A DNA stretch of 36,349 nt from Ignavibacteria bacterium (GTDB lineage: Bacteria > Bacteroidota > Ignavibacteria > Tepidaquicellales > Tepidaquicellaceae). The stretch spans positions 1-36,349 of the forward strand of contig VGWA01000011.1 of NCBI GenBank assembly GCA_016873795.1, read 5' to 3'. A program made the position numbers and the translations under genes. Position 1 is the first letter of the stretch. Each line of letters starts with the position of its first letter. Positions 1 through 36,349 of the stretch are shown in pieces. The notes under the pieces are model-generated. The model was not told the DNA's origin and ran no database searches. It was given only the letters and a program-made list of their open reading frames with translations.

Positions 1-741
1 AAAATAGAAGTAATAAATCATCACGCTGCACAAATTGATGTAAGGAAATCGGTTGAAAAGCCGGTGTTTGACCTGCGTGTGAATCTTGAAGCAACGGTTA
101 AATTACTGCAGGCGTCGATCAAATATAATATTAAAAAATTCATTTTTGCTTCGACGGGCGGCGCAATTTACGGAGAACAAACTCAATATCCAGCTGGCGA
201 AAACCATACTGCAAATCCTCTTTCGCCGTACGGTATTACAAAACTTGCTTCGGAAAAATATTTGTATTATTATAAGAAAATTTACAACTTAAATTATGTA
301 ATCCTGAGATACGGTAATGTTTACGGACCAAGGCAAAATGCAAAAGGTGAAGCTGGAGTCGTATCTATATTCCTCGAGAAAATGCTGAAAAATGTTCAAC
401 CGGTTATTAACGGAACAGGCAGGCAAACAAGAGATTTTGTTTTTGTCAAAGATGTAGCATTGGCTAATGCCCGTGCATTAAAATTTCCGGAAAGCGATGT
501 TTTTAATATCAGTTCGAATACGGAAACAACCGTTATAAAATTATTTGACCTGATAAATAATTATTTCGGGAAAAAATTTAAAAAGGTTTTCGGTCCGCCG
601 AAAATCGGGGAACAGTACAGAAGTTATCTGTCGAACGGAAAAGCAAATAAGATTTTTAAATGGAAACCTGAAACGAATTTGAACGACGGACTGAAAGAAA
701 CTTATGATTATTATTATGAATTGATTTTACGAAAGCATTAA
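1..741 (+). CDS. NAD-dependent epimerase/dehydratase (UDP-glucose 4-epimerase-like), 5'-truncated by window edge
   Basis: Short-chain dehydrogenase of the extended type acting on a nucleotide sugar. The reading frame is open from base 1 and encodes HHAAQIDVRKSV just before the first in-frame GTG at 64. That is the typical segment after strand 4 of GalE-like epimerases, so the protein really continues upstream and the GTG is not the start. The catalytic Tyr-x-x-x-Lys is seen in YGITKLASEKY, preceded by the conserved FASTGGAIYGE strand with its Ser/Thr. Further family segments follow (LRYGNVYGPRQ, RDFVFVKDVA). The Rossmann GxxGxxG nucleotide-binding loop must lie outside the window. The exact substrate (UDP-glucose, UDP-glucuronate or other) cannot be told from this part. 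About 100 bases without a clear terminator separate it from the next gene. Confidence 0.9.
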   Translation, partial: KIEVINHHAAQIDVRKSVEKPVFDLRVNLEATVKLLQASIKYNIKKFIFASTGGAIYGEQTQYPAGENHTANPLSPYGITKLASEKYLYYYKKIYNLNYVILRYGNVYGPRQNAKGEAGVVSIFLEKMLKNVQPVINGTGRQTRDFVFVKDVALANARALKFPESDVFNISSNTETTVIKLFDLINNYFGKKFKKVFGPPKIGEQYRSYLSNGKANKIFKWKPETNLNDGLKETYDYYYELILRKH

Positions 742-840
742 CATAACTTTTAAATTTTTATTCCCGAATTTTGTTAATGTATACTGAATAAAACATAATG
801 AATTTTATACCTGAGTAAAAATGCAAAAGGAGATTAAATA

Positions 841-3009
841 ATGAAAGATACAAAACCTAAGCCCCAGGTGAAAACCGGGATTATGAACAGACTGAGAGAT
901 AAAATGGTGATTATTATTGTTATTGTTGTTATTGCATTTCTGGGAACGATTATTTTCGACTGGGGAATGAATTATCTTGGTATGAACAGAGGCTCGATTA
1001 CCGAAATGGGTGCGGTTAACGGAGAAGAAATTACTTTTAAGGAGTTCGATAATTTGTATCAACAGCAAATCGAACAACTTCGAGAACAAAATAAAGGCAG
1101 GGATATCGACGATGCAAAAGCCGATGAACTGAAGGAACAGATATGGAATACTCTGGTTACGGAAAAACTTTTAGACCAGGAAATTAACAGACTAGGATTA
1201 AAAGTAACAGACCAGGAAATTCTGGACTGGGTCTATAACAGACCGGAACAACTGCCCGACCAGATTAAAAGATTTTTTATAGACTCTACAGGTCAGTTTA
1301 ATTATGATTTCTACAGACAGGCGCTGACGATGAAAGAAAAAGAAGTAAAACTCTTCTGGAATCAGGTTGAACAGTTGCTGAAAACTTATCTGGTAAGGGA
1401 TAAGCTTCAGAGCGTTTTGATGAGTTCATATATAGTATCGGACGGGGAACTGCTTCAGAAATTTAAAGACGATTATATAAAAGCGGGTTTCGATTATGTG
1501 CTGCTTGATTTGAATTCTGTTATAGATACTACATTGAATAACGTGTCGGAAGAAGAAATGAGGAAGTATTACGACGAACATAAGGATGAGTTCAAACAGG
1601 AAGAAGTAGTGAGATTCAAATATGTAATCTTCTCCGATGCTCAGACTGCAGACGATACGGCGTATGTAAAAAATATCTTGACGAAAGAAATAGATATTTT
1701 AAAAACACTGACCGTAGAAGATAGTTCGCTTATCCGTGAGGTTAACGTCAGTTCAAGCGTACCATTCAACGGGGAATTTCAGAAATTGAATACAATTTCG
1801 AATAATGTGGCGGCGTTCCTCTTTAAGGCGGAAAAAGATGATGTTTCGGATGTTATTATAGACCCGGATGGTTATAAGGTTATTAAGTTTCTCGATAAAA
1901 AAGATGGAGAAGAATCATTTTTTGAGGCGGCACAGGTTTTATTCAGAGTTGATGCGGATTCTGTCTCGGCAAAGAAAAAAGCAAACGATGTTATCGCAAG
2001 GTTAAGAAAAGGCGAAAATGTGAACGAATTAGCGGTGCAGTTGTCGGAAGATGAAAGTGCAAAACAGAATTCGGGTAATCTCGGCTGGATTACTAAAGGT
2101 AAATTAACGGGTGAATATAGTGAAATTGAAAATGCAATACTGAAAGGTAAGGCAGGAGATGTTATCGGTCCGGTTAGAACTTCATTCGGATATCATGTCA
2201 TTAAAATAAAACAAAAATCAAATACGGAGTTTAAGTTTGCTGAAGTAAGAATGGAAGTGAAAACCACGGTCAAAACAAGAGAACAGGTAAAGAAAAAAGC
2301 ATTCGATTTTTATTCGGATATAGAAAGAGGTTTGAACATTGATTCGGTAGCAAAGAAATTAAATGTAGTCGTACAGACGACAAACGACATACCGAAAGAA
2401 TCATTTATACCCGGAGCAGGACAAAATAAAAATCTGCTTGATTTTGCATTTCAAAATCCTGTTAATAGTGTCTATGTGCCTGTAAAAGTAACGGGTGGAT
2501 TGGGAGTGTATCAGATCGTCGGAAAAATTCCTGAGGGTTATAAAAATTATGATTCCATTAAAATGGTTATGGTTAAACCGAAAGTCATAATCCAGAAGAA
2601 ATATGCCGTGCTTCAGCAAATCGCGAACGATTTGAAAAGTAAAATACAAAATAATGATATTAATTCGTTGAAAATAATTGCTCCGAATTATGTCTACGGT
2701 ACTGTTGATTCGATGACTTTTATAAAACCGAATCCGCAAATCGGAAGCGATTTCGCCGTTAATAATGCCGTGTTTTACAATACGGGAATCGGACAGGTTA
2801 GTGAACCGATTAAAGGAGCCAGAGGATACTATATAATCAAACTTAACTCCTTGTCTCCGTTTAACGAACAGGAATTTCTGGCTAAATATAAAGATATCAG
2901 AAGTCCGCTCGTTCAGGAACGCTCACAGTATGCTTACAGGGACTGGTTCAATTATCAGATGAAAAATGCAAAAATTGTGGATAACAGAGATAAACTTCAG
3001 TTCTATTAG
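841..3009 (+). CDS. Membrane-anchored SurA/PpiD-type peptidyl-prolyl isomerase (parvulin family)
   Basis: Periplasmic folding factor anchored in the inner membrane; 722 residues. A short basic N-terminus is followed by one membrane segment at about residues 22-40 (VIIIVIVVIAFLGTIIF), then a SurA_N/PpiD-like helical region (about 55-250). A parvulin rotamase domain lies near 362-460, recognisable by AAQVLFRV, the conserved SGNLGWITKG and the end motif FGYHVIKI. A second, more divergent PPIase-like region follows towards the C-terminus (GVYQIVGKIPEGYK and later GYYIIKL). The architecture is that of E. coli PpiD. The ATG is preceded by AAGGAG at 8-9 bases, which fixes the start. It heads a compact group with an outer-membrane barrel and a secreted protease, fitting a role in envelope protein maturation. 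Confidence 0.88.
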   Translation: MKDTKPKPQVKTGIMNRLRDKMVIIIVIVVIAFLGTIIFDWGMNYLGMNRGSITEMGAVNGEEITFKEFDNLYQQQIEQLREQNKGRDIDDAKADELKEQIWNTLVTEKLLDQEINRLGLKVTDQEILDWVYNRPEQLPDQIKRFFIDSTGQFNYDFYRQALTMKEKEVKLFWNQVEQLLKTYLVRDKLQSVLMSSYIVSDGELLQKFKDDYIKAGFDYVLLDLNSVIDTTLNNVSEEEMRKYYDEHKDEFKQEEVVRFKYVIFSDAQTADDTAYVKNILTKEIDILKTLTVEDSSLIREVNVSSSVPFNGEFQKLNTISNNVAAFLFKAEKDDVSDVIIDPDGYKVIKFLDKKDGEESFFEAAQVLFRVDADSVSAKKKANDVIARLRKGENVNELAVQLSEDESAKQNSGNLGWITKGKLTGEYSEIENAILKGKAGDVIGPVRTSFGYHVIKIKQKSNTEFKFAEVRMEVKTTVKTREQVKKKAFDFYSDIERGLNIDSVAKKLNVVVQTTNDIPKESFIPGAGQNKNLLDFAFQNPVNSVYVPVKVTGGLGVYQIVGKIPEGYKNYDSIKMVMVKPKVIIQKKYAVLQQIANDLKSKIQNNDINSLKIIAPNYVYGTVDSMTFIKPNPQIGSDFAVNNAVFYNTGIGQVSEPIKGARGYYIIKLNSLSPFNEQEFLAKYKDIRSPLVQERSQYAYRDWFNYQMKNAKIVDNRDKLQFY

Positions 3010-3048
3010 AATTATACTATGAATCCGTTATAATATTAAAATAATGGA

Positions 3049-3792
3049 TTGCATTTGAAAAAATTTTTTTTAAAAATAATATTTATCCTGATTTTTATGT
3101 CCGGAATTTCATATTCCCAGGAAAATTTTTTAGGAAAAATATTTAAAGACATCGAAATAACACCTTCTTTTAATTATATCACATCCGCTTCGATTCAGTT
3201 AAATCCCTATTCTTCCAATCCTGTTGAAAGCAATACGGTTATAGATTTAAACGGAGGAACGGGATTCGGTATTACACTGAAAAAGGGAATATATAAAGAT
3301 TATCTCTATCTCGGATTGTCGTCAGAATACGTGAAAATCATAGATGATAATCAGGTTCAGTATCTGTTTACTTACGATGATTTCAAACTTGCCAAAGCTA
3401 CAGAAACTATCTGGATGGTTCCGTTGGAAATTTCCTTGTACTTTAACGTTCCCTCATTTACGGAAGATTTGAATATTTTTCTCGGCGGCGGTGCGGGAAT
3501 TTATTTCGGGGACAGAATAAGAAAGTTTTATAATCTTGAAACTAAAACTAACTCATCCCGTCAGATTCTGAATATTCACACGATGTTCGGCTTGCAATAC
3601 TGTTTATCAGATAATTTTTTTGCTGCATTTGAAGTGAAATTCAGGCAGGGCGAATTCGAAGTAAACAGTTCGTTCCCGACGGGAGCAGTGTATATTAATA
3701 ATGAATATTATTTTTTCGAACAAAACCTGAATTCAAAAATATTTTTTGACGGACTGAAATTGAGTTTCGGTATTTCATATAAATTTAATTGA
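3049..3792 (+). CDS. Outer-membrane beta-barrel protein of unknown role
   Basis: Secreted protein of about 245 residues. A signal peptide is clear (KKFFLKIIFILIFMSGISYSQ, cleavage after SYS). The rest alternates amphipathic strands with glycines and aromatics (TGFGITLKKGIYKDYLYLGLSSEY, LGGGAGIYFG) and ends in GLKLSFGISYKFN, close to the aromatic C-terminal signature of OMPs. No ATG fits: the one at 3044 runs into a stop after four codons. TTG at 3049 or, more attractive, TTG at 3055 (giving M-K-K-F-F) must be used. It lies 39 bases after the PPIase and 9 before the subtilase, so co-transcription is likely. The family is not recognised beyond the generic small barrel type. Confidence 0.72.
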   Translation: MHLKKFFLKIIFILIFMSGISYSQENFLGKIFKDIEITPSFNYITSASIQLNPYSSNPVESNTVIDLNGGTGFGITLKKGIYKDYLYLGLSSEYVKIIDDNQVQYLFTYDDFKLAKATETIWMVPLEISLYFNVPSFTEDLNIFLGGGAGIYFGDRIRKFYNLETKTNSSRQILNIHTMFGLQYCLSDNFFAAFEVKFRQGEFEVNSSFPTGAVYINNEYYFFEQNLNSKIFFDGLKLSFGISYKFN

Positions 3793-3801
3793 AAACTGCA
3801 A

Positions 3802-5448
3802 ATGAAAATATTTAAACTGATTATTTTGCTGCTGATTGTATCAGTGCCGCTGAGTGTCAACGTGGGTGTCGAAAACGAAAACGATTCTTCACTCTTTGTA
3901 AATAACAAAATATTTATCAAGACAAAATATGAACTGAAAATTTCAGAAGCAACCGGAAAAATTGAAGTTGCAACAGGGTTTGCTGAACTGGATGTGAAAA
4001 ATGAAAAATATAAAGTTAATAAAATAGAGAGAATTTTTAATTTGTTTAACGGAAATAAAGAACTGTATGAAAAATATGAGATGTCGAGGATGTATACTTT
4101 TCACATAGAACCGTCGGGAAATATATCAGATATCGTTCGGGATTATGACAAAGACGAAATAGTGGAATTTGCAGAACCTGTGTTCGTCGGTTATGGCGCC
4201 GGACAGCGGGATTTAATGTATAAAAAGGATTATAAGAGTAATAATAATTCCGATATCATTAAGGACAAACAACTGCTTGTTCCAGATGATGAATATTTTT
4301 ATAAACAGTGGTATCTGCAGAATAACGGCCAGATAAGAACAATGGATAAAGTCAGACCGAAAAAGGGAGCGGATATAAATATAGTACCTGCATGGGATAT
4401 TGAGCAGGGAAGCGAGGAAGTTATTATTGCAATTCTCGATTCGGGTATTCGTGAGGATATACCGGATTTTATGGGCAGAATATGGAGAAATAAAAAGGAA
4501 ATCCCGAACAATAAAATAGATGACGATTTAAACGGGTATGTGGATGATTATAACGGATGGGATTTTGCATATGACGATAAATATATCGATGACGGATTCG
4601 GGCACGGAACAAATATTGCAACGGTTATCGGAGCCGGTCTTAATAACAGAATCGGATTTGCCGGAATAAACGGTAAATCGAAGATGATGATTTGTAAAAA
4701 TTTGAACGACAATAATTACGGTGAATATGAATGGTGGGCAAAATCGGTAAAGTATGCAACCGATAACGGAGCACATGTCATTAATATGAGCGAAGGAGGC
4801 GCCGATTATTCAAAAATTCTCGAAACAGCATGCAATTACGCTAAAGATAACGGGACTCTTGTCGTTTCGTCTATGATGAATAAAAATAACGGTAAAGATT
4901 ATTATCCTGCATGCTTCAAAAGTGTTCTGGCTGTGGGTGCAACGGATGCGGATGACAGAAGAGTAAAAGAATTTACATGGGGCGGAGGCAGCTGCTGGGG
5001 AAAACATAATGCTGTCGTTGCACCGGGTAATAAAATATACGGATATGACTATGATGACCCGGATAACTATGACAGTTACTGGAGCGGTACTTCGCAGTCA
5101 ACCGCAATTGTCAGTGCTCTCGCTTCTTTGCTTCTGTCTCAGGATAAAACCAGAACTCCCGATGATTTGAGAAGTATCATTGTGGCAACGGCGGTTGACC
5201 AGGTCGGTGACCCTACGGAAGATGTTCAGGGATGGGACCCCTATTACGGGTACGGAAGAGTGGATTTTTACAGGGCACTTACTTATAGTCTGCCTGTTCA
5301 AACCTACCAGAGAGAAAGAGTTGAAGAAAAACAGTATTATGAACAGGAAACTAAAGAAGGTGCCGAAACCATAGAAAGAAAACCGGGAGAAAAAACCGAA
5401 CAGCAGGAAAAGAAAAGTTCCAGGACTGCCAAGCCCAAACCAAGATGA
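3802..5448 (+). CDS. Secreted subtilisin-like serine protease (peptidase family S8)
   Basis: 548-residue protease with signal peptide (FKLIILLLIVSVPLSV), an N-terminal propeptide-like region to about residue 190, and a complete S8 triad: Asp213 in AILDSG, His268 in GFGHGTNIA, Ser431 in SGTSQSTA. Asn360 is placed as the oxyanion residue (LVVSSMMN). The usual GTSMAxP motif is altered to GTSQSTA, without the Pro. The C-terminal 50 residues are a charged Lys/Glu/Gln/Arg/Pro tail (YYEQETKEGAETIERKPGEK) and not a T9SS sorting domain, so the enzyme is probably periplasmic or attached in another way. Its stop overlaps the next start (ATGA), which indicates translational coupling to the biotin ligase gene although the functions look unrelated. 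Confidence 0.9.
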   Translation: MKIFKLIILLLIVSVPLSVNVGVENENDSSLFVNNKIFIKTKYELKISEATGKIEVATGFAELDVKNEKYKVNKIERIFNLFNGNKELYEKYEMSRMYTFHIEPSGNISDIVRDYDKDEIVEFAEPVFVGYGAGQRDLMYKKDYKSNNNSDIIKDKQLLVPDDEYFYKQWYLQNNGQIRTMDKVRPKKGADINIVPAWDIEQGSEEVIIAILDSGIREDIPDFMGRIWRNKKEIPNNKIDDDLNGYVDDYNGWDFAYDDKYIDDGFGHGTNIATVIGAGLNNRIGFAGINGKSKMMICKNLNDNNYGEYEWWAKSVKYATDNGAHVINMSEGGADYSKILETACNYAKDNGTLVVSSMMNKNNGKDYYPACFKSVLAVGATDADDRRVKEFTWGGGSCWGKHNAVVAPGNKIYGYDYDDPDNYDSYWSGTSQSTAIVSALASLLLSQDKTRTPDDLRSIIVATAVDQVGDPTEDVQGWDPYYGYGRVDFYRALTYSLPVQTYQRERVEEKQYYEQETKEGAETIERKPGEKTEQQEKKSSRTAKPKPR

Positions 5449-6224
5449 CAGAAATTTTAAAGTTAAAAAAAACTATCCTTGAAAAAGGATATATAAAAAA
5501 TTTTGTTTTTTTAGAATCAGTAAATTCAACAAACACATACACAAAAGAAAATATTCATACTGACGATTCGCTGATTATAACCTTCAATCAGACAGCCGGC
5601 AGGGGGAGATTTGAACGCGTGTGGATTTCGGAACCATTCAAAAACCTTACATTTACTCTGGTAAAATTTTTTGAAGCAGGATTTAAAAATTATTCTTTAA
5701 TAAATTTCTATGCAACATATATTATTGCCTCATCTTTAAAAAGTGTTTTACCCGCAGGAAATAATGTGTCGGTGAAATGGCCGAATGATATTCTGCTGAA
5801 CAACAAAAAAATTGCGGGGATTCTGCTTGAAACTGTTCAGTCTGACAAAAAAGATAAGAGTTTAAAATTTATAATCGGAATAGGAATGAATTTAAATCAA
5901 ACTTGCTTTCGGGAAAATTTTATTTATCCCGCTACTTCGGTATATAATGAAACGGGAAAAAGTATAGATATAAGTGATTTTTTACCGGTAATTATAACGA
6001 ATTTTTATGAAAATATAGATTTGATTGAAAAACCGGATATATTAATCCGTAAATGGAAATCGTTTTGCATGATAATTGGAAAAGAAATATCTTTTAAGAA
6101 AGAATTAAACTCAAAACCTGTTACAGGAAGAGTTGTTGACGTGGACAGTGACGGTTCAATAATTATAGATGTAAAAGGGGAAAAAATGAAATATTATACC
6201 GGAGAAATAAGTTTCATTTTTTAA
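5445..6224 (+). CDS. birA: Biotin--[acetyl-CoA-carboxylase] ligase
   Basis: Attaches biotin to the lysine of biotin carboxyl carrier domains through biotinyl-AMP. The 259-residue protein begins directly with the catalytic core, so it is a class I ligase without the N-terminal DNA-binding domain of E. coli BirA and is not expected to repress biotin genes. Diagnostic motifs are the GRGR loop (QTAGRGRFERVW), which binds biotin and AMP, and VKWPNDILLNNKKIAGILLE with its catalytic lysine. GIGMNLN follows. A small C-terminal beta domain (GRVVDVDSDGSIIIDV) ends the protein. It overlaps the protease gene by four bases and is followed after 35 AT-only bases by nuoA. Confidence 0.93.
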   Translation: MTEILKLKKTILEKGYIKNFVFLESVNSTNTYTKENIHTDDSLIITFNQTAGRGRFERVWISEPFKNLTFTLVKFFEAGFKNYSLINFYATYIIASSLKSVLPAGNNVSVKWPNDILLNNKKIAGILLETVQSDKKDKSLKFIIGIGMNLNQTCFRENFIYPATSVYNETGKSIDISDFLPVIITNFYENIDLIEKPDILIRKWKSFCMIIGKEISFKKELNSKPVTGRVVDVDSDGSIIIDVKGEKMKYYTGEISFIF

Positions 6225-6259
6225 AAAATTTAATTAATTTTTTAAATTAATTTTTTTAT

Positions 6260-6697
6260 ATGTTGTCGGAATTCGGACAAATTTTTGTTTTTATGATAAT
6301 TGCTGTCATCCTGATAGCATTTATTTACGTTGTTGTGAGATTTATAGCACCTCACAAACCCTCCAGACAAAAAAGCGATGTCTATGAATGCGGGGAAGAA
6401 ACCGAAGGAGAAACCTGGATAAGATTTAATATCAGATTTTATGTAATAGCTTTAATCTTTATAATTTTTGATGTGGAAATAATTTTCCTCTTCCCATGGG
6501 CAGTCGTTTTTCGTGAAATCGGATTTATCGCATATGCCGAAATGGCAATATTTCTTTTAATCCTTATTGTGGGTCTGATTTATGCTATTGCCAAAGGCGA
6601 CGTGCAGTGGGATAAACCCGAACCCGTCATTCCGAAACTCGAAAGACAATTATTTTCGGCAAAACCTGACATTAATAAAAAAGATAATCAGTATTAA
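6260..6697 (+). CDS. nuoA: NADH-quinone oxidoreductase subunit A
   Basis: Small membrane subunit of respiratory complex I. 145 residues with three hydrophobic helices (about 8-28, 62-82, 90-110). The conserved loop between helices 1 and 2 is present as [13 protein letters not shown], which contains the Cys of the flexible loop lining the quinone site. It is the first gene of the nuo run. The 35 bases before it consist only of A and T, so a promoter there is possible but not demonstrable. nuoB starts two bases after its stop. Confidence 0.93.
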
Positions 6698-6699
6698 AT

Positions 6700-7212
6700 A
6701 TGAGATATCTGAACAGACTCGACAGCAAAATCAAACAGTACGAGCACGGTAATTTTGTTGTTACTTCCGTTGATAAATTTTTAAACTGGGCTCGATTGTC
6801 ATCTATGTGGCAGATGACATTCGGACTGGCTTGCTGTGCGATTGAAATGATGGCTACCAGTGCATCGCATTATGATTTTGACAGATTTGGAATAATCCCC
6901 AGACCGTCACCAAGACATGCAGATATGATTATAATTTCCGGTACGGTTACTCTAAAAATGGCAACAAGAATTAAAAAATTATATGACCAGATGCCCGAAC
7001 CGAAATATATTATCTCGATGGGCAGTTGTTCAAATTGCGGCGGTCCCTACTGGGAACACGGTTATCATGTTCTTAAAGGTATTGACAGGATAATACCCGT
7101 AGATGTTTATGTGCCGGGATGTCCGCCGAGACCCGAAGCTCTGCTCGAAGGCGTACTTAAACTGCAGGATAAAATAAGAAATCAGTCAACATATAAAAAA
7201 AATAAAGCTTAA
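6700..7212 (+). CDS. nuoB: NADH-quinone oxidoreductase subunit B (cluster N2 subunit)
   Basis: Carries the terminal iron-sulfur cluster N2 that hands electrons to quinone. All four ligands are visible: the tandem Cys45-Cys46 in [10 protein letters not shown], Cys110 in MGSCSNCGG, and Cys141 in [12 protein letters not shown]. Length (170) and order fit the family. Spacing to its neighbours is two bases on each side, so translation is probably coupled through the operon. Confidence 0.96.
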
Positions 7213-7214
7213 TA

Positions 7215-7694
7215 ATGAATTCTAATGAAATATATAACCTTCTGAAATCTTTCTTCCCGGATGCCGTTATTGATTATAAAGATGATAAACCCGTGGAGCC
7301 GTACATCATTGTTTCTGCAAAGGAAATAGATAAAATTTGCCTTTTCCTGAGAGATGAGGAAAATCTTCAGTTTGATTATTTGAGCTGCTTAAGCAGTGTG
7401 GATTTCGATAACGATAATCTGGCTGCTGTTTATAATTTGTATTCTTTTGTGCACAATCATAAATTAAATATTAAAGTGATAGTTCCGAAATCTGACCCTG
7501 TAATTAAAACAGTGTCTTCAGTCTGGAATACGGCTAACTGGCATGAAAGAGAAGCTTATGACCTGATGGGAATTATTTTCGATGAACATCCTGACTTCAG
7601 AAGAATACTTCTACCTGATGACTGGGAAGGTTATCCTTTGAGAAAAGATTATAAAGTTCAGGAATTTTACAACGGAATGAAAGTTCCTTATTAA
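7215..7694 (+). CDS. nuoC: NADH-quinone oxidoreductase subunit C (30 kDa subunit)
   Basis: Peripheral-arm subunit of complex I. The signature WHEREAYDLMGIIFDEHPDFRR matches the 30 kDa family, and the end PLRKDYKV is typical. At 159 residues it is the short, unfused form, distinct from the NuoCD fusion of E. coli. nuoD is a separate gene 25 bases downstream. Confidence 0.95.
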   Translation: MNSNEIYNLLKSFFPDAVIDYKDDKPVEPYIIVSAKEIDKICLFLRDEENLQFDYLSCLSSVDFDNDNLAAVYNLYSFVHNHKLNIKVIVPKSDPVIKTVSSVWNTANWHEREAYDLMGIIFDEHPDFRRILLPDDWEGYPLRKDYKVQEFYNGMKVPY

Positions 7695-7719
7695 TTTTTT
7701 AAATTAAAATTGTAACTGA

Positions 7720-8841
7720 TTGGCAGAATTAAAAACCGAAACTATAACACTTAATATGGGACCCCAGCACCCCTCTACACACGGGGTTCTCAGGCTTGAA
7801 CTTGTTTTGGACGGCGAAATAGTCCTCGAGGTAAAACCGGTTATCGGCTATCTGCATAGATGCTTCGAAAAACATGCGGAGGCAATGACTTATCCGCAGG
7901 TTGTTCCGTACGTCGACAGGATGGATTATCTGGCTTCTATGAATAATGAACTTGGATATGCGGTTGCAGTGGAGAGATTATGTGGTGTTAAAGTACCCGA
8001 AAAAGTTGAGTATATCAGAGTGATTATGGCTGAATTAAACCGTATTGCTTCTCACCTTGTGGCACTCGGGACTTACGGGCTCGATGCCGGAGCTTTTACA
8101 CCATTTCTTTATTGCTTCATTGACAGGGAAAAGATTCTGGAAATTTTCGAAATTACCTGCGGAGCAAGATTGCTGTATAACTATATTTGGGTTGGCGGAC
8201 TGTCGCATGATATTACACCGAATTTTAAAGAAAAAGTTCTGGAGTTTGTAAAGGTTTTCAGACCAAGGATTAAAGAATTAAACGATTTACTTTCATTCAA
8301 TAAGATTTTTATAGAAAGAACGGCTAATGTCGGCGTGCTTCCTCCGGAAGTAGCAATTAATGCAGGTACAAGCGGTCCGACTTTAAGAGGTTCAGGCGTG
8401 AATTTTGATTTGAGAAAAAATGATCCCTATTCGATTTATGACAGATTCGATTTTAAGGTAATAGTGGGAAACGGAGAAATGGGGACGGTCGGAGACAGCT
8501 GGGACAGATACATGGTCAGAGTCTGGGAAATGGAAGAATCCTGTAAAATCATAGAACAGGCAATTGAACAGATGCCCGCAGAGGGAAACGTACAGGAAGC
8601 TGTTCCGAAAAGAATTAAACCTCCTGTCGGAGAAATCTATGCACGAACAGAAACTCCAAGAGGGGAACTCGGATTTTATATTATAAGCGACGGTACTAAC
8701 TATCCCATAAGAGTGAAAGCACGCGGACCGGCATTTTGCAATTTAAGCGCCCTGCCGCTGATGTCAAAAGGCTGCATGATAGCAGATCTGGTCGTTATTC
8801 TCGGCAGTATCGATATTGTTCTGGGAGAAATTGACAGATAA
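7720..8841 (+). CDS. nuoD: NADH-quinone oxidoreductase subunit D (49 kDa subunit)
   Basis: Forms the quinone-binding cavity together with NuoB. The protein opens with the family hallmark [16 protein letters not shown] and shows [27 protein letters not shown] and the C-terminal [34 protein letters not shown]-type ending, with the Asp-Arg end intact. It is 373 residues long. The start is a TTG at 7720, five codons before the conserved block; no ATG is in a suitable place. It is related to the [NiFe]-hydrogenase large subunit, but the nickel-binding cysteines are absent, as expected. Confidence 0.95.
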
Positions 8842-8870
8842 ATAAAGAAAAAAATTAAAGTATAAATAAA

Positions 8871-9926
8871 TTGTTCGATTATCTAACATCTTTACTTGGT
8901 GACTTAAATATTATAGCTTATTTTATTGTTCCTGTACCGGCTTTGCTGTTTGTAAGTATATTCACTCTCTTTGCCGTTCTTGCGGAAAGAAAAATTTCGG
9001 CTTATATGCAGGACAGATACGGTCCTAACAGAACAGGGAAAGGAATACTGCAGACCGTAGCCGATATGGCAAAGTTAATTCAGAAAGAGTTTATCAGCCC
9101 TTCGCATGCAGACAGATGGCTTTTTGAACTTGCACCTTTCATAGTATTTGCAAGCGTTTTTATGGGATATGCGGTTATTCCGTTTGCTACAGTTTATGTA
9201 GGAACAGATTTGAATCTCGGATTATTTTATTTCTTTGCCATAACTTCATTGTCGGTAATAGGAATTTTAATTGCCGGCTGGGCTTCGCATAATAAATATA
9301 CTTTAATCGGTGCTATGCGTTCGGCTGCTCAGATTGTCAGTTATGAAATACCCGCTGTTTTATCTGCTCTGACTGTTGTTATGTTTGCAGGAACATTGAG
9401 TATGCAAAGTATTGTTGTTGCACAGTCGGGCGGAATTCATAACTGGTATGTTTTCGGAGGGCCGGGTGATGTCAGCAGGATTTTAATGATTCCGTTTATG
9501 GCTGCGTCCTGTCTCATTTTCTTTATTGCAACACTCGCGGAAACTAACAGAACTCCTTTTGATATACCGGAAGGCGAGAGTGAAATTGTAGCCGGATTCA
9601 ATCTTGAATATTCCGGAATGAAATTTGCATTCTTCTTCTTTGCGGAATATTCACAGATGTTTGCGGTCGCCGCTGTACTTTCAACGTTATTCCTCGGCGG
9701 GTGGCAGTCGCCGTTCGGAAACCTGATACCTGTTCTGAATACACCGCTGTTTCAGATTTTCTGGTTCTTGTTAAAAGGACTGCTCATTGTTTATGTTCAG
9801 ATGTGGCTCAGATGGACTCTGCCAAGACTCAGAGTTGACCAGTTGATGACTATGTGTTGGAAATATTTAATTCCGATTACTCTTATTATTGTTCTGATTG
9901 TCGGATTCTATTTAGTAATAAGATAA
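8871..9926 (+). CDS. nuoH: NADH-quinone oxidoreductase subunit H
   Basis: Membrane subunit joining the peripheral and membrane arms and forming part of the quinone channel. 351 residues with about eight hydrophobic helices. Family motifs include AERKISAYMQDRYGPNRTG, PFDIPEGESEIVAGFNLEYSGMKF (acidic loop near quinone) and LRWTLPRLRVDQLM. It begins with TTG at 8871. nuoH follows nuoD directly: there is no nuoE, nuoF or nuoG, so this operon does not encode an NADH-oxidising module. Confidence 0.95.
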   Translation: MFDYLTSLLGDLNIIAYFIVPVPALLFVSIFTLFAVLAERKISAYMQDRYGPNRTGKGILQTVADMAKLIQKEFISPSHADRWLFELAPFIVFASVFMGYAVIPFATVYVGTDLNLGLFYFFAITSLSVIGILIAGWASHNKYTLIGAMRSAAQIVSYEIPAVLSALTVVMFAGTLSMQSIVVAQSGGIHNWYVFGGPGDVSRILMIPFMAASCLIFFIATLAETNRTPFDIPEGESEIVAGFNLEYSGMKFAFFFFAEYSQMFAVAAVLSTLFLGGWQSPFGNLIPVLNTPLFQIFWFLLKGLLIVYVQMWLRWTLPRLRVDQLMTMCWKYLIPITLIIVLIVGFYLVIR

Positions 9927-9993
9927 CTTAATATAGTGCAGGGATTACTTAATCCCGAAAATGTTCCGGATTTACGGGACTAGAAAATTCAAT

Positions 9994-10608
9994 ATGAAAA
10001 AATATTTAAAAAATATCTACCTGTCTCTTTCAACTGTCTGGATTGGTATGTTGATTACCTTAAAACATTTCTTCAGTAAAAATATCACGATCCAGTATCC
10101 CGAAGAGAAAATCCAGCTGCCGGAGCGGGAAAGAAACAGGTTGTACATTAATATTGATGATTGCATCGGTTGTGACCAGTGTGCAAAAGCATGTCCGGTA
10201 AACTGCATAGAGATTGTAACTATTAAAATTGTGCCGGGAGATATTGTTGGGAAAACAGGCGTTACTTCTCAGGGAAAAAAGAAGGCTCTGTTTGTTCCTA
10301 AATTTACTATAGATTTTGCCAAGTGCTGTTATTGCCAGTTGTGTGTTTTTCCGTGTCCGACCGAATGCATTTATATGACACCTGTTTTTGAGTTTATAGA
10401 ATATAGTCGTGATAATCTGATTTATGAGTTCACGGATATGACACCGGAATTGGCAGAGGAAAAAAGAAAGAAATATGAACTGTACACCGAGGAACAGGCA
10501 AAGAAGAAGGAAGCTATGAAATCGGCTCAGCCAAAACCCGCAGAGCCGAAAACCGATGCGGATATTCAAACACCGAAACAGGAAAATAAAGATACTTCTA
10601 ATAACTAA
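9994..10608 (+). CDS. nuoI: NADH-quinone oxidoreductase subunit I (2x[4Fe-4S])
   Basis: Electron carrier with two [4Fe-4S] clusters between the hydrophilic arm and NuoB. Both Cys motifs are complete: CIGCDQCAKACP and CCYCQLCVFPCP (each C-x2-C-x2-C-x3-CP). An in-frame ATG at 9961 would add 11 residues (MFRIYGTRKFN). I prefer 9994 because MKKYLKNIYLSLSTVWIGM is where the family normally begins; neither start has a convincing ribosome site. The last 50 residues form a Lys/Glu/Pro/Ala-rich, probably disordered tail (QAKKKEAMKSAQPKPAEPK) that goes beyond the minimal family length. Confidence 0.92.
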   Translation: MKKYLKNIYLSLSTVWIGMLITLKHFFSKNITIQYPEEKIQLPERERNRLYINIDDCIGCDQCAKACPVNCIEIVTIKIVPGDIVGKTGVTSQGKKKALFVPKFTIDFAKCCYCQLCVFPCPTECIYMTPVFEFIEYSRDNLIYEFTDMTPELAEEKRKKYELYTEEQAKKKEAMKSAQPKPAEPKTDADIQTPKQENKDTSNN

Positions 10609-10618
10609 CAACTAAACG

Positions 10619-11113
10619 ATGATGCTTGAAAATTATGTATTTTACTTATTTGCACTTGTAACGATAGTTTCTGCATTCATAGTGGTTTTTTCCAAAAATA
10701 TTGTACATTCTGCTGTGGCATTGTTTTTTACACTCTTCAGTGTTTCGGGCTTTTATGTGCTGCTGAGAGCGGATTTTATAGCATTGACACAGATACTGGT
10801 CTATATAGGCGGAATATTGGTTTTAATAATTTTCGGTATCATGCTTACCAATAAAGTTACCGGTGCCGAACTTAAAACACGCAATTTACATTTTATACCG
10901 TCCGTTGTTGTTACGGGTATAATAACCGGAATGATTATCTTTTTACTGTTGTCAACTGACTGGAATCCTGTAAAAGATCCTTTTTCACCTAATAGTACAA
11001 TAAAACAAATAGGCTTTAAACTCCTCGGAGATTATTTGCTGCCTTTTGAAATTGCATCGGTTATTCTGCTTGTTGCTCTTATCGGCTCGGCAATGTATGC
11101 AAGAAAAAAATAA
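10619..11113 (+). CDS. nuoJ: NADH-quinone oxidoreductase subunit J
   Basis: Membrane-arm subunit of complex I (ND6 homologue). 164 residues, five hydrophobic helices. The conserved block NIVHSAVALFFTLFSVSGFYVLL and then LTQILVYIGGILVLIIFGIML contain the family's glycine/tyrosine pattern around the pi-bulge helix. Two consecutive ATG codons (10619 and 10622) can serve as start. It lies ten bases after nuoI. Confidence 0.93.
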   Translation: MMLENYVFYLFALVTIVSAFIVVFSKNIVHSAVALFFTLFSVSGFYVLLRADFIALTQILVYIGGILVLIIFGIMLTNKVTGAELKTRNLHFIPSVVVTGIITGMIIFLLLSTDWNPVKDPFSPNSTIKQIGFKLLGDYLLPFEIASVILLVALIGSAMYARKK

Positions 11114-11165
11114 TAATTATTTAATTGATTTTAAAAATACTAAACTTTAATTACTAATCACATAT

Positions 11166-11480
11166 ATGTTCACAGACGTCGGATTAAATCATTATCTTGT
11201 AGTATCGGGTATATTATTCGGACTGGGGCTCTTTGCTCTTATTTCAAGAAAAAATGCAATTTTAATATTGATGGGAATAGAACTGATATTGAATGCCTGT
11301 AATATAAATTTGATTGCTTTTGCACGATATAAAGCAAATCCGATAGACGGACAGGTTATGGCGATTTTCGTTATTATACTTGCTGTTTGTGAAGCGGCAA
11401 TTGCACTTGCTATTATTATTAATATTTACAAGAATTTTTCGACCGTAGACGTTGACGAGGTAAATACATTGCGTGAATAA
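11166..11480 (+). CDS. nuoK: NADH-quinone oxidoreductase subunit K
   Basis: Small proton-translocating membrane subunit (ND4L homologue), 104 residues, three helices. The essential helix-2 glutamate lies in LMGIELILNACNINLIAF, and a second family glutamate in CEAAIALAIIINIYKN. Start and length fit the family. A 137-base gap containing a small hairpin element separates it from nuoL. Confidence 0.94.
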   Translation: MFTDVGLNHYLVVSGILFGLGLFALISRKNAILILMGIELILNACNINLIAFARYKANPIDGQVMAIFVIILAVCEAAIALAIIINIYKNFSTVDVDEVNTLRE

Positions 11481-11524
11481 TTTTTTTGATTTAAGATTTT
11501 TATTTTGTTCTTATTTGTGAAAGT

Positions 11525-11548
11525 TCGTCCCGACAAGTGGGAACGGTT
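11525..11548. repeat. 24-bp hairpin-like intergenic element, copy 1
   Basis: In the nuoK-nuoL gap the sequence reads TCGTCCCGACAAGTGGGAAC followed by GGTT. It matches 19 of 24 positions with the element at 16574-16597. The outer parts (CGTCCC and GGGAACG) can pair into an imperfect stem. It has no T-run positioned like a terminator, and its location inside the nuo operon argues against full termination. It is probably a dispersed intergenic repeat. Confidence 0.55.
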
Positions 11549-11617
11549 TAGTTTTTTTTGTTTGCATTTAATTGATTCATCAAATCGGATTGAAAAAATA
11601 ATTTTAAATTTATCTGA

Positions 11618-13636
11618 ATGGAACTGATATTCAAACTTTCTATTTTAATTCTTTTATTACCGTTACTCTCGTTTGTTATATTGATTTTCTTTGGAAAACG
11701 AATTCCGAGAAAAGGAGATTGGCTTGCCAATTTTTTGTTGTTTCTAAATCTTGCTTTGTCTTTTGTTGTACTGGCTTTGTTTCTTGGTGAAAAGAAACCT
11801 TTGTCTTTCGAATTTAACTGGTTTACAATCGGCTCGTTCAATATCTCTGCGGGGATACTTATCGATTCCGTGTCTGCGATTATGCTCGTCGTGGTTAATA
11901 TTGTCAGCTCGTTTGTTCACCTGTTCTCCGTTAAATATATGGAAAATGACGCTAAGTATTCCATATATTTCGCATATCTCGGATTATTCACATTTTCAAT
12001 GCTGGGAATTGTTCTTACAAATACAATTCTCTTGATGTATGTTTTCTGGGAACTGGTCGGATTGAGTTCCTATCTTTTAATCGGATTCTGGTACGAAAAC
12101 AAACCGCCTCAGGAAGCAGCAAAAAAGGCATTTATCGTAAACCGTATTGGTGATGTCGGTTTTCTGACAGGTATTATGATATTATTTTTTACACTTCAGA
12201 CTTTTAATTTTTCGGAAATTTTTAACGGTGTTGCAAGCGGACAGCTTTCCGGTGCCTGGTTGACTGCCGCAGGAATTTTATTGTTTTGCGGTGCCGTCGG
12301 TAAATCGGCTCAGTTTCCGCTCCATGTGTGGCTGCCCGACGCTATGGAAGGTCCGACCCCTGTATCGGCTTTGATTCATGCTGCTACTATGGTCGCGGCT
12401 GGTGTGTATATGGTGTCGAGAATCTTTATTATGCTGAGTGCCGATGCGTTAACTGTTATTGCTTACGTGGGTGCTGTAACGGCATTTATTTCAGCTTCTA
12501 TTGCACTTACTCAAAATGATATAAAAAGAGTTTTAGCGTATTCCACAATCAGCCAGCTCGGTTATATGATTATGGCGCTTGGTGTCGGTGCTATGTCTTA
12601 TGCAATGTTTCATCTGGTTACTCACGCTTTCTTTAAAGCATGCCTGTTCCTTGCAGCAGGTTCGGTTATTATCGGTCTCCACCACGTACAGGATATAAGG
12701 GAAATGGGCGGACTTAAAAAGAAAATGCCTCTGACATACTGGACGTTTCTTATTGCTACTCTTGCATTATCGGGAATACCGTTTACTTCGGGATTTTTAA
12801 GTAAGGATTCAATCCTTTCTGCTACAATGGCTTTTTATCATATAAACGGAGGAGTTCATATCATTATACCTGTAATTGCATTTCTTGTTGCCGGTATGAC
12901 AGCCTTTTATATGTTCAGACTGGTAATCAAAACATTTTTAGGAGAGCCGAGAAATACTCATGCTTATGAACACTGTAAAGAATCACCTGTTGTTATGACC
13001 CTGCCGTTAATTGTATTGTCGGTATTGTCATTTTTCGCTTTTTATTCTTTAAATCCACTCGATGCGTCAGGCGGATGGATATTGAGTGTTATGAAAACAC
13101 CCGAGTCATTACTGAAAGGAACACAGGGTTTATTCTCGCACATAATAGAAAAAATAGAATATGATGAGATAGTTCACCATTTCCATTATACAGCGATGAT
13201 TATTTCTCTTATAATGGCAGGAACCGGAATACTGATTGCTTATTTGTTTTATTACTGGAAAAAAGTTAATGTCGGGGCTCTGGTCAGCAGATTTAAACCC
13301 GTTTATAATTTCCTGTACAATAAATGGTACTTTGATGAACTATACGGATTTGCCGTCGTAGGATTAACTCTTGCAGTTTCCAGAATATCAAAATGGTTTG
13401 ATAATAATATTATAGACGGTATTGTAAACGGTTCTGCATACTTGACAAAAAAAATATCCGGAATAAGCGGTTCATTCGATAAATATTTTATTGACGGACT
13501 GGTGAATTTCTGCGGCTTCTTTGTCGGGGCTTTTGGATTTATCTTTAAGAAATTTCAGACAGGAAAAATTCAAACATATCTTACTTTCTTAATTATAGGT
13601 ATAATATTACTTTATTTGATATTCAGAACATTTTAA
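11618..13636 (+). CDS. nuoL: NADH-quinone oxidoreductase subunit L (antiporter-like)
   Basis: Largest antiporter-like proton-pumping subunit; 672 residues with about sixteen helices. The family core is clear: YVFWELVGLSSYLLIGFWYE, GKSAQFPLHVWLPDAMEGPT, PVSALIHAATMVAAGVY and KRVLAYSTISQLGYMIMALG, holding the conserved Glu, Lys and His residues of the proton path. The C-terminal extension with the long lateral helix that marks NuoL, as opposed to NuoM or NuoN, is present. nuoM and nuoN do not follow; the next gene is unrelated and has its own promoter. Confidence 0.95.
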   Translation: MELIFKLSILILLLPLLSFVILIFFGKRIPRKGDWLANFLLFLNLALSFVVLALFLGEKKPLSFEFNWFTIGSFNISAGILIDSVSAIMLVVVNIVSSFVHLFSVKYMENDAKYSIYFAYLGLFTFSMLGIVLTNTILLMYVFWELVGLSSYLLIGFWYENKPPQEAAKKAFIVNRIGDVGFLTGIMILFFTLQTFNFSEIFNGVASGQLSGAWLTAAGILLFCGAVGKSAQFPLHVWLPDAMEGPTPVSALIHAATMVAAGVYMVSRIFIMLSADALTVIAYVGAVTAFISASIALTQNDIKRVLAYSTISQLGYMIMALGVGAMSYAMFHLVTHAFFKACLFLAAGSVIIGLHHVQDIREMGGLKKKMPLTYWTFLIATLALSGIPFTSGFLSKDSILSATMAFYHINGGVHIIIPVIAFLVAGMTAFYMFRLVIKTFLGEPRNTHAYEHCKESPVVMTLPLIVLSVLSFFAFYSLNPLDASGGWILSVMKTPESLLKGTQGLFSHIIEKIEYDEIVHHFHYTAMIISLIMAGTGILIAYLFYYWKKVNVGALVSRFKPVYNFLYNKWYFDELYGFAVVGLTLAVSRISKWFDNNIIDGIVNGSAYLTKKISGISGSFDKYFIDGLVNFCGFFVGAFGFIFKKFQTGKIQTYLTFLIIGIILLYLIFRTF

Positions 13637-13703
13637 AAATCAATAATCTTTCAGGTTGTATCTGCATCCATATATAAAGATTTTCCAAAAATTATTGTAA
13701 TTT

Positions 13704-13730
13704 CGACAAAAATGTCGGTTTTGATTTTTT
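13704..13730 (+). terminator. Possible intrinsic terminator after nuoL
   Basis: CGACA-AAAA-TGTCG forms a five-base-pair stem followed by a T-rich stretch (GTTTTGATTTTTT), about 68 bases after the nuoL stop. The stem is short and the T-run is interrupted, so efficiency is doubtful. Confidence 0.45.
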
Positions 13731-13755
13731 AAAAAATGCTTTTTTTTGATGTATT

Positions 13756-13785
13756 TTGATATGGCATAGAAATTGTGTGTATAAT
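13756..13785 (+). promoter_or_regulatory. Sigma-70-type promoter for the secreted W/G-rich protein
   Basis: TTGATA (13756-13761), an 18-base spacer and a perfect TATAAT (13780-13785), 36 bases before the chosen start codon. The spacer also contains TGGCA-N6-TTG at 13762-13775, close to a sigma-54 -24/-12 pattern but with GT instead of the required GC at -12, so the sigma-70 reading is preferred. Confidence 0.65.
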
Positions 13786-13820
13786 AGAAGTAAAAAGAAA
13801 TAATGAAAGGAGAAATCGAA

Positions 13821-14315
13821 ATGAAAACAATGAAAATTTTAAATGCTGTGTTGATAATTATGTTAATTGCATCGTTAAGTTACGCTCAGAGAAACGAAGG
13901 AAAAGGAGAAAGATGGGATGTGGATAATGTGGTTACAGTTAACGGTACTATTACGAATAATTCAAGGCCTTACGCAATATTGAGAGGCGATGATAATCAG
14001 GAATATGAAGTACATCTTGGTCCCATCTGGTACTGGGAACAGAATAATTATTCACTCGATTTATCTAATGTTACAATCAAAGGAGAATTGAAAAATTATA
14101 AAGGCAAGAACGAACTTTATCCGTTTGAAATAATTCAAAGCGGAAGAACTATGAAATTTGCCGACGACAACGGTGTGCCGTACTGGTCAGGCGGAAAAGG
14201 AAAGAAAGGAAAAGGCTGGAGAAGAGGTTACAATAATAGTAACTGGGACGATGACGTGCGGGGACCCGGATGGAGACAGGGAAAACAAAATTGCTGGAGA
14301 TGGCAAAACAATTAA
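13821..14315 (+). CDS. Small secreted protein, probable OB-fold-like domain with Trp/Gly/Arg-rich tail
   Basis: Function not recognised. An in-frame ATG at 13803 overlaps the ribosome site: AGGAG at 13808-13812 stands eight bases before ATG 13821, so the latter is the start (about 164 residues). A signal peptide (KILNAVLIIMLIASLSYAQ) is followed by a short beta-rich region (VVTVNGTITNNSRPYAILRG, then YEVHLGPIWYW and VTIKGELKNYKGKNELYPFEI). That order of strands resembles bacterial OB-fold or cation-binding export proteins. The tail is packed with Trp, Gly, Lys, Arg and Asn (GGKGKKGKGWRRGYNNSNW, GPGWRQGKQNCWRWQNN), suggesting binding to a surface polymer or metal. It has its own promoter and terminator, so it is a monocistronic, probably regulated, unit. 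Confidence 0.75.
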   Translation: MKTMKILNAVLIIMLIASLSYAQRNEGKGERWDVDNVVTVNGTITNNSRPYAILRGDDNQEYEVHLGPIWYWEQNNYSLDLSNVTIKGELKNYKGKNELYPFEIIQSGRTMKFADDNGVPYWSGGKGKKGKGWRRGYNNSNWDDDVRGPGWRQGKQNCWRWQNN

Positions 14316-14345
14316 TTCGATTATTAATTAATAGTAAAAAATTTT

Positions 14346-14384
14346 GTGAGCAGTGATTTGTTAAATAAAAACTGCTCACTTTTT
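14346..14384 (+). terminator. Strong rho-independent terminator
   Basis: GTGAGCAGT (14346-14354) pairs perfectly over nine bases with ACTGCTCAC (14371-14379) across a 16-base loop and is followed at once by TTTTT. It closes the secreted W/G-rich protein gene and insulates the propeller gene downstream. Confidence 0.88.
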
Positions 14385-14411
14385 AAATTAGAAACAATTA
14401 TACAATAATAT

Positions 14412-16499
14412 ATGATAAATACTCTGAAATATTTTTTAATTGCTGTGATAATTTTGTCAGGTTTCAATTCGGTATTCTCTCAATGGCAGACAATGAACAA
14501 CGGATTGAACGGCGGTTCGGTTATGACACTGTATCAGAATAATAATTATATCTACGCCGGAACCTACGGAGGAGGAATCTTTCGTTCGACAAATAACGGA
14601 GTAAATTGGGAAATGAAAAACAACGGTATAAATGCATATTATGTTTATTCACTTTTTTCCAATCAGAGCGGAGTTTTTGCAGGAACGTATTACGGGGGAA
14701 TTTTTCACTCGAGCGATAACGGTGAAAACTGGACTGCGGTTAATAATGGATTATATGCTTATTATGTTTATACATTTGTTCAAAAAAACGAACAGCTGTT
14801 TACGGGAACAAGCAACGGGATTTTCTATACTACGAATAACGGACAAAACTGGATTTCATCGTCGAATGGATTATCAGGTAATGCTATGTATGTTTATTCG
14901 TTAAGTTTAAACGGAAATATATTATTTGCTGGAACTGCAGCAGGACTATATTCAAGTTCGAATAACGGAACAAGCTGGCAAATGCTCTATTATCCACCGG
15001 ACAGCTCAGCTGTGAATTCGATTATTTTAACAGGAAGTGAGATGTTTATCGGGCTATCGAGCGGAAAAGTGTATATGTCAAGTAACGGCGGTGTGAACTG
15101 GATATCGAGATATAACGGTATTAATTCTACTTATTTGTCATCTCTGGAGCAAAGTTCTTCGGGTATTTACGCGGGAACCGAAACAGGAGTTTACTACTCA
15201 GGTGATATGGGGCAAAACTGGGCAGCATCGAATAACAATATGGGACCGATTCCGATATATACGTTGTTGAGTAATTCATCTGGTCTTTTTGCGGGTACTT
15301 TTAACGGTGTTTTTTTCCTGCAGCTCGGTAATTTGAATTGGGAAAGACTTAGCAGCGGAATAAATGCTGCTTCTGTGCTCGCTTTTACTTCAGCTGATGA
15401 AAATATTTTTTCCGGGATATACGGCGGAGGTGTCTATAAATATATTTCTGCATCCTCTGAATGGATTTCGGTGGCAAACGGTATGTATAACTATACTGTA
15501 TCTTCTCTTGCAAATATAAATAATACTCTGTATGCCGGTACTTACTATGCGGGACTTTATATTTCGACTAATTTCGGACAAAACTGGTTGGCGGCAAATA
15601 CGGGACTCACTGCTCAATTAATTTATAATATAACCGGTTCGGGTAATAATATATTTTTAAGTACTGACAGCGGTGTATTTCTGTCTTCAAACGGCGGAAT
15701 GTCGTGGCTTGCGAAAAATAACGGTATTACTACCCTGCAGACAAGAAAATTGATTGATGTTAACGGTACTTTATATTGCGGCACTTACGGTGGAGGTGTG
15801 TTTAAATCGGTTGATAACGGGAATTCATGGACATCATACAACAACGGATTAAGTACATATTCGAAATATATTTTCTCTCTTGCTTATTCAGGCAATACGG
15901 TTTATGCAGGAACAGCAGACGGAATCTTCGTTTCTTATAACGGAAATCAGTGGAGCAGAATAGGCAGTGTATTTACAGGTTTGATTGTTTATTCAATTTA
16001 TACGCAAAGCGAAAATATTATAATTTCAGTATATGGGCTTGGTGTATATTACTCGGGAAACTCCGGCGAAACATGGCATCAGGTTAATACAGGTCTGGTT
16101 ACCGGCAACACTCTCGAACTTTTTGTCAAAGATAATATTCTGTATCTCGGTACAGAAGGAATGGGTGTGTGGAAAAGAAATCTGAACGAAATTGTAAGTG
16201 TAAAGAAAATATCATCGGTTGTTCCCGATAAAGCAGAGCTCTATCAAAACTTTCCTAATCCGTTCAATCCCTCAACAAAAATTAAATTTGAATTATCTGA
16301 AAAATCTTTTGTTGAATTGGTAATATACGATATAAACGGAAAAGAAGTCGCTGAACTGATTTCGGATAATTACAGCCCGGGAATTTATGAGACAGAATTT
16401 AATGCACAGAACTTATCTTCAGGAATTTATTTCTATAGACTGATTATTGACAGGAACAGAAAATCTATGATAACCAAAAAAATGGTTCTTATAAGATAA
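14412..16499 (+). CDS. Secreted Asp-box (BNR-like) beta-propeller with T9SS sorting domain
   Basis: 695 residues. Signal peptide FLIAVIILSGFNSVFSQ; then about thirteen repeats of some 42 residues, each of the form 'hydrophobic-FAGTxxGGIFRSTNNGxNW', where S-x-N/D-x-G-x-x-W is the Asp-box of BNR/sialidase-type propellers. The last 80 residues are a type A T9SS C-terminal domain (YQNFPNPFNPSTKIKFELSE, then NGKEVAEL, LSSGIYFYRL). The protein is therefore predicted to cross the outer membrane by the type IX system and be cleaved or anchored. No catalytic residues of sialidases are evident. It is probably a surface or extracellular binding protein. It is a paralogue of the gene at 31893-33950. Confidence 0.85.
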   Translation: MINTLKYFLIAVIILSGFNSVFSQWQTMNNGLNGGSVMTLYQNNNYIYAGTYGGGIFRSTNNGVNWEMKNNGINAYYVYSLFSNQSGVFAGTYYGGIFHSSDNGENWTAVNNGLYAYYVYTFVQKNEQLFTGTSNGIFYTTNNGQNWISSSNGLSGNAMYVYSLSLNGNILFAGTAAGLYSSSNNGTSWQMLYYPPDSSAVNSIILTGSEMFIGLSSGKVYMSSNGGVNWISRYNGINSTYLSSLEQSSSGIYAGTETGVYYSGDMGQNWAASNNNMGPIPIYTLLSNSSGLFAGTFNGVFFLQLGNLNWERLSSGINAASVLAFTSADENIFSGIYGGGVYKYISASSEWISVANGMYNYTVSSLANINNTLYAGTYYAGLYISTNFGQNWLAANTGLTAQLIYNITGSGNNIFLSTDSGVFLSSNGGMSWLAKNNGITTLQTRKLIDVNGTLYCGTYGGGVFKSVDNGNSWTSYNNGLSTYSKYIFSLAYSGNTVYAGTADGIFVSYNGNQWSRIGSVFTGLIVYSIYTQSENIIISVYGLGVYYSGNSGETWHQVNTGLVTGNTLELFVKDNILYLGTEGMGVWKRNLNEIVSVKKISSVVPDKAELYQNFPNPFNPSTKIKFELSEKSFVELVIYDINGKEVAELISDNYSPGIYETEFNAQNLSSGIYFYRLIIDRNRKSMITKKMVLIR

Positions 16500-16573
16500 C
16501 TAAAAAACAATTTATTTATTTATCAGCGAAGATTTGTCATAATTAACGTGTATTCGCGGTTTAAAAAATCTAA

Positions 16574-16597
16574 TCATCCCGATAACAGGGGACGGTT
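16574..16597. repeat. 24-bp hairpin-like intergenic element, copy 2
   Basis: TCATCCCGATAACAGGGGAC followed by GGTT, same orientation as the copy at 11525-11548. It sits in the 148-base gap before the PqqD-like gene. CCC and GGG arms can pair. No obvious promoter consensus is seen in the rest of this gap, which also has an ATTCGCGG fragment at about 16552. Confidence 0.55.
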
Positions 16598-16647
16598 GAA
16601 ATTATTCTAAAGTCCGTTAACATAAATAAAGAAAATCAAATATTTTT

Positions 16648-16893
16648 ATGAAACTAAAATCTAACATAGCTACAAGCGAAACAGGATTCATCTTTAATCC
16701 TTCTACAGGAGATTCCTTTTCTGCAAATGCTGTAGGAATGGAAATCATATCCCTTCTTAAGAAAAACAAACCGCTTAATGAAATCAAAAAACATATTCTG
16801 GATAAATATAATGTAGATGAAGCGGTTTTTGAAAAAGATTATGACGATTACATAGCACAGCTGCAGTTCTATAATTTAATTGATACGATGTAA
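16648..16893 (+). CDS. PqqD-like protein (RiPP-recognition-element fold)
   Basis: 81-residue stand-alone PqqD family protein. The family pattern is plain: TGFIFNPSTGDSFSANAVG (beta hairpin and turn), then AVGMEIISLLKK, NEIKKHILDKYNVD and the last helix DDYIAQLQFYNLID. In known systems this winged-helix fold binds the leader of a precursor peptide or accompanies a carrier. No radical SAM gene and no evident precursor peptide lie next to it. Its stop touches the ATG of the ATP-grasp gene with zero spacing, so the two are certainly coupled. The start has no Shine-Dalgarno sequence but is the first ATG and fits the family length. Confidence 0.82.
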   Translation: MKLKSNIATSETGFIFNPSTGDSFSANAVGMEIISLLKKNKPLNEIKKHILDKYNVDEAVFEKDYDDYIAQLQFYNLIDTM

Positions 16894-17973
16894 ATGAAAA
16901 AAGACAAAGTAATAAAAAATAAATCTGACAAAATCCGTGAAGTAACGGTTGCACTGACGGGGCTAAATGCAATTGACAGTCCCGGTCCCGGTGTAGCAGT
17001 CATCAGATGTCTGAAGGAAATGCCTGATTTTCGGTTCAGGATTATCGGATTGTCTTATGAAGCACTTGAACCGGGAATTTATATGAACGATATAGTGGAC
17101 AAGACTTATCAGATTCCGTATCCGTCGGCGGGTACTGAATCGTTGTTTAACAGAATTAAATATATTAACGAAAAAGAAAATCTCGGTTTAATAATACCGA
17201 ATTTCGATGCGGAATTATATAATTTCATTAAACTCGTTCCGAAATTTGAGGCGCTCGGTATAAAAACTTTTTTCCCTGCAATGGAACAATTCGAAAAAAG
17301 GGATAAGATTAATCTGTTTGATTTCTGCAAAAAAAACGGATTTTTATGCCCGAGAGATAAAACAATTGTTAAAATAGATGAGCTGAAAATTCCTGCGGGA
17401 AAATTCGGATTTCCGCTTGTGATTAAAGGAAAATATTACGAAGCCGCAGTTGCACACAGCTTCGATGCAGCACAGAAAGCATTTCTGAAAATATCTTCTA
17501 AGTGGGGCTTACCGATTATAGTACAGGAATTTATAAAAGGTACGGAAATTAATCTTGCGGCAATAGGAGATGGAAATGGAAATACCATAGGTGCAGTACC
17601 CGTCCGGAAATTATATATTACAGATAAAGGAAAATCATGGGCGGGAATTACACTCGAAGATAAATCATTAATCGAACTTGCGGAAAAGTTCATTGCAGTC
17701 ACAAAATGGCGAGGTGGATTTGAACTCGAAATTATGAGAACTCCCGAAGGTAAACCGTATATTATGGAAATCAATCCGAGATTTCCGGCTTGGATATATT
17801 TGTCTTCTGCAGCAGGGCAAAATCATCCCGCCGCACTTGTAAGAATGGCTTTCGGAGAAAAAGTCAAACCATATAAAAATTATCGAGTAGGGAAAATTTT
17901 TATCCGATATTCATGGGACCTTGTAACCGATGTAGAAAAGTTCCAGAAAATATCGGCATTCGGCGAAATTTGA
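16894..17973 (+). CDS. ATP-grasp ligase (carbamoyl-phosphate-synthase/biotin-carboxylase type)
   Basis: 359-residue ATP-grasp enzyme, predicted to form an amide or similar bond through an acyl-phosphate. The N-terminal pre-ATP-grasp domain has the glycine loop NAIDSPGPGVAVIR. The ATP-binding part shows FPLVIKGKYYEA, IIVQEFIKGTEINLAAIGDG and, for Mg2+ and phosphate, Glu279 (FELEIM) plus Glu292/Asn294/Arg296 in MEINPRFPAW. It resembles PylC/CarB-like ligases that join amino acids more than purine enzymes. It lies between the PqqD-like and the decarboxylase-like genes, so the three probably act on one substrate. The acceptor and donor cannot be read from the sequence. Confidence 0.85.
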   Translation: MKKDKVIKNKSDKIREVTVALTGLNAIDSPGPGVAVIRCLKEMPDFRFRIIGLSYEALEPGIYMNDIVDKTYQIPYPSAGTESLFNRIKYINEKENLGLIIPNFDAELYNFIKLVPKFEALGIKTFFPAMEQFEKRDKINLFDFCKKNGFLCPRDKTIVKIDELKIPAGKFGFPLVIKGKYYEAAVAHSFDAAQKAFLKISSKWGLPIIVQEFIKGTEINLAAIGDGNGNTIGAVPVRKLYITDKGKSWAGITLEDKSLIELAEKFIAVTKWRGGFELEIMRTPEGKPYIMEINPRFPAWIYLSSAAGQNHPAALVRMAFGEKVKPYKNYRVGKIFIRYSWDLVTDVEKFQKISAFGEI

Positions 17974-18001
17974 TTAATTAAAAAATGAAATATAAAATAA
18001 T

Positions 18002-19360
18002 ATGGATAAATTAAGATATGAAAGACCGTCAATCAAGCAAATGAATGCCGGATTGATGAATCAATACGGATTAAAAACCGAATATGCTCCGGTTCTTGAT
18101 ATAGACGGTGTACCGGTTAAAAAAATTATTTCTGAATACGGCTCGCCTGTGTTTGTTATCTCTGAACGGCAGCTGAGAAGAAATTATCAAAATGCGGTCA
18201 GAGCATTTAAAACCAGATACCCTAAGGTTCAGTTCGCCTGGTCTTATAAGACGAATTATCTCGATTCGGTATGCAGAGTTTTTCATCAGGAAGGTTCATG
18301 GGCTGAGGTTGTTTCGAGATTTGAATATCAGAAAGCACTGCGCAACGGAGTGCCGGGTAAAAAAATTGTTTTTAACGGACCTGATAAGAGAGAAGAAGAT
18401 ATCATCACTGCAATCAAAAATGATTCGCTTCTGCATATTGACCACTTCGACGAATTGTATCTGACTCTGGAACTTGCCGAAAAGTTAAATAAAAAACCGA
18501 GAGTGGCTATACGGGTTAATATGGATACAGGCATCTATCCGATGTGGGACAGATTCGGTTTTAACTATGAAAACGGTCAGGCATGGAATGCTATAAATAA
18601 AATTATGGCATCCGGTAAACTCGAATTCACGGGATTGCATACTCATATCGGAACATTTATGCTTGTTACTTCCGCTTATGCAGCGGCAGCTTCGAAGTTG
18701 TGCGACCTCGCGTATAATTTCAGGATTAAATTTAATAAAAATATTGAATATATAGACATCGGCGGAGGATTTCCGTCAACGAATACATTGAAAGGTTCTT
18801 ACCTGCAGGGAGTAGATACAGTACCGTCAATAGATGAATTTGCAGAAGCAATTACAAATACAATTGTTAATTACGGATTTAAACCTGAAGACCTTCCTAC
18901 TCTCATACTCGAAACAGGAAGAGCACTTGTTGATGATGCGGCGTTTTTACTCGGAACCGTTCTTGCTACTAAACGTCTGTCCGACGGAAGAAGAGCTACT
19001 ATTATGGATTTTGGAGTGAACCTGCTGTTTACTTCTTATTGGTATGACCATGAAATTTCTCCCGCTCAGGAATTTACGCAAAACTCCGAGGATATGGTCG
19101 TCTACGGTCCGCTGTGTATGAATATCGATGTTGTCAGGGAAAATATTAATCTGCCTCTGCTTCAGAAAGGAGATAATGTTGTTGTGCACAAAGTCGGAGC
19201 ATATAATATGACGCAATGGCAGCAGTTCATTACTATGAGACCTAAAGTCATACTTATCGATATGCAAAGAAATGTTCATATTATCCGAGAAACTGAAACA
19301 CTGGATTATATCACGGAACTTGAAAAAGTTCCCCAACACTTAACCGAAACAAATTTATAA
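18002..19360 (+). CDS. PLP-dependent decarboxylase, diaminopimelate-decarboxylase-like (fold type III)
   Basis: 452 residues with all PLP-binding elements of the LysA/ornithine-decarboxylase group: Lys83 in WSYKTNY (Schiff base), His215 in GLHTHIGT, Gly254-256 in IDIGGGFPS, and ETGR at 304-307 in place of the usual EPGR. In the C-terminal barrel the catalytic Cys372 and Asp376 are present as PLCMNIDV, and GAYNM follows. In true LysA the Cys is followed by Glu (CESxD), which contacts the distal end of diaminopimelate; here it is Met. The substrate is therefore probably not free diaminopimelate. A carrier- or peptide-bound amino acid is possible, as for BtrK of butirosin synthesis, which works after the ATP-grasp ligase BtrJ. 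It lies 28 bases after the ATP-grasp gene. Confidence 0.87.
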   Translation: MDKLRYERPSIKQMNAGLMNQYGLKTEYAPVLDIDGVPVKKIISEYGSPVFVISERQLRRNYQNAVRAFKTRYPKVQFAWSYKTNYLDSVCRVFHQEGSWAEVVSRFEYQKALRNGVPGKKIVFNGPDKREEDIITAIKNDSLLHIDHFDELYLTLELAEKLNKKPRVAIRVNMDTGIYPMWDRFGFNYENGQAWNAINKIMASGKLEFTGLHTHIGTFMLVTSAYAAAASKLCDLAYNFRIKFNKNIEYIDIGGGFPSTNTLKGSYLQGVDTVPSIDEFAEAITNTIVNYGFKPEDLPTLILETGRALVDDAAFLLGTVLATKRLSDGRRATIMDFGVNLLFTSYWYDHEISPAQEFTQNSEDMVVYGPLCMNIDVVRENINLPLLQKGDNVVVHKVGAYNMTQWQQFITMRPKVILIDMQRNVHIIRETETLDYITELEKVPQHLTETNL

Positions 19361-19364
19361 TAAC

Positions 19365-21560
19365 GTGCCTAAGAGATCTTTTCTATCAAATATTAAATTA
19401 CTTTCCGAAGGCGTTATTAAAAGTTATTCGGTAATTTTTTATTCTCAGAGTTATCTGCTGGGATTCCTGCTTATCGCCGTAACTTTTTTAAATCCGGTTA
19501 CGGGTTTGTACGGTGTTGTCTCCTGTCTGACGGCAAATGTTTTTGCGGTTTATACAGGTCTTAATGAAAAGCAAATAAAAGAAGGACTGTTCGGGTTTAA
19601 TTCCGTACTTATTGGAATTGCTGTTGCTTTTTATTTCCGGTTTACAGCTTATTCACTGGTGATTCTTATTTTCATTTCGCTCTTTACCGTGATTATTTCT
19701 GTTTGGCTCAGCGGATGGCTCGGAAAATACGGCTTACCGTATCTTAGCTTGCCTTTTATGATTATGCTCTGGATACTACTTCTTGCTTCGAAACAGTTTC
19801 CCATTCTTACGATGAATACGGGTGCCGATGCTTTGTTCTTTTCTCAGTTCGGTGCGGCAGTAAAAACAGCTGCAAACTTTGCAGGATTTAATGAGTACAT
19901 TTCATCAACCAATTTCCAGCTTGTTGTTTCGGGTTACCTGAAATCTTTATCAGCGATTCTTCTGCAGCCGGATAACTTCACAGGTTTTATTATTGCTGTC
20001 GGTCTGCTCGTTTATTCGCGGATTGCTTTTACTCTGTCTGTTATCGGGTATATATTTGCATTGATTCTGTATTCTGTTGCAGGAGTAGCTTTGTCTCATA
20101 CCGATTATTATCTTATCGGATTTAATTATATACTGACTGCAATTGCAATCGGAGGTTTCTTTACCGTTCCTTCTCTGAATTCGTATTTGTGGATTTTTTT
20201 CCTGACTCCTATTATTGCTCTTGTTATTCACAGTTCGTCTCTTCTACTTTCTGTCGTATTCCTACCGGTTTATTCGCTTCCTTTTTGCATAGTCGTTATT
20301 TTATTTCTTTATTTTGTCAAGTTCAGATATACAGGCAAGGGAATTAAACTGATAATGTATAATTATTATTCGCCGGAAAAAAATTTATATAAACATCTGA
20401 ATTTCGGCGAGCAATTCAAAAACAGCATTTATTATATTTTTCAACTGCCGTTTTGGAGCGAATGGAAAGTAACTCAGGGCTATAACGGCGGAATTACCCA
20501 CACAGGCGATTGGGCAGGAGCTCTGGACTTCGAAATTTATGACGAAGAACAAAAACCTTATATGAATAATCCTTCGAAAATCGAAGAATATTATTGCTAC
20601 AATAAACCTGTGCTTGCGCCGGCAGACGGATTTGTAACTGAAGTAGTTAACCATGTCGACGATAATAAGCCGGGAGAAGTGAATGTGAATGAAAATTGGG
20701 GTAATACGGTAATAATTTATCACATACAGGGCTTGTATTCCAAACTTTCACATTTGAAAAAAGGAAGTATCAAAGTCGTTAAAGGTCAATATGTAAAAAA
20801 AGGCGATACAATCGGTTACTGCGGAAATTCAGGCAGATCTCCGTTTCCGCATTTGCATTTTCAGGTTCAAACTACACCATATATCGGCTCGAGAACACTC
20901 GAATATCCGATAAGTTATTATCTGACTGATAATAATAACTCGAAAGAACTTAAGATTTTTGAAATTCCGGAAAAAAGCGATATTGTATGTAATGTTTTGA
21001 AAAATCCTCTGCTGAAAAATGCTTTTAATTTTTTACCGGGAAAAATATTCAATGTTAAAATTACAACGCCTAAAGGAATCAGAGAAGAAAAATGGGAAGT
21101 TTTTACGGACGCTTATAATTATACTTATATCTACTGCCATAAATCAAAAGCGTATTCTTATTTTGTAAATAATGATACAATGCTTTATTTTACGGATTAC
21201 GAAGGGTATAAAAAATGCGGACTTTATTATTTTTATATTGCTTTGAATAAAGTATTGCTGGGCTTTTATCCCGAAATAAAAATATCGAATAAACTTCCTG
21301 TAAATATATTGAATAATAAACTGCTGTTTCTTATACAGGATTTTGTTGCACCGTTTTTTCAGTTTATCAATCCGATATATAAACTTGAATACAAAACAGC
21401 AAAAGATGAATTTGCCGTTAATGAACTTGTATTAAATACAAAAATTTACACGAAAATTTTTAATTTTAAAACAAAAGAAAAGAATTTTGTAACAGAACTG
21501 AAAAATGATAAAATAAGCAAAATAATTTTTGATGATAAAATAACTATGGAGTTTATGTAA
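19365..21560 (+). CDS. Urea-transporter-family channel fused to M23 peptidase domain
   Basis: 731 residues. Residues about 10-320 are a urea transporter (UT) domain with about ten membrane helices. The two internal repeats are marked by EGLFGFNSVLIGIAVAF and GFNYILTAIAIGGFF, the UT signature. Residues about 370-510 are an M23 (lysostaphin-type) metallopeptidase domain with zinc ligands His379 and Asp388 (HTGDWAGALDF) and the HLH pair His496/His498 (FPHLHFQV), so it looks catalytically intact. The last 220 residues form a further beta-rich region I do not recognise. The start is GTG, five bases after the preceding stop. The fusion puts a peptidoglycan-binding or -cutting domain in the periplasm next to a small-molecule channel. 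No urease genes are nearby. Confidence 0.85.
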   Translation: MPKRSFLSNIKLLSEGVIKSYSVIFYSQSYLLGFLLIAVTFLNPVTGLYGVVSCLTANVFAVYTGLNEKQIKEGLFGFNSVLIGIAVAFYFRFTAYSLVILIFISLFTVIISVWLSGWLGKYGLPYLSLPFMIMLWILLLASKQFPILTMNTGADALFFSQFGAAVKTAANFAGFNEYISSTNFQLVVSGYLKSLSAILLQPDNFTGFIIAVGLLVYSRIAFTLSVIGYIFALILYSVAGVALSHTDYYLIGFNYILTAIAIGGFFTVPSLNSYLWIFFLTPIIALVIHSSSLLLSVVFLPVYSLPFCIVVILFLYFVKFRYTGKGIKLIMYNYYSPEKNLYKHLNFGEQFKNSIYYIFQLPFWSEWKVTQGYNGGITHTGDWAGALDFEIYDEEQKPYMNNPSKIEEYYCYNKPVLAPADGFVTEVVNHVDDNKPGEVNVNENWGNTVIIYHIQGLYSKLSHLKKGSIKVVKGQYVKKGDTIGYCGNSGRSPFPHLHFQVQTTPYIGSRTLEYPISYYLTDNNNSKELKIFEIPEKSDIVCNVLKNPLLKNAFNFLPGKIFNVKITTPKGIREEKWEVFTDAYNYTYIYCHKSKAYSYFVNNDTMLYFTDYEGYKKCGLYYFYIALNKVLLGFYPEIKISNKLPVNILNNKLLFLIQDFVAPFFQFINPIYKLEYKTAKDEFAVNELVLNTKIYTKIFNFKTKEKNFVTELKNDKISKIIFDDKITMEFM

Positions 21561-21567
21561 TTAGCCT

Positions 21568-22812
21568 ATGATGTATTTGCAGCAGATAATAATTAACGTT
21601 TATACTTCCAAAAAAAATATAATCAGAAATTTAATTTTTTTGATTGTGCTGACTTATATGATCCCGTCATCTGCGGAATCCCAGCAAATATTGAGCACAA
21701 AAACTGTGGACAGCATTTCATATTCTTACTATATGAACAAAGACTGGACTAAACTTATCGATTTTGCTGAAAATTCGATTGATAACGGATTTGAATTTGC
21801 AATGCTGAGAATGCGTCTCGGAATCGCATATTTTGAAAAAAGTAATTATATAGATGCAATAAAGAATTTTGAAAAAGTTCTCGAATTCGATAGTTCGAAT
21901 AAAACTGCGATGGAATATCTTTACTATTGCAATAAGTATCTGAACCGCGATGGTGAAGCGGATTATACAGCATATAAATTTCCTGAAAGCGTTCGGAAAA
22001 AAATTAATTACAGAAGCATCAGATTAGCCGAAAGAGTAAATCTGGAAGGAGGAGTTAAATTCAACAACAATAAAGACAGGGATAATCTGATGTATTATTA
22101 CATAGGACTGGATAATACTCTGCTTCCTGTATTGAAACTTTCTCTTTATTTTCAGCAGTATCAGCAGAAAAAATATTATGACTTCTTTAATTTCGTGCAA
22201 AATAAAAAAGACAGATATTCATTTACGGTCAATCAATATCAGTATTTTATAAAACCTTCGTTACATTTACCGTTGAATATCACGGTTATACCCGCATTTA
22301 ATTATGTGTCGACTAAATGGAATAACACTTATACTTACTCGAGGGGTTATCATTTATCGGTTATAAAATCTGTTTCGAAATTCGATGTCGGCGGATATTT
22401 CAATTATTCAGATTTAAACAACAGCTATCAGCGTCAGTGGGGATTGTATTTCAATACATATCCGCTTGGAAATTTGAATTTATATACATTATCAACACTG
22501 ACTTTACAAAATCAGAACAAAACAAATTATATAATCTTTGACCAGGTCCTCGGAGGCAAGGTATCCGATTTTCTCTGGCTCGAAGCATCCGCAACGTTCG
22601 GGGATATAGATAATTATACCGAAAAACAGGGATTATATATATATAACTCGATTGATAAAACGACTTTTAAATTCGGTTCATCAGCAATTTTTTATATCAG
22701 CAGCGAATTTCAATTCGAAATTCAGTATCAACTGGAAAATAAAAAACAATTCGGAACTAATAAGGAATATAAACAAAATGCAATAATAGGAGGAATAAAA
22801 TGGACATTTTAA
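21568..22812 (+). CDS. TPR plus outer-membrane beta-barrel protein (YaiO-like architecture)
   Basis: 414 residues. A basic N-terminus and hydrophobic segment (NLIFLIVLTYMIPSSAESQQ) form a signal peptide. Residues about 45-125 contain two TPR-like helix pairs (RMRLGIAYFEKSNYIDAIKN followed by FEKVLEFDSSNKTAMEYLYY). From about residue 150 on, alternating aromatic strands build a barrel (LEGGVKFNNNKDRDNLMYYY, then repeated YFQQY and FNYS segments) ending in IIGGIKWTF, a textbook C-terminal Phe. The layout resembles YaiO family barrels. Two ATGs (21568, 21571) are possible. Its 3' end overlaps the next gene by 13 bases. Confidence 0.78.
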   Translation: MMYLQQIIINVYTSKKNIIRNLIFLIVLTYMIPSSAESQQILSTKTVDSISYSYYMNKDWTKLIDFAENSIDNGFEFAMLRMRLGIAYFEKSNYIDAIKNFEKVLEFDSSNKTAMEYLYYCNKYLNRDGEADYTAYKFPESVRKKINYRSIRLAERVNLEGGVKFNNNKDRDNLMYYYIGLDNTLLPVLKLSLYFQQYQQKKYYDFFNFVQNKKDRYSFTVNQYQYFIKPSLHLPLNITVIPAFNYVSTKWNNTYTYSRGYHLSVIKSVSKFDVGGYFNYSDLNNSYQRQWGLYFNTYPLGNLNLYTLSTLTLQNQNKTNYIIFDQVLGGKVSDFLWLEASATFGDIDNYTEKQGLYIYNSIDKTTFKFGSSAIFYISSEFQFEIQYQLENKKQFGTNKEYKQNAIIGGIKWTF

Positions 22813-23435
22813 AAAACATTTCCCCGCGCAAACTGGGAATCGTATTTATATTATTCTTTTTCTGCTTGACCGCATCTGAATCGTTTACTCAGGACTTGGA
22901 AAAGGTGTTTTCGGCAAGTTATATTTATGAAAAGAAAGGTGATTATGCATCAGCAATAATAGAAATAATGGATGTATATGTAAGCGATTCATATCAGATG
23001 AATACACGTCTCGGATGGTTGAATTATCTTGCGGGAAACTTTACTGAATCACGGCAGTATTACGGCAAATCAATCAATCTGAAGCCGGGTGCACTGGAAC
23101 CGAAATTTGGTTATGCTAATACATCCGCTTCACTTGGAAACTGGGATGACGCAATGGAACAGTATTTTGAAATTCTGAAAATTGATCCTAATAACACTTT
23201 TGCAAGCTTCCGTCTCGGAATGATTTATTACAACAGGGAAGACTATTCAAAAGCATTTGCGTTATTCGAAAAAGTTGCGAATTTTTATCCGCTCGATTTC
23301 GACTCGAATCTCATGCTCGGATGGACATACTGGAGACTCGGGAAAAACTCTGAAGCAAAAGAAATGTTCAAAATAGCATTATTAATTTCACCTGGCAATG
23401 CCTCTGCCAATGAAGGATTGAGCCTTATAAAATAA
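22800..23435 (+). CDS. Periplasmic TPR-repeat protein
   Basis: 211 residues. A perfect AGGAGG at 22788-22793, six bases before ATG 22800 and inside the end of the barrel gene, fixes the start and shows tight coupling. Signal peptide: LGIVFILFFFCLTASESFTQ. The mature part is five to six tetratricopeptide repeats (for example YYGKSINLKPGALEPKFGYA, DAMEQYFEILKIDPNNTFA, AFALFEKVANFYPLDFDS, AKEMFKIALLISPGNASA). It is probably a periplasmic scaffold for the barrel and the UT/M23 protein. Its last base is the A of the miaA start codon (TAATG). Confidence 0.8.
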   Translation: MDILKNISPRKLGIVFILFFFCLTASESFTQDLEKVFSASYIYEKKGDYASAIIEIMDVYVSDSYQMNTRLGWLNYLAGNFTESRQYYGKSINLKPGALEPKFGYANTSASLGNWDDAMEQYFEILKIDPNNTFASFRLGMIYYNREDYSKAFALFEKVANFYPLDFDSNLMLGWTYWRLGKNSEAKEMFKIALLISPGNASANEGLSLIK

Positions 23436-24370
23436 TGAGAAAAACAATTGCGGTAGTCGGACCTACGGCATCAGGTAAGTCAAAATTCGCCGTTCAACTT
23501 GCGGGAATAATCGGGGGTGAAATAGTTTCGGCGGATTCCAGGCAGATTTATAAAGGAATACCTGTTGCTTCCAACATAATACCTCTTCAGGAACGGAAAG
23601 GAATTACACATCATTTTATTGAACAGCTGAACCTTCAGGAAGAATTTGCCGCCGGGGAGTATGCCAGACAGGCAGGAAATGTTATAAATAAAATTTTTGA
23701 AAAAGGTAAAATTCCCGTTATTTGCGGCGGGAGCGGTTTGTATATCAAAGCATTAATTGACGGATTTTTCGAGGGAAACTTCAAAGACAACGAAATCCGG
23801 AAGAAACTTAAAGAGGAACTGCGGGAAAAAGGAAAAGAATATCTCTATGATAAATTAAAACAATTCGATCCCGAAACAGCAGAAAAAATCACACCTGCTT
23901 TTTCCACAAGAATTATGAGAGCACTTGAAGTCTATTACTTATCGGGGAAAAAAATATCCGAACTCCAGAAAATAAATGTTAAACCTGATTTCGAAACTGT
24001 TCAAATCGGACTTAACTGGAATAGAGAAAAATTATATAAGAGAATTAATGACAGAGTAGACGAGATGATAAAAAACGGATTACTCGAGGAGGTGAAGATA
24101 CTTAAAGTCGAGGGATATCATTATTCCAGATTTAATTCGCTTAATACCGTAGGTGTAAAGGAAGTATTAGATTATCTGGATGGATATATATCCGAAACGG
24201 AGATGATTGAATTAATCAAAAGAAATACCAGACGCTACGCAAAGCGTCAGTTGACCTGGTTCAATACCGATGTTAGAATACAATGGATAGAAATGAATGA
24301 AAAGATCAACCCGTTTGAAACGGAAACGGTTAAATCATTGATAAAAGAAATAAAATCAGATATCAGTTAG
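23435..24370 (+). CDS. miaA: tRNA dimethylallyltransferase
   Basis: Transfers dimethylallyl to A37 of tRNAs reading UNN codons, the first step to ms2i6A. 311 residues, standard length. The P-loop GPTASGKSK at residues 8-16, the DSRQIYKG substrate segment, CGGSGLYIKALIDG and the C-terminal RNTRRYAKRQLTWFNTD motif are all present. It is a housekeeping gene at the end of the PqqD/ATP-grasp run and is probably only a passenger, although the one-base overlap implies co-translation. Confidence 0.96.
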   Translation: MRKTIAVVGPTASGKSKFAVQLAGIIGGEIVSADSRQIYKGIPVASNIIPLQERKGITHHFIEQLNLQEEFAAGEYARQAGNVINKIFEKGKIPVICGGSGLYIKALIDGFFEGNFKDNEIRKKLKEELREKGKEYLYDKLKQFDPETAEKITPAFSTRIMRALEVYYLSGKKISELQKINVKPDFETVQIGLNWNREKLYKRINDRVDEMIKNGLLEEVKILKVEGYHYSRFNSLNTVGVKEVLDYLDGYISETEMIELIKRNTRRYAKRQLTWFNTDVRIQWIEMNEKINPFETETVKSLIKEIKSDIS

Positions 24371-24405
24371 TTGTTTCTTTATAGTAATTTTTTTTCGTTT
24401 TTAAG

Positions 24406-25419
24406 TTACTGATTTTCCCCGCTCACCAGACGGTATTCACTCAGATTATTTTCGAAAACAATCTGATTTCCTTCATTGAGTATAATTATTTTATTTTTTA
24501 ATCCCGTATAGTCTTCTCTCTGAAGTATGGTTTTCATTGATTCAAGAGGGAAGTTTGCATCACGGAAATATTCGATTGCACCGTAATGTATCGGTAACAT
24601 AAATTCCGCATTTACATCCTTCATCAAGTCCAGTCCTTCTATTGAAGAAGTATGATATTTAAAACCTTTTCCATCACAGTCGAGGCAGGGACCTAAAGGA
24701 ATAAATGCCAGATTGATTTTAAAATTTTTTCCTATCACTTTGAATGCTTCAGGATGATAACCTGTATCCCCGGCATAATATATGCATACTTCTTTGTATT
24801 CTATTATGTAACCGATGTGTCCCTGCACTTTCCATAAGTACGTATCTAATGCGTATCGTCCTCCCGTATGCAGTGCATAGACCGGTGTTATTTTTATCCC
24901 GTCGATAGTTTGTGAATCTCCGATAAAATAATTTGATAACGCCTTTGATATTTTTATTCTTGTCTGCGGGAAATCGAAATCAGGAAGATAATATTCGGTT
25001 CCTTCGGGATAAATCAGATGTGTCTTGGGGAATTTACTTTCGAAATAACCAATCGAATTAAAGTGAAGATGGTCGATATGTGAATGTGATATAAAAATAT
25101 AATCCAGTTTTGAAATAGATTCACGGTCTAATCCCGCTTCTTTAATTCTTGTAAATACTCCGACAAGCGAATTTTCAAAAAAAGGGTCGAATAAAATAAC
25201 CTTATCATAAATCTGTAAAAGTACGGAGGAATGTCCTATCCATAGTGCAGATAATTTAATATTGTCTTTCACAGGTTTGGATATTTTAAACTTTACTTTT
25301 TCGGGGGGAGTGGAAATTGTTCTTCCGATATTTTTTGTCAGAATCGAAAATCCGGCGCACCCGCTTATGATTAGCGATATAAAAATTATTATAATGATGT
25401 AAGAAATGGTTTTTTTCAT
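24406..25419 (-). CDS. Metallo-beta-lactamase-fold lipoprotein (NAPE-PLD/UlaG-like hydrolase)
   Basis: 337 residues, exported: signal II sequence ending in the lipobox ISGC (Cys21). The metal site is complete: HSHIDH at 112-117 supplies the HxHxDH ligands, with GHSSVLLQI upstream, YAGDTGYH and the late PIHYGAIEYF histidine. The order matches the beta-lactamase superfamily domain of N-acyl-phosphatidylethanolamine phospholipase D and related phosphodiesterases or lactonases. The substrate is unknown; a membrane lipid or its headgroup is reasonable given the lipid anchor. It follows the barrel gene with a TGATG overlap and converges on miaA across a 35-base gap lacking an obvious hairpin. Confidence 0.85.
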   Translation of the reverse strand: MKKTISYIIIIIFISLIISGCAGFSILTKNIGRTISTPPEKVKFKISKPVKDNIKLSALWIGHSSVLLQIYDKVILFDPFFENSLVGVFTRIKEAGLDRESISKLDYIFISHSHIDHLHFNSIGYFESKFPKTHLIYPEGTEYYLPDFDFPQTRIKISKALSNYFIGDSQTIDGIKITPVYALHTGGRYALDTYLWKVQGHIGYIIEYKEVCIYYAGDTGYHPEAFKVIGKNFKINLAFIPLGPCLDCDGKGFKYHTSSIEGLDLMKDVNAEFMLPIHYGAIEYFRDANFPLESMKTILQREDYTGLKNKIIILNEGNQIVFENNLSEYRLVSGENQ

Positions 25420-26003
25420 CAGAAATATTTAAAATAAAAATTAAAAGTATAGCGTGACCTTGAATCGAAGTTGTAACCTGCTTGAAAACCGACAATACCT
25501 GCAATAAAATAAATCCCGGCTTCAATTCCGAATGACTGATATTTTTCACCTGAATTTAAATTTCTGTAATTATATTTTCCGCCTATGGATGCGGAAATAT
25601 TCTCGCCCATTTCCGATACAGGAAGAATGAGACGTGTACCTGTACTTAATCCGAATTTATTGAAATTATTGTATGAATAAGAGGCTGTAGCAAGTTCAGG
25701 TTGGATAAATATTTCTATTGAACCTGTGTTTCTTCTTACCGGATTAATCATAAAAAACTGAAAAGGGGATACGTATTTATTTGCGGTGAAAGAGAAATTC
25801 ACGGGTGTAATGTTCCATTTCAAAGCTAACTGTATTCGTGCATCGTTGGAATTTGCATCCTGTACAAATCCGAATGAAGGAACTGCCTGAAGCAAAGTCC
25901 AGGATATATATTTCCCGGTTGTGTTTTCCTTTTCCTGAGGAAGTGCAGGAATATTAAGAAAGATTAGAATAATGAGAGTATTTATTACTTTTAGGATATG
26001 CAT
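25419..26003 (-). CDS. Outer-membrane beta-barrel-like protein, unknown function
   Basis: 194 residues. Signal peptide VINTLIILIFLNIPALPQE. The mature part contains about ten amphipathic strands (IQLALKWNITPVNFSFTANK, GSIEIFIQPELATASYSYNN, ENISASIGGKYNYRNL) and finishes YTFNFYFKYF with a terminal Phe, so outer-membrane insertion is likely. It is the first gene of a two-gene minus-strand unit with the metallo-hydrolase lipoprotein, one base overlapping. No family recognised. Confidence 0.7.
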   Translation of the reverse strand: MHILKVINTLIILIFLNIPALPQEKENTTGKYISWTLLQAVPSFGFVQDANSNDARIQLALKWNITPVNFSFTANKYVSPFQFFMINPVRRNTGSIEIFIQPELATASYSYNNFNKFGLSTGTRLILPVSEMGENISASIGGKYNYRNLNSGEKYQSFGIEAGIYFIAGIVGFQAGYNFDSRSRYTFNFYFKYF

Positions 26004-26051
26004 ATTAATAAATTGTTAACAATTAAGAGTGTAAAAAAATTACAAATTGAA

Positions 26052-26114
26052 AACATATAACGTATAACATATAACATATAACATATAACATATAACATAT
26101 AACATATAACATAT
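26052..26114. repeat. Heptanucleotide tandem repeat (AACATAT)x9
   Basis: Nine consecutive 7-bp units AACATAT, exact except for one AACGTAT in the second copy. It lies in the upstream region of the barrel gene at 25419-26003 and is the most regular of the 7-bp-periodic tracts in this window. Confidence 0.95.
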
Positions 26115-26160
26115 ATTATCGAATATATTGTAAAAAATTATTCATCATTCATTTGCTTAA

Positions 26161-26225
26161 ATTCGTTATAATTCGTGGCATTAATCATTCGGGTCAATTC
26201 GTGTTATTTTTATTCGCGTAAATTC
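26161..26225. repeat. ATTCG-phased intergenic repeat, locus 1
   Basis: ATTCGTTATAATTCGTGG at 26161-26178 is followed by further ATTCG words about 10 bp apart (ATTCGGGTCAATTCGTG, ATTCGCGTAAATTC). It is nearly identical to two 18-bp copies at 29128 and 29178. Confidence 0.75.
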
Positions 26226-26237
26226 ATTCTCAAAACA

Positions 26238-26293
26238 CTTTACCTTTCACTTTTTACTTTTTATTAATAATTCTAATTCTACATTTTACATTA
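26238..26293. repeat. Degenerate 7-bp-periodic tract
   Basis: Reads in heptads CTTTACC, TTTCACT, TTTTACT, TTTTATT, AATAATT, CTAATTC, TACATTT, TACATTA. Sequence drifts but phase is kept. Together with the heptamer array and the ATTCG element it fills the 300 bases upstream of the barrel gene, in which no gene is seen. Confidence 0.6.
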
Positions 26294-26310
26294 TTTTTCG
26301 TTTGTCATTT

Positions 26311-26826
26311 AAAGCTCCGTAGGAGCGGCATCTTTGCAGGATAAATTCCGGGCTTTCAAAAAGCTCCGTAGGAGCGGCATCTTTGTAGCATATAAAAATA
26401 TTTCACAGGTAAGCAGCGTAGTTGCGACATCTTTATAGGATAAATTCCGTGTTTTCAAAAAGCTCCGTAGGAGCGACATCTTTGTAGCATGTAAAAATAT
26501 TTCACAGGTAAGCAGCGTAGCTGCGACATCTTTGTAGTATAAATACCGTGTTTTCAAAGAGCTCCGTAGGAGCGTCATCTTTGTAGCATGTAAAAATATT
26601 TCACAGGTAAGCAGCGTAGCTGCGACATCTTTGTAGTATAAATACCGTGTTTTCAAAGAGCTCCGTAGGAGCGTCATCTTTGTAGTATGTAAAAATATTT
26701 CACAGGTAAGCAGCGTAGCTGCGACATCTTTGTAGGATAAATACCGTGTTTTCAAAGAGCTCCGTAGGAGCGGCATCTTTGTAGCATGTAAAAATATTTC
26801 ACAGGTAAGCAGCGTAGCTGCGACAT
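26311..26826. repeat. REP-like array: two alternating palindromes, 99-bp period
   Basis: Palindrome A, GCTCCGTAGGAGC, occurs at 26314, 26363, 26462, 26561, 26660 and 26759. Palindrome B, GCAGCGTAGCTGC (one copy with GTTGC), occurs at 26413, 26512, 26611, 26710 and 26809. After the first A-A step of 49 bp, A and B alternate every 49-50 bp, giving a 99-bp unit. Each palindrome is followed by ACATCTTTGTAG-like sequence. The period is a multiple of three, so the minus strand is open through the whole array, but the 33-residue peptide repeat it would encode reflects DNA repetition only. The array lies between the groEL terminator and the barrel gene. Confidence 0.93.
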
Positions 26827-26857
26827 TTTTCAAGGATAACAGGGCAGGGGTTGTAAT

Positions 26858-26890
26858 AAAAAAAGGAGCAAATTTCTTTGCTCCTTTTTT
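26858..26890 (-). terminator. Intrinsic terminator of groES-groEL
   Basis: GGAGCAAA (26865-26872) pairs perfectly with TTTGCTCC (26877-26884) around a four-base loop. The stem is flanked by A7 on one side and T6 on the other, so it can work in both directions. It lies 23 bases after the groEL stop on the minus strand. Confidence 0.92.
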
Positions 26891-26912
26891 ATATTCGTAT
26901 ATCATTTTCGGT

Positions 26913-28574
<1,662 letters not shown>

Positions 28575-28592
28575 TTAAATTACAATTTTAAA

Positions 28593-28877
28593 TTAAATAA
28601 TGGCATAAATATCCGATTCCCTCATTATGAGATATTCTTCGCCGTCAATCGTAACTTCGGTTCCTGAATATTTTCCGTATAGAACCTTGTCGCCGACTTT
28701 TACTTCGAGTGGGATAAACTTACCGTTATCGTCGGTTTTTCCTTTTCCGACCGCGATAATTTCACCCTGCATAGGTTTTTCCTTTGCAGTGTCGGGGATT
28801 ATAATCCCGGATTTTGTCTTTTCTTCAGCCGGAGAGGGCTTTACCAGCACTCTGTCCGATAATGGTCTTAATTTCAT
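28593..28877 (-). CDS. groS: Co-chaperonin GroES (Hsp10)
   Basis: 94-residue lid of the GroEL chamber. [14 protein letters not shown] and the mobile loop [18 protein letters not shown] are diagnostic, followed by [16 protein letters not shown] and [19 protein letters not shown] stands seven bases before the ATG. It is the first gene of the heat-shock operon. Confidence 0.98.
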
Positions 28878-28928
28878 AAATTACTCCTGTTTTTTAGTTA
28901 TTTAAAAATAGTTGTTTATTTAAGCATA

Positions 28929-28955
28929 TTAGCACTCAATTATAGAGAGTGCTAA
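28929..28955 (-). promoter_or_regulatory. CIRCE operator (HrcA binding site)
   Basis: A perfect inverted repeat TTAGCACTC - 9 bases - GAGTGCTAA, identical to the CIRCE consensus, 52 bases upstream of groES. It overlaps the -10 hexamer by two bases, so bound HrcA would block initiation. Confidence 0.97.
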
Positions 28956-28982
28956 AATAATAAGAAAGGATTAAAATGTCAA
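28954..28982 (-). promoter_or_regulatory. Sigma-70-type promoter of groES-groEL
   Basis: On the minus strand TTGACA (28982-28977), a 17-base spacer and TATTTT (28959-28954) lie directly in front of the CIRCE. The -35 is a perfect consensus. Confidence 0.8.
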
Positions 28983-29003
28983 GGAAAAAGACAGGTAAGA
29001 TTA

Positions 29004-29073
29004 GTAAGTTATCAATTATAAGTTATTATTTATAAGTTTTTAATTTTTCGTTCTGCATTTTACATTCTGCATT
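29004..29073. repeat. Degenerate 7-bp-periodic tract (ten heptads ending in TT)
   Basis: Ten consecutive heptads all end in TT: GTAAGTT, ATCAATT, ATAAGTT, ATTATTT, ATAAGTT, TTTAATT, TTTCGTT, CTGCATT, TTACATT, CTGCATT. It lies between the groES promoter and the downstream end of the serine hydrolase gene; no gene is seen in this 300-base gap. Confidence 0.8.
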
Positions 29074-29103
29074 TATCCCGGCTAAAGTCAAGAACTCAGG
29101 ACT

Positions 29104-29217
29104 ATTCGCGTCTTTTCTTGATTCTACATTCGTGATAATTCGTGGTACTTATTATTCACCTCTGTTCGCAGTTAAACATTCGCGATAATTCGTGGATTTT
29201 TTAATTCACATCCATTC
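29104..29217. repeat. ATTCG-phased intergenic repeat, locus 2
   Basis: ATTCGTGATAATTCGTGG at 29128-29145 and ATTCGCGATAATTCGTGG at 29178-29195 differ by one base and start exactly 50 bp apart. More isolated ATTCGC words stand at 29104 and 29214. The same 18-mer with a TT change is at 26161. Confidence 0.8.
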
Positions 29218-29299
29218 GCAATCTGGACTCTTCTCAGACCTGTATTCTCTGATTTCTGAACACTTACTTCATCACGCTTAATGCGTTACACTTCACGTA

Positions 29300-30835
29300 T
29301 TATTTTTGTTTGATGAATTCATAGTATAGCGGGTCGATGAAATCGTTTGCTTTGAGCTTAAAAGACTCAATTTTTCCGTTTTTTGCATTTACAGGAACAA
29401 GACATCTGTTGAACACTAGATCGTTAGGAATAAACAGCAGAGTATCATTTCTCCACTGTTCAAGCGTACCTTCGAAATTATTTCTGCAATCCATCCTCAG
29501 AATATATTTATCATTTTCAAACGTAATACTGCAGTTTCCCCCAGCTTCATTGAAATATGTACCGGTAATATTATTCAAATCAAACGAAGTTTTTAGCGAC
29601 TCATCTTTTTTCTCGAGAATATTTTCCCACTGTGATTTCTCATACTCAAAATTTCTGCTGAAATTCACAAAGAAAACACTGTCCCAGTTAGTAGTTTGAG
29701 CATTTATGCACCAATCGAAAATCTGATACATCAGTGAATAAATCATACCGTTCTGGTCGTTATTAGTAAGAATCACCAGACCCGCTTTTTCCTCCGGCAG
29801 AAATGCAGTTCGTGAGACCATCCCGTCATATCCCCCCGAGTGCTCGATTAGCAGTTTACCTTTATAGTCCATCATAAACCAGCCAAGTCCGTAAGTCATA
29901 AAATGACGTCCGGTCAGATTTTTCGAGCCGTGAGTGGGAGAGGGGATAACGTTATATGGAGTTTGAGTCTTAAGAAGTATTTTTTTATCGAATATAATTT
30001 TATCTTTAAATTTTCCTTCGTTAACCTGCATCAGAATCCAGTTAGCCATATCAGCGGCGGATGAATTGATAGAAGCGGCAGGAGCGATATTATCCACATT
30101 CCGCCATGGTACAGGCACATATTTGAAATCATAGTCGAGAGAATGCGGAGTAGCCACATTATCGAAATTTTTCAAATCGTTCACGGACGTGCAGGAGCGG
30201 TTCATCTCAAGCGGTATGAAAAAATATTCTTTAATAAGTTCATCCCAGCTTTTTTTTGAAACAAAACCGGCAATTTCACCAGCTACAAGGAATCCGCTGT
30301 TATTATATCCGAATCCGCTTCTGTAATCATATATAGGTTTTACATATTTCATCATTGAAATCGTTTCGCCGCGTGAAAACTTAGTTCCCCAGGTCAGGAA
30401 ATCACCGTGAAAAGTACCCAATCCGATTCTGTGAGTGAGCATATCTTTAATGGTTGCAACTTCCGAAAATTTATCGTTGTAAAGCAAGAAAGATTTAATA
30501 TAGTCTGTAATTTTATCGTCAAGAAAAAGTTTTTTTTCCGCTTCAAGCATTGCGACGAGTGTACCCGTAAAAGGTTTTGTGTTTGAAGCCACTGCGAAGA
30601 TTGTATTTTCGTCAACCTTATCGGATTTTCCGAGTTCTCTGATGCCGTATCCTTTTAGTAATACTATTTCCCCGTCTTTAATAATTGCCACGGAAACACC
30701 CGGAACTTCCCATCTTTTCATTGATTCTGTTATATATTCGTCAATAGGTTTTCCGTTAAGTATTATATCCTCCTGTGCGAATACTGAATTGCAAAGCAGT
30801 ATTCCGGCAAAAATTAAGAGTAAATATTTTTTCAT
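29300..30835 (-). CDS. Secreted serine hydrolase, class C beta-lactamase/penicillin-binding-protein fold
   Basis: 511 residues with signal peptide (YLLLIFAGILLCNSVFAQ). The active-site set of the beta-lactamase (PF00144-type) family is complete: Ser84-x-x-Lys87 in VASNTKPFTG, Tyr177-x-Asn179 in GYNNSGF, and HSGG at 332-335 in place of KTG. After the catalytic domain a C-terminal beta-rich domain (from about residue 415, LNNITGTYFNEAGGNCSITF) resembles the DUF3471 lipocalin-like tail often found in this family. Such proteins are usually esterases or D-amino-acid peptidases, and resistance activity cannot be assumed. Single gene; the 30836-31058 gap upstream holds no recognised signal. Confidence 0.9.
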   Translation of the reverse strand: MKKYLLLIFAGILLCNSVFAQEDIILNGKPIDEYITESMKRWEVPGVSVAIIKDGEIVLLKGYGIRELGKSDKVDENTIFAVASNTKPFTGTLVAMLEAEKKLFLDDKITDYIKSFLLYNDKFSEVATIKDMLTHRIGLGTFHGDFLTWGTKFSRGETISMMKYVKPIYDYRSGFGYNNSGFLVAGEIAGFVSKKSWDELIKEYFFIPLEMNRSCTSVNDLKNFDNVATPHSLDYDFKYVPVPWRNVDNIAPAASINSSAADMANWILMQVNEGKFKDKIIFDKKILLKTQTPYNVIPSPTHGSKNLTGRHFMTYGLGWFMMDYKGKLLIEHSGGYDGMVSRTAFLPEEKAGLVILTNNDQNGMIYSLMYQIFDWCINAQTTNWDSVFFVNFSRNFEYEKSQWENILEKKDESLKTSFDLNNITGTYFNEAGGNCSITFENDKYILRMDCRNNFEGTLEQWRNDTLLFIPNDLVFNRCLVPVNAKNGKIESFKLKANDFIDPLYYEFIKQK

Positions 30836-31058
30836 AATTATAAAGTAAAATTTTTTAAAAATAATAAATAGTTTTTAAGATTACTATGTATTTAGTTTTT
30901 TCTCTTAATATCAGTGTATCGCGATGAGAAGGAATTTTCGTTCCGTTGAGATTTGAGTAAGAGATAAACTTTACAGTCTGGGGCATTGCAGTGTGGGTGA
31001 TTGTAAGAAAAGGGAACTTTGGTATACTTCGATTAGTACACTATGGAAACGAATTGGT

Positions 31059-31235
31059 TTATTTGGTTTTTTCAACTATCAGGAGAAAATTAATTTTTGC
31101 TCCGTACATCATAAAATATTGAGTCACGTTTGGCAGTATTGCAATTACTTCGCCGTCAAGCTTATTTATAAACTGTTCGAGCTTTTCCTGTATATTATCT
31201 TTTTTTACTTCTATGCGATGAACTTTGTATTTCAT
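31059..31235 (-). CDS. Small conserved-looking protein, 58 residues
   Basis: Between ATG 31235 and TAA 31059 the minus strand encodes 58 residues starting MKYKVHRIEVKKDNIQEKLE, continuing with LDGEVIAILPNVTQYFMMYG and ending KINFLLIVEKTK. The pattern (beta strand, amphipathic helix, strand, proline turn, hydrophobic last strand) looks like a compact alpha/beta domain similar to DUF4177-type small proteins, and codon use is gene-like in otherwise non-coding AT-rich DNA. A signal peptide is absent, so it is probably cytoplasmic. No strong ribosome site precedes it. The plus-strand frame across it looks random. Confidence 0.65.
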   Translation of the reverse strand: MKYKVHRIEVKKDNIQEKLEQFINKLDGEVIAILPNVTQYFMMYGAKINFLLIVEKTK

Positions 31236-31892
31236 TTTGTTTTATTTTTCGATTTATAAGACTATTTTTTTAATAATAATATGAATTTATTTATGTATTA
31301 TACGTAAATTCAGCTTATTTGTTTTATATAGCAAATATTAATGTAATGCTTAAGATGGATTGAACTTTTGAAAATTATAACTTCAATGCTGAAATGGTAT
31401 TAGAACGATATCTTTATTATACATATAATAAAACGAATTTGTGAAACTGACAAATAATATACTCGAATAGTAACCGCTAATATCACAAATCGTTAGCTGA
31501 TTTCACAAATTTATTGAATATAATATTATATATTACTATTATTTAACGACTTAAATGAATAATACTTGTTAATGAAAATATAGATAAGAAGTTTAATTAT
31601 TCAAATATTAAATTAATAGATGTTCTATTATTCCATGGAACCATACAATTGGAAAATTTAAGAATGAACAATAAGAATTTATGAGTAATGAGTTACGAGA
31701 TCCTAAGAACTAAAGTCAGGCATGTTCAGAGTGACAGGGTGAGAGGTCAGTTTTTGGTGATAAGAGGTGAGATCATGAATGCACGCAGATTGACACAAAT
31801 TGACATGAATTAAAGAAGATTTTTTCGTTTACAAAGGGGATTTCCGATAACATTCGAGTACATGTTTTGGGAGAGATGCGGAATTTTTTTTT
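31236..31892. other. Gene-free stretch
   Basis: About 650 very AT-rich bases without a credible gene. Visible items are three copies of TCACAAAT (inverted at 31437-31444, direct at 31483-31490 and 31503-31510) and a 7-bp-periodic part listed separately. A fragment near 31785 (ACGCAGATTGACACAAATTG) resembles decayed ATTCG-type repeats. Confidence 0.6.
31660..31776. repeat. Degenerate 7-bp-periodic tract
   Basis: AAGAATG, AACAATA, AGAATTT, ATGAGTA, ATGAGTT and ACGAGAT (31660-31701) form six heptads all beginning with A. A weaker continuation at 31728-31776 includes AGAGTGA, CAGGGTG, AGAGGTC and AGAGGTG in one common phase. Confidence 0.55.
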
Positions 31893-33950
31893 TTATTTCT
31901 GGAGGATTAGTTTTTTTGTATCTGTGAATATTCCTGCTTGCATGCGGCAGAAATATGCACCGCTTGGAAGTTGTGAGGCGTCGAAAGTTGTTTCATAAGT
32001 GCCGGGCTGGAGGTTTTCATTTACAAGAGTTGCGACTACTTTTCCAAGCATATCAAACACGATTAATTTTACGTTACCAGAATTTATAATTTGAAATTTA
32101 ACATTTGTCATAGAATTAAACGGATTCGGATAATTCTGCTCCAACGAAAAAGCAGAGGGAACTTCAGTACCTATGTTTTGGATCCCAATAATTTCTTGCA
32201 GTGAGCGACGCCAGACGGATTGCGATGTTGCTGCAAATATATAATTGTTTCCAATGATTAATGAATTAACAGTGGGATTATCGTAAAATCCGAGATTGTT
32301 CTGTATCCAGGTTTGTCCATTGTTTGTAGAGAGATAGAATCCGGAATCGGAAGTGCCAGCAAAAATATTATTTCTCGAAACAATGAGGGAGAGAACATTT
32401 TTATCAGTAAGATCAGTTTGTCTCCAGTTTTGTCCGTTATTTGTGGAGAGCCAGATGCCATACGAATTAGTTCCTGCAAATATATAATTTTCGTTTATTG
32501 CAAGTGTGTTAACTGTTTTATCATTCAAAGAGGTTTGCGTCCATGTTTGTCCGTTATTTGTGGAAAGCCAAACACCTCCTGAACCTTGAAAATTGAATGT
32601 CCCCGCTAATATATAATAATTTGCAGAAAGTGAATAAACAGTTAAGTTATTTAAAGTAGTTTGTGTCCAATTTTGTCCGTTATCTGTGGAGAGCCAGACA
32701 CCACCCGAACCTTGATAATTTAATGTTCCTGTGAAAATATTATTTCCACTTATGGCTATTGAGTAGACATGTAGGTTGTTCAAGCCGATTTGAGTCCAGT
32801 ATTGTCCGTTTGATGTAGAGAGCCAGATACCGTTACATGTTCCTGCAAAAATATAATTTCCGCTCGCTGAAAGGGAAAGAACATATTGTTCATTCATAGA
32901 AGTTTGAGTCCAGGATTGTCCATAATTTATCGAGCGATAGATGCCATACAAATTAGTTCCTGCAAAAATATTATTTCCATTTATAGTGAGAGATGTAACA
33001 AGTTGATTATCTAAAGCCAAATGAGTCCAGGTTTGTCCGAAATTTGTGGAGAGATAAATTCCGTTAGTTGTTCCCATAAAAATATTATTTTCTGAAGCTG
33101 CAAGTGAACGAACCCAAATATTGTAAACTGGGTGTGTCCAGTTTTGTCCGTTATCTGTTGAAAAATAGACTCCATAATCTGTACCTGCGAAAATAATATT
33201 ACCTGATATGGCAAGGGCATAAACTGTTCTATTAATTAAAGAAGTTAGCGACCAGTTCTGTCCATTATTTGTTGAGAGATAGACACCATGATAATTGGAA
33301 GGACAATTATAATTAACTGAACCTGCAAAGATATTATTTCCGCAGACGGCAAGGGAGTATATTTCATAGCCATTTAAACCGGTGGGAGTCCAGTTTTGTC
33401 CGTTATCTGTGGAAAGGTAGACACCCCATTGATATGTACCTGCAAAAATTTTATTTTCACTGACAGTAAGGGATAAGACAGTTTTTGTATTCATTGAAGT
33501 ATGTGCCCAGTTTTCCCCATTATTTGTCGAAAAGTATATTCCGTTATATTGTGTTCCTGCAAAAATATAATTTCCGCAGACGGCAAGGGAATATACTGTT
33601 TTGTCATTTAAAATCGTTTGTGTCCAGTTTTGTCCGTTATTTGTGGAAAGATACACTCCGAAATATTGTGTTCCTGCGAAAATATTATTTCCGCTTTTAG
33701 TAAGTGATATAATATTTCTATTATTCAGAGAAGTTTGAGTCCAGCTTTGTCCGTTATTTGTTGAGACATAGACTCCGTAATTTTGTGTTCCTGCAAAGAT
33801 ATTATTTCCGCTTATAGCAATTGAATAAATTCTTTTGTTTGTAGGGGGTGTCAAGATGCAAGGCTCCCACTGGCAGTAACAATTAAAAATTAAGAATGAA
33901 CAATTAAAAATAATAAAGAGTATTACTATATTGAAAATTTTTGTTTTCAT
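31893..33950 (-). CDS. Secreted Asp-box (BNR-like) beta-propeller with T9SS sorting domain, paralogue 2
   Basis: 685 residues: signal peptide, thirteen repeats of about 42 residues each holding an Asp-box (STNNGQNW and variants), and a type A T9SS domain (LEQNYPNPFNSMTNVKFQII, then GKVVATLV, LPSGAYFCRM, ending KKLILQK). The repeats are far more uniform than in the 14412-16499 paralogue, at DNA level too, which points to recent tandem duplication or conversion. The signal-peptide core (FIIFNCSFLIFNCYC) is encoded by five 7-bp units of an intergenic-type repeat. Predicted extracellular or surface-bound binding protein with no enzymatic site visible. Its start lies 17-20 bases after the broken T9SS gene upstream. 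Confidence 0.85.
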   Translation of the reverse strand: MKTKIFNIVILFIIFNCSFLIFNCYCQWEPCILTPPTNKRIYSIAISGNNIFAGTQNYGVYVSTNNGQSWTQTSLNNRNIISLTKSGNNIFAGTQYFGVYLSTNNGQNWTQTILNDKTVYSLAVCGNYIFAGTQYNGIYFSTNNGENWAHTSMNTKTVLSLTVSENKIFAGTYQWGVYLSTDNGQNWTPTGLNGYEIYSLAVCGNNIFAGSVNYNCPSNYHGVYLSTNNGQNWSLTSLINRTVYALAISGNIIFAGTDYGVYFSTDNGQNWTHPVYNIWVRSLAASENNIFMGTTNGIYLSTNFGQTWTHLALDNQLVTSLTINGNNIFAGTNLYGIYRSINYGQSWTQTSMNEQYVLSLSASGNYIFAGTCNGIWLSTSNGQYWTQIGLNNLHVYSIAISGNNIFTGTLNYQGSGGVWLSTDNGQNWTQTTLNNLTVYSLSANYYILAGTFNFQGSGGVWLSTNNGQTWTQTSLNDKTVNTLAINENYIFAGTNSYGIWLSTNNGQNWRQTDLTDKNVLSLIVSRNNIFAGTSDSGFYLSTNNGQTWIQNNLGFYDNPTVNSLIIGNNYIFAATSQSVWRRSLQEIIGIQNIGTEVPSAFSLEQNYPNPFNSMTNVKFQIINSGNVKLIVFDMLGKVVATLVNENLQPGTYETTFDASQLPSGAYFCRMQAGIFTDTKKLILQK
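33877..33911. repeat. 7-bp repeat inside the signal-peptide coding region
   Basis: Plus strand heptads TAACAAT, TAAAAAT, TAAGAAT, GAACAAT, TAAAAAT: five units of the form NAANAAT. The minus strand codes for the hydrophobic stretch of the signal peptide of the 31893-33950 protein. Three of the words recur in shifted phase in the tract at 31660. Confidence 0.85.
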
Positions 33951-33960
33951 TTTAGTAGAA

Positions 33961-34500
33961 TCAATTATTATATTTCTGTGAATTTCCCAGCTTCAATACG
34001 GCAGAAATATACACCGCTTGGGAGTTGTGTCGCATCGAGGATTTCCGAATAATATCCGGGTTTTCGAAATTCGTTAAGTATTTTTTTGCTACTCTGCCTG
34101 AGAGGTCGTAGAGCATTAGGACTACAGGTGTTTCGATGAGTATTTTGTAATCTATTTTTACTGATGAGTTGAATGGGTTTGGATGTATTAACGATAGTTC
34201 GAATTGAAACGGATTTAGAATCGTTACTTTATCTTCGAGGTTATAATAATTGAAGTTTCCGTTGTAGTCAATTTGTTTAAGCCTGTATTTGTAACTGCCG
34301 CACTGGATAACATCGTCGAAGTAATAATCGTTTGCAATATTTGTGTTGTCTTTTCCTTTGATAAATCCAATATTATCCCATGTATTAATGTAACCTGCGG
34401 GATAAAGCAGCTGCCGTGTTTGGGGATATATATCATCGAATGGTAATATGATTACAGATAAGAATAAAATACATAGCAAGGATTTGGACAGGAAGTTCAT
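33961..34500 (-). pseudogene. Truncated, frameshifted T9SS-exported protein
   Basis: A signal peptide beginning at ATG 34500 (NFLSKSLLCILFLSVIILPF) is joined directly to what is normally the very end of large T9SS cargo proteins (WDNIGFIKGKDNTN, then GSYKYRLKQIDYNGNFNYYN and LSLIHPNPFNSSVKIDY). Within the sorting domain, after LMLYDLSGRVAKK, the frame is lost at a run of seven A (plus-strand T 34081-34087). In the -1 frame the protein continues ILNEFRKPGYYSEILDATQL and PSGVYFCRIEAGKFTEI, a proper T9SS ending, and stops at 33968. So most of the ectodomain is missing and the last third of the sorting domain is out of frame. The A-run sits in register as A_AAA_AAA, so slippage could restore it. 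Confidence 0.75.
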
Positions 34501-34562
34501 AGCAATTAAAGATAGTATAAACAATTCGGAAAGTAAATACAATTTTTTAAAATTCAATGTTG

Positions 34563-34703
34563 TATTATAAATGTTAAACGTTAAATTAAAAAAGTTGAAG
34601 AGTCGAAAAAGTTATGATTGATGGAAATAATTAACAGTTAAAAATATTAAATAGTTATGAGTCACACGTTATGAGGGACTTGTTACGCGTAACTCATCAC
34701 GTT
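34563..34703. repeat. Degenerate 7-bp-periodic tract downstream of the M15-like gene
   Basis: The clearest part is 34654-34695: GTTATGA, GTCACAC, GTTATGA, GGGACTT, GTTACGC, GTAACTC, six heptads in one phase, five of them starting with GT. Less regular heptads precede (AAATGTT, AAACGTT, AAATTAA at about 34570). The tract reaches the stop codon of the M15-like gene. Confidence 0.6.
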
Positions 34704-35270
34704 TTATGGGTGGAGCAGGCGGGTGTTAGAATAATAGCTGCGTTTTGAGAGTTCCGTTGCCGTGATTATTATTTGTTTGTCTATTTTGCCGGTCGGATTG
34801 AGCCGGTAACGCAATTGGAAGTTTCGGATTTCGATGAATATGAATTTACGAAGTTCGTAGAATTTTCCCGTCGAGATATGCTGGAAATTGTATCTTTCCT
34901 GCTTTACTCTGTAAAATCCTTTTTCTCTCATGCATCTGAATAGATGTTTGTAATTACCCGTACGGTCAATTTTTTTTCCGTCGGAAAAAACTATGCCGGC
35001 AGCAAGTCCGAAGTGATGAGGACTGCGGGATTTATAGTGTGACTGTCCGTCGGAATGTAGCTTGCTCTGAAATTTGTTGCTTCTGAATGTATCGGTTATT
35101 ATAATTTTGGATTCGGGAAATTTTTCATTATACAGTCCGATTGCGGAGGTGAGAAGAAAATAAAAATCAGGGAACAGAAGCGATGTGTTATTACAGCCGT
35201 GTTTTGAATCGAAGCATGGAGCGGTGATGATTTTGGTAAAGTAATGGTTTGATATTTCTTTAAAATTCAT
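34704..35270 (-). CDS. M15 (VanY-like) peptidase homologue, one zinc ligand replaced
   Basis: 188 residues without signal peptide. Residues about 58-131 match M15 D,D/L,D-peptidases that cut peptidoglycan cross-links: ITDTFRSNKFQ (as in SGYRS..Q), then SPHHFGLAAGIVF, which is the SxHxxGxAxD zinc motif with Ser83, His85, Gly88 and Ala90 but Gly92 where the Asp ligand should be, and a later His131 in NFQHI as the third ligand. The C-terminal 55 residues match nothing I know. Such cytosolic M15 proteins are commonly phage endolysins. The missing Asp suggests an inactive or decaying copy. It lies two bases after the HNH gene, so the two form one unit. Confidence 0.65.
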   Translation of the reverse strand: MNFKEISNHYFTKIITAPCFDSKHGCNNTSLLFPDFYFLLTSAIGLYNEKFPESKIIITDTFRSNKFQSKLHSDGQSHYKSRSPHHFGLAAGIVFSDGKKIDRTGNYKHLFRCMREKGFYRVKQERYNFQHISTGKFYELRKFIFIEIRNFQLRYRLNPTGKIDKQIIITATELSKRSYYSNTRLLHP

Positions 35271-35272
35271 TG

Positions 35273-35788
35273 TTATAAAAGTTTATTGGATTTCAGATAG
35301 ATTAACAGCCAGTTGTAAGTCGGACGGAATCTATTCGTATTCTTGATTTTTTTGTATTTTTTCCAGTAGGGATTATTGCAGTCGTAATTAATGTGGTTTT
35401 TGAATATTTGTTCAAGTTCCGGTATTTCAGAATATTTGATATTTTGGTTTTCAGTCGTTGTAAATAATTTAGGTTTCCTTTTGAATTTCAAATTGGAAGG
35501 GCGGTTGTTGAACACGTTACCGTCTGCGTGAGAAATTGTATATTCTGACGGGTCGATTTTATAATAAGCATTTGCTATTAGTCTGTGAACAGGTACAAAT
35601 GTGTAAGAATGAGCGGCTGTCTTAATGGATACGCAAAGATATTTTGAATATGAGGGTAGATACTGGTTGACCTGCCTGTATTTCAGGTTACTGCCGATGA
35701 TGCTCTTTCGACGGGTTTCTTTTTTTATCTGGTATATCCGCCCGTCTGTATGTGCATAGTAATCCGGAAATATGGGTATCGGTATCAT
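35273..35788 (-). CDS. HNH endonuclease (NUMOD4/HNH_3-type)
   Basis: 171 residues. The N-terminal part (FPDYYAHTDGRIYQIKK) resembles NUMOD4, the segment that starts many phage and homing HNH nucleases. The nuclease core follows: VHRLIANAYY with His68, then ISHADGNVFNNRPSNLKF, with His87, Asp89 and Asn95/Asn99 giving the H-N-H pattern. A basic, aromatic C-terminus may bind DNA. Such genes travel with phages or as free-standing homing endonucleases. Together with the neighbouring endolysin-like gene this suggests a phage-derived fragment; no integrase, capsid or terminase gene is in the window. Confidence 0.8.
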   Translation of the reverse strand: MIPIPIFPDYYAHTDGRIYQIKKETRRKSIIGSNLKYRQVNQYLPSYSKYLCVSIKTAAHSYTFVPVHRLIANAYYKIDPSEYTISHADGNVFNNRPSNLKFKRKPKLFTTTENQNIKYSEIPELEQIFKNHINYDCNNPYWKKYKKIKNTNRFRPTYNWLLIYLKSNKLL

Positions 35789-35919
35789 AAATAAACTGTA
35801 TTATATTATTACTGCAAATATAATACAAGTAGATTATATTGTCAAGGTGATTTTTATGAATAAAAATAACTTTTTTTATTTTCTTCTTGTTTAGTTTAAT
35901 TATTTTGTTTTCTTTTTAG

Positions 35920-36278
35920 GAAATCATTGAACAAAATGATTCATCTTGGAAACTGCTGGATTTAATTCCTTACAGAAAAGGAGATTAGTGTGGGTTTGTT
36001 AATAAAAAAAGCAAAGATATAATACTGTTTAATATGAGGGTGCATTAGCTTTCTCTGAAGGATTATTTGCTGTAAAGTTAAACGGGAAGTGGGGTTATAT
36101 TGATAAAGAAAAAAACAATATTGGAAGGATAAATAAATTTATATCTAAAACACGAAGCATTCAGTATCTGTTTGTAAAAGTTATTACTTCTTTGCCATCT
36201 GAATTTACAAAAGTAAGTTCCCTTATTTACTATTACGACATTTGTCGTCCATATATTTTTATGGTTATTAGCGAGTGA
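35920..36278 (+). pseudogene. Broken WG-repeat protein gene
   Basis: Two WG repeats can be read in different frames. In the first (from 35920) DSSWKLLDLIPYRKGD runs into TAG at 35986, where the family has Lys-Trp, and continues CGFVNKKSKDIILFN. In the second frame (from 36033) YEGALAFSEGLFAVKLNGKW continues GYIDKEKNNI, a clear WG repeat, then degenerates until TGA at 36276. So there is at least one nonsense change and one frameshift, and no good start codon. The sequences between and around look non-coding. Confidence 0.72.
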
Positions 36279-36349
36279 ACTCATAATACAAATTAATATA
36301 TTGCCTTACGACTTTCAAGCTTCTTCCTGTTATAGATCTTATCGCTTTT

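Follow-up and report, generated by a model that had tools for sequence, protein, structure and literature searches.

A conserved gene set encoding an ATP-grasp ligase, a LysA-fold decarboxylase and a urea-transporter-peptidase fusion in Bacteroidota and a second bacterial group

Do the six consecutive genes encoded on one strand of an Ignavibacteria contig constitute a single cellular system and, if so, what kind of chemistry and transport could they perform? The window considered here is the whole stretch of 36,349 nucleotides that was analysed, and the genes are listed in Table 1. All six open reading frames are confirmed at the positions given in the preliminary description, with identical spacings of 0, 28, 4 and 7 bases followed by an overlap of 13 bases between the barrel and the TPR genes. 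Domains have been assigned from the scores of Pfam and NCBIfam profiles, which uphold the domain identities predicted earlier, as an AlphaFold2 model does for the TPR-barrel; the periplasmic location proposed for the M23 domain is unsupported by loop charges. The miaA gene is situated 3' of the TPR gene, with an overlap of 1 base at 23435.

Table 1. Position and assignment of the six genes in the window
Gene product	Position	Strand	Length	Basis of assignment
PqqD-like small protein, core gene 1	16648..16893	+	81 aa	PF05402 38.6 bits
ATP-grasp ligase, core gene 2	16894..17973	+	359 aa	PF15632 43 bits, PF02655 37 bits
PLP decarboxylase, alanine-racemase fold, core gene 3	18002..19360	+	452 aa	Orn_Arg_deC_N 98.6 bits
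UT-M23 fusion, core gene 4	19365..21560	+	731 aa, GTG start	PF03253 188.6 bits, PF01551 62.4 bits
Exported TPR and 14-strand outer-membrane barrel, accessory	21568..22812	+	414 aa	AlphaFold2 model and fold matches
Exported TPR protein, accessory	22800..23435	+	211 aa	Four TPR repeats after N-terminal signal segment

A set of 80 loci has been retrieved with the ATP-grasp protein as the query. The complete six-gene set is encoded in identical order in 47 of them, a conservation far beyond chance. Among 296 sampled Bacteroidota genomes the ATP-grasp and UT-M23 proteins are found in the identical 27, and these carriers, about 9% of the sample, are spread over many families. Cultivated organisms with the system include Pedobacter paludis (locus L030), Flavihumibacter stibioxidans (L022), Yeosuana marina (L068) and Thermaurantimonas aggregans (L032). 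The core of four genes (PqqD-like, ATP-grasp, decarboxylase and UT-M23) is also represented in the Lentisphaerota/Verrucomicrobiota (PVC) group, in 5 of 195 genomes; every PVC genome with the ATP-grasp protein (5/5) holds the core, L062 being among the loci. In one genome (G321) the UT-M23 protein falls below the chosen threshold, yet a divergent copy is encoded directly downstream. Two loci with a solitary ATP-grasp gene (L024 and L025) are exceptions in appearance only: both genomes have the genes split across contigs, and UT-M23 and the decarboxylase are found elsewhere in them. The distance matrices of the six proteins, compared pairwise, are correlated with r = 0.70-0.89.

The co-occurrence goes far beyond the earlier threshold of at least four of the six genes together in distant genomes, and the suggestion of a conserved, unnamed system is borne out across Bacteroidota and the PVC group. 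Since the core genes travel jointly across one phylum and into a second, they are regarded as a real cellular system; it is practically certain that the gene set is a real unit, and its four core genes belong together in evolution as in function. The envelope genes are not an obligatory part of it. They do not adjoin the core in three Verrucomicrobiota-type loci, and within the Ignavibacteria, the class of the window, the TPR-barrel gene is swapped; being replaceable or absent, the TPR-barrel is therefore considered accessory. A literature search, mostly outside subscription journals, found no description of the system. A 2009 survey is said to have dealt with the neighbourhoods of ATP-grasp amidoligases. 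The system, a four-gene core with two additional envelope accessories in Bacteroidota, is previously undescribed, and it went unnoticed because its parts are annotated misleadingly as LysA, carbamoyl-phosphate synthase and urea transporter.

The best solved relative of the decarboxylase is the N-citrylornithine decarboxylase 7kh2 (E-value 6e-61). The specificity determinants of alanine-racemase-fold decarboxylases acting on DAP and N-citrylornithine have been described (PMC7857480). The PLP lysine Lys83, Cys372 and Arg307 are conserved, and the pocket residues T344, W347, Y348, M373, I375 and Q405 are near-invariant among 91 homologues, the pocket in the PVC group being the same as that in Bacteroidota. 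Thr327, Tyr331 and Met355 of the FigC/FslC pocket are matched in 89/91, 89/91 and 90/90 sequences, whereas the citrate contacts of FigC, His357 and Arg387, are replaced by Ile (90/90) and Gln (91/91). Such a pocket, of the N-citrylornithine type without the citrate contacts, predicts that the substrate would be an amino acid held in an amide conjugate and bearing no charge on its tail. Logic of the BtrJ/BtrK type, in which ligation precedes decarboxylation of the conjugate, had been suggested before and is compatible with this pocket.

The ATP-grasp ligase forms a family of its own, with a mean column identity of 62% and about 60 invariant residues. Among solved structures it has only remote relatives (2pn1 and the large chain of CPS), and comparison of its profile with the PDB revealed nothing beyond generic ATP-grasp enzymes and no close characterised homologue. 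The PqqD-like gene is situated directly 5' of the ATP-grasp gene in 78 of the 80 loci. Its product exceeds the PF05402 cut-off of 23.4 bits, keeps an N-terminal motif NIA.S..GF.F.P..G.S and has a variable C-terminus.

The UT-M23 fusion is comprised of a urea-transporter fold with 10 TM segments, a LytM/M23 peptidase domain and a C-terminal domain of about 200 residues. Its AlphaFold2 model (pLDDT 90.8) is matched in Foldseek by dvUT (TMt 0.84) and by LytM folds. The zinc and catalytic residues H379, D388, H496 and H498 are present in 49/49 homologues and in 3/3 of the PVC group, so that, judged from the sequence, the HD/HxH set is invariant and intact. The equivalents of the pore phenylalanines are largely retained (48/49, 42/49, 47/49 and 35/49), and the LPxxTxPF motif of urea transporters has Ser in place of Thr. 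The position corresponding to Q24 of dvUT is Q in 33/49 sequences and that of E187 is A, S or L in 49/49; in dvUT these two are the polar residues of the urea site, of which the pore retains half. Passage of urea, as envisaged in the preliminary description, is not supported, given the invariable loss of E187 and the lack of urease in 26 of the 27 system genomes.

The AlphaFold2 model of the TPR-barrel (mean pLDDT 92.6) has a signal segment and TPR helices followed by 14 long strands, and its Foldseek matches include the FadL/OmpG porins as well as the TPR-barrel exporters BcsC, PelB and PgaA. Homologues are 20-32% identical to the window protein and share the order in which the TPR gene follows the barrel gene. 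The earlier prediction of a TPR-barrel is confirmed by this model.

Several other readings of the operon have been weighed against these observations. Ordinary lysine or polyamine synthesis beside a urea-uptake gene would be in keeping with the LysA-like and UT annotations and with the fact that a second LysA is not seen in the genome of the window itself. It is nevertheless refuted on these tests and has next to no probability, and urea catabolism is rejected with it: a true, separate LysA (366-508 bits) is encoded in 23 of the 27 system genomes, where the operon enzyme scores 213-248 bits, below the curated LysA cut-off of 297.9 bits; the DAP- and ornithine-binding residues are gone, the Arg for the distal carboxylate of DAP being Thr in 89/91 and the acidic residue after the catalytic Cys being Met in 90/90; and urease above 100 bits is found in 1/27 genomes only. 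The operon enzymes are distinct from the LysA, rhizoferrin and urea-catabolism enzymes, and they do not represent the usual genes of lysine or carbamoyl-phosphate synthesis. A carboxylate-type metallophore pathway resembling FigA/FigC or SbnE/SbnH, with the ATP-grasp enzyme replacing the NIS synthetase, could be argued from the nearest relative of the decarboxylase and from upstream neighbours that include AraC-type HTH regulators with an N-terminal MxCxxC-like stretch (25 loci), DUF2202 (16 loci) and Metal_resist/LTXXQ proteins. This is very improbable, given the invariant loss of the citrate contacts and a UT pore too small for a siderophore. The operons encode neither a NIS synthetase, which is not recognised among the recurrent neighbours either, nor a TonB receptor, and the metal link through DUF2202 has been set aside, as this domain occurs in only 1/27 sampled system genomes. 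Dependence on T9SS has likewise been rejected, as two genomes (G119 and G266) carry the system with background PorU sortase matches only (5e-9 and 2e-7).

A peptide pathway, in which the PqqD-like domain binds a precursor or scaffold peptide from an unlinked gene, an amino acid is attached to that peptide and decarboxylated, and M23 acts in release, could draw on the score of the PqqD domain, on its weak resemblance to the lasso and WgkC PqqD chaperones and on an apparently active M23 domain tied to the core. It is improbable, and the peptide or carrier substrate of the preliminary description is not supported: among about 511 small ORFs compared around 77 loci, none is conserved in the 700 bases upstream or the 600 bases downstream, the clusters obtained consisting only of start fragments of PqqD, upstream genes read in antisense and further artefacts. 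Genes of the radical-SAM, lasso, transglutaminase-like and ABC-exporter kinds are missing from the recurrent neighbours, none of which resembles an acyl carrier protein. A somewhat better, still doubtful, case can be made for an inverted UT, in which a periplasmic M23 domain cuts peptidoglycan locally and the TPR and TPR-barrel proteins form a conduit for export of an amide or amine product. The nearest stand-alone relatives of the M23 domain are exported, the neighbouring TPR and TPR-barrel proteins belong to the envelope, and the conserved Cys411 (48/49) and Cys486 (38/49) could form a disulfide. Against this, both ends lie on one side in the UT fold, UT-M23 is retained where the barrel and TPR are missing, and the charge balance of the loops points to termini inside the cell in 49/49 Bacteroidota homologues (K+R 9.6 vs 3.4; D+E 3.8 vs 6.4) and in 3/3 of the PVC group. 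The M23 domain, earlier placed in the periplasm, is predicted to be cytoplasmic from the positive-inside loop charges of 52/52 homologues, although its stand-alone relatives are exported; with such a topology, either the positive-inside rule or the customary place of M23 enzymes is called into question.

The explanation that we prefer, with a probability of roughly 0.4, is a new system with a four-gene core that performs ligation, decarboxylation, trimming and transport; its four specific steps are proposed tentatively. The ATP-grasp enzyme would spend ATP to link an amino acid through an amide bond to some small partner, with the PqqD-like protein as a possible substrate-presenting or regulatory helper. 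The LysA-fold enzyme would then decarboxylate the conjugated amino acid to an amide-bearing amine that, as the pocket suggests, has no charged distal group. The M23 zinc domain may hydrolyse or trim the conjugate where the UT pore opens, and a small polar product would cross the inner membrane through that pore. An amine-bearing product suits a neutral-solute pore poorly unless this third step removes the amine, and a cytoplasmic role of M23 in it is at odds with the export of the closest stand-alone domains. As a fourth step, the periplasmic TPR and TPR-barrel proteins of Bacteroidota might carry the product across the outer membrane or hold it there; the three Verrucomicrobiota-type loci lacking both beside the core count against the explanation. 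Both the identity of the product and the direction of transport are what we infer.

More narrowly, though this is unlikely, the ligase and decarboxylase could work as a cytoplasmic assembly line attached to a urea channel put to a new use, with the channel's own cytoplasmic M23 domain releasing the finished small molecule directly into the pore. If true, it would represent a new kind of channel-coupled synthesis and export of a metabolite, found in two phyla or more and involving a decarboxylase of new specificity. The wide retention of the genes as a unit implies a widely selected metabolite or envelope process. The system also defines a channel-peptidase fusion and a subfamily of decarboxylases for which a new substrate is predicted.

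Parts of the system resemble several characterised proteins. The TPR-barrel shares with BcsC, PgaA and PelB the arrangement of TPR helices in the periplasm ahead of a barrel in the outer membrane and differs from them in its short TPR region, its 14 strands, TM-scores of 0.26-0.54 and the lack of a clustered polysaccharide synthase. The UT-M23 protein has the 10-TM fold of dvUT and UT-A/B; unlike urea transporters, it carries M23 and one more domain as fusion partners, has Ala, Ser or Leu at the E187 position and shows no link to urease. With LytM/M23 peptidases it shares the H, D and HxH residues and the LytM fold, but it is channel-fused and predicted to be cytoplasmic whereas those relatives are exported. 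BtrJ is the ATP-grasp partner of BtrK in butirosin biosynthesis, and the same pairing of an ATP-grasp enzyme with a decarboxylase of this clade is seen in the operon. BtrK acts on a carrier-bound amino acid (PMC7857480); it is a much weaker match to the operon decarboxylase (96 bits vs 210 for the FigC structure), and the operon cluster lacks an acyl carrier protein. In the rhizoferrin enzymes FigA/FigC (FslA/FslC), and with SbnH and AcsE, a ligase attaches an amino acid through an amide or ester linkage, and an enzyme of the alanine-racemase fold removes the carboxyl group from the conjugate (PMC7857480), as proposed for the operon. The Thr, Tyr and Met of the FigC pocket are common to both decarboxylases, His357 and Arg387 being Ile and Gln in the operon enzyme; FigA is a NIS synthetase where the operon has an ATP-grasp enzyme, and the place of the siderophore transporter is taken by the PqqD, UT-M23, TPR and barrel proteins.

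The preliminary description read six ORFs and their spacings in the window, and these are reproduced exactly in its sequence. Its domain assignments are also upheld: PqqD, ATP-grasp (PF15632/PF02655), a PLP decarboxylase of the alanine-racemase fold, UT with M23, TPR with a barrel, and TPR. In a single scan, the ATP-grasp protein as query identified 80 loci in GTDB genomes (L-numbers; 48-69% identity), mostly in Bacteroidales, Flavobacteriales, Sphingobacteriales, Chitinophagales, Cytophagales and Balneolales; some are labelled Chlorobiota. The PqqD-like gene adjoins ATP-grasp on the upstream side in 78 of the 80 and the decarboxylase lies downstream in 76; two of the other four stop just past ATP-grasp. 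No UT-M23 gene is found in the contig sequence remaining in L031 (0.7 kb) and L066 (2 kb), and insertions of 1.6 kb do occur at the same point, before UT-M23, in L029 and L010. The complete set is encoded in unchanged order in 47 loci, with median spacings of 2, 41, 33, -13 and -13 bases. The single-contig genome G124 carries the operon at both ends (C1), probably because its chromosome is circular and the overlap was left untrimmed.

The genome containing the window (2.70 Mb, 273 contigs, completeness 97.6%) is likely to have acquired the operon horizontally. The operon is not found in the sampled genomes of its own family and order. The window enzymes share 66-74% identity with the nearest Bacteroidia copies, while the ATP-grasp shares only 40-54% with those of class-mates, and in the tree the window copy is nested among Bacteroidia copies (support of enclosing clades 0.97-0.99). 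The class-mate loci fetched have PqqD, ATP-grasp, decarboxylase and UT-M23 in order, mostly followed by TPR; in most of them the usual barrel position lacks a barrel and a different exported barrel-like gene follows TPR.

Among 296 Bacteroidota genomes, UT-M23 (long matches above 250 bits) and ATP-grasp (E <1e-40) occur in exactly one and the same set of 27. In a second sample, drawn from the phylum to which the Victivallaceae locus L062 belongs, ATP-grasp is encoded in five of 195 genomes, and all five carriers (L062, L134-L136, L137) have PqqD, ATP-grasp, decarboxylase and UT-M23 consecutively, three of them with no TPR or barrel gene beside this core. Two Cytophagales-type genomes retain ATP-grasp, decarboxylase and UT-M23 on separate contigs, and the distances of the six protein families are correlated (r = 0.70-0.89). 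This makes the core a functional unit, to which the TPR/barrel pair is accessory. The proposal of an undescribed system is strongly supported; searches of open-access papers yielded no description of this gene set.

Several neighbouring genes have also been identified (see also the table). A small AraC-type HTH protein, possibly the regulator of the operon, is encoded directly upstream of the PqqD-like gene in 25 loci (L034, L046, L051, L068, L075 and about 20 others); its N-terminal stretch resembles a heavy-metal-associated domain, often with a partly degenerate MxCxxC-like motif. DUF2202 proteins are encoded upstream in 16 loci (L008, L015, L019, L021, L033, L043, L034 and others) and, genome-wide, in only one of the 27 system genomes. 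Upstream of the core in the Verrucomicrobiota-type loci L135, L136 and L137 lie genes for a sigma-factor-like protein and a Ser/Thr kinase, the kinase domain being scored in L135 and L136; in L135 an FHA protein is encoded there as well. This suggests control by phospho-signalling.

Features of the operon, its neighbourhood and its genome
Feature	Coordinates	Remarks
Six-gene operon	window 16648-23435 (+)	
Small secreted protein	window 13803-14312	upstream of operon, no Pfam match; third gene upstream in L092 encodes a similar-looking small secreted protein
Second PqqD-domain gene of the window's genome (G000)	G000:C40:5636-5806	29.6 bits
Secreted protein with type IX sorting tail, ~260-280 aa	L040:11068-11847	in the ATP-grasp/decarboxylase gap or just upstream of PqqD; also L067, L075, L077 and L081, and in L088-L096 the gene preceding PqqD

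The ATP-grasp and decarboxylase, at 69% and 74% identity between the window and its nearest relatives, are much better conserved than UT-M23 (43%) and than the barrel, whose homologues share 20-32% with the window protein; this argues that the chemistry has stayed constant while the envelope parts diverged. The predicted structure of the TPR-barrel protein (pLDDT 92.6) comprises TPR helices and 14 strands, and its Foldseek matches are porins (FadL/OmpG) and exporters of the TPR-barrel type (BcsC, PelB and PgaA). In that of UT-M23 (pLDDT 90.8), a UT fold (TMt 0.84 to dvUT) comes first, then a LytM domain and finally a C-terminal domain of some 200 residues that matches no Pfam family.

The sketched route, in which an amino acid is ligated, decarboxylated and passed through the membrane, is plausible in outline; three of its particulars are doubtful. 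An obligatory outer-membrane step is called into question by the three loci lacking TPR and barrel beside the core. A periplasmic M23 domain, with His/Asp/His-x-His kept in 49/49 homologues, is disfavoured by loop charges. Both termini of the UT fold lie on one membrane side, as established for dvUT and UT-B, and the loops on that side have on average 9.6 K+R and 3.8 D+E, against 3.4 and 6.4 opposite. The K+R excess recurs in 49/49 homologues and three copies from Lentisphaerota/Verrucomicrobiota, and M23 is hence predicted to be cytoplasmic; however, the nearest stand-alone M23 proteins carry a signal peptide or a membrane anchor, pointing outside. In L112 and L120 of other Bacteroidota, the M23 domain is preceded in the same protein by several TM helices that are not related to UT, and loop charges there suggest that the M23 end lies outside. 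As for urea-like cargo, the pore equivalent of F27 of the urea transporter is kept in 48/49 homologues, T130 is Ser in 49/49 and Q24 of the urea site is Gln in 33/49, but E187 is Ala, Ser or Leu in 49/49. Urease is real in only 1/27 system genomes. On both counts a urea role is unlikely, or at least without a tie to urea catabolism.

No conserved precursor peptide is found around 77 loci. The ATP-grasp family is highly conserved (mean column identity 62% over 24 diverse members), and its solved relatives are generic and so give no guide to the acceptor. Separate LysA genes are encoded in 23/27 system genomes; the four without one above cut-off (G000, G031, G116 and G124) could be lysine auxotrophs, have gaps in their assemblies or use a different route to lysine.

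The best solved relative of the decarboxylase is the N-citrylornithine decarboxylase FigC (7kh2, 6e-61), followed by M. jannaschii LysA (5e-45) and BtrK (2e-26). The residues that set specificity in FigC are Thr327, Thr330 and Tyr331 of the specificity helix, Met355, where LysA and ornithine decarboxylase use an acidic residue, and His357 and Arg387, which contact citrate (PMC7857480). The operon enzyme (91 homologues) shares the Thr327, Tyr331 and Met355 positions, but Thr330 is replaced by Trp, His357 by Ile (90/90) and Arg387 by Gln (91/91); the Lentisphaerota/Verrucomicrobiota enzymes have the same signature except for Trp406 to Ser. The pocket residues and the separate LysA genes rule out LysA, and the changes at His357 and Arg387 a citryl-amino-acid decarboxylase. 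The substrate would be an amino acid that is conjugated through an amide and has no charge on its distal group.
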